Positions 1-64,000 of a stretch of DNA of 64,000 bases are shown here, in pieces. Source of the stretch: Gemmata palustris. GTDB lineage: Bacteria > Planctomycetota > Planctomycetia > Gemmatales > Gemmataceae. Under the pieces are notes generated by a model. That model was not told the origin of the DNA and made no database searches. It saw only the letters and a list, made by a program, of their open reading frames with translations. The stretch covers positions 62,001-126,000 of the forward strand of contig NZ_JAGKQQ010000002.1 in NCBI RefSeq assembly GCF_017939745.1, written 5' to 3'. Position 1 is the first letter of the stretch. Every line of letters begins with the position of its first letter. The translations under genes and the position numbers were made by a program.

Positions 1-440
1 TTCAGTTGATCGGCGGTCAGCCCGATTTCTTTCGCGAACACGGGATTCGCAGCGAGTGTGCGCGTTCCGCCGGTGAATTCGAGAACCTGCCACACGATTT
101 GGCGGTGCCGCTTTTGCTGTTCGGTCTTCAGAACCGCGGCCACCGTCTCGTCGGCCCACTTCGTGACCTTCGCGGCGTAGGTCTTCGCTTGTGCCGGCTT
201 CAGCCCGCCGAGGTCCGCGACGGACTTCTTGAGATCGGCTTCGGCCCCATCGAACGCGGCCAGTTGCTCTTTGCTGAGCTTCAGTTCTTTCTGTACGTCC
301 GGCGATTTGGTGATGTAGAACGGCCAGTGGAACTCGGAATCGGCAACGAGACCGAACCCGACGGGATCGGGGGCTTTGGGCGGTTGGCTCTTCGGCTGAG
401 CGGTCGGGGCGATGAGGGCGAACACGAGTACGGCGGTCAT
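1..440 (-). CDS. Secreted hypothetical protein, C-terminus outside the window
   Basis: The reading frame is open from an ATG at 440 to the window edge, so about 146 residues of the N-terminal part are visible. A strong ribosome binding site (aaaggagga) sits just before the ATG. The protein begins with a short hydrophobic stretch (MTAVLVFALIAPTAQ) that looks like a signal peptide. It continues with a Lys/Ala/Glu-rich, probably helical segment containing KELKLSKEQLAAFDGAE and later GLTADQ. The 'LxLSKEQ' and 'GLTADQ' pattern recalls periplasmic Spy/LTXXQ-like helical proteins common in planctomycetes, but this is only a resemblance. Function unknown. Confidence 0.6.
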   Translation of the reverse strand, partial: MTAVLVFALIAPTAQPKSQPPKAPDPVGFGLVADSEFHWPFYITKSPDVQKELKLSKEQLAAFDGAEADLKKSVADLGGLKPAQAKTYAAKVTKWADETVAAVLKTEQQKRHRQIVWQVLEFTGGTRTLAANPVFAKEIGLTADQL

Positions 441-530
441 GTGTCCTCCTTTCGGCACGCTCCTCCCCGGTAGCGATAAGAAGAACACAGAAGGAGCAAT
501 TTCGTTAACACGAAAATCAGGTATTCTCCC

Positions 531-1115
531 GTGAAAAGTGTTTGTGTGTTTTGCGGTTCGTCCCCCGGCAACAGCTCCAGCTACGCGGACACGGCCCGCG
601 AACTCGGGCGCGCGCTCGCGGCGCACGGTCTGGCGCTGGTGTACGGCGGCGGGCGCGTCGGGCTGATGGGTGAGGTCGCGAGTTCGGCGCTCGCGGCCGG
701 GGGTGCGGTGGTGGGTGTGATCCCCCACTCGCTCGCGCTGAAAGAGATCGCACAGGAAGACTGCACAGAACTGGTCGTGGTGAACACGATGCACGAGCGG
801 AAGGCGCTCATGGCCGACCGCTCGGATGCGTTTGTTGCGCTGCCCGGCGGTTACGGCACCTGCGACGAGCTGTTCGAGATTCTCACCTGGGCGCAACTCG
901 GCATCCACCGCAAACCGGTCGCGATCCTCAACACGAACGGGTTCTTCACGCCGCTGCTCGCGTGGCTCGATCACATCGTGACGGAAGGCTTGCTCAAGTC
1001 GAAGCACCGCGCCCTGCTCGTGGTCGCGGATAGCGTACCGGAGTTACTCGCGAAGCTCACCGCGTGGGTGCCGGCGGAACCCACGACGAAATGGGTCACG
1101 CCCGAAGAGCGGTAA
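531..1115 (+). CDS. LOG family protein (TIGR00730-type nucleotide-binding/phosphoribohydrolase)
   Basis: 194 residues from a GTG start, the usual length for this family. The N-terminus VCVFCGSSPG and the GGGRVGLMG loop are the Rossmann-like nucleotide-binding features. The hallmark PGGYGTCDELFE (PGGxGTxxE) is intact, as is the preceding MHERKALM segment. Members characterised in other organisms are cytokinin riboside 5'-monophosphate phosphoribohydrolases that release free base from nucleoside monophosphates; in bacteria without plant hosts the natural substrate is often unclear. It is a cytoplasmic protein. It stands alone, with the next gene convergent. The family call is firm; the substrate is inference. 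Confidence 0.9.
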   Translation: MKSVCVFCGSSPGNSSSYADTARELGRALAAHGLALVYGGGRVGLMGEVASSALAAGGAVVGVIPHSLALKEIAQEDCTELVVVNTMHERKALMADRSDAFVALPGGYGTCDELFEILTWAQLGIHRKPVAILNTNGFFTPLLAWLDHIVTEGLLKSKHRALLVVADSVPELLAKLTAWVPAEPTTKWVTPEER

Positions 1116-1166
1116 GTGACAACGGCGCGTCTTCGGGCGTGAGTTCGAGCGGAGCCGAACGCCGGC

Positions 1167-2159
1167 TCAGTTCACCACGTTCCGCAGTGCTTCGCCGAGT
1201 AGCGCCCGGCGGCACGCCTGGGCGCCCTTCACGCGCATGTCGAGTAACCCTTCCTCCGAGTAGAACGCGGAGTGCGGGTTGAGGATCACGCGATCGTAGC
1301 ACGGGTCCGCCGGGTCGCGCCACGCGACCAGCAGCGGGTGATCTTCGGGCGGCGGCTCGAACGGGAGCACGTCGATGGCTGCCCCCTGGAGTTTACCCGA
1401 CCGAATCGCCGCTGGAATCGCGGTTGCGTCCACGGTCGCACCGCGGGCGGTGTTCACCAGGTAGGAACCGTCCGGCATGAGCCCGATGGTGCGCGCGTCC
1501 ACAATGTGGCGCGACTCTTCGGTCAGCGGGCAGTGAACGCTGACCACGAACGACTGGCGGAACAGGTCATCGACCTTCTCCACCCGGCGAATCCCGTTCG
1601 CCTTGTCGTACCCGTCCTGTTTGTGCGGGTCGTAGAACGCGACGTCCATTCCGAGTGCCTTCGCGCGGAGCGCAGCAGCGGTCCCGATGCGCCCGAGCCC
1701 GATCACCCCGAACACGCGCCCGCGCAGGCGCACCAGCGGCGTGCCCTGCATGTAGCTCCAATCGCCGGCCTTGCGCTGGAGGCGGTTGTTGAAGAAGTTG
1801 ATCCCGCGCGTGAGGGTGAGCATCATGCCAATGGCCGAGTCCGCGACCTCTTCCGTGCCGTAATCGGGCACGTTCGCGACCGGGATGCCCTTCGCACGGG
1901 CCAGTCGGTGGTCCACGTTGTCGAACCCGACCCCGCACCGCACGATCAGCTTGCAGTTCTGCAACCGCCCGATCGTCTCCTTCGTGATCGCGATGTTGTG
2001 GTACAGCATCACCGCGTCCGCGTCCTCGATGCGGCCGATCATGTCGGCCTCGGAGTTCGCGTTCAGCGCGACGATGTCGGCGATGTCGCCGAGCAACTCG
2101 CGCTCGGGGCTGAGCGCATCGGCCAAGAAGTCCGCAACGACGACACGGAACCGGGGCAT
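1167..2159 (-). CDS. D-isomer-specific 2-hydroxyacid dehydrogenase (CtBP-like)
   Basis: 330 residues. The NAD-binding motif VIGLGRIG lies near residue 152 and is followed by an acidic-type second strand ending in FYDP. The catalytic triad of the family is readable: Arg in NTARGATVD (about 239), Glu in FEPPPEDHP (about 268) and His in LNPHSAFYSEE (about 297). These enzymes interconvert 2-keto acids and D-2-hydroxy acids with NAD(H). The C-terminal segment HSAFYSEEG resembles the C-terminal-binding-protein subgroup rather than phosphoglycerate dehydrogenase, and there is no ACT domain. It is convergent with the LOG gene. The substrate cannot be read from sequence. Confidence 0.88.
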   Translation of the reverse strand: MPRFRVVVADFLADALSPERELLGDIADIVALNANSEADMIGRIEDADAVMLYHNIAITKETIGRLQNCKLIVRCGVGFDNVDHRLARAKGIPVANVPDYGTEEVADSAIGMMLTLTRGINFFNNRLQRKAGDWSYMQGTPLVRLRGRVFGVIGLGRIGTAAALRAKALGMDVAFYDPHKQDGYDKANGIRRVEKVDDLFRQSFVVSVHCPLTEESRHIVDARTIGLMPDGSYLVNTARGATVDATAIPAAIRSGKLQGAAIDVLPFEPPPEDHPLLVAWRDPADPCYDRVILNPHSAFYSEEGLLDMRVKGAQACRRALLGEALRNVVN

Positions 2160-2281
2160 GTGGGGTACTCGAAATGGGGAGGGTTTTCGCAGTGGAACCG
2201 GCGGATGAGTGCGTTCTATATCCGCGCGGGGCAGAAAGCTACTAGCATGATGAGTGTCCCCCTTACCGAGATGTTCCCAAT

Positions 2282-2737
2282 ATGGCCCGACGCTCCCGTG
2301 CCCGCGAAGTGGTTCTGCAACTGCTGTTTCAGTGGGACCAGAACCCGACCCCGGTTCCGCGCAAGGCGATCAAGGTGTTCGTCCGCGACCGCCTGCTCGC
2401 CGACGCCGAGATGGAGGCGTACAGCCTCGCGCTCCTCGACGGCGTCGTGGCGCGCAAGGACGAGATCGACGAAACGCTGAAAGCCGCCGCGACCAACTGG
2501 CGCCTGTCGCGCATGACCCCGGTGGACCGAAACGTGCTCCGGCTGGGCACTTACGAACTGCTCTTCGACGCGGCCCGGCCGCCGCTCGAGGTCGTCATCA
2601 ACGAGGCCATCGAGCTCTCCAAGCGGTTCGGCTCCGAGGACTCCCCCGCGTTCGTGAACGGCGTGCTGGACCGCGTGGGAGCGATCAAAAAGGAAAAGGG
2701 GAAAGGGAAAGCCGACGCGCCCAGCGGCGCCCCCTGA
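2282..2737 (+). CDS. nusB: Transcription antitermination factor NusB
   Basis: 151 residues, typical NusB length. The N-terminus RSRAREVVLQLLFQWD is the canonical NusB opening. The C-terminal half contains VDRNVLRLGTYELLF, the helix ending in VINEAIELSKRFGSEDSPAFVNGVLD, and a final Lys-rich tail. NusB binds boxA RNA with NusE (ribosomal protein S10) and supports antitermination on rRNA operons. It is followed 54 bp downstream by the PHP-domain gene in the same direction, so the two may be co-transcribed. In many bacteria nusB sits beside ribH, but that is not seen here. Confidence 0.93.
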   Translation: MARRSRAREVVLQLLFQWDQNPTPVPRKAIKVFVRDRLLADAEMEAYSLALLDGVVARKDEIDETLKAAATNWRLSRMTPVDRNVLRLGTYELLFDAARPPLEVVINEAIELSKRFGSEDSPAFVNGVLDRVGAIKKEKGKGKADAPSGAP

Positions 2738-2791
2738 CCGCGGGGCGCGGCCCGGTTTCGCATTTCCCTCGTTCGTGTCGCACTGGTTGCC

Positions 2792-3676
2792 GTGCCCAAG
2801 CGCTCTCCTTTCACGCTCGTCTGTAGTCGGCTCGCACAACTCGGCGCCCCGGTCCGGGCGGACCTGCACGTCCACACGACCGCGAGCGACGGGGAGTACA
2901 CCGCGTCGCTCGCGGTCGCCTTTGCTCGGCAAGCGGGGTTACGAGCCGTCGCGGTCACCGATCACGACACCCTCGCGTCGGTCGCCGACGCACAAGCGGC
3001 CGCCGGCACCGCGATCGACTTCGTGCCCGGGGTCGAGATCAGCACCGCGTTCGCGGGGCGCGAGTTCCACCTGCTCGGTTATTTCGTGCGCACCGATTGC
3101 GCGGACCTCAACGCGGCACTCGCGACCGTGTGTGATTCGCGCCGCGAGCGGTTCCGCGAACTTGTCGCCCTTCTGCCCGAACGGGGCGTCAAAGTCCAAG
3201 CGGATCGCGCACGGCTGTTGGAAGAATCCACCGCGAGCCTCGGCCGGCGCCACGTCGCGAGCCTGATCGTCGCGTGCGGGGCAGCGACCACGCGGACCGA
3301 GGCCTTTCACCGGTTCGTGAACCCGCTCATCAGGAAAACTCGGCCCAAAACGCTTATTCCACTTGAAAGCGCGATTGCCCTCGTCCACGCGGCCGGCGGG
3401 GTCTCGTCACTCGCCCACCCGCCCCCTCACCTCACGGAAGACGACTTCGGCGCGCTGCGCGCGTTCGGCCTGGACGCGATCGAAGTCGTGTACCCGTGGG
3501 GCCGCAATTCCCCGGTGAGTCGCTTGCGCGCGGTCGCGGCGCGGTTCGGGTTCGCGGTCAGCGGCGGGAGCGACTGCCACGGCCCGGACCCGGCGCATCG
3601 GCGCATCGGTTCGTGTGCCGTCACGTTTGATGAATTCACCGCGCTCCGCGACCGCGCGGGATGCGCCGTTCGCTGA
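2792..3676 (+). CDS. PHP domain metal-dependent phosphoesterase (TrpH/YciV-like)
   Basis: 294 residues from a GTG start. The PHP metal-binding pattern is complete: DLHVHTTASDG (His26, His28), VTDHDT (Asp57-Asp59), GVEIS (Glu82), a His in REFHLLGYF (about 93), LAHPP (about 209) and the terminal SGGSDCHG (Asp and His near 269-271). Stand-alone proteins of this size are phosphoesterases of the YciV/RNase AM or 3',5'-nucleotide bisphosphate phosphatase type. They use a trinuclear metal centre and differ from the PHP domains attached to DNA polymerases. The exact substrate is inference. It lies just downstream of nusB on the same strand. Confidence 0.88.
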   Translation: MPKRSPFTLVCSRLAQLGAPVRADLHVHTTASDGEYTASLAVAFARQAGLRAVAVTDHDTLASVADAQAAAGTAIDFVPGVEISTAFAGREFHLLGYFVRTDCADLNAALATVCDSRRERFRELVALLPERGVKVQADRARLLEESTASLGRRHVASLIVACGAATTRTEAFHRFVNPLIRKTRPKTLIPLESAIALVHAAGGVSSLAHPPPHLTEDDFGALRAFGLDAIEVVYPWGRNSPVSRLRAVAARFGFAVSGGSDCHGPDPAHRRIGSCAVTFDEFTALRDRAGCAVR

Positions 3677-3863
3677 AGAGCGCCCCGTTCTGCGTGCGGT
3701 TCCAATTGTTTGCGTCGCGCGCTCGTCGGGCCGATTTCGGCGCGCCATTTCGCGGCCCTTTCGCTGGCGTGGGGGGCGTTTCCGGGGCAGGTTACCGGTG
3801 CCCGCAGCACGGACGGGGACGGGCCTCGGCCCGCCGCGGGCAGCACCGCAAGGATTCGCGCCG

Positions 3864-4457
3864 ATGAGACGCCTTTCGATTGCCGCCTTTCTGGCGGTGC
3901 CCCTCCTGCTGTTAGCGACCCCGGACAAAGCCTCGTCGAACCCGACGCACTACGGGTTCGGGTGCGGGGACTTTTGCCTCGGCTTATTCAAGGGCATCCA
4001 CCAGAACGGCCCCCTGTACAACTACGGCCCGTACTACGGCTACTACCCGTTTAAGCCGTATGGTCCCTGGGACGAGTACCTGCGCTACGACCCGAACTTC
4101 TACGGCACCCCCGGTACGGGCGGGTCTCACGGGGGGTGGGCGCACGGCGGGCACCTGCGCGGCCTGTTCCACAAGCCCTCGTGTTCGTCGTGCGGCTTCT
4201 GGCACGCCTCGTGGCTGCAGGGCGGTTGGTTCCGCGGGCACACCTGGACCCACAGCAAATCGCTGTCCCACAGCCACAAGCCGTCGTGCTCCTCGTGCGG
4301 CGGGGTCGCGCTGGCCGCGCCCGCTCAGCCGACCGGTGACGTACTCACCCGGTATTCGGGCACCGGTTCACCGGAACAGTCTGCGGTCTTCTACTCCGCG
4401 ACCCCGACGCTGAACCCGGTTCTGGACCTCGTGCCGACCGCCGGCCAAACGAAGTGA
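3864..4457 (+). CDS. Small secreted Gly/Tyr/Pro-rich protein with CSSCG motifs
   Basis: 197 residues from the ATG at 3864, which gives a clear signal peptide (MRRLSIAAFLAVPLLLLAT). The frame stays open further upstream, but that part overlaps the PHP gene and lacks a signal. The mature part is rich in Gly, Tyr, His and Pro (YNYGPYYGYYPFKPYGPW) and contains KPSCSSCG twice, about 45 residues apart. The composition suggests an extracytoplasmic low-complexity structural protein; paired Cys-x-x-Cys could form disulfides or bind metal. No enzyme motif is visible. The next gene encodes a shorter protein of the same style, so the two are probably related and functionally linked. Function unknown. Confidence 0.7.
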   Translation: MRRLSIAAFLAVPLLLLATPDKASSNPTHYGFGCGDFCLGLFKGIHQNGPLYNYGPYYGYYPFKPYGPWDEYLRYDPNFYGTPGTGGSHGGWAHGGHLRGLFHKPSCSSCGFWHASWLQGGWFRGHTWTHSKSLSHSHKPSCSSCGGVALAAPAQPTGDVLTRYSGTGSPEQSAVFYSATPTLNPVLDLVPTAGQTK

Positions 4458-4462
4458 CTGCC

Positions 4463-4487
4463 CCGGGCGCACCGGACGTGCGCCCGG
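4463..4487 (+). terminator. Perfect 10-bp hairpin between two secreted-protein genes
   Basis: The arms ccgggcgcac and gtgcgcccgg surround a 5-nt loop, five bases after the stop of the upstream gene. No run of T follows, so it may be a partial terminator, an RNA-stability stem or an attenuator rather than a full intrinsic terminator. Confidence 0.35.
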
Positions 4488-4592
4488 TTGTCCGACGAGG
4501 TGACCCCGAGGTCGCCACTGGACTGGTTCGACCCTCGCTCGCCGCACTCTTACTCACGAAGTGCGACGAGAACTCAAGGAAAGGATCCCGAG

Positions 4593-4961
4593 ATGAAACT
4601 GTTCCGCTCGTTCATTATCGCCGCGGTCGTCGGTCTGGCGCTCAGCGCCACCGCGGACCGCGCTCTCGCCGGCGGCCCCAAGGGGTGCTCCAACTGCGGC
4701 AGCGGCGGCATCGGCGCTGGTGGCCCGCCGCGGACGCTGTTCGGCGGCATCGGCCATAAGCAGTTGCCGGCGTTCCAGGCCGCGCCGTGGTACCTGTACT
4801 GGCCATACGACGGCCACTTCATGACGCCCGCCCCGGTCACCGGCGCGTTCTACGGCCCGCCGGTCTCCGGCAACTTCCCGGTGAACCCGTACTTCCCCGG
4901 TGGCGCACCGGGCTACGGCGGTCCGGTCCCGCAGCAGATGCCGTCCCCGCACGGCCGCTAA
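4593..4961 (+). CDS. Small secreted Gly/Pro-rich protein
   Basis: 122 residues from the ATG at 4593, preceded by aaggaaagg. An earlier in-frame codon exists but would bury the signal peptide (MKLFRSFIIAAVVGLALSATA, cleavage probably after ALA). The mature protein starts GGPKGCSNCGSGGIG and is rich in Gly, Pro, Phe and Tyr (YLYWPYDG, NPYFPGGAPGYGG). The single CSNCG motif matches the CSSCG motifs of the preceding gene, which suggests a shared origin or partner role. Likely exported to the periplasm or cell surface. Function unknown. Confidence 0.7.
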   Translation: MKLFRSFIIAAVVGLALSATADRALAGGPKGCSNCGSGGIGAGGPPRTLFGGIGHKQLPAFQAAPWYLYWPYDGHFMTPAPVTGAFYGPPVSGNFPVNPYFPGGAPGYGGPVPQQMPSPHGR

Positions 4962-5155
4962 ATTCGGGCCGAATCATACATTTTCGCCGCTCGCACCGGA
5001 TGTCCGGTTCGGGCGGCGGTTCTCGTTTCGCCGGGTGCAAGGAGTGCGTTCGCGCTGGTATCTTGACCGGAACCAGTTACGATAAATTGACGTCACAATG
5101 GCGTTCGCCTTCTATTTTCCTTCAGAATCTATTCCAATCTCGGCGAGGTACGGTC

Positions 5156-5566
5156 ATGGCAGAGGGCCAATTCGGGGAACTCGTCCCGGTGGGTGGCGGG
5201 GACGCGATTCCGCTGGTTAACGAAGTGATGACCATCGGCCGGCGCGAATCGTGTGACATCTGCTTGCGGTTTCAGAACATCTCCGGTTCGCACTGCGAGT
5301 TGTCCCTGCGCGACGGCATCTGGCACCTGCGGGATCTTAACAGCACCAACGGCGTGAAGGTGAACGGGGACCGCACCCTTCGGCGCCCGCTCCGCCCCGG
5401 CGACGAGATCGACATTGCCAAACACAAGTACATCATCCAGTACCAGCCCCGCCCCGGCGTAAAACTCGAAGAAATCTTCGAGGAAGAGGACAACGTGTTC
5501 GGTCAATCGCTGATGGAAAAAGCCGGACTCGAAAAGCCGAAGCAACCGAGCCAAAAGCGGAAATAA
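5156..5566 (+). CDS. FHA domain protein
   Basis: 136 residues from the ATG at 5156; the longer frame upstream has no domain content. It is essentially a single forkhead-associated domain with GRRESCDICL (GR), NISGSHCEL (SxxH) and LNSTNGVKVNG (N-G) in the correct order. An acidic, then Lys-rich tail of about 35 residues follows. FHA domains bind phosphothreonine peptides, and planctomycetes pair them with the many Hanks-type kinases they encode. There is no kinase or secretion partner beside it, so the partner is unknown. A perfect palindromic terminator follows. Confidence 0.88.
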   Translation: MAEGQFGELVPVGGGDAIPLVNEVMTIGRRESCDICLRFQNISGSHCELSLRDGIWHLRDLNSTNGVKVNGDRTLRRPLRPGDEIDIAKHKYIIQYQPRPGVKLEEIFEEEDNVFGQSLMEKAGLEKPKQPSQKRK

Positions 5567-5590
5567 CGCGACACTCTCGCCAGCCCTTGA

Positions 5591-5620
5591 GCGCCCGGCC
5601 GAATTCGGCCGGGCGCTTTT
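5591..5620 (+). terminator. Intrinsic terminator of the FHA gene
   Basis: A fully palindromic 26-nt sequence (gcgcccggccgaa and its exact complement) is followed immediately by tttt. It lies 25 bp after the FHA stop codon. The stem can form on either strand, but the T run is only on the plus strand. Confidence 0.8.
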
Positions 5621-5765
5621 ATTTACGGCGGGCACAAATCTCGGTACCCCCTCGACAAACCGCAACACCGTGCGGTACACTTCACTCACCTTTCGCGCCG
5701 CGACACCGCACTCATTCCAATTCCGGCGGTCCCGCGGCCTCTCCCACAAACGGTGAGGTTCGCCG

Positions 5766-5942
5766 ATGAACCACAGCACGAAGAAGCAGCACCACGAGCA
5801 GGCCCGCAAGAAACACAAGCACGAGATCCAAGAGCACGCCCGCGATGCGGCCCGGCGCGGCCGATCGAAACTGCCGATCGTGCTCCTCGCCGGTGGGCTG
5901 ATCGCGGTGCTGGTGCTCGTGGCGGTTATCTCGCTGATGTAA
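5766..5942 (+). CDS. Small basic, His-rich single-pass membrane protein
   Basis: 58 residues, starting MNHSTKKQHHEQARKKHKHE. The first 35 residues are strongly basic with many His and Lys and are probably cytoplasmic. The last 22 (LPIVLLAGGLIAVLVLVAV) form one transmembrane helix ending three residues before the stop. The layout is that of a tail-anchored mini-protein. The codon pattern is that of a real gene (G/C third positions), and a gaggttcgccg sequence precedes the ATG. The function is not recognised; histidines could bind metal, or the basic part could contact nucleic acid or phospholipid. Confidence 0.55.
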   Translation: MNHSTKKQHHEQARKKHKHEIQEHARDAARRGRSKLPIVLLAGGLIAVLVLVAVISLM

Positions 5943-5972
5943 AGACGTTGCGGCGCGAAGCCGTAACCGGCA

Positions 5973-6941
5973 CTACAACTGTTTCTCCACCCAGCGCACC
6001 ACATCGGCGAGCCAGGGGTGATCCTCGCGCTCGAACTCCAGCGTGTGGTGCGCGCCAGGGTACGTCACGGTTTCTGTCGGCCCCGGGAAGCGCGCCACGA
6101 AATCCGCGGTCCTCGAGTTATCAATGATGCGATCGTGTTCCGCGAGCGCAAGGAGCGCTGGCACGGTGACGCGCTTCGCCGCGCGATTTAAGTAGATGTC
6201 GAGCGAGAAACTGCTGAACAGGAACCGCGCCGTCGCGAGCCGAAGGCCGTGTGGTTCTGCGTCGATGTAGCGCCGCCACTCCGGGGACGCAGTGAACAGG
6301 TCCGGCTCGTTCAACGGAATGGGGAAGAATTTCCACGGACGGAATACTCGCGCAACTGCGATCCGTGCGCGTTGCGGCACCGGCGGCGCGACTTTGGGCA
6401 CGAGCCCGGGGCACAGCAGAACTAGGCCGTCAACGAGGCCCGGCTTGCGGTACGGCAAACCGACTGCGAGCTTTCCACCCCACGAGATGCCGCACACAAA
6501 CACCGGCAGCCACCCGTGAGACGCGCGGAGGCGTTGGACGAACTCTGCCACGTCGTCGATCAGCCGCCGGAAGTTCGGCGTGTCCCCGCGGTGAGCCGTG
6601 TTCAGCCCGGAACCGCGGCGATCCAGAAAGTACACATCGAACCCGGCCTCCGCGAGTACGCGACACGAACGCGCGTACCACCCGCCGTGACTACGAATGC
6701 CGTGAACAATCACGATCCGCGCGCGCGGGATACCGGCGGGAGCGTAATGGCGGAAGTAGAAGGAATAGCCGTCGGAGGCGGGGAAAAGACCTACGGCCGA
6801 TAACCCCTCCCCAACCCCTCCCCTAAACGGAGAGGGGCTTAATACCGGCGCTTGCGATGCACCAGTTTCTGCATTTGGCTCTGTTCCCCCTTCCTTCTTA
6901 GGGAAGGGGGTTAGGGGGTTAGGTTGCCTTTGCTCATCCAA
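5973..6941 (-). CDS. Alpha/beta hydrolase (monoglyceride-lipase/lysophospholipase-like), start uncertain
   Basis: The folded domain covers roughly the last 270 residues. It has an IVIVHGIRSHGGWY oxyanion-type loop, the nucleophile elbow CGISWGG (Ser), LALAEHDRIID (Asp) and GAHHTLEFE (His). This matches serine hydrolases of the monoacylglycerol-lipase type. The N-terminus is unclear: the frame runs upstream through two palindromic intergenic repeats (translated as NPLTPFPKKEGG and SPSPFRGGVGEG) and has no ATG or GTG before the core. A TTG at 6941 overlaps the end of the upstream gene by 8 bp and is given here. An ATG at 7064 would overlap that gene by 131 bp. The repeats may have destroyed the original start. 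Confidence 0.78.
   Translation of the reverse strand: MDEQRQPNPLTPFPKKEGGTEPNAETGASQAPVLSPSPFRGGVGEGLSAVGLFPASDGYSFYFRHYAPAGIPRARIVIVHGIRSHGGWYARSCRVLAEAGFDVYFLDRRGSGLNTAHRGDTPNFRRLIDDVAEFVQRLRASHGWLPVFVCGISWGGKLAVGLPYRKPGLVDGLVLLCPGLVPKVAPPVPQRARIAVARVFRPWKFFPIPLNEPDLFTASPEWRRYIDAEPHGLRLATARFLFSSFSLDIYLNRAAKRVTVPALLALAEHDRIIDNSRTADFVARFPGPTETVTYPGAHHTLEFEREDHPWLADVVRWVEKQL
6799..6930. repeat. Pair of short palindromic interspersed repeats
   Basis: Two GC-rich elements of the same general style lie about 50 bp apart. One carries cccctccccaacccctcccc before gagagggg. The other carries cccccttccttctt before agggaagggggtt and a tandem ttaggggg. Each can fold on itself. They sit between the enolase-type gene and the hydrolase core and are read through by the hydrolase frame. 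No coding role is evident. Confidence 0.6.
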
Positions 6942-8118
6942 GCAGCGTCTCCTTGCGCTTGGTGACCCAATCGAGCCGGGCCGGGTCGAGCGCGAACCCG
7001 AGTCCGCTCCCGACGAGTGCCGGCGCCCAGCCGGTGCGCTGGAACGTGAGGTCATCGACCGCAAGCGACTCCCACACCAGGTGCCGGTCGTAGCTGCCCT
7101 CTAAGTAGCGAATATCGGCCACGCTCGCGGCGAAGTGCCGACCCGCTGCGCTCAGGATCGCGGTCTCACCGACCTGGCAACCGAGCTGATAACCGAGGTT
7201 GTGCCGTTTCGCGAACTGCGCGAGGCGCAAACTGGGAATGAACCCGCCGCACTTCGAGAGGCGCAGGTTGAACAAATCGCACCACCCGCCGCGAACCGCG
7301 CGCTCGGCGTCCACCGCGCCGCAAAGCGATTCGTCGAGCATGATCGGCGCCTTCACCTGTTTGCGCACGTCCGCGAGACACGCGACGTCTTCGTGCCGTA
7401 CCGGTTGTTCGACGCTCGTGATGCCGAACGGCTCCAGTTCGCGAATGCGGGCCGCGGCGTCGGCCGGCGCCCAGGCTTCGTTCGCGTCAACGCGCAAATC
7501 GATCTTGCGCCCGAGCCAGCGGCGCATCGTCTTCGTCCGCTTCACATCGTCCTGCCCCTCAATGCCGACCTTGAGTTTGACCTGTTTGAACCCCGCGAGC
7601 CGGTACACGAGGGGGTAGAGTCGCTTCTTCCAGCCGCGCGGGTTCCCGATGACGCCGCTGTACTGCACCCGATCGCGGAACTGGTAGAGTTCGGGGGCCA
7701 CCAGTTCGGTGACCCGTGTGAGTGGTTCGCCGAAGGCTCGGCCGAATGCGTCGAGTACCGCGAGTTCCAGGGCGCAGCGGGCCGAGTTGCCGAGAATCCC
7801 GCGGTCGTCACTGGGTTCCACCGCGAGTTTGAGTCGCTCCGCGAGGTGAACCGCTTGAACGAAGTTCTCGGCGTCGGTGTCGAGCTGCTTCGCGACGTCC
7901 GAGCGCTTGAGCAGGTCGAACGAGAAGTCGATCGTCTCGCCGGTCACGTAGTCGCGCGGGACACCTTCGCCGTAACCGACACTACCGTCGCTGAGTTTGC
8001 ACCGCACAACGACGTTGTCCGTCTCCGTGCGCACGTGGCTCGCGTGCGTGACCTTCCGCCGCAGCGCGACGCGAACGTGTCGGACCTCGAGTTCAACAAC
8101 GCGCATCGGTAATTTCAT
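6934..8118 (-). CDS. Enolase-superfamily enzyme (mandelate racemase/muconate lactonizing type)
   Basis: 394 residues. The muconate-lactonizing-enzyme subgroup residues are all visible: KLKVG (Lys181/Lys183), RVDANEAW (Asp211), SVEQPV (Glu237), MLDES (Asp262) and LSKCGG (Lys289). The N-terminal capping domain is present. These enzymes use a divalent metal to abstract the proton alpha to a carboxylate; members include dipeptide epimerases, o-succinylbenzoate synthases and cycloisomerases. No menaquinone or peptidoglycan gene is adjacent to decide between them. The start ATG gives MKLPMRVVELEV. It is followed by the alpha/beta hydrolase on the same strand, so a short operon is possible. Confidence 0.82.
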   Translation of the reverse strand: MKLPMRVVELEVRHVRVALRRKVTHASHVRTETDNVVVRCKLSDGSVGYGEGVPRDYVTGETIDFSFDLLKRSDVAKQLDTDAENFVQAVHLAERLKLAVEPSDDRGILGNSARCALELAVLDAFGRAFGEPLTRVTELVAPELYQFRDRVQYSGVIGNPRGWKKRLYPLVYRLAGFKQVKLKVGIEGQDDVKRTKTMRRWLGRKIDLRVDANEAWAPADAAARIRELEPFGITSVEQPVRHEDVACLADVRKQVKAPIMLDESLCGAVDAERAVRGGWCDLFNLRLSKCGGFIPSLRLAQFAKRHNLGYQLGCQVGETAILSAAGRHFAASVADIRYLEGSYDRHLVWESLAVDDLTFQRTGWAPALVGSGLGFALDPARLDWVTKRKETLLG

Positions 8119-8236
8119 CTCGGGAAGTTCGGGAGCGGATGTTGTATCTCTTCACCCTGACTCGGCGAATCACGCCGCCCCTTCCCTAACACGAACTCAG
8201 CCTCGTGGTTAGCGGCTAACATTCGCTAACATACCG

Positions 8237-8674
8237 TTACCTGGCCGAGTCGAGCCGGATCGTGGGTGGCGGCACCGGTGCGGCAGTCGCGTCGCCGAGG
8301 GCAACCGCGAGGTGCGCGGCCATCTGGTCCCAGAACGCATCCACCGCCAACCCCAAGTGTACCGGGCGGAACGGTTCCATGTACCGGCGCCCGGAGTGAT
8401 ACAGGCGCGCTGACCCGGTCGCGTTGCCGCGCGCCCAGTGGTACGCCGCGACCGCCGCCTGAATCAGCGCCTGGTAGAAGCGCCGGTCCGGTCCCGCGCA
8501 CTCGTGCCACAAGTCTTCCCAAACTTCGTGCGCGTCGAAGAACTCGCGCCGGTTGAATAGTTCCACTCCCGCGAGGAACCGCGGATCGGGTATGTCGGGC
8601 GCGCCGGACATCGGGTATACCGAAAGGATCATCGGCGCCGCGAGATCACCGCCCGCCGGCACCGTCTTCATCAC
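8237..8674 (-). CDS. DUF309 domain protein
   Basis: 145 residues. The DUF309 signature is clear: FNRREFFDAHEVWEDLWHE followed by FYQALIQAAVAAYHWARGN and later YLEPF-like YMEPFRP. The conserved His and Glu (AHExWE) and Gln suggest a metal site or a helical bundle; the function of the family is not established. A second in-frame ATG at 8611 gives a protein beginning MSGAPDIPDPRFLAG, which may be the true start, since the first 21 residues are not conserved-looking. It is divergent from the T2SS-F gene, 39 bp away. Confidence 0.8.
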   Translation of the reverse strand: MMKTVPAGGDLAAPMILSVYPMSGAPDIPDPRFLAGVELFNRREFFDAHEVWEDLWHECAGPDRRFYQALIQAAVAAYHWARGNATGSARLYHSGRRYMEPFRPVHLGLAVDAFWDQMAAHLAVALGDATAAPVPPPTIRLDSAR

Positions 8675-8713
8675 AATACCCGAAACCCGATCCCCGACAC
8701 CCGGTTCTCACCG

Positions 8714-9742
8714 ATGCTCTTTTCTTCCTCGAAATGCCCGCTGCCCGCGCTCGTGGAGTGGTGCCGGGCGCTCCGGTTCAGCCTGAGTGCGGGCCTCGAC
8801 CCGGTAAAGATCTTCAAACAACAAGCGAAGTCCGGGCCGCGCCCGCTGCGGGCACTCGCCGGCGAGTTCGCGAAAAAACTCGCGGCCGGCGAATCACTGG
8901 AAGACGCCCTCGAACCGCACCGCGACACGTTCCCGCCGCTGTTCGTGGAACTCGTCGCCGTGGGCGAACAGACCGGGCGCCTCGAAGACACGTTCCGGGA
9001 ACTCGAACAGTATTACGCGGCGGCGCTGACGACCCAGCGCAACTTCCGCTCACAGATGGCGTACCCCGCGATCCAGTACGTCGCGGCCGTGCTCATCATC
9101 AGCGGGCTCATCTTCATTCTGGGGATGCTCGGCATCAAGATGGACCCGACCGGGCTGGGACTCACGGGCACCCAGGGAGCGCTCACGTTCCTGCTCTGCG
9201 GCGCGGCCCTCGTGGGCGGGATTCTGTTCGTGCTGAAGATGGCCGCCGACAACGTGCGGTTCCGCGCGAAGCTCGAGGGCACGTTCCTGATGGTGCCCGG
9301 CTGGGGGCCGGCGCTGCTCGCGTTCGCGGTGCTCCGGTTCGCGGTGGCGCTGCGGATGTGTGCCGAGGCCGGGCTGCGGGCCGAAACGACCCTGCACTAC
9401 TGCTTCCGCGCCACGTGCAACTCGCGCTTCCAGGCGGGCGAGGCGCGGGCCGTGGAGGTGGCCAAGCGCGGCGGCGAACTGGTCGAATCCATCGACGAGT
9501 CCCGAGCGCCGTTCCCGAGAGAGTTCCGCGAAACGCTCGTGACCGGCGAGGAAACGGGCAACATGACCGAGGTGATGGAGCGCCTCGCGGACCGCTACCG
9601 CGAGGACGCGGAGCGCAAGATGAAGGCCGCAGCGCAGGTCACCGGGTACGCTATTTACGCGCTGGTCGCGCTGATGATTATCTTCTTCATCTTCCGCATC
9701 GCCAGTGTGTACCTGGGCGCGCTCAACGGCGCCGCGGGGTAG
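8714..9742 (+). CDS. Type II secretion/type IV pilus F-type inner-membrane protein
   Basis: 342 residues with the two T2SF modules of the GspF/PilC family. Module one has LRFSLSAGLDPVKIF, a short ESLEDALE helix and LVAVGEQTGRLEDTF. Module two has RFAVALRMCAEAGLRAETTL and LVTGEETGNMTEVMERLADRY. Three hydrophobic segments lie near residues 115-135, 160-180 and at the C-terminus (IYALVALMIIFFIFRI). GspF/PilC proteins are platform proteins around which the pilin or pseudopilin assembles. No ATPase, pilin or secretin gene is adjacent, so it is an orphan component here. A large inverted-repeat element follows immediately. Confidence 0.85.
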   Translation: MLFSSSKCPLPALVEWCRALRFSLSAGLDPVKIFKQQAKSGPRPLRALAGEFAKKLAAGESLEDALEPHRDTFPPLFVELVAVGEQTGRLEDTFRELEQYYAAALTTQRNFRSQMAYPAIQYVAAVLIISGLIFILGMLGIKMDPTGLGLTGTQGALTFLLCGAALVGGILFVLKMAADNVRFRAKLEGTFLMVPGWGPALLAFAVLRFAVALRMCAEAGLRAETTLHYCFRATCNSRFQAGEARAVEVAKRGGELVESIDESRAPFPREFRETLVTGEETGNMTEVMERLADRYREDAERKMKAAAQVTGYAIYALVALMIIFFIFRIASVYLGALNGAAG

Positions 9743-9758
9743 GAAAGCAGGGAATCAC

Positions 9759-10225
9759 AAATGCGCCGCGGATAACGCCGAGAACGCGGATCAAGACAAG
9801 AAGGCAGAGGACAGAAGTCAGAAGTCAGAGGGCAGAGATCAGAGGACATTGTTTTGTAGCCCCGGATGGGGGCGACCGATCGTAGCCAGGGGTGAAGCGA
9901 GCAACGCGAACGCAACCCCTGGTTGCACGCGAAGAAGAACGAAGCCCCGGATGGGGCGACAGAGCCAACCAGAGAGGCTCTGTCGCCCCATCCGGGGCTT
10001 GACCGCATTTCGTAGACGAATCCAGGGAATTGTTCGAGCGCCAGGGTTGCGCGGGAGTCCGCCAGGGGTTGCGCTGCGCCTTCGGCTCTGCTCCACCCCT
10101 GGCTACGATCGGTCGCCCCATCCGGGGCTACAAAACTACCTACGCCCGCTCCCAACCTTCTGCCCTCTGTCCTCTGTTCTTTTTTGTCCTGATCCGCGTG
10201 ATCTGCGTTATCTGTGGCGCATTTT
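9759..10225. repeat. 467-bp imperfect inverted-repeat element
   Basis: The sequence folds back on itself almost from end to end. Outer arms read aatgcgccgcggataacg on the left and its near complement (cgttatctgtggcgcatt) on the right, next to gaacgcggatcaagaca/tgatccgcgtgatctgcg. Inner arms (from 9855 and ending about 10133) are close complements carrying gtagccccggatgggg and gatcgtagccaggggtg. A further hairpin centred near 9975 (gagccaaccagagaggctc) lies within. There is no gene inside. The core motif recurs at 13650-13735. Confidence 0.8.
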
Positions 10226-10246
10226 CAGCGTTTCAGTGTCCCGGCA

Positions 10247-11974
10247 TTACTCTGCACCGTCGCGTGGGGGCACGTGATACTTCGGCACCACGACAGCCAC
10301 GTCGCACAGGCCCCACGGCGTCGCGCCCGCGAACTTGTCGAGGATGGACGACTTCCCCTTCCGCTTGAGTGTGCTCGTCTCCACGATCTCCAGGCTCGGC
10401 GGGAGCGTGTTCTTGAAGCCCTGCAACGAGTCGTGGTGCGTAAACAGGATCACCGTGCGCGGGCGGTGGTGGCAGTCCACCATGAGTTGGTTCACGCTCT
10501 TGGTGCGCACGTTGCGCATGTCGGACCGGTCGTGGTAGAACGCGAGCGAGTCACAGTTCCGCGGAAAACACACCACCGCCACGTCGGGGTCGCTCACGAA
10601 CCGCTCGACCAGTTCCGGCCGGCCGAACGGTGACCGCTCGCGCGCGTACCACGGCACCGCGACGTAGTGCGCCATCATCACGAGCGCGGCCATTCCCCCG
10701 ATCAGCGCCCGCGTGCGGAACGCGGTGTTCCACTTCGTGCGCGCCACGAACTCTCCGACCGCGAGACACAAGAACGGGTACGCCGGGAGCACGTAAGTCG
10801 GTAACTTGCTGCCCGAGCAACTGAAGAAGAACACGCACCACGCCCCGGTGAGCAGCCAGAACCCGCCCGCGGACGAGCGGTTCGCGCTGTCCCCGGGCGC
10901 GGAGCGGATCAGGCGCCAGAAGTAGGCCGCGAGCAGGAACGTACCGGGCAAGAGCCCGCCGAGCAAAATGGGGACGTAGTACCAGATGGGTTGCAGGTGG
11001 TCGAACGGCTGCAGGAACCGCATCACGTTGTGTTCCCAGAAGAAGTACTTCAGGAACTGCGGCTCGCGGAAGTAAATCGCGACGTACCACGGCAGGTTCA
11101 CCGCGAACACCACGCCGAAGAACGCGAGGTACCAGTACCACCGAACGACCGCGGCCGGCGAACGGCCGGCGTGAGCCGGCTGGTGAGAAACTCGCACACC
11201 GGACGGCTCCGATTGCGTGTGCGCGGCTTGTGCATCGAGTGACAGCGTAGTCACACCAGCCGGCTCACGCCGGCCGTTCGCCAAAAACGCTCCGCCCCCC
11301 CGCATCAGGAACCCGTACACCCACAGCGGCACGAACAGCAGCACTTCCGAGATCGGCCCTTTCGTGAGGAACCCCAACCCCGACGCGACCGCGGCCGCGA
11401 CCCACCACCCGCGCTTCAGCGTACCGGTGCGCACGGCCTCGAAGCCGCACAGCACGGACGTCGTTACGCACAGTACCAGAAGGCCGTCGAGCAAGAGCAG
11501 TCGCGCGACGCTCACGAATCCCGGCGCGACAGAAAGTAGCATCGCGGCCCAGAACGCACTTCGCTCGCCCACGCTCCGGCGCCCGATCAGGTACACCGCG
11601 AGAATCGTGAAGTGAACACACAGCGCGGGCACGAGCCGTGCGGATTCCGGCGACACGCCGAACGCGCGATAGCTCAGCGCCGTCAGCCAGTACATCAGCG
11701 GCGGCTTATCGAGGTACGGCTCGCCCTGGAGTGTGGGCACGACCCACGAACCGTTTTGCAGCATTTCCTTGGGGATCTGCGCGTACCGGCCCTCGTCGGG
11801 CTCCAACAGGTGGAACCCGCGTGTGGGGTACAGAAGTACCGCGGGCAGGAGCAGAACCAACAGCAGCGAAAGTCGGCGCACCCGCGTATCGGTGTCCGCC
11901 GCGCCGGGGAACAAAATGTCTGTGAAAAGCAGCCGACACCACCCGACTACGCCCCGGTGCTCTCGCTCGTCCAT
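10247..11974 (-). CDS. GT39-type membrane glycosyltransferase (ArnT-like)
   Basis: 575 residues with about 11-12 hydrophobic segments. The ArnT/PMT-type signature LEPDEGRYAQIPKEM (acidic pair in the first periplasmic loop) is followed by LDKPPLMYWLTALSYRAFG. Such enzymes transfer a sugar from a polyprenyl-phosphate carrier to lipid or protein acceptors on the outer face of the membrane. A C-terminal soluble part follows. A stretch of about 42 residues in the middle (beginning GRREPAGVTT and ending AGRSPA) is encoded by an in-frame palindromic element and breaks the family pattern. A second GT39 gene lies at 17.7 kb. Confidence 0.82.
   Translation of the reverse strand: MDEREHRGVVGWCRLLFTDILFPGAADTDTRVRRLSLLLVLLLPAVLLYPTRGFHLLEPDEGRYAQIPKEMLQNGSWVVPTLQGEPYLDKPPLMYWLTALSYRAFGVSPESARLVPALCVHFTILAVYLIGRRSVGERSAFWAAMLLSVAPGFVSVARLLLLDGLLVLCVTTSVLCGFEAVRTGTLKRGWWVAAAVASGLGFLTKGPISEVLLFVPLWVYGFLMRGGGAFLANGRREPAGVTTLSLDAQAAHTQSEPSGVRVSHQPAHAGRSPAAVVRWYWYLAFFGVVFAVNLPWYVAIYFREPQFLKYFFWEHNVMRFLQPFDHLQPIWYYVPILLGGLLPGTFLLAAYFWRLIRSAPGDSANRSSAGGFWLLTGAWCVFFFSCSGSKLPTYVLPAYPFLCLAVGEFVARTKWNTAFRTRALIGGMAALVMMAHYVAVPWYARERSPFGRPELVERFVSDPDVAVVCFPRNCDSLAFYHDRSDMRNVRTKSVNQLMVDCHHRPRTVILFTHHDSLQGFKNTLPPSLEIVETSTLKRKGKSSILDKFAGATPWGLCDVAVVVPKYHVPPRDGAE
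11157..11282. repeat. 126-bp palindromic element inside a coding sequence
   Basis: Two perfect 29-bp inverted arms (11157-11185 and 11254-11282, containing gaacggccggcgtgagccgg and its complement) flank a 68-bp centre. The total is exactly 42 codons, so the host frame is kept. The encoded peptide is Arg/Pro/Ala-rich and unlike the membrane protein around it. Confidence 0.85.
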
Positions 11975-12178
11975 GCCCCGACCTCCAACAATGATGGGGC
12001 GTTATCGCACAGAACCGAAATCGCGGTCAATCCGGGCTGCGCGGGCGCGGAATGACCACCCGTGAACACGGCACAGCCAGCGCAGAGGTGAGATGTGCCC
12101 CTATCGTGCTCTTTTCACTTCGGGCTCCGAATTTGCTCAGTACCATTGAAGTGCGTCCATTCCCACGGAGTGTTCTCA

Positions 12179-13315
12179 ATGAAGAAGCGATTGCTCGCGC
12201 CCCTGTTCGCGTTCCCCGCGCTCGTCGCACTCGTACTGGCGCCCGCGCCGTCGGCCGCACAGCCGAACGGAGACGCGCTGAAGGCGACCGTGGACAAGGC
12301 CACCGAGTACCTGAAGAAGTCGCAGAAGGAAGACGGGAGCTGGTCCGCGGAGCCGCAGAACCGCGGCGTCACCGGGATCGTGGTCGCGGGCCTGATCCGA
12401 ACAGGGACCAAGCCCGAGGACGAACCGGTGGCGAAAGGCGTGAAGTTCATCGAGAAGCTGGTGAACGCGAAGGCCGGGCACATCGCGGGCGACGACTCGA
12501 AGGCCGGGCTGATTAACTACACCACCAGCATCAACATCCTCGCGCTCGACGCGGCGAACAAGGGCGACAAGTACAAGGGCGTGATCGGCAACGCGACGAA
12601 GTACCTCAAAGAGTACCAGTGGGACGAGGCCCGCGGGAAGAAGGACGACAGCGACTACTACGGCGGCGCCGGGTACGCGGGCGACAAGTCGCGCCCGGAC
12701 CTGTCGAACACCGCGTTCTTCCTCGAAGCGCTCAAGACGGCGGGCGTGGCGAAGGACGACCCGGCGTTCAAGAAGGCGCAGGTGTTCATCAGCCGGTGCC
12801 AGAACTTCGAGAGCGAGTACAACACCGCGCCGTGGGCCAAGAAGAACAACGACGGGAGCTTCGCGTACACCGGGGCCAACGGCGGCGAGAACCGGCGCAG
12901 CGACGACACGAAGAACGACATGGGCGGCTACGGGAGCATGACCTACGCCGGCGTGAAGAGCATGATCTATTGCGGGATCGCGAAGGACGACAAGCGCGTG
13001 CAGAAGGCGCTGGAGTGGATTGGCAAGAACTACACCCTCGACGCCAACCCGGGGATGCCGGAGGTGAACAGCCAGCGCGGGCTGTACTACTACTACCACA
13101 CGTTCGCGAAGACGATGGACGTGCTCGGCATCGACGAGTTCACTGATGCGAAGGGCGTGAAGCACGACTGGCGCGCCGACCTGCTCGCGGCGATCGCGAA
13201 GCGCCAGAAGCCCGACGGCAGTTTCGTGAACGAAACCGACCGGTGGATGGAAGGCGACAAGAACCTCGTGACCGGCTACGCGCTGATGGCACTGAGCTAC
13301 TGCAAGAAGAAGTGA
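12179..13315 (+). CDS. Secreted prenyltransferase/squalene-oxidase repeat protein
   Basis: 378 residues from the ATG at 12179, chosen because it starts a typical signal peptide (MKKRLLAPLFAFPALVALVL...SAAQ). The mature protein has alpha-alpha repeats of the terpene-cyclase/prenyltransferase type: YLKKSQKEDGSWSAEP, FLEALKTAGV, YGSMTYAGVKSMIYCG and LLAAIAKRQKPDGSFVNETDRWMEG. The QxxDGSW/F motifs repeat as in squalene-hopene cyclases. It lacks a DxDD cyclase motif and is far shorter than a true cyclase, so a non-enzymatic or unknown periplasmic role is likely. A remnant of a second copy lies just downstream. Confidence 0.82.
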   Translation: MKKRLLAPLFAFPALVALVLAPAPSAAQPNGDALKATVDKATEYLKKSQKEDGSWSAEPQNRGVTGIVVAGLIRTGTKPEDEPVAKGVKFIEKLVNAKAGHIAGDDSKAGLINYTTSINILALDAANKGDKYKGVIGNATKYLKEYQWDEARGKKDDSDYYGGAGYAGDKSRPDLSNTAFFLEALKTAGVAKDDPAFKKAQVFISRCQNFESEYNTAPWAKKNNDGSFAYTGANGGENRRSDDTKNDMGGYGSMTYAGVKSMIYCGIAKDDKRVQKALEWIGKNYTLDANPGMPEVNSQRGLYYYYHTFAKTMDVLGIDEFTDAKGVKHDWRADLLAAIAKRQKPDGSFVNETDRWMEGDKNLVTGYALMALSYCKKK

Positions 13316-13339
13316 AGCCGGGGCGTAAACGGAGGACGT

Positions 13340-13570
13340 GTGGACGAACAGATCAGTGTGCGGCAGGCGTACTTGGCGATGTACTCCTTTCTGGACGAAC
13401 TCTACTCCAAGTACGAGTTCGACCAGTTTGGGTCGTTGCTGGGCGGTTTGAGTCTGTTGGCGGACGGATCGCCGGCGGATCAAGCCGCTTGGTCTGATTG
13501 GTTGAGGGCTGTGGAGCGTGCACGGGCCAATCAGGTGGATGCAGCCCTGCACATCCAAGCAAACCAGTAG
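13340..13570 (+). CDS. Small conserved-looking hypothetical protein
   Basis: 76 residues from a GTG preceded by aaacggaggac, a good ribosome binding site. The sequence (VRQAYLAMYSFLDELYSKYEF ... LLADGSPADQAAWSDWLRAVERA, split here) is acidic and helical with no signal or membrane segment. Short proteins with this DxxAxxDW pattern occur beside other genes as possible immunity or accessory proteins, but I do not recognise the family with certainty. It sits between the prenyltransferase-like gene and the copied 3' end of that gene, which suggests it arrived or was captured during a local duplication. Confidence 0.6.
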   Translation: MDEQISVRQAYLAMYSFLDELYSKYEFDQFGSLLGGLSLLADGSPADQAAWSDWLRAVERARANQVDAALHIQANQ

Positions 13571-13583
13571 CGAAGCAACCCGA

Positions 13584-13642
13584 AACTTCATGACGAGTTA
13601 CGCGCTGATGGCGCCGAGCTACTGCAAGAAGAAGTGAAGCCG
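13584..13642 (+). pseudogene. Remnant 3' end of a second prenyltransferase-like gene
   Basis: These 59 bases align with the last 59 bases up to and past the stop of the gene ending at 13315. They translate to NFMTSYALMAPSYCKKK-stop against NLVTGYALMALSYCKKK-stop. The changes are partly synonymous, so this is an older copy and not an assembly duplication. Nothing upstream of it matches the rest of the gene. Confidence 0.75.
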
Positions 13643-13647
13643 CCTTG

Positions 13648-13870
13648 TTTTTGAGCCCCGGAAGGGGCGGTAGATGGTAGCCAGGGGTGAAACGCAGCGC
13701 AACCCCTGGCGGACTCCCGGACAACCCTGGTTTTGGTTTTTGCCCTCTCCCTTGCGGGAGAGGGTCGCCACCTTCGCGGCGGGGTGAGGGGTTGCTTCCA
13801 CTCAGGAGGTTACCCCTCACCCGGTTCGCAAAAACCTCACCACCCTCTCCCGCAAGGGAGAGGGCAAAAA
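13648..13870. repeat. Two palindromic repeat elements
   Basis: The first part (to about 13735) carries gagccccggaaggggcgg and gtagccaggggtgaaacg followed by gcaacccctggcgg, the same motif as the element at 9.85-10.13 kb. The second part has perfect 29-bp inverted arms at 13737-13765 and 13842-13870 (core gccctctcccttgcgggaga) around a 76-bp centre. The gene-free interval between 13643 and 13995 is essentially made of these repeats plus a terminator. Confidence 0.75.
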
Positions 13871-13914
13871 CAAACTCCGGGGCATCGCTCGCGCGTTCTT
13901 CGACTACGCCAAAG

Positions 13915-13969
13915 CCAAAAGCGCTCGGGGCGCGTGACGGGTTCATCCCGTCACGCGCCCCGAGCGCTT
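13915..13969 (-). terminator. Strong intrinsic terminator of the TlpA-like gene
   Basis: There is a perfect 23-bp stem (13919-13941 with 13947-13969, core gctcggggcgcgtgacggg) with a 5-nt loop. Read on the minus strand, the stem is followed by tttt. It lies 27 bp beyond the stop of the minus-strand gene. Confidence 0.8.
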
Positions 13970-13995
13970 CGCTACTCTCGTGGAAAGAGCCCGAA

Positions 13996-15153
13996 TCAGC
14001 CCTTCGCCTTGATCGCGGCCTTCACCAGTTCCTCGATCGCGGCGTCGATCTTTTCGTTACCCGGGTTGCCGACCCACTTGTGCCGGATCACGCCGGTGTG
14101 GTCGATCACGAACATCGTGGGGAACGCGCGCACGCGGTACTTCTTCAGAACCGCGCTCTCCGGGCCGTTGTCCCACCAGTGCGTCCACGGCATCTTCTCG
14201 CCTTCCAGGAACTTCTCGAGCGTTTCCTTCTTGTTGTCCGCGCTCACGCTGATGAGCTCGAACGGCTTGCCCTCGAGCTTCTTCACCAGGTCGCGCTCGT
14301 GCGGGATCATCGCCTTGCACGGCCCGCACCACGTCGCCCAGATGTCGAACAGGACGACCTTGCCCTTGTAGTCGGAGATCTTGACCTTCTTGCCATCAAG
14401 GGTCATTGATTCGACTTCCGGCGCGGCCTTGCCCACGGCCAGCAGGGTCACGGCCTTCAGGTTCTCGATTTCCTTGGTCGCGAGGTCGCCGACCGTGGGG
14501 CTCTTGGGGGACGACGGGTTGATCTTCGCGTTCGGGGCCTCTTTCGCGGCCTGCTCCAGCATGGCGGTCGCGTCCTTCACCATGAGCGCGACTTCCTTCT
14601 CGTCCTCTTGTTCCTCGATCGCTTGTGCGATCTTGTACCCGCGAATGAACGTTGCGACGCCCTTCGTGTCCTTGTCGGTGGCCTTCTCGGACACGGCCTT
14701 GATGAGTTTGTCGCCCGGTTCGCCCAGGCGCATCGCGGGGACGAGCAGGTCCCGGACCTTCGCGTTGGCCGCGTGGTGCAGGGCGACCATCTGGACGGCC
14801 TTCTCCACGTCCTCGCCGGTCGCGCCGATGCGCCCCGCCGTTTGCACGATGAACGCGGCGGCCTCGAACCCGACCTCGTCCTTCGGGTCGTCCTTCGCGA
14901 TCTCGAACGCCTTGCTCGCGGTAAGCAGCACGAGTTCTTTCATCTCGCCCTGAAGTGCCCGCGCGTCGCCGGGGTTCTCGGCCTTCGCGAGCTGCGCGGT
15001 GAGTTCCTTGTTCTCGTCCTCGAACTTCTTTTTCAGTGCGGCGAACCTCTCGGCCCGGTCGGACTTCGACCCCTCGGCCGGTTTCTTGTCTTGCGCGTAG
15101 GCGATCCACAGGCCCACGGACAAGGACAGCGCGGCGGCACAAAGCATGCGCAT
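13996..15153 (-). CDS. TlpA-family periplasmic thioredoxin-like protein with long helical N-domain
   Basis: 385 residues. A signal peptide (MRMLCAAALSLSVGLWIAYAQ) is followed by about 210 residues of charged helical sequence (coiled-coil-like ERFAALKKKFEDENKELTAQ). A redoxin domain covers residues 240-385 with WCGPC at 275-279, the cis-Pro loop FPTMF and a FDIWATW start. TlpA/ResA proteins reduce or isomerise disulfides in exported proteins, including cytochrome c apoproteins. The long N-terminal helical domain is typical of planctomycete versions and may bind a substrate or the cell envelope. It is transcribed alone and ends at a strong terminator. Confidence 0.85.
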   Translation of the reverse strand: MRMLCAAALSLSVGLWIAYAQDKKPAEGSKSDRAERFAALKKKFEDENKELTAQLAKAENPGDARALQGEMKELVLLTASKAFEIAKDDPKDEVGFEAAAFIVQTAGRIGATGEDVEKAVQMVALHHAANAKVRDLLVPAMRLGEPGDKLIKAVSEKATDKDTKGVATFIRGYKIAQAIEEQEDEKEVALMVKDATAMLEQAAKEAPNAKINPSSPKSPTVGDLATKEIENLKAVTLLAVGKAAPEVESMTLDGKKVKISDYKGKVVLFDIWATWCGPCKAMIPHERDLVKKLEGKPFELISVSADNKKETLEKFLEGEKMPWTHWWDNGPESAVLKKYRVRAFPTMFVIDHTGVIRHKWVGNPGNEKIDAAIEELVKAAIKAKG

Positions 15154-15258
15154 TGTGGCGTCCTTTGGTGAAGGAGGATGAGAATAACGGCCCCCGTGGG
15201 CCGCTCAGGAACCAACTCAGTTTACGCCAACGAATTAGACGAGCAAAGAGAAACCGAT

Positions 15259-16674
15259 TCACACCGGCCGTTCGCCCGGGTTGCGGTGACTCGTCTCCGG
15301 GACGGTGAGGAACCCCCAGCGCAGCGCCTGGTCCTGAGTGTACCCCTTGCCGAGAGTGAGCGCAGTTACGGCTTTGGCGAACTCGTAACCGAGGTAAAAG
15401 GCGTGCGCGGGATCGAGCTTCGGGTCCGTAGACGCGAGCTGCGTGAACAGCGCGAACGGGTCCGCGCCGCGTAAATAAACGCTCCCGTTGAAGACGTGCA
15501 GCTCACCGCGTTCCGCGAAAATGCGGTAGTTCCGATCGGTCACCCGGCGCGCCAACTCTTGGAGCAGTTCCTCGCCCTGCTCGGGCACCTTCGGGTCGCG
15601 GAGCATGACCAGGCCGGGTTCGAGGCGCTTCGGGAGCACTTTTTCGCGGACCGCGTGGAACACGAGCCGGCGCGCGAGGTCGAACTCATTTACCGACGAA
15701 CGCGCCCAGTTGATGACTTCCGTCGTCAACACGCTGCGCACGCCGAGTTCCTGGCAGAACCCCGCGAGCAGCACGTTCAACCCGGCTGAGTCCACGTCCG
15801 TGAGTTCGGTGAGGTTGCCCACGCCCATCATCAGTTCCGCGTCCGGGAACCGGCGCCGCGTGTCGATGTAGCGCCCGAGCGAGGCCGCGAACCCGAAGCC
15901 GATCGGTTCGAGGATCGGGTCGAGCCGGTGCTTGATCCCGATACCGCGAAGCACGTCGACCGTGCGCGCGAGGCTGTCCGAATCGCTCGGCGTGTCCGGG
16001 ATCGCGACCACTTCGACTTCGGGGTACGCGACGTGCCACCGGCGCGCGTGCTCGACGTTCGTGCCGTTCACGCTCAACACGAGTTCCGCGCCGGCCGCGA
16101 GTGCGGCGTCCACTTCGTCCGGGTTGAAGCTGTCAATGGATACGCGGAACCCATCAGCTCGAAGGGCACGGACCGCATCCCCCACCCCGTTCCACGCGGG
16201 GCCGGGGTCGCAGCCCAGATCGATCACGTCCGCGCCGCTATCGCGGTAGCGCCGGGCTTCGCGCACGATCGCATCAAGCGACTTCTTCGCGGCGTGATTA
16301 ATCTCCGCGAGAATCTCGATGTCGTACTTCCCGTAGTCGCGCGGCGCGGACCGCTTGCCAAAGAACTCGGGCAGGTCGCGGAGGTCGGTCGGCCCGCGCT
16401 CGGCGGGCGCGCCCACCGCCCGCGACACCTCCTCGACCTCCCCGCGGCAGAACCCCGGAAGAATCACGCGATTGAGATCGGGCGGCAGTGGGGGAAGGTG
16501 GCGCGAGACCCAGTTGGTCGTCATCAGCGCCGCAACGGTGATCGGGAGCGCTGCGACATATGGCTCGAACGCGGCATTCGGCGCAAGTTCGTCCACGACG
16601 CGCCGGAGGGCCGGCTCCGCGAGCTTCCCGGTGATGAACAGAATGCGCGGCAGAGAGGGGGCGGGCGCACTCAT
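15259..16674 (-). CDS. Dihydropteroate synthase-like protein (DUF6513 type), methanopterin-C1 associated
   Basis: 471 residues. The centre is a TIM-barrel of the dihydropteroate synthase kind: GADVIDLGCDPGP, RVSIDSFNPDEVDAAL (the SIDS/D motif), LVLSVNGTN and VVAIPDTP. An extra N-terminal domain (ILFITGKLAEPALRRV...) and a C-terminal extension make it much longer than FolP. Proteins of this build occur in planctomycetes, methylotrophs and archaea near tetrahydromethanopterin-linked C1 genes and are thought to act in pterin cofactor synthesis; the exact reaction is not settled. It overlaps the glycosyltransferase gene by ATGA, so translation is coupled. Confidence 0.78.
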   Translation of the reverse strand: MSAPAPSLPRILFITGKLAEPALRRVVDELAPNAAFEPYVAALPITVAALMTTNWVSRHLPPLPPDLNRVILPGFCRGEVEEVSRAVGAPAERGPTDLRDLPEFFGKRSAPRDYGKYDIEILAEINHAAKKSLDAIVREARRYRDSGADVIDLGCDPGPAWNGVGDAVRALRADGFRVSIDSFNPDEVDAALAAGAELVLSVNGTNVEHARRWHVAYPEVEVVAIPDTPSDSDSLARTVDVLRGIGIKHRLDPILEPIGFGFAASLGRYIDTRRRFPDAELMMGVGNLTELTDVDSAGLNVLLAGFCQELGVRSVLTTEVINWARSSVNEFDLARRLVFHAVREKVLPKRLEPGLVMLRDPKVPEQGEELLQELARRVTDRNYRIFAERGELHVFNGSVYLRGADPFALFTQLASTDPKLDPAHAFYLGYEFAKAVTALTLGKGYTQDQALRWGFLTVPETSHRNPGERPV

Positions 16675-17591
16675 GACGCGGGGACTGGAGAACCGGGGGA
16701 AGCGAGTCCCTCGGCGTTCGCCTCTGCTGCGGGCGCATCCGGCGGTGCGACTGCGTCACCCGCTTCCGGCGGCTTTACTGTGGCGGGCATATCGAAGGCG
16801 AACTTCGGATCGCTGAACACGCGGCTTCGGTCTGCGGAAACCGGACCGAGTGGCGGTAGCGGTTCGGGCGGGTTCTTCGGCGTGAGCGGGATTTCGTCCA
16901 TGATGCTCGTGAGGAACGTCGCCTTTGCCACGAGTTCGACGTGAACGAAGTCCCCGTCCGACTGAATCGGCACGCGCTTCAGGAACGCGGTCCGGTAGAG
17001 CTTGAACGCACTGTTCACGTCCGCGAGCGGCACCCCGAACACCCACCCCGCACGGGTCTTGTACCACCACTCGCCCCAACCGTACCACGGCGGCGAATCG
17101 ACGATCGGCAACCCCGCGAAGACGCGCCAAAACAGCTTCCACGCGCCGCTCACCCACTTCACCAGAGTCGGGCGCGGCCGGCCGGCGCGGAACCCGCTGA
17201 TGAGGTCCGGTTGTTTGCCGAAAATCTCGTCCCGCAGTTCGATCCGCTCCAGCATCGGCCGGATGTCGCCCGGCGTGTACTGGTTGTCGAGCCCCGCGTA
17301 CATGAAAAGGGGGTGCGTTGTTTCCGCGAGCGCGGTGCGGAGACACGTGCCGAATCCGCGGTGCGTGTCGTGAGTGAGCACGTGCAGGTGAGGAACCCGC
17401 GGCGCGAGCTTCTCGAGGACCGCCGCGGTACCGTCGGTGCTCCCGTCGTTCACGACGATGATCTGAACCGGCCGGTTCTGCTTGCCGAGCAGTAGTCCCC
17501 ACGCGGGCAGCATCTTTTCGAGCTGCGCGGCCGCGTTGTGGGCCGGGATGACGACGGTCACGCCGTCGTGCGGAGCAGTAGGTTTGGCCAT
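16671..17591 (-). CDS. Glycosyltransferase family 2
   Basis: 306 residues. The GT-A start VTVVIPAHNAAAQLEKML, the nucleotide-sugar loop VVNDGSTDGTAAVLEKL and FGTCLRTALAET are typical of GT2. The DxD position is replaced by YAGLDNQYTPGD, in which Asp is kept. There is no C-terminal membrane anchor pair as in DPM-type proteins, though the segment around AWKLFWRVFAGLPIV is hydrophobic. The tail is Ala/Pro-rich. Its stop overlaps the start of the DHPS-like gene. Sugar donor and acceptor cannot be read; the coupling with a pterin-type gene may hint at glycosylation of a cofactor, which is inference. Confidence 0.8.
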   Translation of the reverse strand: MAKPTAPHDGVTVVIPAHNAAAQLEKMLPAWGLLLGKQNRPVQIIVVNDGSTDGTAAVLEKLAPRVPHLHVLTHDTHRGFGTCLRTALAETTHPLFMYAGLDNQYTPGDIRPMLERIELRDEIFGKQPDLISGFRAGRPRPTLVKWVSGAWKLFWRVFAGLPIVDSPPWYGWGEWWYKTRAGWVFGVPLADVNSAFKLYRTAFLKRVPIQSDGDFVHVELVAKATFLTSIMDEIPLTPKNPPEPLPPLGPVSADRSRVFSDPKFAFDMPATVKPPEAGDAVAPPDAPAAEANAEGLASPGSPVPAS

Positions 17592-17720
17592 AGGTGGGAA
17601 AGCACAGAACCTACCCCCCCGCCCTGCCCCGCTCAGAGAACGGGGGCAAACGGAACGCTGTCTTGTGCTCCTCTCGAGACGGGAGCAGCGAACGGAGCGA
17701 GCGGGGAGGGGTTCACCCGG

Positions 17721-19265
17721 TCACTCCGCGGTGCGCAGGCACACCAGCGGGCGGGGCGGGCGGATGGAAGTGAAGTCCGCGAGCGACGCGACCGGCACGA
17801 GTTTTCGGCCGGTGATGCGCTCGGCCTCGTCCACGTACTCGGGCGGCATGACGACCGCGTGCGGGCCGGGCGCAGCGAGCACTTCCTTCAGTTCGCCCCA
17901 CTCCACCAAAGTATGCAGCGGCGCACCGAGATGGAAGGCGAGCAAGTGCGACTCCGCCCGAAACAGCAGAATTGTTTGCGGTTTGGGCGCGTATTCGCGG
18001 ATCGCGGCAGCGAACGGGCGCTTCTCTTGCCGGGCATTTTCCACGGGTTCGACCACGAACCACATGACCGGACACACCGCCAGCGCGCCTGCCACGAGTG
18101 CCCCGAATCCCCACTTCGCGCGCACCGCGGACCGCGCGTCACCACGCGACGTGAGCCAGCGTTCGGCCGCGCACCCGAGCGCGATCGCGGCGCCGGGGAA
18201 CGCGGGCAGCAGGTAATCCGCGCGCTTGAAGCGCGACGCCGACAGCACCGCCACCATCACAACGAGCCACACCACGCCCAAACGGAACAGGCGCTCTTCT
18301 TTCCACACGCCGGACCGCGTTCCCCACCACACGAGCGGCACCAAAAGCAGCGTCCACGGCAGAAACGCCATCGCGAACCGCGGGCCGTAGTACCACCAGG
18401 GGTGCGACGCGAGCGCCTCGGAGGTGCCCGCAAAGCGCTCGACGTTGTGGTGCCAGAAGAACACGCGCACGAACTCGCCTTCCGTGGCGTGCTGCGCCCA
18501 CACGAACCACGGCAGCGCGACGCACGCGACCACCGCCACGCCGAGAATCGCCGAGAGTACCGACAGGCGGGCGCGCTCCGCGGGAGTGGTCGCGAACCGC
18601 TCGGCGATCAGGAACGCGACTGCAGTGCTTCCGATGAGAGCCAATCCCACGGGGCCCTTGAGCAGCACCGCGACGCCGGCCGCGAGTGCGGAGAGGAGGA
18701 ACCACCCTTCCCTCCTGGAACCGCGGGACGCCAGCCCCGCAGTGGACCCACGAGAGAACGCGAGCAGCGCCACGGTAACGGCACACGTCAGCGGCACATC
18801 GATGCGAGCGGTGCGCCCGATCGCGACGAAGTGGTTCGCGGTGGCAAGCGCGACCGCAGCCACAAACGCGCCCGATCTCCAGCCTTCGCGCCGGAGGAAA
18901 CCGTACACGAGCAGCACAACGAGAGTGCCACTCGCGGCCGCAGGAAAGCGCGCGGCCCAGGGAGAAACGTGCCCGCCGGTCAAACAACCTGCGACCGCGC
19001 CGAGCCAGTAGAATCCCGGGGGTTTCTGCAGGTCGCGCTGCCCGTCAAAGAGTGTGGGTAAGCCCCACTCGCCCGTATCGATCATGCGCTGGGAATTCTG
19101 CGCAGCGCGGGCCTCGTGACTGCTCACCAGATCCCGCGCACCGAGTTGGAAGAAAAACAACAGAAACAGCGCGAGGACCGAAATTGCCGGGGGGAGAAAT
19201 GGAAGCGGTCGCAGCGCGCCGAACCGACTCGTGCTGCGACCGGAAATTGGCAGCACGGTACTCAT
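17721..19265 (-). CDS. GT39-type membrane glycosyltransferase coupled to an ABC exporter
   Basis: 514 residues from the ATG at 19265, which overlaps the stop of the upstream ABC transporter gene (ATGA). A longer frame exists but would run 165 bp into that gene. The first loop has LVSSHEARAAQNSQRMIDTGEWGLPTL, where the usual acidic residue is kept as Glu (SHEAR), followed by LQKPPGFYWLGA. About 11 hydrophobic segments follow. It is the same general type as the 10.2-kb glycosyltransferase. Coupling with an MsbA-like flippase suggests that a lipid-linked substrate is moved across the membrane and then glycosylated on the outside. Confidence 0.82.
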   Translation of the reverse strand: MSTVLPISGRSTSRFGALRPLPFLPPAISVLALFLLFFFQLGARDLVSSHEARAAQNSQRMIDTGEWGLPTLFDGQRDLQKPPGFYWLGAVAGCLTGGHVSPWAARFPAAASGTLVVLLVYGFLRREGWRSGAFVAAVALATANHFVAIGRTARIDVPLTCAVTVALLAFSRGSTAGLASRGSRREGWFLLSALAAGVAVLLKGPVGLALIGSTAVAFLIAERFATTPAERARLSVLSAILGVAVVACVALPWFVWAQHATEGEFVRVFFWHHNVERFAGTSEALASHPWWYYGPRFAMAFLPWTLLLVPLVWWGTRSGVWKEERLFRLGVVWLVVMVAVLSASRFKRADYLLPAFPGAAIALGCAAERWLTSRGDARSAVRAKWGFGALVAGALAVCPVMWFVVEPVENARQEKRPFAAAIREYAPKPQTILLFRAESHLLAFHLGAPLHTLVEWGELKEVLAAPGPHAVVMPPEYVDEAERITGRKLVPVASLADFTSIRPPRPLVCLRTAE

Positions 19266-21406
19266 GCCGCGTCGCGTTGGGTTGGGGGCTTGGTCCCTTC
19301 GGGCGAACCGGGCGCGAAGGGAACTCGTGCGTCCGCGAGAGGCGCCGATTCCTTCGTGCCGCTCCCCGGCGCGGCCGCGTCCGTCTTCCACATCTGCACC
19401 GACTCGAACAGTCGGCGGTACGGTTCGCACCGCGCAAGGAGTTCAGCGTGCGTGCCGAAATCGAGCACCCGACCGGATTCCATCATCGCCACGCGGTCGG
19501 CAATTTCTGGAACCGTGTGGAGCTTGTGCGTAATGAGGAACGTGGTGCGCCCCTTCACGAACTGTTTGAGCGCGTCGTGAATGTCGACTTCGCTCTGCAT
19601 ATCAATGGCGCTGGTGAACTCGTCGAGGATCAGAACCTGTGGGTTGCGGAGGATCGCCCGCGCGAGCGCGACCTTCTGCCGCTCCCCGCCCGAGAAGTTG
19701 CTCCCGGCCGTGCCCATCAGCGCCTCGTACCCGCCCTCTTTCTTCTCAATGAAGTCGTGCGCCCGGGCCTCTTTTGCGGCCGCAATTACCTCTTCGCGCG
19801 TCGCGCCGCGCTTGCCGTAGGCGATGTTGGCCAGAACCGTGTCATCGAACAGTTGCGTGTCCTGCGTGACCACGCCAATCAGCTTGCGGAGCGAGCGCAA
19901 GTGAGCCGTGCGCAAATTCACGCCGTCGATGAGTACGGCGCCCGAATCGGGATCGAAGAACCGCGGGAGCAGCGCGAGCAGTGTCGTTTTCCCGCACCCG
20001 TTGCCGCCCACCACCGCGACCGTTTCGCCCGCCTTGACGGTCAGGCTCACGTTATCGAGCGTCGGCGTGTCCGCGGTCGGGTTGTACGCGAAGCACACGT
20101 GCCGGAACTCGATCCGCTTCTTCACCGTGATGAGGCGCGGGCCGTCCGCGTTCCCGCGGATCGTCGGCTCGCGGTCGTACAGCTCGAAGATGCGCGCGGA
20201 CGCCGCTTCCGCGCCCTGGAGTTTGGTGTACACGCTCGACAGTTTCCGCACCGGGTCCGCGATGGCCGCGAGGAACACGTAGAACTGCAACAGTGTTTCA
20301 AAGCTCAACGGCTGCGAGCACATGCGGAAAATTCCGATGTACATGCTCCCGCTGACCACCAGGTACACCCCCGCGCCCAGTGCGAGCCCCACCGCGATTA
20401 CGACCAACACCTCGATCGCGGGATTGGTGAACGCATCAATGTTCACGAGCCGGAGCGCTTTGCGGTAGAACTCGTAGTTCGCTTGCCGGAACCGGCGCCG
20501 CTCGTGAGCCTCGCGCGTGAACCCCTTCACCGCCCGGATGCCGCTGAACGTTTCGTTCAGGATCTTGTACATCGCGGACATCCGCTGCAGCGCCTTCTTC
20601 GCGGCCTTTCGCATGGCCTTGCTCACGCGCATGAGCACGTACAGCGCGAGCGGGACGACGACGACGAACGTGAGCGTGAGCTGCCAGCAGATGAAGCACG
20701 CGGCGGCGAAGCACGTAACGGCCTTGAGCGGTTCGGCGATCACCCGGCCGTAGAGCACCTTGACGCCGGACCCGACCTGTTCCGTGTCGTTGGTGAACCG
20801 GGCCATGAGGTCGTTGGTCCCGGCCGCGGACAGTTGCCGCACGTCCTGCCTGACCACCCGGCGGAAGAACGAGTTGCGCAGATCGAACAGCGTCCGGTTC
20901 GTGACCCACCCGACGAGCGACTCGTGAAAGAACTCGAACACGCCCTTCACGACGACACAAACCAGGACCGCGGCCATGATCCACAGGAACGTCTCGAAGC
21001 GGTCCGTCGGCATGTGCCGGATCAATTTCGCGCGCAACCACTGGTAGCGGTAGTCCCAGCTCGCGTGGGAGTCCTGGGCATCGGTGGCGCGGGCGAGATC
21101 GGCCGAATAGCTCCGCTTCTGCTTCTCGCGCTCCGGGGTGTCCGGTCTGCTCTCCAGAGTGGCGAGCGCGAAGTTGAGTTTCGCCACCTCTTTTGCGTCA
21201 ATTTCGCGCAGCTTTTGCTGTTCCGCGATCTCCTCGTCGATCCACTGCTGGAGGTTCTTCCCCGAACTGAGGAGCTTGAGCACCGGATAAATGGCGCCGA
21301 GGTTCACGCTCCACAAAACGGCCACAACCAGCGCACAAAAGACCGACGCCGCCAACCGCTGTCGGTACGGCCACGAGAACCACACGCTCCGCCGGAAGTT
21401 CCGCAT
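19262..21406 (-). CDS. ABC exporter, fused permease and ATPase (MsbA-like)
   Basis: 714 residues. The six-helix ABC exporter domain covers about residues 15-390; the ATPase follows with Walker A GGNGCGKTT (about 467-475), Q-loop VVTQDTQLF, signature NFSGGERQ (about 570) and Walker B VLILDE (about 591). This is the MsbA/lipid-exporter class that works as a homodimer. Unusually, about 80 polar, charged residues (IDEEIAEQQKLREIDAKEVAK and onward, cut here) are inserted between helix 1 and helix 2, facing outside and probably forming a helical hairpin. The next gene encodes a GT39 glycosyltransferase overlapping by 4 bp. Substrate unknown; a glycolipid is likely. Confidence 0.87.
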   Translation of the reverse strand: MRNFRRSVWFSWPYRQRLAASVFCALVVAVLWSVNLGAIYPVLKLLSSGKNLQQWIDEEIAEQQKLREIDAKEVAKLNFALATLESRPDTPEREKQKRSYSADLARATDAQDSHASWDYRYQWLRAKLIRHMPTDRFETFLWIMAAVLVCVVVKGVFEFFHESLVGWVTNRTLFDLRNSFFRRVVRQDVRQLSAAGTNDLMARFTNDTEQVGSGVKVLYGRVIAEPLKAVTCFAAACFICWQLTLTFVVVVPLALYVLMRVSKAMRKAAKKALQRMSAMYKILNETFSGIRAVKGFTREAHERRRFRQANYEFYRKALRLVNIDAFTNPAIEVLVVIAVGLALGAGVYLVVSGSMYIGIFRMCSQPLSFETLLQFYVFLAAIADPVRKLSSVYTKLQGAEAASARIFELYDREPTIRGNADGPRLITVKKRIEFRHVCFAYNPTADTPTLDNVSLTVKAGETVAVVGGNGCGKTTLLALLPRFFDPDSGAVLIDGVNLRTAHLRSLRKLIGVVTQDTQLFDDTVLANIAYGKRGATREEVIAAAKEARAHDFIEKKEGGYEALMGTAGSNFSGGERQKVALARAILRNPQVLILDEFTSAIDMQSEVDIHDALKQFVKGRTTFLITHKLHTVPEIADRVAMMESGRVLDFGTHAELLARCEPYRRLFESVQMWKTDAAAPGSGTKESAPLADARVPFAPGSPEGTKPPTQRDAA

Positions 21407-22220
21407 CGGTCTCGATTCTCCCGCTCGCCCAAAACCCGAACACCGGGCGTGGTCTTATAACCTTCCCCCCCGTGCAGAACAAGCCGGCTTGCCCCACCGC
21501 CCCGCTCCTCAGCGCCTTCCGGGAACGTTGACGGTCCGCGGAATTTCTCCGCACGGTGCAGTGTGGACGGGCTCCGAATCCTCTCTGCGAGCTGAACCGT
21601 GATTGTTGAGGCGCACCCGGCAGTAAATTGATGTGTTGCCAAAAAGTAGCGCGCCCACACCCGATCGTGTGCGACCCCGTTGGCTCAAACCATCACCAAC
21701 GGTCGAATTCCCTTGTCCTGTAACGAGTTACACGAATCGATTCAGAAAGGGAGCCACAAATTGCATCTGCCTCTCATAGTTGCGACGTGCTCGAAAAATT
21801 CGCACCTCCCCCTTAACCTGCTCAAGTCGCACTTGCTATACTCACCCTCACAAGAGTGCCCCAAACACGGAATTTCAGCCCGCCGCCTGCTTGGCGCGGT
21901 AGCCCACCGGAGTTGATGCGCCCCAACCCGGCTCGCCCATGCCGATGCTAACGCTTCTTTCGAGCAGCCCCGCTGCTTTCGGAACGTTACTTCTCGTCGT
22001 GGTTAAGTTGTTGCACCCACCCGAATGTGTGGGATGTGGTATTCGGCGCGATTCGTTGCGGCCCCTCAACAGGCATACAACGAGTGTTGGCGACTGCCAC
22101 ACCGAACGGCACTCGTGCTTGGGTTCGGTGCGTCTGGAAAGAGAGTGCGGAGCGTGCCCCTCACGCCCGTACTTGATGTTGCGGCCCCGTTCCTGCCGAT
22201 TTCCCGAGGAGGCTCGTCCA
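21407..22220. other. Long gene-free interval with a possible promoter
   Basis: About 810 bases, less GC-rich than the surroundings, between divergent genes. No frame here has convincing codon bias. An extended minus-10 type sequence TGCTATACT lies at 21834-21842 on the plus strand, about 380 bases before the PEP-CTERM gene. It has no good minus-35 at 17 bp. The interval probably carries control regions for both flanking genes. Confidence 0.3.
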
Positions 22221-22895
22221 ATGACCCACTTCCGAAACGTTCTGCGCGTGCTCGCCGCCGTTCTGGTCGGCACCGCCGTATTTGGAGCGCCCACTCGGGC
22301 GCAAGCCGGGTTCGCGATCCAGTACAGTCTGGACGGTGGGGCGTTCACCACCGTCAATAGCGGCGACACCGTTGACGGGCTGAAAATTACCGCGTCGAGC
22401 TACGGTGACCCGACGGTTTCGCTCCTCGACCTACACGTGACTGGTGTTTTCAAACCGGGCACCGTGGAAACGCACTCCATCGTTATCCAAGCAACGGTGA
22501 CGGACCTCACCACGGCCCCCGCGCCCCAAACACTCACCACGAAGTTCACCGCCGGCACCACCACAGTGAACGCCGCCTACACCGGTCAGTCGTGGGTCGA
22601 TAACGGCAACGCCGAATTCGGCATCCCGGGCACCATCACCACCGGAGCCTTGACCCCGGGCGACGGGATCACCCCTAACTTCGTCGGCAGTTTCACGGGC
22701 GTCCCGAAGTACTCACTGACGACGGAGATCCGCATCGATATTACCGGCACCAAGGACGTGAACATTGGCGCGGACATCGACAATGTAATCACCCCGACTC
22801 CGGCCCCCGCCGGGCTCGTCCTGATGCTCAGCGGGCTGCCGGTCCTCGGCATCGCGCGCCTGCGCCGCCGGAACCGCGCCGCACCCGTGGCGTAA
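22221..22895 (+). CDS. PEP-CTERM-like exported protein
   Basis: 224 residues from the ATG at 22221, preceded by cgaggagg. The signal peptide is followed by ARTRAQA-type cleavage (APTRAQAGF). The mature region FAIQYSLDGG ... DLTTAPAPQTLTTKF ... QSWVDNGNAEFG looks like a beta-sandwich. The C-terminus PTPAPAGLVLMLSGLPVLGIARLRRR (written in part: Pro-rich, hydrophobic helix, Arg cluster) is a PEP-CTERM-type sorting signal processed by an exosortase. The mature domain is clearly related to the N-terminal domain of the giant protein encoded next. It is probably an extracellular or matrix protein. Confidence 0.8.
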   Translation: MTHFRNVLRVLAAVLVGTAVFGAPTRAQAGFAIQYSLDGGAFTTVNSGDTVDGLKITASSYGDPTVSLLDLHVTGVFKPGTVETHSIVIQATVTDLTTAPAPQTLTTKFTAGTTTVNAAYTGQSWVDNGNAEFGIPGTITTGALTPGDGITPNFVGSFTGVPKYSLTTEIRIDITGTKDVNIGADIDNVITPTPAPAGLVLMLSGLPVLGIARLRRRNRAAPVA

Positions 22896-23238
22896 TCCCC
22901 GCGAGCCAGACCGGACCTCGAAGTCCCCTTGGTACCGACTCGCGTGAGCGCGAACCAAGTATTTTCCTGGCTCATTTTGCGTCTTGTTTGAGTCGGCCGT
23001 ACCGACGGCATCGAAAGCTAAACCTTCTTTAGAAAATCGTGCCGGGAACCTGGGTCCGGGGAGCGCGTGCTCCTCGGAATCGGGTTTTCGTTGCCCGTGC
23101 GGCGCGCCGCTGGTTTCTATCGCTCCGCTTTTGGTTTTTTGGTTTTGAAATTCCCTTCGCGTGATCGGTCACGTGATCGGCCGTAGCACCCAATATTTGG
23201 CTCCCCCGAGTCCTCACCCAGATCCAGGAACCTCCGTC
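22896..23238. other. Gene-free interval before the giant surface-protein gene
   Basis: About 340 bases with no convincing gene. A direct repeat gtgatcgg occurs twice within gtgatcggtcacgtgatcgg at about 23161-23180, forming an interrupted palindrome that could be a regulator site. No confident promoter was read. Confidence 0.3.
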
Positions 23239-26200
23239 ATGACGCCTACGTGGAAGACGTTCCTTTCGCGGCTCCACTCGACGATTTCCGGCACCGGGCG
23301 CCGCCCGATCCGGACGCGGCGCCCCAGGGCACTCGCCATCGAGCAACTCGAGGACCGGTTGGTGCCCGCGTTCGCGATACAGTTCAGTACCAACGGCGGC
23401 GCGACCTTCAGTGCCCCCGTTACCGACCAGGGCGTCGGCGACACCGACGCCCTGGTCGGTACCATCGGTGTGAACATCGGGGCCGTGACGATCGCGGCGT
23501 CGTCCCTGGGCTCGACCGGTGCCGCGTCCACGACACTGAATCTGGCCGTCACGGGCGTCGCGGCGGCCAGCGCGCACGACATCATTGTTCGAGCGAGCCT
23601 CAGCGACCTCACCACGACCCCCGCGCCTCAAACGCTCGTTTACAGTTTCACCGGTTCGACCCCGAGCGGGGGAACCGTGACCTCACAAACGTGGGTCGAC
23701 GACAGCAACTCGCTTTTCGGGATGACCGGCGATACGACCGGGGCCAAAACGATCCCGGCGAGCGGCTCGCTCGTGGTCAGCGATACGGTGCCGTATTCGG
23801 CAACGACGCAAATCCACCTCGTTTTCAAGAACACGTTCCCGATCAACCTGAGCCTGAACAACCTCAACACGATCACCGCGAGCCCGGAACAGAAGGCCGA
23901 GATCCACGGAACGAAGTTCGAGGACGTGAACGCCAACGGCGTCCGGGACGGCGAAGCCGGCCTCCAGGGTTGGACGATCCAGCTCCTGGACACCACCAAC
24001 AACATCCTGGCTACCACGCTCACCGCGGTCGACGGCTCGTACTCGTTCACCAACCTCACCCCGGGCATTTACCGGGTTCGCGAAGTGAACCAAGCCGGGT
24101 GGACCCAAATCACGGCGAACCCGGGCGACATCGGAACGGTCAGCGGCTCGAACATCACCGGTATCGACTTCGGTAACTTCAAGAACATCACGATCGCGGG
24201 TACGAAGTACACGGACATCACCGGGAACAGCTTCAGCTCCGACGACACCCCGCTCGCCGGGATCACCGTCAACCTGTTCCAGAACGGCGCCCTCGTCGCC
24301 ACCACCACCACCGCCAGCGACGGGTCCTACTCGTTCGCCAACCAGGGCCCGGGTAACTACTTCGTTCAGGAACTCGTACCCGCCGGGTACACACAGACCG
24401 GGGCAAGCGCCGGGTACACCATCACCGCCACCAGCGGCCTCGTCAGCACCAACAACAACTTCGACAACTTCCAGCTCGCCAAGATCACCGGCAGGAAGGT
24501 CACCGACACCACCGGCAACGGCCTCTCCAGCGACGACACCCCACTCGCGGGCGTCACCATCAACCTGTACCAGAACGACGCGAGCGGCGCCCTCGTCGCC
24601 TCCACCACCACCGCGGCCGACGGCTCCTACTCGTTCGACAACCTCGCACCCGGCACGTACTTCGTCCAGGAACTCGTACCCGCCGGGTACCAGCAGACCG
24701 CGGGCAGCGCCGGGTACACCGTCACCGTCGGGGGCAACGGGCTACAGAGCGGCGGAACCTCCGCTGGCAACAACTTCGCCAACTTCAAACAGGTCACGAT
24801 CACCGGGACCAAGTTCACCGACGTCACCGGCAACAGCTTCAGCAGCGACGACACCCCGCTCGCCGGGATCACCGTCAACCTGTTCCAGAACGGCGGCACC
24901 ACCCCCGTCGCCAGCACCGTGACCGGGGCCGACGGCACGTACAAGTTCGAGAACCTCGGGCCGGGCACCTACTTCGTCCAAGAAGTCGTCCCCGCGGGCG
25001 CCACGCAGACCGGGGGAAGCGCCGGGTACACGATCGCTGCCACGAGCGGAACCGACTCCTCGGGCAACAACTTCGCGAACTTCTACCACGGCCAGATCAC
25101 CGGTAAGAAGGTCACTGACCTCACCGGCAACGGTTTGAGCGCGGACGACACCGGGCTCGGCGGCGTCACCGTCAACCTGTACCAGGGCACCTCGACTGCC
25201 GGCGCGCTCGTCGCCACCACCACCACCACCGCGGACGGCACCTATTCCTTCGGGGACCTGGACCTCGGCAAGTACTTCGTCCAGGAAGTCGTACCCACCG
25301 GGTACGTCCAAACGGGCGGCAGCGCCGGCTACACCATCACCGTCGGACCTGGCGGCGTGGTCAGCGGGGGCACGTCTTCTGGTAACAACTTTGCCAACTT
25401 CCAGAAGGGATCGATCACCGGGACCAAGTACACGGACAAGACGGGTGACGGGATCACGAGCGACGACACGGGTCTGAGCGGCGTCACCATTAACTTGTAC
25501 TCCGGCACCTCGACCGCAGGCGCGCTGGTCGCGAGCACCGCCACCGGCGCCAACGGCACGTTCAAGTTCGAGAACCTCGCACTCGGTACCTACTTCGTCC
25601 AAGAAGTCGTACCCGCAGGGTCCGTCCAAACCGCCGGAAGCGCCGGCTACGTGGTGGTCGTCGGGCAAGGGGGCGTGACCAGCGGCGGAACAGCTACAGG
25701 TAACGACTTCGCCAACTTCAAGCAAATCACGATCACCGGGACCAAGTTCAACGACATCACCGGGAACAGCTTCAGCGCCGACGACACCCCGCTCGCGGGC
25801 GTCACCATTAACCTGTACAAGAACGGGGGCGCAACGCCCGTTGCCACCGCCGTCACCGGCGCAGACGGCACCTACAAGTTCGAGAACCTCGCACCCGGCA
25901 CGTACTTCGTCCAAGAAGTGCTCCCCGCGAACTCGGTGCAGACCGGGGGCAACGCGGGTTACACCATCACCGCCACTAGCGGCCTGAACAGCACCGGGAA
26001 CAACTTCGACAACTTCAAGAAGGTGTCCGTCACCGGAACGAAAGTCACCGACAAGACGGGCAACGGGTTCACCAGTGACGACGCCGGGCTCGGCGGGATC
26101 ACAATTAACCTGTACTCCGGCACCTCGACCGCAGGTGCGCTCGTTGGTAGCACGACGACCGCATCGAACGGTACCTTCTCGTTCAGCAACCTCGCACCGG

Positions 26201-29200
26201 GAACCTACTTCGTCCAGGAAGTCGTGCCCAGCGGCTACGTCCAGACCACCGGGACCAGCGGCTACGCGGTCACCGTCGGCGGGACCGGCGTGCAGAGCGG
26301 CGGGACGTCGGCCAACAACAACTTCGCGAACTTCCAGAAGGTGAAGGTCACCGGGACCAAGTTCCAGGACATGGACGGCTGCGGGTTCGGTTCGGACGAC
26401 GTGGCGCTGGGCGGGGTTACGATCAAACTGTACTCCGGCACCTCGACCGCGGGTACACTCGTTGCCACCACCGTGACCGCTTCCAACGGCACGTTCTCGT
26501 TCGCTGACCTGGCCCCCGGCACCTACTTCGTCCAGGAAGTGGTCCCCGCCGGGTGGACGCAAACCGGAGGTAACGCCGGGTACGTGGTCACCGTCGGCGG
26601 CACCGGGGTCCAGAGCGGCGGCACCGCGAGCGGTAAGAACTTCGACAACTACAAGAAGCCGAACCCCGGCATCGACATCGAGAAGACCACGAACGGGCCG
26701 ACCAACAGCAACCCGGTCGCGCCCGACTACGACAACGAAGATGCCGTGGACGGCGCGGGCGTGCCGATCCTCACCCCGGGTTCTTCCGTCACCTGGACCT
26801 ACAAGGTCACGAACACCGGCGACGTGGCGTTCACGACCAGCCAGATCGCCATCGTGGACGACAACGGGACGCCGGGCGTCGCGTCCGACGACCTCTCGAT
26901 CGCCAACGGGAAGATCACGCTCCTGAGTAAGACGGGCAACGGCGACAACGTTCTGGACCCGGGCGAAGTGTGGCTGTACAAGGCGACCGGTACCGTTCAG
27001 GACTTCTCGGTCCCGGTGTCCGGCTCGTCCGTCTCGTTCGACTTCTCGGGCAACAGTTCGGTCAGCGGGACGGCCGGTAACGTCCGCTCGTTCACCTCGT
27101 CCGGGGTGTCGGTCAACGCCAGCGCCTTCAGCCGGGACAAGACCACCGGCGCCTGGTCCACTGCGTACCTGGGCAGCTACGGCGGCGGCTTGGGCGTCAC
27201 CGACACCAGCGAGAGCGGGAGCAGCAACTCCCACACGGTCGACAACAGCGGGCGCGACAACTACGTGCTGTTCGAGTTCTCCGAAAACGTCGTCATCGAC
27301 TCGGCCTTCCTCGGCTACGTCGTGGGCGACAGCGACCTGACGGTCTGGATCGGCACGAAGACGGGCGCGTTCAACAGCCACCTCGCGCTGAGCGACGGCC
27401 TGCTGGCGAGCCTCGGATTCACCGAGGTCAACCTGGGCGGGTCGAGCACCCGGACCGCGAACCTGAACGCGGCCCTGCTCGCGGGCAACGTGCTCGTCAT
27501 CGCCGCCAAGACCGGCGACTCGGACGACAATTTCAAGATCGAGACGCTGTGCCTCCAGAAGGTCAAGCCCGGCGTTTACGAGAACAAGGCCACCGTTACG
27601 GTCCCCGGGGCCAGCGACAGCGACCTCAGCCACTACAAGAACCCGCCCGCCGTGGTGGGCGGGTCGATCAGCGGCACCAAGTACCTCGACGTGAGCGGGA
27701 ACGGCCTGAACAAGACGGCCGGCACCAACTCCCCGGCCGACACGCCGCTCGCGGGCGTGACCATCTACCTCGACCTGGACAACGACGGCCGGCTCGACGC
27801 GGGCGAGCCGGAGACGGTGACCGACGCGAACGGGAACTACCTGTTCACGGGCCTGGCCTCGAAGACCTACTACGTCCGCGAGGTGGTGCCCGAGGGCTAC
27901 ATCCGCACCGGCCCGGTGCTCACGGACAACTACGCGGTGTCCGTCTCCGCGGGCAAGAGCTACACCGGGTACGACTTCGCCAACGCCGAGGCGTGCGACA
28001 CGTGCGTGGAAAACACGATCACGTGTGTGACGTACACGATCTGCCACACGGACGGTACGCGCGAGACCGTGAGCGACCTGCGCGGGCGCACCCGCGAGGG
28101 CGACCTGATCACCGTCACTTTCAAGATCAACGTACCGACCGGGAAGACGCAACAGGTCACGTTCGTCAGCTACACCGCCCCGGGCGCGGACTTCGACGCG
28201 AACACGGCGAGCCAGCAGAAGATCTACGACCTGGACACGGACGAGTTCGGCCCCGGCACCCACACACTGACGGTCCGCGTCCCGAACTGCTACTACCAGG
28301 TCGACTTCGTCTGCGGGTTCGCGATCGACAAACTCGGGCCGGCGAACAGCAACATCTTCTACACGCCGCAGAAGCGCCTGCTGAGCGCGGACAATGGCGG
28401 GGACGATTGTTGCGACAACGCCGGCACGATCAGCGGGTACAAGTTCAACGACGCGGACGCCGACGGGGTGTGGGACAACGGTGAGAAGGGGCTCTCGGGC
28501 TGGGTCGTCTACCTCGATGGTAACAACAACGGGCGCAAGGACTCGTGGGAAACCGCGACCGTCACCGACGCGAACGGGTACTACAAGTTCAACAACCTCG
28601 CCGCCGGGAACTACCGGGTCCGCGAGGTCCAGCAGTCCGGGTGGGTACAGAGTGCGGCCCCGGCCGATCTCGTCGCCCTCACCACCGGTCAGAACAAGAC
28701 CGGCGTGAACTTCGGGAACGTGGCCGGGAGCACGGTGTCGAGTTGCGACACGGCCTCGATCGACTTCTGGAACTGTTCGAGCGGCCAGAACCTGATCAAG
28801 GCGCTCAACGGCGGGTCCACGAAGACCGCCCTGGGCAGTTGGCTCGCGAGCAACTTCTCGAAACTGTACGGGTCGTCGAGCAGCTACAACCTGAGCGGCA
28901 AGACGAACGCGCAGGTCGCGTCCTACTTCCAGACCCTGGCCGGGAAGTCGGACAAGCTCGAGGCCCAGATCCTGGCGACCGCGCTGGCGGTGTACGTGAC
29001 CGACTCCGACTTGGCCGGCGGAACCTACGCGCGGTCCTACGGGTTCACCGTCACCACCACCGGCATCGCCAACGAGTTCTACAACATCGGCACCAACGGT
29101 TCGCTCTTCGGGGTCGCGAACGGGGGCGTGCGGACCGTCTGGCAGATCCTCGTAGCGGCCAACAACTCCGCGACCAGTGGTCTCGCGTGGAACGGGAACT

Positions 29201-29265
29201 CGACGGCCCGCGCCGCGGCCCGCACGCTGTTCGCCGGGCTCAACGACGTGGGCGGCATCGGGTAG
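23239..29265 (+). CDS. Giant secreted SdrD B-like repeat protein (adhesin/matrix type)
   Basis: 2008 residues from the ATG at 23239. The start MTPTWKTFLSRLHS is followed by RALAIEQLEDRLVPA, a planctomycete N-terminal signature of large exported proteins. A domain of about 180 residues resembles the preceding PEP-CTERM protein. Next come one degenerate and eight regular tandem SdrD_B/Cna-B-like units of about 99 or 106 residues (core SDDTPLAGITVNLF, DGTYKFENL, PGTYFVQEVVPAG). These are followed by a DUF11-like/spacer region, a tenth unit, a Cys-rich segment (CDTCVENTITCVTYTICH), an eleventh unit and a C-terminal domain of about 190 residues. The repeats are beta-sandwich stalks often stabilised by calcium. 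No LPXTG, PEP-CTERM or Por tail is visible. Probable role: surface attachment or matrix. Confidence 0.88.
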   Translation: MTPTWKTFLSRLHSTISGTGRRPIRTRRPRALAIEQLEDRLVPAFAIQFSTNGGATFSAPVTDQGVGDTDALVGTIGVNIGAVTIAASSLGSTGAASTTLNLAVTGVAAASAHDIIVRASLSDLTTTPAPQTLVYSFTGSTPSGGTVTSQTWVDDSNSLFGMTGDTTGAKTIPASGSLVVSDTVPYSATTQIHLVFKNTFPINLSLNNLNTITASPEQKAEIHGTKFEDVNANGVRDGEAGLQGWTIQLLDTTNNILATTLTAVDGSYSFTNLTPGIYRVREVNQAGWTQITANPGDIGTVSGSNITGIDFGNFKNITIAGTKYTDITGNSFSSDDTPLAGITVNLFQNGALVATTTTASDGSYSFANQGPGNYFVQELVPAGYTQTGASAGYTITATSGLVSTNNNFDNFQLAKITGRKVTDTTGNGLSSDDTPLAGVTINLYQNDASGALVASTTTAADGSYSFDNLAPGTYFVQELVPAGYQQTAGSAGYTVTVGGNGLQSGGTSAGNNFANFKQVTITGTKFTDVTGNSFSSDDTPLAGITVNLFQNGGTTPVASTVTGADGTYKFENLGPGTYFVQEVVPAGATQTGGSAGYTIAATSGTDSSGNNFANFYHGQITGKKVTDLTGNGLSADDTGLGGVTVNLYQGTSTAGALVATTTTTADGTYSFGDLDLGKYFVQEVVPTGYVQTGGSAGYTITVGPGGVVSGGTSSGNNFANFQKGSITGTKYTDKTGDGITSDDTGLSGVTINLYSGTSTAGALVASTATGANGTFKFENLALGTYFVQEVVPAGSVQTAGSAGYVVVVGQGGVTSGGTATGNDFANFKQITITGTKFNDITGNSFSADDTPLAGVTINLYKNGGATPVATAVTGADGTYKFENLAPGTYFVQEVLPANSVQTGGNAGYTITATSGLNSTGNNFDNFKKVSVTGTKVTDKTGNGFTSDDAGLGGITINLYSGTSTAGALVGSTTTASNGTFSFSNLAPGTYFVQEVVPSGYVQTTGTSGYAVTVGGTGVQSGGTSANNNFANFQKVKVTGTKFQDMDGCGFGSDDVALGGVTIKLYSGTSTAGTLVATTVTASNGTFSFADLAPGTYFVQEVVPAGWTQTGGNAGYVVTVGGTGVQSGGTASGKNFDNYKKPNPGIDIEKTTNGPTNSNPVAPDYDNEDAVDGAGVPILTPGSSVTWTYKVTNTGDVAFTTSQIAIVDDNGTPGVASDDLSIANGKITLLSKTGNGDNVLDPGEVWLYKATGTVQDFSVPVSGSSVSFDFSGNSSVSGTAGNVRSFTSSGVSVNASAFSRDKTTGAWSTAYLGSYGGGLGVTDTSESGSSNSHTVDNSGRDNYVLFEFSENVVIDSAFLGYVVGDSDLTVWIGTKTGAFNSHLALSDGLLASLGFTEVNLGGSSTRTANLNAALLAGNVLVIAAKTGDSDDNFKIETLCLQKVKPGVYENKATVTVPGASDSDLSHYKNPPAVVGGSISGTKYLDVSGNGLNKTAGTNSPADTPLAGVTIYLDLDNDGRLDAGEPETVTDANGNYLFTGLASKTYYVREVVPEGYIRTGPVLTDNYAVSVSAGKSYTGYDFANAEACDTCVENTITCVTYTICHTDGTRETVSDLRGRTREGDLITVTFKINVPTGKTQQVTFVSYTAPGADFDANTASQQKIYDLDTDEFGPGTHTLTVRVPNCYYQVDFVCGFAIDKLGPANSNIFYTPQKRLLSADNGGDDCCDNAGTISGYKFNDADADGVWDNGEKGLSGWVVYLDGNNNGRKDSWETATVTDANGYYKFNNLAAGNYRVREVQQSGWVQSAAPADLVALTTGQNKTGVNFGNVAGSTVSSCDTASIDFWNCSSGQNLIKALNGGSTKTALGSWLASNFSKLYGSSSSYNLSGKTNAQVASYFQTLAGKSDKLEAQILATALAVYVTDSDLAGGTYARSYGFTVTTTGIANEFYNIGTNGSLFGVANGGVRTVWQILVAANNSATSGLAWNGNSTARAAARTLFAGLNDVGGIG
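23900..26655 (+). repeat. Tandem coding repeats of the SdrD B-like units
   Basis: Nine consecutive units start near 23900, 24187, 24481, 24793, 25090, 25408, 25726, 26023 and 26341. After the divergent first unit there are two subtypes. The short one (about 99 codons, ending ATSG...NNF) is at units 2, 4 and 7; the long one (about 106 codons, with STSTAGALV and GVQSGGTS) is at units 3, 5, 6, 8 and 9. Units 4-5-6 and 7-8-9 therefore form a repeated short-long-long triplet 933 bp long. Confidence 0.85.
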
Positions 29266-29283
29266 TCGCCCGTAGTAGTACGA

Positions 29284-29362
29284 GCCGCGGCCCGGGTCAG
29301 CGGGCCGCGGCACGAATCGCGGGGCGCGGGGCATTGGTGCCCCGCGCCCCGCAGTCGTTTTA
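29284..29362 (+). terminator. Double hairpin after the giant gene
   Basis: A first stem pairs gccgcggcccg with cgggccgcggc. A second perfect 15-bp stem (gcggggcgcggggca with its complement, 4-nt loop, ending at 29352) is followed by agtcgttttact. The pair lies within 90 bp of the stop codon. Confidence 0.65.
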
Positions 29363-29524
29363 CTTCGCCGCGGATCACGGGTCGCGCGCCGTTGTGCGTT
29401 CTTTCGTCCGCCACTTCGCGAGCGAAACGGATTCGCTCGAACACCCACAAACTTGGTGCCCGGCCGTTTCGAGTCGGTTATAACGGTGCAAACCCCCGCC
29501 CCTGGTTAGCCCACCAACGCCCGC

Positions 29525-29755
29525 ATGCCCTCAACTGCCTGTCTCTGGATCGGCCTCGGTGCCCTCCCGTTCGGCCTCTGGGTCGCCCGGCGCCTGCTCC
29601 TCGCCGCCGGCGCGAGCCGGTGCCCGCGGTGCGGGTCGAAGTTCTATTCCGTGCCGGTGTGCGGCGACCGGCGGTACGAGCGCTGGCACTGCCGGGCGTG
29701 CGCCCGCGACTGGGACGAGCGCTACGACGAGTGGGATCCCCGCGAGCCCCTCTGA
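29525..29755 (+). CDS. Small membrane-anchored zinc-ribbon protein
   Basis: 76 residues. An N-terminal hydrophobic helix (LWIGLGALPFGLWVARRLLL) is followed by a four-cysteine ribbon: CPRCGSKFYSVPVCGD then HCRACARDW. The CxxC pairs about 23 residues apart would bind one zinc ion, with a further Cys in between. The C-terminus is acidic with Trp residues. The layout suggests a membrane-tethered zinc-ribbon with unknown partner. It lies ahead of the UDP-glucose dehydrogenase gene in the same direction, 220 bp away. The short length leaves some doubt. Confidence 0.6.
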   Translation: MPSTACLWIGLGALPFGLWVARRLLLAAGASRCPRCGSKFYSVPVCGDRRYERWHCRACARDWDERYDEWDPREPL

Positions 29756-29977
29756 CGGAGCCGCGCGAACCGAAATCGCCCGCATTCGCAGCGATTCTGG
29801 ACCGCGCGGTGGCGCCCGTGGGTGAATCGATTCGCGCCGCACAGGAAGCGCCCCGGGAACCGCTGTTGACGGGCGGAACGGAGCCGTCTTAAATTCCCTC
29901 TTCACCGCGCGACTCGGACGGTCTCTTCTTGTTTGTGGAGAGATCGGCGCTCCGAGTACACCTGGAGCGAACCCACT

Positions 29978-31309
29978 GTGAAAGTCGCGATCATCGGAAC
30001 CGGGTACGTCGGGCTCGTCACGGGCACGTGCCTCGCGGAGAGCGGCAACGACGTCGTTTGTGTGGACAACAATCCCAAGAAGATCGCGGTTCTGCAAACG
30101 GGCGGGATCCCGATCTACGAACCCGGCCTTCAAGAACTGGTCGCGCGAAACGCGCGCGACGGGCGCCTTTCGTTCACCCCCGATCTGGCCGCGGCCGTGC
30201 GCGCCGCCCGGCTCGTGTTCATCGCGGTGGGGACGCCCCAATCCGACGAGGGCGACGCCGACCTCACGGCCGTGTTCGCGGTCGCCGACGCGATCGGGGA
30301 GGCGCTCAAGGACGTGCCGCCCGGGGCACCCGGGGCGCGGGTCGTGGTCACCAAGAGCACGGTGCCGGTCGGGACCAACGCGAAAGTCGCCGAGCGGTTG
30401 GCGGCTAAGGGGTGCGCCCACGTCGACGTGGCGAGCAACCCGGAGTTCCTCAAGGAAGGCGCCGCGATCGAAGACTTCATGAAGCCCGACCGGGTGGTCG
30501 TGGGGGTGCGCCGGTCCGAGGCGGCCGAGGTGCTCCGGGAACTGTACGCCCCGTTCCTGCGCACCGAGCGCCCGTTCCTGGTGATGACCCCGGAATCGGC
30601 CGAGATGACCAAGTACGCGGCCAACGCGATGCTCGCGACCAAGATCAGCTTCATCAACGAGATGGCGAACCTGTGCGACCGGCTCGGGGCCGACATCAAC
30701 GACGTGCGCAAGGGCATCGGGCACGACCAGCGGATCGGGTTCCAGTTCCTGTTCCCCGGCCCCGGGTACGGCGGGTCGTGTTTCCCCAAGGACGTGGAAG
30801 CGATCATCGCTATGGGCCGACGAACCGATTTGCCGCTCGAACTGATGCGGGCCGTGGACGCCGTGAACGACGCACAGAAGCGCGTGCTGTTTGAAAAGGT
30901 CCGCGCGCACTACGCCGAGGAACTGGCGGGAAAGACGCTGGCCCTGTGGGGCCTGGCGTTCAAACCCCGGACCGACGACATCCGCGAGGCCCCGGCACTC
31001 ACACTCATCGACGCGCTGCTCGAAGCGGGAGTGAAAGTTCGGGTCCACGACCCGGAAGCAACGGCCAACGTGCGCGAGATCTACGGCGACAAGTTGCACT
31101 ACGCCGATCGCCCCTACGGGGCGCTGGAAGGTGCGGACGGGCTCGTGGTCGTGACCGAGTGGGCCGAGTTCCGCAACCCGGACTTCGAGGTGATGAAGCG
31201 GCTCCTGGCCCAGCGGGTGATCTTCGACGGCCGGAACGTCTACGATCCCAAATTGCTCCGGCAACTCGGGTTCACCTACTACGGCATCGGGCGCGGGGCG
31301 CGCGTATGA
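29978..31309 (+). CDS. ugd: UDP-glucose 6-dehydrogenase
   Basis: 443 residues from a GTG at 29978, which places the start directly before [16 protein letters not shown]; an upstream in-frame ATG would add 15 unconserved residues. The N-terminal Rossmann domain has GTGYVG; STVPVGT and [15 protein letters not shown] are the conserved substrate-contact motifs; [12 protein letters not shown] holds the catalytic Cys (about 268). The C-terminal UDP-binding domain has [19 protein letters not shown]. The enzyme oxidises UDP-glucose to UDP-glucuronate with two NAD+, feeding exopolysaccharide or uronic-acid glycan synthesis. It is a single gene here. Confidence 0.95.
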
Positions 31310-31378
31310 GGGCTCGATGTGCGGGGTGTTATGAGTACCCCGACTACGATCGGCGCGACCGCCGAGACGGGAGCGCTA

Positions 31379-32518
31379 CTAACCCGCGCTCGGACCGATT
31401 TGCTGAGCGACTTCGGGTTCTTCGTGGAGTTCGGACTCGGTCGCCGCGGGTCCGTCGATCGTGGGGAGCGTGGGAAGCGTCGGGCACGTGGAGATGTGAA
31501 CGATCGTTTCGTCCGCGGCCTTCACGAGAAGGGCCGCGAACGGGGCCAGCGCTTCGGCCGCGGCGAGCGCGGACGGGAACCGGCCCTTCGGCTCGCGCGC
31601 CAACAGGCGCCCCACGACTTCCGACAACCCCGTGGGCAAATCGGGGCACAGTTCGCTAATCGGGCGCGCGTTCTCGGTCACGCGCCGCAAGGCCCGTGAG
31701 ACGGGCGTGCCGCCGGTGAACGGCACTTCCCCGGCGAGCAAGTGATACAAGGTACAGCCCAGCGCGTACTGGTCCGACCGGCGGCCCACACTGCGCGCGT
31801 TCAGCACCTGCTCGGGTGAGGCGTAGTCCGCGGTGCCGACCAGCCACCCGGCCTGTGTCAGCGCGTCGCCGTCCGCGTCCGGGGCCACGCGGTCCTTGAC
31901 CAGCCCCACGTCTAACAGCTTCACGACCCGCCCGCCCTCGGCGAGGCTCACGTTGCCCGGCTTGACGTCGCGGTGAATCAGCCCGCGCTCGTGCATGTGG
32001 TGCAGCCCCAGCGCGGCCTGGCGCGCGTACTCGCACACGTGCCCGACCGGGAGCCGCTCGCCGGACGCGATCACCTGCGCGAGGTCCGGGCCGGGCACGT
32101 ACTCCATCACGAGGTAGCACGCGCGGCCGATGACGCCCGCGTCGTAGGCGTGGACCACGTTCGGGTGGTCGAGGCGCCCGAGGGCCCGGACCTCGCGCAG
32201 GAACCGCGCCCGCCCGCGCCGGTTGTCCCGGCGGTCGGGGCGCAGCACCTTGATCGCGGCCGGGCGCCCGAACGTGCGGTGGCGGGCCAAGAACACTTGC
32301 CCCATGCCGCCCTCACCGATCCGGTCGACGAGAACGTAGGAGCCGACGATCAACCGCGGCCCGTGCCCGCGGAGCAACCAGCGCCCTTGGAGCTGCGTCA
32401 GCCACTTGCGGCGGACGAACTCGGCTGTGAGCTGCTCTTCGCACGCGAACTGAGCGCGTAAACCATCGAGATCCGCGCAGCGCTCGGGGGCGAGCAGGGC
32501 CAGTTGATCGATCAGCAC
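31379..32518 (-). CDS. Hanks-type serine/threonine protein kinase, soluble
   Basis: 379 residues. An N-terminal region of about 58 residues typical of planctomycete kinases precedes the catalytic domain: GEGGMG (68-73), AAIKV (Lys90), Glu in LREVRAL, HRDVKPGN (182-189), then LLDVGL at 203-205 where most kinases have DFG, and ASPEQV (APE-like). The metal-binding Asp is kept, with Val replacing Phe. Other active-site residues are intact, so activity is likely. There is no transmembrane segment or sensor domain, only a short C-terminal tail with Glu/Pro. Its targets are unknown; the FHA protein at 5.2 kb could read such phosphorylation. Confidence 0.88.
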   Translation of the reverse strand: MLIDQLALLAPERCADLDGLRAQFACEEQLTAEFVRRKWLTQLQGRWLLRGHGPRLIVGSYVLVDRIGEGGMGQVFLARHRTFGRPAAIKVLRPDRRDNRRGRARFLREVRALGRLDHPNVVHAYDAGVIGRACYLVMEYVPGPDLAQVIASGERLPVGHVCEYARQAALGLHHMHERGLIHRDVKPGNVSLAEGGRVVKLLDVGLVKDRVAPDADGDALTQAGWLVGTADYASPEQVLNARSVGRRSDQYALGCTLYHLLAGEVPFTGGTPVSRALRRVTENARPISELCPDLPTGLSEVVGRLLAREPKGRFPSALAAAEALAPFAALLVKAADETIVHISTCPTLPTLPTIDGPAATESELHEEPEVAQQIGPSAG

Positions 32519-32853
32519 AGACAGGGCGAATCCTCACGCAGGGTGAAGGTGCGGAACCGAACCAAACCAGTTTTGGGTTGAAAGCGGCTGAGCAAATAAC
32601 AAGCCGGGAGACAACAAACGGGCTGGGCGCTCGGCGGATTCAACACGTACCGGAACACTCATGAATTTAACGGGTCCGCGCACACTGTCAATGCGAACCT
32701 GTCCAAGTACGAACATCCGAGTGATTGGCGTGGAGAAATGAGTTCTTGGAACGTGGTCGGGGACGAGGGCCGTTCATCTCCGCGCGAAAAATAATCACCG
32801 ATTCGTGCCGCGCGTAAACGCGGTCGGCTCGGGCTGTGAAAAGGGGAGACTTG
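32519..32853. other. Gene-free interval upstream of the kinase
   Basis: About 335 bases between two minus-strand genes. It holds no convincing gene, repeat or terminator. It should contain the kinase promoter, but no consensus could be read with confidence. Confidence 0.25.
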
Positions 32854-33918
32854 TTACGGTAATTTCGATTCGCCGGCCGGCCACGCGACGTCGGCGATGA
32901 CCGGTCGGTGCGGCGACCCGATGGGCGGGCCGACCCAACATTCGAGCGCGTGCCCGCCGCTGCCGACCAAAATGTGATCGATGCGAACCGCGTTTACGCG
33001 CACAATAAACGTGTGCCCCCACCCCCACCCGGCCGATGTGAAGGCGCTCTCGTACCCGCCCCAAACTTGACGGAAGATGTCGCTGTGCGGGGGCGTATTG
33101 AAGTCCCCCGCGAGCACGACCGGGCCGTCCACTCGTCCGGCCCAATCCGCAAGGTTCCGCGATTGAATCCACCGCAATTCGCTGTTCGCGAGGATGTTGT
33201 TCAGACCGAACGTGTCGCCCTTGGCCACCTCACTCAGCCCGTCCCGCGGACTGGCTAAGTGGACGCTGAAAAGGGTGACGGCCCCCGCCCGTGTGTCCAG
33301 CGCGTAGCGCGTGACGGACCCCTGGGTACCGGCGGACTGGTTCCCGAGCGACTCGGCGCGGCGAATGGGGTAACGGCTCGCCAAAAAGTGCCCGCTGTCG
33401 CGGTGGACGTGCCACTCGGGACCGATCAAAACCTCGGAGTGGTTCTTCGAGTTCCACTCCTGAAGGACCACGACATCGGGGCGCGCCTCAGTAACAAGGC
33501 GGTCCAGAGGGCCGACGGGAATCCGTGAGTAATGCGCGTTGCACGTGAGCACGCGGACCCGCGGACCCGCGAGCGCGTCCGCACTCGCGCTGGTCCAGGG
33601 GACGCAGAAGCCCGCCACCGGGCCGGCCGTGACAAGAAACGCGGGCGCCAGCGTTCGCAGCGCCCGGCGGTGAAAGATCGCGGCGACAAGGAGGAGCGTT
33701 CCGGGGAGAAGGGCCAAGAGGTGCAGCGGGGCGAACATCACGACGGTAGCCGCGGGCCACGAATCGGCGGCCCGCAGGAGCCCCCACAAACCGACCGACA
33801 ACACGAGACAGCCCCACCCGCCGACCGCAATGAGTCTGCGCCAGAGCGCGGGTCGAGGTGTTGGCGTGGGAGCAGAATCGAAATACCGCGTCGGGTCACC
33901 GGAAGGCATGTTCATCAT
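32854..33918 (-). CDS. Membrane-anchored endonuclease/exonuclease/phosphatase-family protein
   Basis: 354 residues. Three hydrophobic helices occupy about residues 25-115 (WRRLIAVGGWGCLVLSVGLW and following). The EEP catalytic domain follows, with VLTCNAH (Asn), VVVLQEWN (Glu), FSVHLASP (His), VLAGDFNTPP (Asp, Asn) and the terminal RIDHILVG and SPHRPVIADV (Asp, His). The family cleaves phosphodiester bonds of DNA, inositol phosphates or sphingomyelin using Mg2+. A multi-helix anchor plus an outward catalytic domain is the YafD/EndA-like layout. A second ATG two codons in is equally good. Substrate not known. Confidence 0.85.
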   Translation of the reverse strand: MMNMPSGDPTRYFDSAPTPTPRPALWRRLIAVGGWGCLVLSVGLWGLLRAADSWPAATVVMFAPLHLLALLPGTLLLVAAIFHRRALRTLAPAFLVTAGPVAGFCVPWTSASADALAGPRVRVLTCNAHYSRIPVGPLDRLVTEARPDVVVLQEWNSKNHSEVLIGPEWHVHRDSGHFLASRYPIRRAESLGNQSAGTQGSVTRYALDTRAGAVTLFSVHLASPRDGLSEVAKGDTFGLNNILANSELRWIQSRNLADWAGRVDGPVVLAGDFNTPPHSDIFRQVWGGYESAFTSAGWGWGHTFIVRVNAVRIDHILVGSGGHALECWVGPPIGSPHRPVIADVAWPAGESKLP

Positions 33919-33990
33919 TCCGCTCAGCGTGGTACCGGGGCGGGGACACGCAATACTGAGAGCGACGGCGCCCGACTTCGCACGGGCATT

Positions 33991-35598
33991 TTAGTCGCCA
34001 CCGAGACCGCTGGCGAGAGCGCCGTCGGGCGGCTCCAACCCCAGCCCGCGGAGCAATCGTTCGATCTGCGGCCACGCGACCGTTCCGCGGACCGCGCTCG
34101 CACCGGCCCCGGTCACGTCCCCCACGAACCGTACCAGTGCGTCCCGCAACTGGCGCTCGCCCGGGGTCAGCAGCGAATCGAACCGTTCCCCGACCAACAG
34201 GTGTGCCGCGTCCCGCGTCCGGGACACCAAATAATCGAGAAACACTTCCAACCGCCGGGCGGCTTCGGGCACCGCGAAGTTCGCCGCGGCCTCCGGCGCA
34301 TCGGCCATGCGCACGCGCCGAATGTCTTGTTCCCAGAGCACCTCGGCCAGACCGCCCGCGCCGAGCGAGAGGGCCGTTCCGAAGTGCCCCGGCGGTCGGT
34401 GCTCGCCGCGCAAGCGCCGCACCGCGTCCACGATCCGGTGGAAGTTGTCATCGGTCATCGAGAAGCCGACGAACAGCACGTGCCGCGTGACCAGGAACGC
34501 TTGAACCATCCCGCTGAGAGCCGGGAGCTGCTCGTCGTAGCGCGTGTAACTGGACCGCGTGAGCACGACCCGATCCGGGTCCGAGAGGCACCCGTGCATC
34601 TTCAGGAGCCAGCGCCGGCCGTCCGGCTTGATCGCGCCGGGCAGCACCGACAACCCGTCGGGGTCGGACAGCGCCCAGGCGTCCTCGAACAGTTGGTCGT
34701 AATTGGTGGTGATCGCTTCGCGAACCGGGAGCGCGGCGAGCAGCGCGTGCGCGAGGGCGTAGTGCCGGCGCGGGCCGAGTGCGGCCGCAACCGTTCGGCC
34801 GATCGTACCCCCGCGGGCCTTGAGGCGCCGTTCGACCACGGTCGCCTGGTCGAGCGCGTTCCGCAACTCGGCGAGTGCCGCCCGCTCGTCGCGCGACATT
34901 TCGGCGTGAACCGCGAGTTCATCGAGCAACCCGCCCCAACCGGGAAGGCCGGCCGCGATGCTCACCCCCGCACCGAGAAACAGCGCGAGTTCGCCCCGCA
35001 GAGCGTGCGCGGCCAATCGCTGCGCCTCGGTTCTCAGCGGCTCCGTCAGATCGGTCGGCCAGTCGGCCCGGCGCACGCGCTCGGCCTGCGCTGCCGCGTG
35101 ACTGGCCGCGTCCCAACAGACGAGCGCGACATCGAATTCGCGCCCACCGGGAAAGGTCCGCGCGGCAAACGCTTCCAACTCCGGGAGAAGCGCTTGCACG
35201 ATCTCCCCCGCTCGCGCAGCCCCTCCACCGAGTCCCGTACCGACGACCGGCAGCGCGAGCAGCGACCGGGCGCGGCCGAATAGTGGGGGTAGGTCGTTCG
35301 TGGTGATTTCGTTCGCGGCGGCGTTGAGGAAATCGGCCGCACCGGTGATGTACCAGGACACCGGTTGCCCGCCGCGGCCGATCCAACCCAACCACGGTTG
35401 CGGGCGGTTCGGCGCGGGGGCGATCAGCGGTTGCGCGCGGCTCTGATCCTCGGCGAACCGGCGCCCCTCGCGCGGGCCGGTGTAATCGGGCAGGAACCAC
35501 TCGTGCCCCGGCCGCGCGCTGCGACTGCACGGAATCAGCCACGCATCGCAAGCGAGGCGCCGAAGGTCACCGCGAACGATGAACACGTGACCCGGCAT
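33991..35598 (-). CDS. Macro-like domain fused to a defence-type SIR2 domain
   Basis: 535 residues from the ATG at 35598, which has gcggaggg seven bases upstream; a GTG 24 bases earlier lacks this. The N-terminal 160 residues look like a macro (ADP-ribose-binding) domain: VFIVRGDLRRLACDAWLIPCS and LALPVVGTGLGGGAARAGEIVQ (shown in part). A SIR2 domain of the SIR2_2 type follows: FLGAGVSIAAGLPGW, ITTNYDQLFEDA (catalytic-type Asn), KMHGCLSDPDRVVLT (His) and VLFVGFSMTDDNF. The C-terminal 150 residues are helical. SIR2 domains of this type hydrolyse NAD+ in anti-phage systems; macro domains bind or remove ADP-ribose. It is 40 bp downstream of an SDR gene on the same strand. Role in defence or NAD signalling is inference. 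Confidence 0.78.
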   Translation of the reverse strand: MPGHVFIVRGDLRRLACDAWLIPCSRSARPGHEWFLPDYTGPREGRRFAEDQSRAQPLIAPAPNRPQPWLGWIGRGGQPVSWYITGAADFLNAAANEITTNDLPPLFGRARSLLALPVVGTGLGGGAARAGEIVQALLPELEAFAARTFPGGREFDVALVCWDAASHAAAQAERVRRADWPTDLTEPLRTEAQRLAAHALRGELALFLGAGVSIAAGLPGWGGLLDELAVHAEMSRDERAALAELRNALDQATVVERRLKARGGTIGRTVAAALGPRRHYALAHALLAALPVREAITTNYDQLFEDAWALSDPDGLSVLPGAIKPDGRRWLLKMHGCLSDPDRVVLTRSSYTRYDEQLPALSGMVQAFLVTRHVLFVGFSMTDDNFHRIVDAVRRLRGEHRPPGHFGTALSLGAGGLAEVLWEQDIRRVRMADAPEAAANFAVPEAARRLEVFLDYLVSRTRDAAHLLVGERFDSLLTPGERQLRDALVRFVGDVTGAGASAVRGTVAWPQIERLLRGLGLEPPDGALASGLGGD

Positions 35599-35638
35599 CG
35601 GTGGCCCTCCGCGAATCCGCACGCCCTCGACCCAAAAA

Positions 35639-36394
35639 TCAGAGCCGGATGCCGCCGGACACGTCGAGCCACGTCCCCGTGACCCAGCGCGCGTCGTTGG
35701 AGGCCAGGAACGATGCGGCGTCCGCGATGTCCTGCGGTTCGCCGATCCTGCGGAGGGCGGTCGCTTGCTCCTCCTGGCGCTCCTCTTCCTTGGTTTTACC
35801 GCTCTTTTCGCTGTTCATGTCGGTCCGCGTCGAACCCGGAGCGAGCACGTTCACGCGAATGCCCTTCGGCCCCAGTTCGGTCGCCAGCACGCGCGTCATC
35901 ACGTCGATCGCGCCCTTCGTGGCCGTGTACACCACCGCGCCGGGGTACGCCATCCGGCTGATCGCGCTGCCGACGTTGATGATGCTCCCGCCGGCCGTCA
36001 TCAGTTCGGCCGCGTGTTTGACGCAGAGCAGGTACCCGCGCACGTTCACATTAAAGTGTGCGTCGATGGATTCGGCAGTTACGTCTGCCAGGAACGTGCG
36101 CTGCATGATCGCGGCGTTGTTCACCAACACGTCGAGTCGCCCGAACGCTTTCGTCGCGGCCGCGAACAGACCGGGGATCTCGGCCGGGTTCCCGACGTCC
36201 GCTTTCACGGCGATCGCCGCACCGCCGGCCGCGGTGATCGCGGCAACGACGGCATTGGCTTCGGCTTCGCTCCGGGCGTAGTTGACGACTACTTTCGCCC
36301 CGTCCGCGGCCAACCGAGTGGCGATGGCCGCCCCGATCCCGCGCGACGCTCCGGTAACGAGTGCGACCTTCCCGGCCAGCGGTTTGTCCGACAT
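35639..36394 (-). CDS. Short-chain dehydrogenase/reductase
   Basis: 251 residues, a classical SDR: TGASRGIG near the start, NNAA (NVNNAAIM-like LVNNAAIMQ), catalytic Ser in NVGSAISR, YTATK (Tyr and Lys) and a PGSTRTDMN loop. An Arg/Ser after the second strand (VVNYARSEAEA) suggests NADPH preference. Similarity is closest to 3-oxoacyl-ACP reductase and glucose 1-dehydrogenase types. It is followed closely by the macro-SIR2 gene and may be co-transcribed with it; whether this is meaningful is unclear. Confidence 0.9.
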   Translation of the reverse strand: MSDKPLAGKVALVTGASRGIGAAIATRLAADGAKVVVNYARSEAEANAVVAAITAAGGAAIAVKADVGNPAEIPGLFAAATKAFGRLDVLVNNAAIMQRTFLADVTAESIDAHFNVNVRGYLLCVKHAAELMTAGGSIINVGSAISRMAYPGAVVYTATKGAIDVMTRVLATELGPKGIRVNVLAPGSTRTDMNSEKSGKTKEEERQEEQATALRRIGEPQDIADAASFLASNDARWVTGTWLDVSGGIRL

Positions 36395-36616
36395 GAATGC
36401 TCCTGTAACGTGCGTGTGAAGAGGACCGCGTAGATCAGCCTATTGGAGCCCACCGAGAGAACGAACCCCCAGCCACCCTTCGCTCCTTGCATAGGCGGTA
36501 TTCCAACGGGTGCCAGTGTCCAACCAAAAGCGCGCCGGCCACGGGCGGAACTTAACGCATCAAGTCACATACAACCGGCACCTCTGAACCGCCGCACAGA
36601 CTCTCTAAAATGAAGG

Positions 36617-37165
36617 TCACGGGGCGTCGCCAAGTTCTCCGGCGCGGTTGCCGGGAACTGGGTAATTGAGGTAACCCCGGCGACCGGCTCCCGAACGCCT
36701 CGGCCGCCTGGGGTCACGAACGTGGCGAGATCGGCCGGGCGCCGACAACAGGGCCTCGGCCAGAACGACCCGCCCGCTGAGCACAGTGCGAATGACCCAC
36801 GGCACCTCGTACCCGACTGTAACCCGTCGATGGCACGCGCTCCCAGAGTGGCTTCGCCGGCCCGACGTCGAGCCGGCGAAGGAGGTCGGAGGGTGGCCAA
36901 GCACGGGGTTCGGGCGGATCAGAACTCCAGAGCGTGTGCCCGCGGGTTCCGTGATCCGTGCGAATTGGGCGACGGCTTCCAGGGAGTGCATGCCCGCGAG
37001 TGCGGCGACGACCACGAGGTTCAGAACCACCGGGAGCGGGTACCAGCGCCCCGACGGATCACGCGGGTCGAGAATCGTGGCCAGAACCTCTGCCAGCGAC
37101 AATGCGCTTCCGTACCGGTCCCCGGTATTAAAGAGGGCCGGGGCGAATACCAAGACTTCGCCCAA
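36617..37165 (-). pseudogene. Fused remnants of two transposases
   Basis: The upstream half (from 37165) reads LAEVLATILDPRDPSGRWYP and LVVVAALAGMHSLEAVAQFAR, the N-terminal region of ISAs1/H-repeat transposases; it then shifts frame (a LLRRLDV segment is readable in another frame). The downstream half reads VPWVIRTVLSGRVVLAEALLSA, which matches VLWVIRDVLSGRVVLAKSLLSA in the innermost element of the nest at 58.2 kb. Two unrelated insertion sequences have decayed into one short frame. It lies next to a tRNA gene. Confidence 0.7.
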
Positions 37166-37212
37166 GTACCAAAACCAACGAACTACACAGCCCGCGTCCG
37201 CGCCGAACGCCC

Positions 37213-37241
37213 TTGTCGATTCTCGATTTGGCCGCTATATT
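37213..37241 (+). promoter_or_regulatory. Sigma-70-type promoter of the tRNA-Gln gene
   Basis: A minus-35 ttgtcg (37213-37218) and a minus-10 tatatt (37236-37241) are separated by 17 bp. They lie about 33 bp before the mature tRNA 5' end, the usual distance for a tRNA transcript with a short leader. Confidence 0.65.
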
Positions 37242-37273
37242 CGTGTTAATCGTGCTGTAGCTTTGAAATGAAT

Positions 37274-37344
37274 TGGGGATTGGTGTAACGGTAGCACGAG
37301 TGACTCTGACTCACTTAGTCTAGGTTCGAATCCTAGATCCCCAA
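37274..37344 (+). tRNA. tRNA-Gln (anticodon CUG)
   Basis: The acceptor stem tggggat pairs with atcccca. The D arm contains gtgtaacggtagcac. The anticodon stem agtga/tcact encloses the 7-nt loop ctctgac, so the anticodon is CTG and reads CAG. The T arm is ctagg-ttcgaat-cctag. The discriminator base is A and CCA is not encoded. The total is 71 nt. Confidence 0.92.
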
Positions 37345-37352
37345 CTCAACAA

Positions 37353-37386
37353 AACCCCACGATTTCAAGTAAATCGTGGGGTTTTT
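37353..37386 (+). terminator. Terminator of the tRNA-Gln gene
   Basis: A perfect 13-bp stem (aaccccacgattt with its complement) with loop caagt runs into a T-rich tract. It lies 8 bp after the tRNA 3' end. Confidence 0.85.
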
Positions 37387-37577
37387 CATTTCCCTGCCCG
37401 CGCTCGTTCACACACCCTGTAGCCAAACGCCTTTTCGACGGTCGCGGTGGAAACCATTTCCACCGGTGGCGTCTGGCCCTACGACTCCTCAACGCATTAC
37501 CAACGCCCGAAAATTAAACGGCCATGATGTGCTCAACTGGAAGCAGTCATGGAGCGGGTGAAGTCTCACCCCGATCT

Positions 37578-40500
37578 TTACGCCGGGTGTTGAGGAGGCG
37601 GCGCCTCCGGCTTGACCGGTTCATGCGCCGGTGCGGGCGCGTGAGCCTTGCCACCGCGGTCGCGGACGCGCTCCATCAGGTTGTAGAACACCGGCGTGAA
37701 GAAGATCCCGAACACGGTCACGCCCAACATCCCGCTGAAGACCGCGGTGCCGAGGGCCTTCCGCATTTCGGCCCCCGCGCCCTCACCGACCAGCAGCGGA
37801 ACCACGCCGAGGATGAACGCGAAGCTGGTCATCAGAATGGGCCGCAGGCGCTGGGTCGCGGCTTCAATGGCCGCCTCGAACCGCGGCATCCCGGCCTCGC
37901 GCTTCTGCTTCGCGAACTCCACGATGAGGATCGCGTTCTTGGTCGCCAGACCGACCAGCACGACCAGTCCGATCTGGCTGAACACGTTCAGGTCCAGGAG
38001 CGTAACCAGAAGCCCGATCACGGCGCACAAGAGACACATCGGCACGATCAGCACAATGGCGAGCGGCAGCAACCAGCTCTCGTACAGCGCCGCCAGCACC
38101 AGGAACGCGACCAGCACGCTGAGCCCGAACACCAGGAGCGTGGTGTCGCCCCGGAACTCGAACACGCCCGACAGCCCGACCTTCGTGTTGGCCGCCTGCT
38201 TCTGCTGGTACGCCATGTCCGTCCACTCGTAGCTCAGGCCCGGCGGCAGGTCGCGCTTCGCGAGCTTCTCCATCTTGTCGATCGCCTGCCCCGACGAGAT
38301 CAGGAACGGGATCGTGATCCCGTTCAGGTCGGCCGACGGGTACATCTGGTAGCGATTGACCTTGCTCGGCCCCTGGAACGGTTCCGTTTTGATGAGCCCC
38401 GCGATCGGGATCATGTCGCCGTTCGGCCCGCGCACCTTGATCTTGTTCAGATCCTCCACGGACCGGCGGAACGGTCCGTCGGCCTGCACGGTCACCTGCC
38501 AGTTCCGGTTGTCGAGCGTGATGTCGTTGACGTAAACCTGTCCCATGTACGACTGCAGCGCGTCGTTGACGGCACTCACCGACACGCCCATCTGCTGCAC
38601 GCGGTCGCGGTCCACCGTGAGGAACACCTGCGGGTTGTTCGACCGGTACGAGCTGAACGCGGCCGGGATGCCCTCCGCCGGGTTCTTGCTCGCTTCGCCG
38701 GCCAGCGCCCACGTCATCCCTTCGAGAACTTCCGGCCCCAGGTTCCCGCGGTCCTGGATCTGCAATTTGAACCCGCCGGCGTTACCCAGGCCCAGAATGG
38801 GCGGCGCGCCGAACGCAGTGGCCGTGCCGCCGCGGATCTTCTCGAACTTCGCGTTCAGCTCGCGCATGATGTCGTCCGCGTGCCGCCCCTTGCGCTGCTC
38901 GAAGGGCTTCAAGCACACGTAAATGCCGCCGTTGTTCGAGACGTTCGCGCTGGAGAAAATCGAGTACCCGCTGATCTGCACCGTGTTGGCCACGCCGTCG
39001 GTCGAGAGGCACGCATCGGCCACCTCCTTCATCACGGCGTCGGTGCGCTCCACGGCCTCGCCCGGGGGCAATTCCAGGTTCACCACCAAATAGCCCTGGT
39101 CCTGTTGCGGAATGAACCCGCCGGGCACCGTGCGGAACCCGAGGTACGCCAGCCCCAGCAGCCCGGCGTACACCACCAGCACCACGACCGTGAGCCGGAT
39201 CAGCCAACTGATCGAGCTCCCGTACAACTTCGTGCCGCGATCGAACGCCCAGTTGAACCCGCGGAACAACCACCACCCGAACAGGTAGTACAGTGCCTTA
39301 TCGATCCAGTCCTTGCTCCCGTGGTGATCCCGGAGCAACAGCGGGCACAGGGCCGGGCTGAGCGTGAGCGAGTTGAACGCGGAAATCACCGTACTGACCG
39401 CGATCGTCACCGCGAACTGTTTGAAGAACTGCCCGGTCAGCCCGGGGATGACCGCGGCCGGGACGAACACGGCACACAGCACCAGCGACACGCCGATGAT
39501 CGCCATCCCCACCTCGGACATTGCTTTTCTGGTCGCGTCCAACGGGCTGAGGCCGCGCGCGATGTGGAACTCGACCGCCTCGACCACCACGATGGCGTCG
39601 TCCACCACGATCCCGATGGCGAGCACCATGCCGAAGAGCGTGAGGTTGTTGATCGAGTACCCCAGCACGAACATGACCGCGAGCGTGCCCACCAGAGACA
39701 CCGGCACCGCGATCATCGGGATCAGGGCCGCGCGCCAGTTCTGGAGGAACAGCAGCACCACGATGAACACGAGGACGATCGCCTCGAACAGCGTCTTCAC
39801 CACCTCCTGCACGCTCGCCCGCACGAAGTCCGTCGGGTCATAAACAATGTCGTACTCGAGGCCGTCCGGCCAGTCCGGGGACGCGCGCAGCTCTTTCATC
39901 TTCTCCTTGATCGCGGTCGCGGTGCTGAAGGCGTTCCCCCCCGGGAGCTGGAACACGGGGAGCCCGACCGACGGCCGGTTGTTCAGCGCGCTGGACGAGT
40001 CGTAGGCCTTCGCCCCGAGTTCGACGCGGGCCACGTCGCTCAGCCGCACCAGGGCCTCGCCCTTCGCCCCGGTCTTCACCACGATGTCCTTGAACTGTTG
40101 CTCGGTCTTCAACCGGCCGAGCGTGTTCACCACGAGTTGCCGCGTCTGCCCGCGCGGGACCGGTGGCAGCCCGATCTGCCCGGCCGCGACCTGCACGTTC
40201 TGCTTGCGGATCGCGTCCACCACTTCGGCCGGCACGAGGTTCACGTTGGTCATCTTGTCCGGGTCCAGCCACACGCGCATGGAGTAGTCGCGGTTCCCGA
40301 ACATGAACACGTCGCCGACCCCGTCGATGCGCGCCAGTTCGTCCTTCACCGCGAGGTTCGAGTGCCGGCTCACGGCCAGTTGCTGCTCGAAGATCTCGGC
40401 GTCCGACTTCGCCTCTTTCGTCGCGAACATGTTCACGACGAGCAGAATCGCGGTGGACTGTTTCTTGGTCACGACCCCGAGCCGGCGCACCTCCTCGGGC

Positions 40501-40856
40501 AGTTGCGGTAGGGCCACGTTCACCCGGTTCTGCACCAGAACCTGCGCCATGTCCGGGTTCGTGCCGTGCTTGAACGTGATGATGAGCCGCATCGCGCCGT
40601 CGTTGGTCGCCTGCGACTCCATGTACATCATCCCCTCGACGCCGTTGACCTGCTGCTCCAGGGGGGCGGCCACGGTCTCGGACAGCGTGCGCGCGTCGGC
40701 CCCGGGGTAGTTCGCGGTGACCACGACTTGGGGCGGGACCACTTCCGGGTACTGGGCGATCGGCAACTGAGTGAGCGCGAGTATCCCCGCGAGCGTAATC
40801 AGCACCGAGAGGACCGCGGCGAAAACCGGTCGCGTGATGAAAAACTGCATGAGCAA
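37578..40856 (-). CDS. RND efflux transporter permease (HAE1/AcrB-like)
   Basis: 1092 residues, the usual length for HAE1 permeases. The start MQFFITRPVFAAVLSVLITLAG (in part) is typical. GIVVDDAIVVVEAVE holds the paired Asp residues of the proton relay in helix 4. Two large periplasmic loops and a second membrane half (NAILIVEFAKQKREAG) follow, with a Pro/Ala-rich C-terminal tail. It works as a trimer in the inner membrane, exporting hydrophobic compounds with a periplasmic adaptor and an outer-membrane channel. The adaptor gene lies directly upstream on the same strand; no TolC-type gene is in this window. Confidence 0.94.
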   Translation of the reverse strand: MLMQFFITRPVFAAVLSVLITLAGILALTQLPIAQYPEVVPPQVVVTANYPGADARTLSETVAAPLEQQVNGVEGMMYMESQATNDGAMRLIITFKHGTNPDMAQVLVQNRVNVALPQLPEEVRRLGVVTKKQSTAILLVVNMFATKEAKSDAEIFEQQLAVSRHSNLAVKDELARIDGVGDVFMFGNRDYSMRVWLDPDKMTNVNLVPAEVVDAIRKQNVQVAAGQIGLPPVPRGQTRQLVVNTLGRLKTEQQFKDIVVKTGAKGEALVRLSDVARVELGAKAYDSSSALNNRPSVGLPVFQLPGGNAFSTATAIKEKMKELRASPDWPDGLEYDIVYDPTDFVRASVQEVVKTLFEAIVLVFIVVLLFLQNWRAALIPMIAVPVSLVGTLAVMFVLGYSINNLTLFGMVLAIGIVVDDAIVVVEAVEFHIARGLSPLDATRKAMSEVGMAIIGVSLVLCAVFVPAAVIPGLTGQFFKQFAVTIAVSTVISAFNSLTLSPALCPLLLRDHHGSKDWIDKALYYLFGWWLFRGFNWAFDRGTKLYGSSISWLIRLTVVVLVVYAGLLGLAYLGFRTVPGGFIPQQDQGYLVVNLELPPGEAVERTDAVMKEVADACLSTDGVANTVQISGYSIFSSANVSNNGGIYVCLKPFEQRKGRHADDIMRELNAKFEKIRGGTATAFGAPPILGLGNAGGFKLQIQDRGNLGPEVLEGMTWALAGEASKNPAEGIPAAFSSYRSNNPQVFLTVDRDRVQQMGVSVSAVNDALQSYMGQVYVNDITLDNRNWQVTVQADGPFRRSVEDLNKIKVRGPNGDMIPIAGLIKTEPFQGPSKVNRYQMYPSADLNGITIPFLISSGQAIDKMEKLAKRDLPPGLSYEWTDMAYQQKQAANTKVGLSGVFEFRGDTTLLVFGLSVLVAFLVLAALYESWLLPLAIVLIVPMCLLCAVIGLLVTLLDLNVFSQIGLVVLVGLATKNAILIVEFAKQKREAGMPRFEAAIEAATQRLRPILMTSFAFILGVVPLLVGEGAGAEMRKALGTAVFSGMLGVTVFGIFFTPVFYNLMERVRDRGGKAHAPAPAHEPVKPEAPPPQHPA

Positions 40857-40959
40857 TGGGCCGGGTCAGGGTTCGTGAATCGGGACAGCAAGTAACGAAC
40901 GGTGCCGGCCCCGGGCGGGACCGGGTCGGCACGCGCACTTTGTTACTCGACACTGTTGG

Positions 40960-42198
40960 TTATTTCACTGTGACGGTCGCACCGGGGCGCACGCGCAGGA
41001 GGTTGTCGGCCACGACCGTATCGGACTCGTCCAGTCCGCTCGGTGCGGACGCGGACGCCCGCCGGTTCACTTCCACGAGCCCGTTGAACGCCTCGCCCGG
41101 CTCGATCTCGCGGAGCTGGGCCTTCCCCTCCGTAACCGCGTACACGTACTGCTTCCGGTTTTGGCTGAAGACCACGGACTCCGGTATGGCCAGGACTTCG
41201 CGGGGGTTACCGGCCGAGACTCGCACCTGCACCGATGAGCCATCGAGAAGCGGGGGCACGCGCTCTTTACCCGGTACGGCCGCGGGGAGCGGGTTCGCGA
41301 ACTCGGCGCGAATGGTCCGCGTGCCCGTTTCGCGCTCGATCCGGACATCAGCGTAATTGACGGTGCTGTTGTGGACCCGGTCGTTCGGATCACTGACGTA
41401 ATCCTTCTCGTTCTTGAGCTTGATCGTCACCCCGATCTTCTCGGGGGTGACGATGGCCCCCGCCCGGATGCGTTCCGTGTACCAGAGCGACGTGAGTTCG
41501 TCCACTTCCCATAAACAGTAGATCGGTGTAACCGGGTACACGGAAACCAGTTCCGTTTTGTAGGCGTCGACCAGCGCCCCGGCCGCCACGGGCATCACGA
41601 ACGTCTGGCTCACGCGCCCGGTCGTCGGGGCGTAGATGGTGCAGTATTTGAGGCTCTCTTCGGCCTTCGTTAGTGCCGATTCATTCGCGATCTTTGTGGC
41701 CTTTGAAACCTCTAACTGCGCCTCGGACACCTTCACGCTGGCCGCGGCCTTGTCCGACTCGGTCTTGGACCCGACGCCGGTATCGATTTGCTGCTTGATG
41801 CGCGCGTACTCGGCCTTGTCGCGCTCGATTTGAGCCGTCCAGTTGGCGATATCGGCCTGCGCCTTCGAGATGTCGGCTTTGGCCTTCTCGACGTCGGCCT
41901 TGTACAGGATCGGATCGATGCGGAACAGGACCGTCTTGCCCTCTTCCACGAAGTCGCCGTCCTTGAACTCGCGCGTGAGCACGCGCCCGGTCACTTGCGG
42001 GAGCACCTTCACCGGGTCTTTCGTAACTAGCCGCCCGGTAAACTCTTTCGTCGGGTTAAGCCGCGTCAGTTTCGGGCGAACGATCGCGACCGTTGGTGGT
42101 TCGGGCGGGGGCGGCTCGCCCGGCCCCTTTCCGCACCCGACCGCGGCGGCGACACTCGCACCCAAAACCACAATCGAAAACGCACGCGAAAACCGCAT
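40960..42198 (-). CDS. RND efflux periplasmic adaptor lipoprotein (HlyD/MexA-like)
   Basis: 412 residues from the ATG at 42198, chosen because it starts the lipoprotein signal MRFSRAFSIVVLGASVAAAVGCG (shown in part as AAVGC lipobox) and follows ggagcgag. Domains in order are: lipoyl half-motif (VLPQVTGRVLTREFKDGDFV), a coiled-coil hairpin (KADISKAQADIANWTAQIERD and following, in part), the second lipoyl half (IYAPTTGRVSQ) and a beta-barrel with AIPESVVF. It links the inner-membrane RND pump to an outer-membrane channel. The permease gene begins 103 bp downstream, so the two form an operon. Confidence 0.92.
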   Translation of the reverse strand: MRFSRAFSIVVLGASVAAAVGCGKGPGEPPPPEPPTVAIVRPKLTRLNPTKEFTGRLVTKDPVKVLPQVTGRVLTREFKDGDFVEEGKTVLFRIDPILYKADVEKAKADISKAQADIANWTAQIERDKAEYARIKQQIDTGVGSKTESDKAAASVKVSEAQLEVSKATKIANESALTKAEESLKYCTIYAPTTGRVSQTFVMPVAAGALVDAYKTELVSVYPVTPIYCLWEVDELTSLWYTERIRAGAIVTPEKIGVTIKLKNEKDYVSDPNDRVHNSTVNYADVRIERETGTRTIRAEFANPLPAAVPGKERVPPLLDGSSVQVRVSAGNPREVLAIPESVVFSQNRKQYVYAVTEGKAQLREIEPGEAFNGLVEVNRRASASAPSGLDESDTVVADNLLRVRPGATVTVK

Positions 42199-42776
42199 TG
42201 CTCGCTCCGTGCGACGTGAAATACGCAAAGTGTTAATAAATAGTGGTAACAACCGGGCAATCTAACAGACTCTGGTGAAACCACAAAATCGACTGGATGC
42301 GAACACGAGCTCAGAACTTTGTCAAAGTCCGTAGCCAAGAAAAATGTGTGACCCGCGTAGCAGAAAACGGACTGGGGAACGGCACGCGCACCTTGAGAAC
42401 GATGCCCGGCACGATGGACCTGTTGTGCCGGGCGAAGGGCGGTTCAAACGTGCGGGAAAATAAATGGAATTTAGGAGTTACGCAGTTGAGGGCATCTCGC
42501 GCCCTAAGTTGTTTGATTTCAACCTCTTGCGATGCGGCCGCTTGTGCGAGCCTTCTAAGGCGCAAGCTGTTATCTAGCAATGCTTTAGGGCATGACATGC
42601 CATCAACTGCGTAACTCCTAGGAATTGTTGACACGTTTTGCGGGCTTAACGCGATTGACTAAACACCTGCTCGGGTCCGGTTCCTTAGAGGTGGTGTTGA
42701 ACCCGTGGATCCTGTCAAAAACTTTGCACCCGAATTCGCGCTCACCGGCGCCGGCGCGCGTTCAACGCGCCCGCGC
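42199..42776. other. Gene-free interval containing a MITE
   Basis: About 580 bases lie upstream of the adaptor gene and beyond the end of the response-regulator gene. Apart from the 149-bp inverted-repeat element described separately, no gene, RNA or clear promoter was identified. Confidence 0.4.
42472..42620. mobile_element. 149-bp MITE-like element with target duplication
   Basis: Perfect 18-bp terminal inverted repeats (taggagttacgcagttga and its complement) bound an element with no complete gene. Both flanks carry the 6-bp direct repeat ggaatt (42466-42471 and 42621-42626), as expected for a target duplication. The ends resemble those of the IS701-like element at 56531-60526 (tagatgttacgcagtgcgg), which suggests mobilisation by that transposase type. 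Confidence 0.8.
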
Positions 42777-43547
42777 TCAAGTGGAAGCTTCGATGGACGC
42801 GAGTTCCGGCTCGACCACGCCCTTCCAACACCCGGGGCAGATGCCGTGACTGAACCGGGCCGCCGAGTGCGCGGTGATGTACGTCTCCACCCGGTGCCAG
42901 TAGTTCTGATCGTCCCGCACCGCCTTGCAGTAGCTGCAAATCGGGAGCAGCCCCTTGAGTTCTTTCACCTGCCCGAGCACGGCCTCCAGTTCCTGGACGC
43001 GCTCGGCGAGCCCCTGCTGAAGCGCGATCACGCGCTCGCCCACGCGGATGCGCGAGCGCAGCTCTTGCCGGTCGAACGGCTTGGTCACGTAGTCGTCCGC
43101 GCCGCTGTCGAGCCCGGCCACGATGTCGTCCGACTGCCCCCGCGCGGTCAACAGGATGACATACGTGGGGATCGACTGTGCCAGCGCGCGCACGCGCCGA
43201 CACACCTCCGTCCCCTCGAGCCCGGGCATCATCCAGTCCAGGATCGCGAGGTGCGGGGCGTCGTCCGCGAGCAGCGCCGCCCACGCCTCGGCCCCGTCGC
43301 ACGTCACGACGACCTCATACCCCCACCCCTGCAGGGTGCGCTCCAAAAGGGTGCGCGAGACCGGATCGTCCTCGGCGATGAGCGCGCGCGGCGCCACCAC
43401 CGCCCGGCGCGCCGGGTGCGCAATGGTCCCGGAGATCCTCCCGCGCGAGACGTGTTCGCAGACCGGCCCCGGGTACGCCGCGGCCGGCGGTGACGACGGG
43501 GGAACGGGAAATTCAGGTGTGTCTGGCATGTTCGGTGTCTCGGTCAC
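42777..43547 (-). CDS. Response regulator with C-terminal CxxC module
   Basis: 256 residues. A Pro-rich leader of about 50 residues precedes the receiver domain (54-170) with acidic pocket EDD, phospho-acceptor Asp104 in LDWMMPG, Thr in LLTARG and Lys156 in VTKPF. A coiled helix follows, then the segment KGLLPICSYCKAVRDDQNYW and HSAARFSHGICPGC, with two CxxC pairs at 204/207 and 237/240. This C-terminal module occurs on many stand-alone or kinase-linked regulators; the cysteines may bind metal or respond to redox state. There is no DNA-binding domain. It is the last gene of a three-gene set with a hybrid kinase and a thioredoxin-like protein. Confidence 0.87.
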   Translation of the reverse strand: MTETPNMPDTPEFPVPPSSPPAAAYPGPVCEHVSRGRISGTIAHPARRAVVAPRALIAEDDPVSRTLLERTLQGWGYEVVVTCDGAEAWAALLADDAPHLAILDWMMPGLEGTEVCRRVRALAQSIPTYVILLTARGQSDDIVAGLDSGADDYVTKPFDRQELRSRIRVGERVIALQQGLAERVQELEAVLGQVKELKGLLPICSYCKAVRDDQNYWHRVETYITAHSAARFSHGICPGCWKGVVEPELASIEAST

Positions 43548-43604
43548 GAGAATCGGCTCCGCGCGGCGCCCGCCCGCGCGACCGGCTCTTCAGTTCGGGG
43601 CTCC

Positions 43605-46600
43605 TCAGCCAACGGTCTGCGGTTCGGGAAACTCGGCAAGGGCCGCGGCGAGCTGGGTGACTTCACGGGCCAGGGTCGCCAGCGCGCCCGGCGCTGCCGC
43701 GAGATCCCCGCTCGCGCCGATCTTTTCCAGGGCGCCCGCCGCTTCCACCGCGCCGCTCCCGCCGACGTACCCCGAGGCGCCCTTCAGTCCGTGCGCGGCG
43801 CGCTGAACGGTGGGGGCGTCGCCCCCGCTAACCGCGCGCTGCAGTTCGTCCAGGAACTTTTGTGAATCGCTGCAGAACAGCCCCGCGACCTCGGCGAACA
43901 GTTCCTCGTCCCCGCCCAGGCGCTCGAGAGCCGCGGCGCGATCGAACGCCGGGTCCGCGGCGCGCGGGGGGGGAGTCGGTTCGGTGACGGCAACGAGAGC
44001 CGCGGGAGCAGCGGGGGCCGTATCGACCGGCGCGAGGCTGATCGCCCAATCCAGCACCCGGAGGAGTTCGGTGCGCTGAACCGGCTTGCTCACGTAATCG
44101 TCCATCCCCGCCGCGAGGCACCGCTCCCGATCGCCCTTCATCGCGTGCGCGGTCATCGCCACGATCGGCATGCGGTACCCGGTACCGACCTCGCGCGCCC
44201 GGATCGTGCCGGTCGCCTCGAAGCCGTCCATCTCCGGCATCTGTACGTCCATGAAAATAACATCGAACGGGGCGGGGCGGGAATCAGAATTATTCGGCAA
44301 GAGGCCGGAAATCGGCCGGTCCCCCTCCCCCCCGCTCGGGGCCACCGCGTCGGGACCGTAAAGGGCGATGAGCGCCTGCCGGCCGTCGGCCGCGAGCGTC
44401 ACGCTGTGACCGAACTTCTCCAGCAGCCGGGAAATGACCCGCTGGTTCACCGGGTTGTCCTCGGCCACCAGTACGCGGATCGACCGGCCCCCCGGCGCGC
44501 CCGCGGCCGCCCGCGGCTCGGACCTCTTGTCCGGGGGCACGGTCCCGACCGAAGACGCGCCGCGCATCGCCGTCGCGATCGCCCGGTTGAGTTCCGCCGG
44601 CTTCACCGGTTTGACCAGGTACGAGGACACGCCGAGGTTCCGGCACCGGGCCGCGTCGCCCTGGCGGTCGGCCGAGGTGAGCATGAGGACCACGGTCCCG
44701 GCGAGCGCCGGGTCGCGCCCGATCCGCTCGGCCACCGTGAACCCGTCCATGCCCGGCATCATCCCGTCCAGCAGCAGGAGCGGGAACGGGGTGCCGTTCG
44801 CCACCGCCCACCGCAGTTCGTCCAACCCCTCCGGCCCGCTCGCCGCGCACGTCGGTTTGGCGCCCCAGTGGCGGACCGTTTCGGCGAGCACCCGGCGGTT
44901 GGTCGCGTTGTCGTCCACGATCAGCACCGGGAGCCCCTTCAGGTCCGCGGGCACCTCCACCACGCGCGCGATCGACCCGCACGCGCGCTCCAATCGCGCG
45001 TCGAAGAAGAACGTGCTCCCCACCCCCAGTTCGCTCTCGGCCCCCACGCGCCCGCCCATCAGTTCGACCAGCCGCTGGCAGATGGTCAGACCCAGGCCCG
45101 TTCCGCCGTACTTCCGGGTGGTGCTCCCGTCGGCCTGGGTGAACGGCTCGAACACGGACTTGAGTTTGTGCGGTGCGATCCCGATCCCGGTGTCCGTGAC
45201 GTGGAACCGGAGCCGGACCGCGTCGCCCGGTTCGGGCACCCGCTCGCACCGCACGAGCACCTCGCCGCGCTCGGTGAACTTGATCGCGTTGCCCACCAGG
45301 TTGTTGAGCACCTGACGCAACCGGTGCCCGTCGCCGAGGAGCACGTCGGGCACGTCCGGGTGGGCCTCGTAGGTCAGTTCCAGTCCCTTACTGTGGGCGC
45401 GGACGGCCAGCGCTTTGAGCGTGTCGCCGACCATGTCGCGGACCGAGAACGGGAGCGGGTCGAGGTCCAACTTGCCCGCCTCGATCTTCGAGAAGTCGAG
45501 GATGTCGTTGATGACCGTGAGGAGCGCGTCGGCGGACGACTTGACGAGCCCCACCGACTCGCGCTGGTCCGGCGCCAGGGGGGACTCGAGGATCAAGTCC
45601 GTCATCCCGATGATGCCGTTCATCGGGGTCCGGATCTCGTGGCTCATGTTCGCCAGGAACTCGCTTTTCGCCTTGCTCGCGGCCTCGGCCTCGGTCGTCG
45701 CCCGGCGCAGCGCGGCCTCGCCCTCTTTGCGGGCGGTGATGTCCTGGATCTGGGACACGAAGTGGACCGGCGCGCCGGCCGCGTCGCGCACCAGCGAGAC
45801 CCCGATCAGCACCCACACCACGTGCCCGTCCTTGTGGACGTAGCGCTTCTCGAGCTGGTACGTGCTCGTCTGCCCGCTCAGGGTGCGCCCGACGAACGCC
45901 AGATCGGACTCCAGGTCGGCGGGGTGCGTGATCCCCTGGAAGTCGCACGCGAGGAGCTCGGGTTCGGAGTACCCGACGATGGCGCAAAAGGCGCGGTTCA
46001 CGCGCAGGAGCTGCCCCGTGGGAGCAACAAGGGCCATTCCGGTGGCGGCGTCGTCGAACGCCCGGCGGAACTGCTCCTCTTTTTGCCACAGCTCCGCGGT
46101 CCGCGCGCGCACGCGCTCCTCGACGTTAGCGCGCGCGACCTCGAGTTCGACCTCGCGCTCGGCCGTGCGCACCAGGTCGCGCTCGCCCCACCAACAGGAG
46201 AGCCCGAGGAACACGTCCATGAACACGACCCACCCGGCGTGCTCCACCCAGCGCCAGTTGGCCCCGGTGGTCGTCCCGTACACCGACTCGGGCCACGCGG
46301 CGCCCCGCACGATGTGGTCGAGCGCGGTCACCGCGGACGCGATAAAGAGCACCCGCCAGTCGCGGTACAGGGCCAGGAACGCGAGCGACCCGAACACGTG
46401 GAAGTGCGTCTCCGGGCGCCCGCCGGTGAGGTGGATGAGCAGCCCGGTGGAGAACATCTGTGCCGCCGCGATCACGAACCGCGTGTTCGTCCGACCGGGC
46501 CGGAAGAGGACGAGGAAGACCGGCAGCGCGACCACCACCCCGCCGAGCGCGACCGCGGCCCAAACGTGCGGGTGGGTCCGGCTGTCGGTCCCGGCCCAGG

Positions 46601-46763
46601 TGAGCGGCGACACCCACACGGCCAGCACGATCATCGCGACCCACTGGAACACGAGCAGCCCGGCGAACAGTTGGTCGGTCCGCCGGTGAATCGCGGCGCG
46701 GTAGAACGCCGCGAGCTCGCGCACGCGCGCCCCGGTCCCCGGATTCGTTTCTACCTCGGGCAT
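43605..46763 (-). CDS. Hybrid sensor histidine kinase with two receivers and Hpt
   Basis: 1052 residues from the ATG at 46763, preceded by ggagaggt; the upstream ATG adds 20 unlikely residues. The order is: five to six membrane helices (about 25-195) with a His-rich HFHVFGSLAFLALYRDWR segment; a coiled coil; a PAS domain (230-345); HisKA with MSHEIRTPMNG (His375); HATPase with NLVGNAIKF and GTGLGLTICQRL; receiver 1 (Asp about 666 in LLDGMMPG); receiver 2 (Asp about 839 in MDVQMPEMDG) and Hpt with AHGLKGASG (His about 991). This is a complete phosphorelay. Receiver 2 has about 25 extra residues in the loop before its Asp. The final acceptor is probably the adjacent response regulator. Confidence 0.92.
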   Translation of the reverse strand: MPEVETNPGTGARVRELAAFYRAAIHRRTDQLFAGLLVFQWVAMIVLAVWVSPLTWAGTDSRTHPHVWAAVALGGVVVALPVFLVLFRPGRTNTRFVIAAAQMFSTGLLIHLTGGRPETHFHVFGSLAFLALYRDWRVLFIASAVTALDHIVRGAAWPESVYGTTTGANWRWVEHAGWVVFMDVFLGLSCWWGERDLVRTAEREVELEVARANVEERVRARTAELWQKEEQFRRAFDDAATGMALVAPTGQLLRVNRAFCAIVGYSEPELLACDFQGITHPADLESDLAFVGRTLSGQTSTYQLEKRYVHKDGHVVWVLIGVSLVRDAAGAPVHFVSQIQDITARKEGEAALRRATTEAEAASKAKSEFLANMSHEIRTPMNGIIGMTDLILESPLAPDQRESVGLVKSSADALLTVINDILDFSKIEAGKLDLDPLPFSVRDMVGDTLKALAVRAHSKGLELTYEAHPDVPDVLLGDGHRLRQVLNNLVGNAIKFTERGEVLVRCERVPEPGDAVRLRFHVTDTGIGIAPHKLKSVFEPFTQADGSTTRKYGGTGLGLTICQRLVELMGGRVGAESELGVGSTFFFDARLERACGSIARVVEVPADLKGLPVLIVDDNATNRRVLAETVRHWGAKPTCAASGPEGLDELRWAVANGTPFPLLLLDGMMPGMDGFTVAERIGRDPALAGTVVLMLTSADRQGDAARCRNLGVSSYLVKPVKPAELNRAIATAMRGASSVGTVPPDKRSEPRAAAGAPGGRSIRVLVAEDNPVNQRVISRLLEKFGHSVTLAADGRQALIALYGPDAVAPSGGEGDRPISGLLPNNSDSRPAPFDVIFMDVQMPEMDGFEATGTIRAREVGTGYRMPIVAMTAHAMKGDRERCLAAGMDDYVSKPVQRTELLRVLDWAISLAPVDTAPAAPAALVAVTEPTPPPRAADPAFDRAAALERLGGDEELFAEVAGLFCSDSQKFLDELQRAVSGGDAPTVQRAAHGLKGASGYVGGSGAVEAAGALEKIGASGDLAAAPGALATLAREVTQLAAALAEFPEPQTVG

Positions 46764-46823
46764 ACTTGACCTCTCCGAATCGGCAGTCGGCTGAGGGGCA
46801 CAAATGTATTGCCCCGCGATCAA

Positions 46824-47393
46824 TCAAGGCGTCAACAAGGGGCACCCGAAAACGGGCGCGCGGGCGGGCGCGAGGTGCCCGCTCATCCAGTCCAGAACCG
46901 CGCGCCGACCGGCACTTTCGCCGGCGCGCCCGCGGGCCGCAGTGAGTCCGCCGCGGAACACGATCCGGCCCGCCGGATCGGTCAGAACCGCCTGTCCCGA
47001 GGTTTCGGCCCCGAACCGGTGCGCGCCCGCGCCGGCTTCATCGAGCGCGACTTCTGTGCGGGGGATGCGGGCCGCGAGGTCCCACGATTCCCCGTGTTCC
47101 CACCCGTCCGGCGCGTCCGGCGGCCGAACGAACAAGACGCGAACCGACAGCTCCGGCGCAGCGCGCACGAGCTCGGCCGTTTCTCCCAGTGTGGCCCGTG
47201 TACACGGGCAGCGCGGGTGCGCGAACACGGTCAGGCACCAGCCCCCCGGGGCCGACTCGTCGGGCGCGGCCGTTTGCGCGCCGACCGTTCCGGGGGTGGC
47301 GTCGTACCGCTCCCAGAGCCAGAACCCGCCCGCGATCGCGGAGAGCCACACGAGCCCGATCAGCCAGACGGCGATTTCCCGCGCCACGCCCAC
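46824..47393 (-). CDS. Membrane-anchored thioredoxin-like protein (RedB-type)
   Basis: 189 residues. One N-terminal helix (REIAVWLIGLVWLSAIAGGF) is followed by a periplasmic domain with TVFAHPRCPCTRATLGE, a CPC motif in the place of a thioredoxin CxxC. It ends with GQAVLTDPAGRIVFRGGLTAARG, a thioredoxin-fold strand. Similar planctomycete proteins are named RedB-like. Its likely role is redox chemistry at the outer face of the membrane. It is the first gene of the set with the hybrid kinase (60 bp gap) and the response regulator, and may generate or detect the signal. Confidence 0.72.
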   Translation of the reverse strand: MGVAREIAVWLIGLVWLSAIAGGFWLWERYDATPGTVGAQTAAPDESAPGGWCLTVFAHPRCPCTRATLGETAELVRAAPELSVRVLFVRPPDAPDGWEHGESWDLAARIPRTEVALDEAGAGAHRFGAETSGQAVLTDPAGRIVFRGGLTAARGRAGESAGRRAVLDWMSGHLAPARAPVFGCPLLTP

Positions 47394-47954
47394 CTCCGAC
47401 CGGCACGCTCACCCACAGTCCCGCCCGGCGCTCGGAACCCGGGCGCGTTACTGCAGAACTGTTCGGATTCCTGAAACGCTAGTTCATGCCCGGTCTTCCC
47501 CCGCTCCATTTCGGGCACCGGTCCACGAATCGCGGGCACTCAACCGCCGAAGTTGCGACCAAAAGATGAGAACGCGCGGTGCGGCGCGAATCGGGGCGCG
47601 GGCGAGTCGAACACGGGCGCGAGAGTTACTGCGGATACGGGAGCGCGTGATGTTGGTCGCCGCAGCCGCAAGAAATGAGACCATTTGGCCCCGGGTCCGC
47701 GTATTCCTGCCCGTCCCCGCGACTGCGTTCCGGGTGCCCGGGCCGCAGCTCTGACCGATTTTGCCGCGCGGGTGCCAACTTGATGTGCCCTCACGCCGCA
47801 GAATCATAATTCGCGCGAGACTTCATTTTGACGTTTGAATAGGCTAGTGGACTCGCACCGCCCGGACCCCGGCGCCATTTGCCACGGCTTGTGTCTCCGA
47901 TCCGCGCGGTAGATCGTCGAGCCGGCTGCGTCACCTTCTCCAGGATGCGCGGAC
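47394..47954. other. Gene-free interval between divergent operons
   Basis: About 560 bases between the redox/kinase set and the ABC-2 exporter operon. Short frames here lack the codon bias of their neighbours. It should hold both promoters, but none was read with confidence, and no repeat was seen. Confidence 0.3.
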
Positions 47955-50432
47955 ATGCACCAGCGGGTCAACGGAATCGGCATCGCCCTCGGTCTGTTGA
48001 TGTCCGCCCCCGGATCGGCACTCGCGCAAAACGAGTCCCCGTCCCTGCGCATGGACGGGCTGTTCCCGGTCGGCGCCCGGACCTCGCTCACCGACACCTG
48101 GGGAACGCTCCGGTTCGGAATCGACAACTTGGGGCCGACCGCGAGAGAAGCCCGGGTCGTCGCCTACCACCTCGACCGCCCCGATGTTCAGTACTGCCGG
48201 GACGTGTGGGTGCCCGGCAACTCCCGGCTCACCTCCTGGCTCACCGTCGGCCCGCCCCCGGTACAGGCGAGCCAACTCCGGCGGGACATCGGCTACCGTT
48301 TGTACGAGCGCGTCAACGGTGAGTTCCGGCCGGTCGCGTCGCGCGACCCGGAGCGCCTCGTCTCGCGGGCCGTGCCCTACCGCCCGCGCGACCCGAGCAC
48401 CGCCGTTTACCTGGACGCCCCCGACGACCCGGACGGCCCGGAGGCCGTTACCGCAAAAGGGTCGACCGCGGGCCAAACGGTCCTGTTCGCTCGAACGTTC
48501 CGGCACACGCGCGGGCTCTCGGAACACCTCTCGATCATTATCGACCGGCACCTGCCGCCGACGGTCGAGGCGTTCGACGGGATCGACCAGTTCGTTCTCG
48601 CCGGGAACCGGCTCGCCGCGGACCCGGCCGCGGGTCAGACCTTGCGCCACTGGGTGCTCCGGGGCGGCACCCTGTGGGTGATGCTCGACCGCGTGGACCC
48701 GGACGTACTCGCCCCCGTTCTCGGCGAGGCCATGCGGTTCCAGGTCGCGGGGCGCACGGGCCTGACGGCGCTCCGGCTCCGGGCGCCGGCCGACCCCCTC
48801 GCGCCCGAAGTGCAAGAATTCGAGCAGCCCGTCGATCTGGTCCGGGTCCAGCTCTCCGGGTCGGAAACGGTTCTCTTCGAGGCGAACGGCTGGCCCGCGG
48901 CGTTCAGCCAAACGGTCGGGCGCGGGCGGGTCGTGTTCACCACACTGGGCGCGCGCGGGTGGTACCGGGCGCGGGGTCCGCGCGACGGCGCGTCGCGGTT
49001 CGAGGGCACCCGCGACGTTCCCGTTGCCCTCGGTGCGTTCGACGGTTTGGCCATACACCTGTACCCGGAGCCCCAGCCGGAACCGCTCCGGGCGGAGGAT
49101 CTGGCGCCGCTCCTGAGAGCGGAAATCGGCTACGAGGTCGTCGGGCGCGGGACCGCGAGCGCGATCCTCGCGGCGTTCGTGTTCGGGGTGCTGGCTCTCG
49201 GAATCGGGCTCCGCCGGTCGCGCGCCCCGGAGCGCATCGGGCTGTTCGGGCCGGCACTCGCGGCCGCGACCGCCGGGGTCTTCGTCGCCATCGGGATAGC
49301 GTCCCGGAGTTCCGTTCCGCCGACCGCCGCGGCCGTGGCCGTGGTCGAAGTCACGCCCGAGAACGGGGAGGCGTCGTGGCGCGGGCTGTTCGGGGTCTAC
49401 AACCCGGCGTCCGGGGATCTCCAGTTAGGAGCCGAGCGCGGCGGCGCGGTGGACCTCGACTCGACCGGCCTGGGGGGGCAGACCCGGCAACGGGTCCAGA
49501 CCGATCTCGACGCCTGGCACTGGGAGAACCTCGCGTTCCCGGCGGGGGTGCGCGTGGGGCCGTTCCGGTCCGCGAGCCGCACCGGTGCCGCGACCACGGC
49601 GCGGTTCGGCCCGAACGGGCTGGAAGGCAAGTTGACGATCGGAACCTTCAAGAACCCGGCCGACGCGCTCATTTTCTCCAAAGCGGGAACGGTACTCACC
49701 GCGCGCGTCGAAGCGGACGGATCGTTCCGGGCCACCTCTGACGACGTTTTGCCCGCCGACCAGTACCTCCCGGGTACCGTCCTCACCGACCGCCAACAGC
49801 GGCGCCAGGACGTTTACCGCCGGCTCCTGGCGCGTTCCAGCACGAGTGCCCTTCCGGACCGGGACCGACTTTTCGTGTGGGCGGATACGGACGACCTCCC
49901 GTTCGCGGTCGAAGGGGCGAAGCGCACCGTCGGAATGGCCCTGCTCTCCCTCCCGATCGAATTCGCCCCCCAACGGAGCGGGGATTCGGTCACGATCCCC
50001 AACGGGCTCATTCCCCACGCGGCGGTCATTGACGGCCGGAGCCGGCGCCCGATGCTCGAACAATCCCAGCCGGTTCAGATCCCACTGCGGTTCCAGTTGC
50101 CGCCGTCGGCCCTTCCACTCACCGTCGAACGGGCGGTGCTAACGGCCCGGGTCCGCGCCCCGGCGCGCAAGTTCTCGGTGTCCGGGTCGGCGGACGAGAC
50201 GGCGGTCCCGCTGTTCGCAGCGACCGACCCGGGGGGGGCGATCCGGGTCGAGATCACCGACACGCGCGTTCTGCGCCCGGACGCCACGGGCGGGGTGTCG
50301 CTGACCCTGACGGTCAGCGAGCGGCTCGGCCCCGACGGGCGCCCGAACCCGGTCCGGATCGATGAAGCCGAGGGGAAGTGGCACATCGAGGCACTCGGCC
50401 TCGAAGTCGTGGGGCGGGCGGGGAACCCGTAA
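47955..50432 (+). CDS. Large membrane-anchored exported protein, partner of an ABC-2 exporter
   Basis: 825 residues. A signal peptide (GIALGLLMSAPGSALAQ) is followed by an immunoglobulin-like region, a glutamine-amidotransferase-like or GldG-like region (FVLAGNRLAADPAAGQTLRHW and VGRGRVVFTTLGARG), two membrane helices near residues 402-420 and 432-452 (SAILAAFVFGVLALGIGL), and a second extracytoplasmic part to the end. No catalytic motif is obvious. It lies 33 bp ahead of the ABC ATPase gene, which overlaps the permease gene. The set resembles the Gld-type exporter sets of Bacteroidetes and planctomycetes, in which such a protein is an auxiliary periplasmic subunit. Function inferred from context only. 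Confidence 0.7.
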   Translation: MHQRVNGIGIALGLLMSAPGSALAQNESPSLRMDGLFPVGARTSLTDTWGTLRFGIDNLGPTAREARVVAYHLDRPDVQYCRDVWVPGNSRLTSWLTVGPPPVQASQLRRDIGYRLYERVNGEFRPVASRDPERLVSRAVPYRPRDPSTAVYLDAPDDPDGPEAVTAKGSTAGQTVLFARTFRHTRGLSEHLSIIIDRHLPPTVEAFDGIDQFVLAGNRLAADPAAGQTLRHWVLRGGTLWVMLDRVDPDVLAPVLGEAMRFQVAGRTGLTALRLRAPADPLAPEVQEFEQPVDLVRVQLSGSETVLFEANGWPAAFSQTVGRGRVVFTTLGARGWYRARGPRDGASRFEGTRDVPVALGAFDGLAIHLYPEPQPEPLRAEDLAPLLRAEIGYEVVGRGTASAILAAFVFGVLALGIGLRRSRAPERIGLFGPALAAATAGVFVAIGIASRSSVPPTAAAVAVVEVTPENGEASWRGLFGVYNPASGDLQLGAERGGAVDLDSTGLGGQTRQRVQTDLDAWHWENLAFPAGVRVGPFRSASRTGAATTARFGPNGLEGKLTIGTFKNPADALIFSKAGTVLTARVEADGSFRATSDDVLPADQYLPGTVLTDRQQRRQDVYRRLLARSSTSALPDRDRLFVWADTDDLPFAVEGAKRTVGMALLSLPIEFAPQRSGDSVTIPNGLIPHAAVIDGRSRRPMLEQSQPVQIPLRFQLPPSALPLTVERAVLTARVRAPARKFSVSGSADETAVPLFAATDPGGAIRVEITDTRVLRPDATGGVSLTLTVSERLGPDGRPNPVRIDEAEGKWHIEALGLEVVGRAGNP

Positions 50433-50465
50433 CCGGAACCGGTATCGCTCGACGGGAGAACGCGC

Positions 50466-51458
50466 ATGGGAACGGACGGACCGATAGTCGAAGTGCGGGG
50501 CCTGACGAAGAAGTACGGCCGGTTCGTGGCCCTGGACGGGCTGACGCTCTCCGTCGGGCGCGGCCAGATCCTCGGGTTCATCGGACCCAACGGGGCCGGT
50601 AAGACGACCGCCATCAAGATCCTCGTCGGGCTGTCGCGGCCCACGGCCGGCAGCGCGACGGTGGCCGGCGTCGACTGCGTCGCGCGCCCGCGCCAGTTGA
50701 AGCGGCTGATCGGCTACATGCCCGACACGTTCGGCTCCTACGACAACATGCGGGTGAGCGAGTACCTCGACTTCTTCGGCGCGGCCTTCGGGATCCCCCG
50801 GCGGGCGCGGGCGAAGCGGATCGACGAGGTGCTCGAACTGGCCCGGTGCCCCGCGTTCAAGGACCTGTTCGTCGAGAGCCTCAGCCACGGGATGCGGCAG
50901 CGCGTCGCCCTCGCGCGGACGCTGCTCCACGACCCGGTCGCCCTGATCCTCGACGAACCGGCCAACGGGCTCGACCCGCCCGCCCGGATCGAGATGCGGC
51001 ACCTGCTGCTCGACCTGGCGCAGCGCGGGAAAACACTGATCGTCACCAGTCACATTCTCCCCGAACTCGCGCGCATCTGCGACCGCGTGGCCATCATCGC
51101 GCGCGGGCGGCTCCGGGCGTCCGGCACGCTCGAAGAGGTCGCCCGGCAGCTCAGCCCGCTGCGCACCATTGAAGTGCTCCTCACGCGCGCCGGGGATCTG
51201 GCCAAGACCGAAGGGCTCGTCCGCGGGCACGCGGCCCCCGGCGCCGAAATCGAAACGTCGGCGGCGGAACTGGCCGTCCGGTTCCGCACGGCCAAGAGCG
51301 AGGCGGAACTCGCCGGGTTGTTGACCGCCCTGGTCGGCGCCGGGGCCGAGGTCGCGCAGTTCCGCGAAGTACAGACCGACCTGGAAGAAGCGTTCATGAC
51401 CGCGGCCCGCGCGGGGGACGCCGAGGGCGCCGCGGGCGCCCCGGAGGAACCGTCGTGA
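50466..51458 (+). CDS. ABC-2 exporter ATPase
   Basis: 330 residues. The ATPase has Walker A GPNGAGKTT, Q-loop IGYMPDTFG, signature LSHGMRQRVALARTLL (Ser-His-Gly-Met in place of SGGQ), Walker B LILDEPANGLDP and the H-loop VTSHILPE. A C-terminal extension of about 100 residues (DLEEAFMTA) is typical of GldA/CcmA-like drug or polymer exporters. It ends in a GTGA overlap with the permease gene, so the two are translationally coupled. The substrate is unknown. Confidence 0.92.
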   Translation: MGTDGPIVEVRGLTKKYGRFVALDGLTLSVGRGQILGFIGPNGAGKTTAIKILVGLSRPTAGSATVAGVDCVARPRQLKRLIGYMPDTFGSYDNMRVSEYLDFFGAAFGIPRRARAKRIDEVLELARCPAFKDLFVESLSHGMRQRVALARTLLHDPVALILDEPANGLDPPARIEMRHLLLDLAQRGKTLIVTSHILPELARICDRVAIIARGRLRASGTLEEVARQLSPLRTIEVLLTRAGDLAKTEGLVRGHAAPGAEIETSAAELAVRFRTAKSEAELAGLLTALVGAGAEVAQFREVQTDLEEAFMTAARAGDAEGAAGAPEEPS

Positions 51459-53110
51459 ACCCGATCGTTCGCCGCGAATTACTCGACCTGCTCCGCACCC
51501 GCGCCGCGGTCGCGATCCTGGTCGGCTGCGCGCTCGTCACCGGGCTCCTCGTCCTGACCCACTGGCCCGCGGGCGGCGTGGGCGACCTCGGCGGGGGGGC
51601 GGCACTGGGCGTGCTGCGCGCCCTCGGGTACGGTCTATTAACCGGCCTGTTACTCGTGCTCCCGGCGTTCCCGGCGGCCGCGATCGTGCGCGAGCGCATG
51701 CGCGGGACGCTGGCACTGTTGCTGAATTCGCCGATGCCGCCGTGGTCGATCTACGCCGGCAAGCTGGGCGGCATCCTGGGCTTCACCGCGATCCTGCTGC
51801 TCCTCACGGCCCCCGGCGCGGCCGCGAGTTACGCCCTGGGCGGGTCCACCGTGACCGGCGGGGTCGGCTTGTTGTATGCGGTGCTCGCCGCGCTCGCGGT
51901 GCAGATCGCGACGATCGGGCTGTTCGTGAGCGGCCGGGCCCAGGGGACCGACAGTGCCCTGCGCACCACTTACGGGATCGTGCTGACACTGTCCGTTCTG
52001 CCGCTCGCGGCCCACTGGCTGTTGCCGCGCGACAACCCGGCGCTGGCGGCACTCGCGGCCTGGCTCGGGTGCCTGTCGCCGGTCCCGGCCGTGCTGGAAG
52101 CGGTCGGCCACGGCCGGGTCGGGCTGCCCGGCGAACAGTACGGCGGCGGGGCCGTTGCGCGGTACGTGTGTCTGGCACTGGCGACGAGCGGGCTCCTGGC
52201 GGCCGCGGCGATTCGCGCGCTGGGCCGGGTGCCGCTCGACCGCTCCCGCGCCGCCGGGGTGATGACGAACGACCGGTCCTCGGGCGAACGAGCGGTGCGC
52301 CGGGTGATGTTCCTCGTGGACCCGAACCGGCGCTCGGGGGGGACGAGCCGGCTCGTGAACCCGGTACTGGTCAAGGAGCTCCGCACCCGACGGTTCGGGC
52401 GCGCCCACTGGACCCTGCGGCTCCTCGCGGGGACCGCGGTTCTTTCGCTCGCGCTGAGTTACATTGCGGCCTCCGGCGCGCTCGGGTGGGGCGTGGACGT
52501 GATCGGCGGGGCGCTCGTTCTGATGCAGTCCGCGCTCCTCGTACTGTTCGTTCCCAGCCTCTCGGCCGGGCTCATCAGCGCCGAGCGCGAGGGCGGCACC
52601 TGGCAGCTCCTGCGCACGACGCCGCTTTCCGCGGGAGCAATTTTACGCGGAAAACTCATGAGCGCGGTGTGGCCGGTCCTGCTCTTACTCTGCGCCACGA
52701 TGCCGGGGTACGTAGTGCTGGCGACCGTGCAGCCGGAAACCGCGTCCCAAATCGGGCGCGTGCTGGCTTGTCTGGGGTCAATGGCCGTGTTCTCGGTTCT
52801 GGTGGGGGCGGTCGCGAGCAGCCTGTTCCGCTCCACCGCGGCCGCAACCGCGGCATCGTACCTGGTACTCGCGCTGGTCTGCATTGCCCCGCTCCTGGTC
52901 TGGCTCGGCCGGGAAGCGCCGTTCAGTCACCGGGCCGTCCAGGTCGTGTTGATGATCGACCCGGTGGCCGCGGCTCTGAGTGCGGCGAACACCCCCGGGT
53001 TCACCCGCTACGACCTGCTCCCGTTCAACTGGTGGGTAATGGGCGGGGCCGCGCTCGCGCTGCTCGTGATCCTGATCGTTCGGACCCGGCGCCTGTACCG
53101 CCCGGACTAA
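51455..53110 (+). CDS. ABC-2 type exporter permease, double-length
   Basis: 551 residues from a GTG overlapping the ATPase stop. There are two homologous halves, each starting with a polar helix (NPIVRRELLDLLRTRA and NPVLVKELRTRRFG) and an E-R motif (VRERMRGTLALLLNSP and ISAEREGGTWQLLRTTP) followed by about six membrane helices. The duplicated layout means one chain may supply the whole membrane channel. It resembles GldF/NatB-like permeases. With the ATPase and the 825-residue partner it forms a complete three-gene exporter operon. Confidence 0.88.
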   Translation: MNPIVRRELLDLLRTRAAVAILVGCALVTGLLVLTHWPAGGVGDLGGGAALGVLRALGYGLLTGLLLVLPAFPAAAIVRERMRGTLALLLNSPMPPWSIYAGKLGGILGFTAILLLLTAPGAAASYALGGSTVTGGVGLLYAVLAALAVQIATIGLFVSGRAQGTDSALRTTYGIVLTLSVLPLAAHWLLPRDNPALAALAAWLGCLSPVPAVLEAVGHGRVGLPGEQYGGGAVARYVCLALATSGLLAAAAIRALGRVPLDRSRAAGVMTNDRSSGERAVRRVMFLVDPNRRSGGTSRLVNPVLVKELRTRRFGRAHWTLRLLAGTAVLSLALSYIAASGALGWGVDVIGGALVLMQSALLVLFVPSLSAGLISAEREGGTWQLLRTTPLSAGAILRGKLMSAVWPVLLLLCATMPGYVVLATVQPETASQIGRVLACLGSMAVFSVLVGAVASSLFRSTAAATAASYLVLALVCIAPLLVWLGREAPFSHRAVQVVLMIDPVAAALSAANTPGFTRYDLLPFNWWVMGGAALALLVILIVRTRRLYRPD

Positions 53111-53329
53111 CCGGTTTCGGACTTCTCGCGAGCCGCGACCGCGGGGAAGCGGCCCAGCTTTGTAACGAGCTGCGACCACACGGGAGCGGTTATTCAGGCT
53201 CCCCCTCGGTGCAGAACCGCGACAGCCAAGGATCTGTTGCGCGTCCCACTCCCTTTAGAGTCGCGGCGCGTCCAGCACGCGACCACGATCCCGATAACGA
53301 GACTCGCCGCACGGCCCTCGGAGATCGCC

Positions 53330-55132
53330 ATGCCGAACGCCCCGACCCGGACCGCCCGTCCGATCCTGTTCGCAGTAGCCCTCCTCGCGGGCGCGAGCGG
53401 GTCCGCGCGCGGTGAAGACCTGGATTCGGTGATGTACCGCGACCCGGAGGTTCCGGTCGCGAAGGTAGTAAAGGCGTACCCCAAGGGGTTGACCGAACTC
53501 TGGTTGGTGGCGCTCGATCGGCCCGACCGGGAGTCCCCGAGCCGGGCCGCGCTCGCGATCGCCGAGGCCCACGAGGGCGGGATGACCGGCCTGAATGTCA
53601 CGATCCCGGCCCTCGTTCGGCTGCTCGACCGGCCGGACCAGCACCCGGCCGTTCTGTCGGCCGCCGTTCGCGCGCTCGCGGCCCTCGACGCCCGCGACGC
53701 GGCACCCGCGTTCCTGCGGCTCGCCAAATCGGGCAACCCGGACGTGCGCGACGCCGTCGAGCTGACGCTGGCCCGCTGGGACCACAAGCCCGCGCGCGAC
53801 CTCTGGATCGAGCGCATCGGCCAGCCCCCGCCGCACGGTCGCGGCGCGCTGCTCGCGGTCCGGTGCCTGGGAACCGTTCGCGACGAACGCGCCGCGCCCC
53901 GGCTCCGTGAACTCGCACTGGCGCCCGATACCCCTCCCCCGCTCCGACTCGCCGCGGCCCGCGCGCTGGGCGAGATTCGCAAATCGGGGTCCGAAGCAGA
54001 CGCCGCGCAACTCGCCGGGGACGCCACCCCGCGCGGGGCAACCGGGCGCCTCGTCGGCGCCGCGCTCCTCCGGCGGCACGAGGGGGACGAAACGATCCGG
54101 CTGCTCCAGAAGTTCGCCCAGGACACCGAGCCGGCCGTGGCCGCGGTCGCCGTCGTCCGCCTCAGCGAACTCGGTACCAAACACGTCCTCCCGGTTCTGA
54201 CCGCGGTTCTTGCCAGTCCCGATGCCGAGGTGCGAGAGCACGGTATCGAAGCCATGTTCCGCAACCCGTCGGACGACCACGCCCGGGAGCTCGCGCGCGC
54301 GTTCAACGACCCGCACCCGGCCGTCCGGGTCCGCGCCCGCCAGTGCCTCTGCGGACTGGCCGATGCGAGGCGCGCCCTCGTGATCGAGCGCGGCGCGGCG
54401 GCGCTGACCGGGAACTGGCGCGGGCAGGAGCAGGCCGCGATCCTGCTCGGCCAACTCGGGCACAAGCCCGCGGCCGGGCGCCTGGTGGAACTGTTGAAAG
54501 CGAGCCGCCCCGAGGTGTTTGTGGCGGCGGCCTGGGGGTTGAGGCAACTGGCCGTGCCCGAAACGCTCCCCAAAGTGCTGGAGCACGTCCGCGCGCGCCA
54601 CGCGGATCTGCTCCTGTTGGGAACGAAGGTGAACATTATGGACGCCCCGACCGACGCCGTGGACCAGCAACTGTCCCACCTCATCCAGTTCATCGGTCAG
54701 GCGCGGTACCGGGCGGCCGATTCCGCGCTCCGGGCGCTCGTCCCGCGCATCATCAAACCGGGCCTGCCCCCGGGGTTCACCCCCGTCGGCCCGGCGGCGC
54801 GCGCCGCGGCAATTTGGGGGCTCGGTTTGCTCCACGAGGGAAAGCCGGACGACGCCCTCGCGACACTGCTCGAGGGCCGCATCACCGGCGACGGGATGTT
54901 CGGGCACGACGACGAGCGCGTCCGGCGCATGTCGGCGCTGGCACTGGGGCGGATGGGGTCTAAACGGTCCCTCGAAGTGCTCCGCAATACTTCCGATGGC
55001 AAGGAGCCCTCAGCGAGCACCGTGCCGAACGCCTGCCGATGGGCACTCAACCGATTGACCGGCGAACCGATCCCGGAGCCGGGTGTGGTCGAATCCGTGC
55101 AACGGGATTGGTTCCTGGTCCCCCTGAAGTGA
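53330..55132 (+). CDS. Secreted HEAT-repeat protein
   Basis: 600 residues from the ATG at 53330, which begins a signal peptide (RPILFAVALLAGASGSARG). The rest is a series of alpha-alpha HEAT/PBS-lyase-like repeats: AVRALAALDARDAAPAFLRLA, LRLAAARALGEIRKSG, VRLSELGTKHVLPVLTAVL and RMSALALGRMGSKRSLEVL (shown in parts). Such proteins scaffold or bind other proteins in the periplasm, and planctomycetes carry many of them. It follows the exporter operon by 220 bp on the same strand and may be a separate unit. No enzymatic motif. Confidence 0.83.
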   Translation: MPNAPTRTARPILFAVALLAGASGSARGEDLDSVMYRDPEVPVAKVVKAYPKGLTELWLVALDRPDRESPSRAALAIAEAHEGGMTGLNVTIPALVRLLDRPDQHPAVLSAAVRALAALDARDAAPAFLRLAKSGNPDVRDAVELTLARWDHKPARDLWIERIGQPPPHGRGALLAVRCLGTVRDERAAPRLRELALAPDTPPPLRLAAARALGEIRKSGSEADAAQLAGDATPRGATGRLVGAALLRRHEGDETIRLLQKFAQDTEPAVAAVAVVRLSELGTKHVLPVLTAVLASPDAEVREHGIEAMFRNPSDDHARELARAFNDPHPAVRVRARQCLCGLADARRALVIERGAAALTGNWRGQEQAAILLGQLGHKPAAGRLVELLKASRPEVFVAAAWGLRQLAVPETLPKVLEHVRARHADLLLLGTKVNIMDAPTDAVDQQLSHLIQFIGQARYRAADSALRALVPRIIKPGLPPGFTPVGPAARAAAIWGLGLLHEGKPDDALATLLEGRITGDGMFGHDDERVRRMSALALGRMGSKRSLEVLRNTSDGKEPSASTVPNACRWALNRLTGEPIPEPGVVESVQRDWFLVPLK

Positions 55133-55428
55133 CTCGTGGCTTTGGTGGCACGTGCCCCCACCGCACCGGGCTTCGCAAATGCCGCCGAAATCGCGACCGA
55201 CTCGGTAACCCGCGGGCGACCGCACCTGAGCGTCGAGAGCGGGCCGTCTGGCAGACGCCCGGGAGCTGGTTCGGGCCGGAGAACCGGTGGGACGTCTCGG
55301 GTTCCACCTCGAGGCGCGATTGTAGATTCTAAGTGTTTCGCGGACGTGCCGATCCGAGGAGAGTGGGTGCCAAATCGTTAATCGTTTGCCGAAGGGCGAT
55401 TCGGCCAGCGAACCAAGCAATCGATAGC

Positions 55429-55968
55429 TCAAGCGCTGCGGATACCGGCGACCAAGTCGAGGTACTGGAGGAACGCCTCCACGCTCCCGCACGCGTGCAC
55501 TGCTTCGGCCACCTGCCGGGCCGAGTCCGCGCCGCCACACGCGCCTACCACTGTGTTGACCAGCGCCACGTTCGCGAGCACCGCGGCCAGGTCGGGGGCC
55601 AGAGTCTGAGCCGGGACGAGCGCGACAACCGGAGTCGTGGCGACTAGCACCTCGGGCGCGGGAACGGGGGCCGGCGGCGCACTCGTCGCGCGCGCAGCGG
55701 CCGGAACCGCCTTTAACGCAGCACCCTTTGCCAACTTCTTCTTGAGCTCGCTCTTAATGTTGTGGGCGGTGTATCGGATGGATGTGTCGGTTCCGACCAC
55801 CCCGCGCGCTTTAGCCTTCTTGATGACCTCGTCGGCCGACAAATTGATGTCGCCGGTAAGAATCTCACGAACAACAACGCTGACGGCAGGTGCTGGCACG
55901 GGTACACTCCGGTCGGGCGGAATTAGGCCGTCCGTAGCGGGTGCGTAATCCTTGAGGTCATTTTTCAC
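55429..55968 (-). CDS. Hypothetical protein, possible nucleic-acid-binding N-domain
   Basis: 179 residues from a GTG at 55968 (VKNDLKDYAPATDG); an upstream ATG at 56127 would give 232 residues but adds an unlikely-looking Arg/Thr-rich leader. The first 90 residues include VVREILTGDINLSADEVIKK and ARGVVGTDTSIRYTAHNIKSEL, a basic helical pattern like small DNA-binding or histone-like proteins. A Pro/Ala/Val linker and a hydrophobic C-terminal part (ANVALVNTVVGACGGADSARQ) follow. The family is not recognised. It stands alone beside the insertion-sequence nest and may be part of an accessory region. Confidence 0.5.
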   Translation of the reverse strand: MKNDLKDYAPATDGLIPPDRSVPVPAPAVSVVVREILTGDINLSADEVIKKAKARGVVGTDTSIRYTAHNIKSELKKKLAKGAALKAVPAAARATSAPPAPVPAPEVLVATTPVVALVPAQTLAPDLAAVLANVALVNTVVGACGGADSARQVAEAVHACGSVEAFLQYLDLVAGIRSA

Positions 55969-56361
55969 TCTCACACGCCAACGGACAACCTCACGCCCAT
56001 CCGAGACTTGGGATTTTGTCCTTAATTTGTGTCGGTTGTGCCGAACAGTCACACCGGTGGTACGATTTGTGAGAGAAGTACGGAATGCTCGTTCGTTCGT
56101 TGTACGCGGATTCTCTACTGATTGCACTGGGCTCCCCGTTCATTCCGCGGACCTACTGGCGATCCAGAACTTGGCGCCATCCGAGACGCTACGGCAATCG
56201 ACCCAATCCATAAATGGAGCTCTACCGTCTGATGGATCTACGTTATTTCCTTCTCAAAAAACGTGCTTTGCCGATCATTAAGCGCCTGCGGGGCAAGAAG
56301 TAGCGTGGCTCATGAGGCCCCAGGGCTAACGCATCTATACTCTACGCGGCCAGGAATGAGT
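55969..56361. other. Gene-poor interval ahead of the insertion nest
   Basis: About 390 bases, less GC-rich than the flanks. An isolated 29-codon frame ends at 56303 and may be the tail of a lost gene. A second ISAs1-type end (ccagggctaacgcatct) lies at 56320-56336. No complete gene was seen. Confidence 0.35.
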
Positions 56362-56438
56362 CCAGGGTCCACGCATCTTGAACTGCTGACAACGTCAAGG
56401 GATAAGCATACACCGGCGGTAGCCCAGGAGGTACCGCC

Positions 56439-56530
56439 ATGCCGAAGTCCGAGATCAGTTTCGCGAGGCACTTTGCCGACCTGTCCGATCCGCGTGTAGA
56501 TCGGACCAAGTGGCACCGGCTCGATGATAT
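56439..56530 (+). pseudogene. ISAs1 transposase, 5' fragment
   Basis: It starts at an ATG with caggaggt upstream and reads MPKSEISFARHFADLSDPRV and on to WHRLDD before being cut by the IS701-like insertion. This is the DPR-type N-terminus of ISAs1/H-repeat transposases. The frame resumes as ILVVTL beyond 60527. Confidence 0.8.
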
Positions 56531-56596
56531 TAGATGTTACGCAGTGCGGCATTTTTGGGCCTTGCGCGGGTGTGAGTGTGGGTCTACGATCGTGTC

Positions 56597-56767
56597 ATGA
56601 GCGTGCCCAAGGTGTTCCCGCAGGACTACATCGACTTCTTGATCGCGACCCCGAAGGGGTACTCGGGTACGGAGGCGGCTCGGGTACAACCGAGCCAACC
56701 CGACCCGCCGGCCCACGATGCGTTTACCCGTCTGCTCGCGCGCGTGGAACCCGATCCCGACACCTGA
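56597..56767 (+). pseudogene. IS701-like transposase, 5' fragment
   Basis: It reads SVPKVFPQDYIDFLIATPKG then SGTEAARVQPSQPDPP and stops where the IS3-type element begins. The rest lies beyond 59687. The N-terminus is that of IS701-family DDE transposases. Confidence 0.75.
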
Positions 56768-56794
56768 TCTTCCCCAAGGAAAATGGAGTCGAAG

Positions 56795-57698
56795 TTAACG
56801 GCGTTTCGGGTTGTAGGTCCGTTCAAACTCTTCGGGTGGTAAGAACCCCAGAGAGGAATGACGGCGGACGCGGTTGTGGAACACTTCCAGGTACTCGAAG
56901 ATCTCGGCTCGCGCCTGATCCCGGGTCGCGAACATCTGGCCCGACGCGATCTCGCACTTGAGTCGTCCGAAGAACGATTCCATCGGCGCGTTGTCCCAGC
57001 ACGGGCCCACGCCGCTCATGCTGCACACGATCCCTTCCGCCGCGAGCGCCCGCGGGTAGTGGTCACGGGCGTACTGGCTCCCACGATCCGAGTGCGCCAC
57101 CAGACCGGCTTCGGGCCGACGGCGCTGGACCGCCATCTCCAGGGCATCGACCACCAACCGGCTCTCCATCGACTCGTCCATCGACCAGCCCACGATCATC
57201 CGGCTGAACAGGTCTTCCACCACCGCCAGGTACAACCAGCCCTCACGGGTCGGGATGTACGTGATGTCGGCACACCAGCGCGCGTTCGGCCCCTCGGGAT
57301 CGAAGTCCCGATCGAGGACGTTGGCGGCCACCGGCAGACGGTGATTCGAGTCCGTCGTGCGGACGAACCGCCTCGGGGCCTTCGCGCGGACCCCGTGTTC
57401 CCGCATCAGTTGTGCCACGGTGTTCTCCGAGCATTCGTGCCCGCGCGCGTTCAACTCGGCGGTCATGCGCGGGCTCCCGTAACGGCCCTTCACCTCGGCG
57501 TGGATCTCCTCGATCGCGCCGACCAGCTCCCGCCGCCACGCTTCGGTCGGGCTGTCGGGTCGGGCGCCCCAGGCGTAGTACCCACTGACGGAAACCTCCA
57601 GCGCCTCGCACATCCAAGCGACGGGCCACTCGTCGGCGTGGTCGGCGATGAACCGGAACGTCAGGTGGGCGGGTTGGCGAAGTACGCGGCGGCTTTTT
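56795..57698 (-). CDS. IS3-type transposase OrfB
   Basis: About 300 residues up to the point of insertion of the innermost element. It starts in the zone LTFRFIADHADEWPVAWMCE and includes an HTH_21 part (VKGRYGSPRMTAELNARG). The rve integrase core has all three catalytic acids: ARWCADITYIP (Asp), VAHSDRGSQYA (Asp) and NAPMESFFGRLK (Glu). The C-terminus HSSLGFLPPEEFE is typical. The catalytic domain looks intact, but the upstream OrfA and the frameshift region it depends on are separated by the inner insertion, so normal OrfAB production is lost. Confidence 0.85.
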
Positions 57699-59362
57699 CT
57701 ATGCCGGCAAGCCTGACTGGTGGTGCAGAAGGCGTTGAGTGATGATGGGTTGCGCCTCCACGGAGTGTTCGTATGGCCCGTCGCACCTGTCGTCCCGCGC
57801 CAACCGCCGAGCAAACGCTGACCCCGGTCGCCACCGCGTGTGTGGCGTGCGGGCATCACCTGTACCTCGACTACTCCAACTTCCGCACCGTCACCACGCT
57901 GGCCGGCGTCGCCCGGTACACACTGCGCATCGGCCGCTGCCGTCACCGCCCGTGTGACCTGTATTCGGTCCCGTTCCGACCCGAGGCCGAAGGCCGAATC
58001 GCCCTCCCGCACCACGAGTTCGGGCTCGACGTCGTCGCGTACGCCGGCAACCGCCGGTACACCGCGCACCGGACCGCGCCCGAGATCCACGCCGAACTCG
58101 TTGCCCGCGGTGTGGCCCTGTCAGTTCGCACGGTCACCAACCTGCTCCACCGGTTCGACGAGCTGCGCACTTGGGTGCCACCAACCCGGACCGGATGCGC
58201 CCGGCGTTCGAGAAGCAGGGGCGGGTATTACTCGCGCTCGACGGGCTCCAGCCGGACGTCGGGCACGAGGTGCTGTGGGTGATCCGCGACGTGCTCAGCG
58301 GGCGTGTGGTCCTGGCCAAGTCGCTGCTGTCGGCGTGCCGGGCGGATCTGGCCGCCTTGCTGGCCCAGGCCGCCGAAGCCGTCGGGGTGCCGATCGCCGG
58401 GGTCGTGTCCGACGGGCAGCACTCGATCCGCAACGCGGTGGCCCAAGCAGCTGCCCGGAGTGCCGCACCAGTTGTGCCAGTTCCACTACCTGCGGGAGGC
58501 GGCCGGGCCGGTTTACGAGGCCGACCGGCACGCCAAGAAGGAGCTCAAGAAGCGCGTCCGCGGGGTGCGCGAGGTCGAGCGTCGAGTCGAGGACCGGAGC
58601 GATGCGGAGGCGGAGGTCGTGCGCGGGTACTGTTCCGCGGTCCGCAGCGCTGACCGACGACGGGCGTCCGCCGCTGGACTCGGCCGGGCTGCGGCTGCGC
58701 GGGCGGCTCGACGCGGTGGCGGGGAGCCTGAAGAAGCTGGGCGGGGAAAAGGGGCGGGCCGGGAGCTGACCCGGTTGCACGGAATGATCACACGCGGGCT
58801 CGAAGGGACGGCGGCACTGTTCGCGCCGGTGAAGGAGCTGTTCGATCGGGTGTACCGGGTCGCCCACGAGCTCTCGAACTACGACGGCCGGACCGGGGCC
58901 GGGGTCCGCGCGGTGGGACGAACGGGTCCGGGAGATGGACGCGATGAGCCGACAGCGCCCCGACCTGTCCGAGCCGCTGGATCACTTCGTGAAGGTGAGC
59001 CGCAGTTACGAGCCGGGCTTGTTCCACACCTACGACGTGGGGACCTGCCGCGGACCAACAACGACCTGGAGCAACTGTTCGGGGCCACCGGCACCACGAG
59101 CGGCGGTGCAGCGGTCGGAAAGTGGCGTCGCCGGGGCTGGTCGTGCGGGGAGCGTGCGGCTGGTGGCCGGGCTGATGACGCGGCTGGGCGAGGCGACGGC
59201 CGAGGAGTTGGCACCGACGTCGGTGCTCGCCTGGCGCGAGTTGCGAGAGGAGCTCGGGTTTCGTGAAGCGGCCCGGACCCAACAGCGGCAGTTCCGACGC
59301 GATCCCGCCAGCTACCTCAAAGCCTGGAAAACCTGGCCCGCCAGTCAGGCTTGCCGGCATAG
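57699..59362 (+). mobile_element. Innermost element, DDE transposase of unassigned family
   Basis: Perfect 22-bp terminal inverted repeats (ending ctatgccggcaagcctgac on the left) bound 1664 bp. The direct repeat cttttt lies at 57693-57698 and 59363-59368. It is inserted at the A-rich OrfA/OrfB junction of the IS3-type element. A remnant of the same transposase is at 36.6-36.9 kb. Confidence 0.85.
57773..59340 (+). pseudogene. Transposase of the innermost element, multiply frameshifted
   Basis: Reading across frames gives a Cys-rich start (TACVACGHHLYLDYSNF, CRHRPCDLYSV), a core LLALDGLQPDVGHEVLWVIR and GVVSDGQHSIRNAV, then PHQLCQFHYLREAAGPVYEAD, an Arg/Lys helix, and RTNNDLEQLFGATG near the end. 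Candidate catalytic acids are the Asp in LALDG and in VVSDG and the Glu in NDLEQ. At least five frame changes (for example near 58170, 58450 and 58655) show that it is dead. The family is not identified with certainty. Confidence 0.75.
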
Positions 59363-59623
59363 CTTTTTTAGCAGATCCCGCTCGGCCTTGAGTCGCGCGT
59401 TCTCGGCGCGGGCGGCGCACCTCGTCGTCGGCCGGTGCCGGGTTGCCGTGACCGGGAAAGGGCGCGCCGCCACCGGCGAGAACCGCCTTGCGCCAGCGCG
59501 GAGCAGCGTCTCTGAGACATCGAGTCGGCGCGCCACCTCGGCGACGGAGAGCTTCTGGTCGGTGATCATCTTGACGGCCGCGAGCTTGTACTCGGCCGTG
59601 TATGTCGTTCGGGGACGGGGCAT
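59345..59623 (-). pseudogene. IS3-type OrfA, frameshifted
   Basis: It starts RPRTTYTAEYKLAAVKMITD and SVAEVARRLDVSETLL, the helix-turn-helix of IS3 OrfA, and ends ARLKAERDLLKK at the inner insertion. The middle section reads correctly (FPGHGNPAPADDEVR) only in another frame, so a pair of compensating small indels is present. The last residues are contributed by the inner element. Confidence 0.8.
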
Positions 59624-59689
59624 CGGTGAACTCCTCGCTCTGAGTGTACACCGCTAACTCGGACTCCACCAAACCTGGGAAGGTCAACC

Positions 59690-60490
59690 CCTCTGGGCCG
59701 AAGCACGAACCCAGGTCCGGCGCGACGACGGGGTGCTGGTTGTGGACGATTCGACCCTGGACAAGCCCTACGCCCGAGCCATCGAACTGGTCACCCGGCA
59801 CTGGTCCGGCAAGCACCACGCGGTCGTTCGGGGATCAACCTAGTGTCCCTGCTGTGGACCGACGGGGACCGACACATCCCGTGCGACTACCGGATCTACA
59901 ACAAGGACGCCGACGCGCGCACCAAGAACGACCACTTCGGGGACATGATCCGGGGCGCTCCCGGGGCTTCAAGCCCCGGGGCGTCGTGTTCGACGGGTGG
60001 TACAGCAGCCTGGATAATCTGAAACTGATCCGCAACTGCGGGTGGGTGTAGCTCACCCGGCTCAAGTCGAACCGGCTCGTGAACAAGGATCGAGAGGGCA
60101 CACGGGCGCTGGAGCACACGACCATCGCGGCGACCGGCACGGACGTGTGGCTCACCGGATTCGGGTTGGTCAAGGTATTCGGGATTGCCACCCCAGACGG
60201 GGCACCGCGTATTGGGCCACCAACGATCTGGGGATGACGGACCTGACCCGGGTGCAACTCGCCGAGTTCAGTTGGGCCATCGAGCACTACCACCGGGGAT
60301 CAAGCAATGCACCGGGATCGAGCGGTGTCAGTGCCGAACGGCCCGCGCCCAGCCGCAACCACATCGGGTTGGCCCTGCGCGCGTTCCTACGGTTCGAGGC
60401 GCGCATTGTTTTGCGACGGGCATCAGTTGGGTCGAAGCCAAAACCGCGATCATTCGTGAGGCCGTGCGAGACTACCTGACACGACCCCAC
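59690..60490 (+). pseudogene. IS701-like transposase, 3' part with frameshifts and a stop
   Basis: Across frames one reads VLVVDDSTLDKPYARAIELV (catalytic Asp), RGVVFDGWYSSLDNLKLI (Asp), a TAG after RNCGWV near 60050, LTRLKSNRLVNKDREGTRAL and FSWAIEHYHRG (Glu). The DDE positions are still visible, but at least three indels and the stop make it non-functional. Confidence 0.8.
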
Positions 60491-60531
60491 ATTGGCTTCC
60501 CAAACCACCGCACTGCGTAACACCTAGATAT

Positions 60532-61552
60532 CCTGGTTGTCACCCTGTGGCGGTCATCTGCGGGGCCGACAGTTTCGAGGAGATCGAGCGTTTCGGGGAC
60601 GCCCGCGAGGACTGGCTCAAGACGTTCCTGACGTTGCCCAACGGGATCCCCAGTCACGACACCTTCAACCGGGTGCTCTCGGTGTTGGACCGGGATCAGT
60701 TCTCGGCGTGCTTCGCTCGGTGGATGACGGACCTGTGCGAGGACGCGGGGTTGCGACCCATCGCGATCGACGGGAAGGCGTGCCGGGCGGCACCCGGGGA
60801 TACGTTCAGCGGTTGCCTGCACCTGGTCAACGCCTGGGCCGTGGAGAACAACTTGTTCCTGGGCCAAGTGGCGGTGGCGGACGGGTCCAACGAGATCGCG
60901 GCCCTGCCCGCGCTGCTGAAGGTGCTGGACCTCAAAGGCGCGCTGGTGACGATCGACGCGGCCTTTTGCCAGAAGGCGATCATCGGGCAGATCCGTGAGC
61001 AAGGCGATGACTACCTGGTGACGGTGAAGGGGAACCAGCAGGCGTTGCACCGAGCCGTTGTCGCGGCCTTCGAGCTGGCGGGCGACGCGGAGTTCGCCGG
61101 ATGCGAGATGGTCTCGTCGGTGGAGGATGGTCACGGGCGACACGAGGAGCGGTATGTGACCGTGATCCGCGACCCCGAAGGGTTGCCGAAGGAGTGGGGT
61201 GGACGTGGGCGCGGTGGTGATGGTCGGTCGGGAGCGCGAGGTGAACGGCAAGAACACCCACTCGGCGCACTTCTACATCACCAGTTTGCGCAGCCCGGCG
61301 CAGGAGTTGGCCGGCTACATCCGGGGCCATTGGGGCGTCTAGAACGGGTTGCACTGGTGCCTCGACGTCGCGTTCCGAGAGGACGAGAACCGGACGCGGG
61401 ACACGAACGCCGGGGCCAACCTGGGCGTAATCCGGCGGGTCGCCGCCTCGCTCCTCAAGCAGGACAAGGGCAGCATCAAGGCCAAGAGGCTCAATGCCTC
61501 CTGGGATCAGGATTACCTCAAACAGGTTCTACAGGGATTCAAAGCCGATTAG
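60532..61552 (+). pseudogene. ISAs1 transposase, 3' part with a frameshift and a stop
   Basis: It continues the fragment at 56439: AVICGADSFEEIERFGDARE, IPSHDTFNRVLSVLD, IAIDGKACR (catalytic Asp), VTVKGNQQALH. An extra G near 61198 shifts the frame. The correct frame then gives VNGKNTHSAHFYITSL, IRGHWGV, a TAG at 61340-61342 where Glu is expected, NGLHWCLDVAFREDENR and the end KQVLQGFKAD. The final stop lies inside the terminal inverted repeat. Confidence 0.85.
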
Positions 61553-61594
61553 ATGCGTTGACCCTGGTGTTCGGTCTGTGTCGATCCACTTGTA

Positions 61595-62785
61595 GTGGCA
61601 GATCGCATTCGCTCGGATCTATTGACTCTGCTGAATCGAGCAATAAAATCCGCCTCTGTGCCATCTTTGTACACTACTCCCGCCCTGCCTCTCTCATCAG
61701 GTCGCGTTCCCGGCCTTGATGGGTTAAGAGCCATTTCCATCTCCCTCGTTTACGCAAGTCACCTCGCCAAAACAAAAGGGTTGAATCTACCTCGCCCGGA
61801 TTTAATCTCCCGGCACGGGGCAATCGGGGTAGACGTATTCTTCGTCATCAGTGGCTTTCTCATTACCCTCCTCCTCTTCCGGGAGAGCGGGCGGACCGGT
61901 CAGATTTCCCTCTGGGGCTTCTGGCGGCGGCGAGTTCTACGGATCATCCCAGCGTACCTTAGTTACCTGCTCGTCGTTGCTCTCCTCAGTTATCTTGGCG
62001 TCTACGCCCTAACCGGGTCGGACTGGGTGGCATCGCTGACATACACTGTCAATTTCCTCCCCAGGCTAGACGAAAGGTGGCCAATTGGCCACCTTTGGAG
62101 CTTGTCCGTGGAGGAACATTTCTATCTCCTCTGGCCGTTCGCGCTCGTTCTTTTCGGGCGCCGGGCGGCTGGATTTCTTCTCGTTGTCGTCGTCGCATCC
62201 TCCCCGGCCATACGCTACGTCCTATGGCTGACTCTCCGAGATAGACTCGACATCGATTTCGCAACGCCCGCACGAATGGACACACTGGCTGTCGGATGCT
62301 TGCTCGCCTATCTACTGACAGGTCGGGCCGGGCCGACCGTCTTGGCCTGGGCCGGACGGCGGGCTACTGGCCTGTTTCTGGTCGGCGTCTGCGGGATCAT
62401 CCTGTCACTCGTCGCGAGCTCCCTATCGGGCAAGGTGGCGATCACTATCGCGCGCCCCCTCGTCGCCGGATTCGTTGCCTTGGTAACTCTCGCGGCCGTC
62501 GCCAACGCTCACAGCCGAGTCACCCGCCTCTTGGAATTCCGCCCGCTCGTATGGATTGGTACCCTCTCCTACTCGCTCTACCTCTGGCAAGGGCCATTCC
62601 TGAACCCGCACTCTGACGCTTGGGTCGCGCGTTGGCCAGTTAACCTCGCGCTGTCTGTCGCCGCGGCCACCGCGTGCCATTACCTGATCGAGCGACCGTT
62701 CCTGCGTCTGAAAGCTCGGAATCGCGGAGGGTCCGAAATTGAGGGCGAGGGACGCTCCAACCCACCGCTGCGCGTCCCCCAGTAG
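61595..62785 (+). CDS. Acyltransferase 3 family membrane protein (OafA/YrhL-like)
   Basis: 396 residues from a GTG only 27 bp beyond the ISAs1 end. The family opening VPGLDGLRAISISLVYASH (His), followed by GAIGVDVFFVISGFLI and later HLWSLSVEEHFYLLWP (His, Glu), is fully present. About ten membrane helices follow, then a short charged tail. These proteins add O-acetyl or other acyl groups to surface polysaccharides. Base composition is visibly less GC-rich than in genes left of the insertion nest. With the next two genes it looks like the start of a polysaccharide cluster. Its promoter may have been changed by the insertion. Confidence 0.88.
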   Translation: MADRIRSDLLTLLNRAIKSASVPSLYTTPALPLSSGRVPGLDGLRAISISLVYASHLAKTKGLNLPRPDLISRHGAIGVDVFFVISGFLITLLLFRESGRTGQISLWGFWRRRVLRIIPAYLSYLLVVALLSYLGVYALTGSDWVASLTYTVNFLPRLDERWPIGHLWSLSVEEHFYLLWPFALVLFGRRAAGFLLVVVVASSPAIRYVLWLTLRDRLDIDFATPARMDTLAVGCLLAYLLTGRAGPTVLAWAGRRATGLFLVGVCGIILSLVASSLSGKVAITIARPLVAGFVALVTLAAVANAHSRVTRLLEFRPLVWIGTLSYSLYLWQGPFLNPHSDAWVARWPVNLALSVAAATACHYLIERPFLRLKARNRGGSEIEGEGRSNPPLRVPQ

Positions 62786-63069
62786 ATGTCGGCCTCAGGG
62801 GCATTCAGTTGGCTGGCCAGTTGGAGCACTGATTTAGCTCCAAGACAGCGGTCTGCCGATACGCGACCGGCGATGGCCGCTCGGCACAACGCACGCCCAG
62901 TTTTCTTGAGGGCTACAAGCGGGTGGCGGGTGTCGAGGTAAAACCTTGGCCGAAAATGTTTTCGGCCCCAAATGCGAGTTGGCTCTGCCCGCCCGCCAGC
63001 CCGTACAATCACTCCGCCGCGAGCTGATTCCGGCAGGCACCAACTCACGGCATGCGAGGTCTGAGACCA

Positions 63070-63822
63070 ATGGAAGACCGCGTCTATTCCGAGAAATTCT
63101 TCAGCGACCATGTCGCCGGATCGCGGCAGTCGGCCCACGTTATCGTTCCTATGGTGCTCGACCTCATCCACCCCAAAAGCGTCGTTGATGTTGGCTGCGG
63201 CCTCGGTGCTTGGCTCGCCGTTTTCGCGGAAAACGGCGTGACCGACATCATGGGTATCGACGTGGACTACATCGACAGATCCCATCGGCTAATCGCAGAG
63301 GACAAATTCCGCCCAATTGACCTCAATAAGCCATTCAAACTCGACCGCTCGTTCGACTTGGTCGTCTGCCTCGAGGTCGCCGAACACCTCCCGGAGAGCT
63401 CTGCCGAAGGATTCGTCTCCAGCCTCGTCGCGATTGGGGGCGCCGTCCTCTTCTCTGCCGCCATACCCGGCCAAGGCGGCACTAACCACATCAACGAACA
63501 GTGGCAGGTGTACTGGCGAGATCAATTTCTAAAATGTCGCTACGAGTTGGTCGACTGCTTCCGTCCGCTGATCTGGGAAAACGACCGGGTCCAGGTCCAC
63601 TACCGTCAGAATATGTTTCTGTACGTGGATGCAACTATTTTAGACAGTATGCCCGGTCTCGTTGCAACTCGGGCTAAATTCGCCGGCCATCCGCTATCGA
63701 TCGTCCATCCCGCGCTCTGGGAAGTAGAGCACATGAATACCCGCCCCACAATCGGCAGTCTCCTCCGTGAATTTCCTCGCGCCGCCCTCCGGTCGGTCCG
63801 GAAACGGTTTCTGAAGAAGTGA
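63070..63822 (+). CDS. Class I SAM-dependent methyltransferase
   Basis: 250 residues from the ATG at 63070 (MEDRVYSEKFFSDH); an ATG six codons earlier is less likely. The SAM motif VVDVGCGLGAWLAVFAE is clear, with IDVD after the second strand and FDLVVCLEVAEHLPE as motif IV. This is the Methyltransf_23-type protein often found in glycan and lipopolysaccharide clusters, where it methylates a sugar or its carrier. The C-terminal 70 residues are basic (RKRFLKK). It lies between the acyltransferase and the start of a glycosyltransferase gene, supporting a role in surface glycan synthesis. Confidence 0.88.
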   Translation: MEDRVYSEKFFSDHVAGSRQSAHVIVPMVLDLIHPKSVVDVGCGLGAWLAVFAENGVTDIMGIDVDYIDRSHRLIAEDKFRPIDLNKPFKLDRSFDLVVCLEVAEHLPESSAEGFVSSLVAIGGAVLFSAAIPGQGGTNHINEQWQVYWRDQFLKCRYELVDCFRPLIWENDRVQVHYRQNMFLYVDATILDSMPGLVATRAKFAGHPLSIVHPALWEVEHMNTRPTIGSLLREFPRAALRSVRKRFLKK

Positions 63823-63894
63823 TATCCTTGTCTCCGGAACATCTGAGTACAGGGCAAATTCGCGCATCATGCCGCTAAGAGGTTCATCAATCCT

Positions 63895-64000
63895 ATGAGA
63901 GTGTTGTTTTATCAGGAGCGGTGCGCCCCGGGGGGGATAAGTACGTTCATTCAGAGCATGTGCATCGCGTTGAAGGAAGCCGGCGTCGATTGTGCGGCGT
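63895..64000 (+). CDS. Glycosyltransferase (GT4-like), N-terminus only
   Basis: The first 35 residues are visible (MRVLFYQERCAPGGISTFIQ and then SMCIALKEAGVDCAA). The pattern of a short beta strand, a Gly-Gly-Ile-Ser loop and a helix is the acceptor-side start of GT-B glycosyltransferases. The gene continues past the window. It follows the methyltransferase gene by 72 bp on the same strand. Confidence 0.6.
   Translation, partial: MRVLFYQERCAPGGISTFIQSMCIALKEAGVDCAA

Follow-up and report, generated by a model that had tools for sequence, protein, structure and literature searches.

The planctomycete Gemmata palustris encodes a protein which joins, in one chain, an N-terminal macro domain to a SIR2 domain closest to those of defence proteins, and comparative analyses reveal that this macro-SIR2 fusion is a patchy family spread across planctomycetes and Actinobacteria. 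Its members combine a macro fold with a SIR2 family match whose catalytic residues are conserved, have lost the usual residues of the macro hydrolases, and in some actinobacterial genomes have neighbours related to defence or to ADP-ribose chemistry. As a description, predicted macro-gated SIR2 NADases suits the family best. The original prediction had been made from the letters of the window alone, the window being the whole analysed stretch of 64,000 nucleotides; its observation of a fusion is confirmed, and its interpretation is partly supported.

The gene is one real open frame of the window (Table 1). A longer frame is possible through a GTG at 35622, but translation more likely begins with the ATG at 35598, since the MxGHxF stretch beginning there is common to relatives, G3 and H4 each being kept in 43 of the 44 full-length relatives. 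The alignment of 44 proteins used here and below is without the partial L009 and L047, L100 and L101 (no clear start according to our codon script), the close Gemmata relatives L002, L005 and L006, and repeat records such as L030, L031, L033, L070 and L096. A full-length structure model of the window protein, computed from nine mostly close sequences, has a mean pLDDT of 48.8, and its C-terminal tail is of low confidence.

Table 1. Features of the macro-SIR2 fusion gene, in window positions
Feature	Position	Strand	Basis and remarks
Macro-SIR2 fusion gene	33991..35598	minus	535 aa plus stop; open frame, start common to relatives
Macro domain, residues 1-178	35065..35598	minus	Family profile to macroH2A1.1, model, VIA alignment
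Macro loop 1 region, residues 23-34 (PCSRSARPGHEW)	35497..35532	minus	Alignment columns; without the usual catalytic Asn, without GGG
Macro loop 2, residues 117-125 (PVVGTGLGG)	35224..35250	minus	Conserved in alignment; expected diphosphate holder
SIR2 domain, residues 201-401	34396..34998	minus	Closest PADLOC profile is Thoeris ThsA
Asn299 codon (TTNYD), predicted NADase residue	34702..34704	minus	N in 44/44 aligned relatives
His335 codon (KMHG), predicted NADase residue	34594..34596	minus	H in 44/44 aligned relatives
C-terminal tail, residues 410-535	33994..34371	minus	Without family match; partly conserved, e.g. W422, D455

The N-terminal half of the window protein has a macro fold, as originally predicted, and this is confirmed because the family profile, the fold model, Foldseek and the VIA re-alignment agree. 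The macro motifs that had been quoted lie where they were said to lie. A Pfam match, the first check suggested for this half, did not materialise: residues 1-192 of the window protein match no Pfam family, PF01661 included, and one of 38 N-terminal halves of relatives reaches PF01661 (E 0.0033). A profile built from these 38 halves finds macroH2A1.1 in the PDB with an E-value of 2.3e-9, together with other macro domains. The AlphaFold2 model of the macro half, computed from the alignment of the same 38 halves, has a mean pLDDT of 91.9, and a Foldseek search with it gives 86 matches at E 0.001 or better, the best at E 2.0e-6. The best 50 of these 86 are mostly named macro domains or YmdB, the remaining ones among the 50 being macroH2A carrier fusions, designed hydrolases and a few others; those not named macro we take to be macro-fold proteins. 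Re-alignment of the model with VIA gives a Z-score of 16.8 (rmsd 2.9 over 156 residues) against E. coli YmdB and 15.5 against macroH2A1.1.

Conservation within this half is high at D18 (43/44), W34 (42/44) and W69 (41/44), as well as in loop 2, where G124 and G125 are kept in 41 and 40 of the 44 proteins; loop 2 of macro domains is presumably the part which holds the diphosphate. Position 25, matched to the usual hydrolytic Asn through the macroH2A alignment (PTN in macroH2A), is occupied by D in 30 proteins, S in 9, T in 3 and Y in 2, and by N in none, and GGG is present in the loop 1 stretch of no row. An Asn is present in the divergent row L010, but one position beyond position 25. Since loop 2 is kept while the hydrolase Asn and the Gly-rich loop 1 are lost, the simplest reading is that the domain would bind an ADP-ribose-like ligand without cleaving it by the usual chemistry. 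The proposed processing of ADP-ribosylated targets is thus weakened by the residues missing in all 44 aligned relatives, and sensing or binding appears to fit better. Asp at position 11, the usual adenine contact of macro domains, is replaced by Arg in 24 of the 44 proteins; since it is present in only 19, some branches may have a different ligand specificity or have lost it.

The second half matches Pfam SIR2_2 (PF13289) over residues 294-406 with an E-value of 2.6e-29, the only Pfam family there, and the PADLOC profile of ThsA aligns with residues 201-401 (E 8.2e-33). Chains named ThsA, DSR2 and KomC are among the solved structures nearest in sequence, which cover approximately residues 194-406. 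All 44 full-length proteins are invariant at N299, D301, K333, H335, G378, S380 and D383, and for N299, D301, H335, G378 and D383 this invariance includes the divergent rows L010 and L048. The claim of a SIR2_2 domain with intact catalytic residues is therefore borne out, N299 and H335 being, from their role in ThsA, the predicted catalytic Asn and His. From these matches we infer that the SIR2 half is a defence-type NADase, its activity being predicted. No SLOG domain was found in the window protein by Pfam at E 1, and its best ThsA match stops at position 216 of the 478 of the profile.

Homologues with the same fusion, whose existence the original prediction had left to a search, were found in the genus of the window, in other planctomycetes and in Actinobacteria. 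The fusion is present in 9 of 19 genomes of the genus (one copy is cut by a contig end), and in a planctomycete sample of 294 genomes three others (G134, G217 and G161) match into the N-terminal half. A scan of genome contigs adds fusions in Williamsia, Cellulomonas, Klenkia and Krasilnikoviella. In an actinobacterial sample 6 of 395 genomes carry it besides the centre genome, and at the family level it was found in 25 of 150 genomes from the family to which Cellulomonas aerilata belongs (hereafter the Cellulomonas family), in 8 of 121 of the family of G744 and in 1 of 121 of the family of G443, namely G443 itself. The macro profile alone, run at E 1e-6 on 396 actinobacterial genomes with at most eight candidates scored per genome, finds seven genomes, each at the fusion site; among these candidates of the 396 genomes, this macro subfamily lies ahead of SIR2 in every case.

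Three of the 25 copies of the Cellulomonas family are not intact at full length, a sequencing error being possible; the copies of G352 and G849 match in two frames and that of G827 in its C-terminal half only. The macro and SIR2 halves of the former two lie in different frames at one place (L092 and L094 in G352; L091 and L095 in G849), which may be explained by a frameshift or an error of sequencing, or else by a two-gene version. Stops are marked within the matches of several copies of the family; decay of the G857 and G829 copies was considered and rejected, the marked stop being the last codon of the gene itself, so that both are intact. Two planctomycete genes, L010 (953-2638, minus strand) and L048 (1246-3036, minus strand), display a more divergent N-terminal half before the same type of SIR2: they start with GDI or ADI and lack the PTD motif, and L048 also lacks the MxGH start of the family. 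They possibly constitute a second macro-SIR2 branch. A search of viral contigs with two peptide patterns retrieved no relative of the fusion, and a viral origin, or carriage by viruses or plasmids, was set aside, since among the matches listed the plasmid and phage records match the SIR2 part only and none covers at least 80% of the query.

The fusion locus of the window is not a defence island and is surrounded by ordinary genes of housekeeping type. The six neighbours scanned encode a UDP-glucose dehydrogenase, a protein kinase, an exo/endonuclease-phosphatase, a short-chain dehydrogenase (SDR), a transposase fragment and an RND pump; the SDR, phosphatase, kinase and UDP-glucose dehydrogenase genes flank the fusion gene and the pump is further off. 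Neither an ADP-ribosylglycohydrolase nor a TIR protein is present among these six. The transposase remnants, in which the original prediction saw the usual surroundings of defence genes, come down to one fragment (36617-37165, minus strand; DDE_Tnp_1_assoc, E 1.3e-8) between the SDR gene and a tRNA-Gln (37274-37345). The order SDR, fusion, phosphatase and kinase is common to the window and G010, and several other Gemmata copies have other neighbours. The expected defence neighbourhood was encountered instead around some of the actinobacterial relatives.

These surroundings were compared in 36 fusion regions (30 actinobacterial and 6 planctomycete) and in 20 control regions, taken from the same contigs at approximately 140 kb or more from the fusion. 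Genes were called with our own codon script, which left L136, L137 and L153 almost without genes, and PADLOC was applied to 223 fusion-side proteins, with 34 of the 36 regions represented, and to 127 of the 165 control proteins, 19 of the 20 control regions being listed and the 38 dropped proteins including all those of L157. NERD-UvrD genes are present in 8 of the 36 fusion regions and in none of the 20 controls, five of these eight regions being close relatives which share further neighbours. In the related regions L106, L107, L108, L111 and L112, a protein starting with LDRSGSMQ (vWA-like by eye, without Pfam match), a DUF6308 protein and NERD-UvrD recur near the fusion. PADLOC identified a complete ZacABC set in a region of the Cellulomonas family (L115, 928-7122, minus strand; E 0, 8.5e-172 and 1.4e-129), adjoining the fusion and divergent from it, a type IV restriction enzyme near the Williamsia fusion (L122) and an Orf5/HEC-06 protein near that of L105; Pfam adds an McrBC component in L035 and DndB in L104. 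The bulk PADLOC measure separates fusion regions from controls only modestly, with 74 families having matches among 111 fusion-side proteins and 66 among the other 112, versus 54 among 127 control proteins, and among the first 25 families listed the second fusion-side batch consists mostly of PD-T4-6 and other kinase-like models. In L119 an Hsp70-like protein (9268-11454, minus strand), whose C-terminal part matches a Zc3h12a-like RNase (E 2.5e-6), adjoins the macro-SIR2 gene.

No conserved operon partner emerged from an all-against-all comparison of the neighbours in the 36 regions, in which no family is present in more than eight. The SDR, which adjoins the Gemmata fusion and those of three actinobacteria, was rejected as a partner: identities are 34-36%, the gene order is opposite, and the blastp matches of the window dehydrogenase in 6 of 36 fusion regions versus 2 of 20 controls point to chance. 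ARPP-1 does not hold as a general partner either, being present in 10 of the 24 fusion genomes searched and near the fusion in two (G443 and G349). At E 1e-10 it was not retrieved from any of 150 genomes in the Cellulomonas family, a weak absence as the search controls also gave no match.

ADP-ribose chemistry is nevertheless conspicuous at a few loci. A cluster in L128 (4083-15937) contains NERD-UvrD, the macro-SIR2 fusion, an ADP-ribosylglycohydrolase which carries a weak dual-specificity phosphatase match, ARPP-1, an NrtR-type Nudix protein and an RNase H-AAA helicase, and the Klenkia fusion region (L032) displays glycohydrolase, ARPP-1 and Nudix matches. ADP-ribosylglycohydrolases were thus searched, regardless of their place, in 36 of the 38 actinobacterial fusion genomes (G827 and G849 left out), giving 35 genes in 24 of the 36. 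In six of the 36 genomes, distributed among Klenkia (G349), G443, G744 and the Cellulomonas family, one lies no farther than 8 kb from the fusion, the distances being 0.5, 0.6, 2.9, 3.2, 5.6 and 6.2 kb, and the other 30 have none within this range. An even scatter would give 0.15 such cases (post hoc Poisson P 1.5e-8). This P-value overstates the case, because the idea came from the same loci, where twelve query proteins were tried, and the test is therefore not independent of them, three of the six near cases (G352, whose copy is split between frames, G781 and G812) belong to one family, and defence genes cluster; the link could reflect shared defence islands. On the same contig but 28-73 kb from the fusion, a glycohydrolase was also noted in G851, G795, G885, G823, G650, G1107 and G1098. 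The glycohydrolase link observed in some Actinobacteria is a new and testable element of the family. It recalls the gene clusters centred on ADP-ribosylglycohydrolase (ARG) for which a role against the ADP-ribosylation of host molecules by phages was predicted in 2022 (PMC9503650, section 3.8), and a few actinobacterial fusion loci carry parts of such systems (the glycohydrolase, the weak phosphatase match, ARPP-1, the NrtR-type Nudix protein and the helicase). In that section, however, Macro and NADAR are variable extras and no macro-SIR2 effector is described, and the window fusion was not seen in such a cluster, considering its six scanned neighbours.

On balance, we find it probable that the fusion is a sensor and an effector in one protein, a SIR2 NADase gated by its macro domain and set off by an ADP-ribose signal, and we infer for it NADase activity, ligand binding, gating and an anti-phage role. 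The macro domain would bind ADP-ribose, or a molecule bearing it, without cleavage; binding would turn on the SIR2 NADase, probably through a changed oligomeric state, and the removal of NAD+ would stop the growth of the infected or damaged cell. The ligand would most likely be ADP-ribose or ADP-ribosylated host molecules arising in infection, a TIR-made signal being a less likely source. Precedents are given by the SIR2-SLOG and TM-macro forms of the Thoeris effector ThsA, whose sensors bind ADP-ribose-type ligands according to the relevant passages of PMC11204291. The SIR2-SLOG form shares with the fusion the SIR2 class, the catalytic motifs and a nucleotide-sensing module placed on a SIR2 NADase (predicted as such here), but the fusion has an N-terminal macro domain instead of SLOG. 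The TM-macro form, in those same passages, uses a macro domain as the nucleotide sensor of the effector and is in this respect similar; its effector part consists of membrane segments and not of SIR2, and no ThsA model is found among the Pfam families matched by the 38 N-terminal halves.

More specifically, the fusion could be a guard over ADP-ribosylation, whose macro domain would read an ADP-ribose mark set by a phage on proteins or nucleic acids of the host, or the ADP-ribose freed by a glycohydrolase, and whose SIR2 domain would destroy the NAD+ needed by phage enzymes. We consider this possible though rather unlikely; if true, it would represent direct effector-triggered immunity to phage ADP-ribosyltransferases. 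It is unlikely, too, that the macro domain is a product-feedback or safety module, binding the ADP-ribose made by SIR2 to tune or hold the enzyme while the trigger, for instance a phage protein, comes from elsewhere. ADP-ribose is the product of SIR2-type NADases, DSR2 is described as triggered by a phage tail tube protein, and the lack of a partner gene recurring family-wide would also suit such a module, but the actinobacterial glycohydrolase link suggests that ADP-ribose chemistry lies upstream of the effector too.

A writer and eraser in one chain, in which SIR2 would ADP-ribosylate a target and the macro domain remove or read the mark, is quite improbable. Class M sirtuins (SirTM) resemble the macro-SIR2 family in linking a sirtuin to a macrodomain, through adjoining genes in bacteria and through fusion in the fungal Mfs1 (PMC4518038, in the parts which describe them). 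The original prediction was accordingly right in assigning the known sirtuin-macro pairs to another sirtuin class and incomplete in calling them separate genes. In this other class the catalytic His is replaced (PMC4518038, same parts), whereas it is invariant in the 44 proteins aligned here; furthermore, the usual macro catalytic position is without Asn in all of these, and the SIR2 part has its closest matches among defence SIR2 proteins. A Thoeris variant, with the macro domain receiving the signal of a TIR protein encoded elsewhere in the genome, is still less probable. Thoeris does employ SIR2 effectors and macro sensors (PMC11204291, same passages as above), and 9 of the 21 fusion genomes searched have some TIR_2 domain, but the other 12, including the genome of the window itself, have no TIR_2 match at E 1e-5, the nearest TIR on a shared contig is approximately 71 kb off (G013), and ThsB_TIR is present in one of the 21 genomes, on another contig. 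In contrast to both ThsA forms, TIR_2 or ThsB_TIR adjoins the fusion in none of the 21. A role outside defence, as a housekeeping regulator of the NAD or ADP-ribose level, would agree with the ordinary genes around the Gemmata copies and is the least probable, given the patchy presence within one genus and one family and the defence neighbours of some relatives.

The combination of SIR2_2 and Macro is already in print: the legend of Extended Data Fig. 2 of a 2025 study presenting a FAM118 sirtuin tree (PMC12700824) mentions SIR2_2 proteins with an additional Macro domain, and the passages concerned give this mention without function, family extent or neighbourhood. A partial literature search by title and abstract found no functional study of such fusions, nor of a SIR2 effector sensing ADP-ribosylation. 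In the known SIR2 suicide effectors the trigger is either a TIR-made nucleotide, in the case of Thoeris, or a phage protein, in that of DSR2. With a macro domain of its own, a SIR2 effector would form a self-contained circuit taking ADP-ribose chemistry itself as its input, and the macro-SIR2 family would provide a single-chain model for the gating of an enzyme by a macro domain. Host counter-measures to viral ADP-ribosylation are described as hardly understood (PMC9503650, section 3.8), and the glycohydrolase link makes one concrete answer to this question testable.
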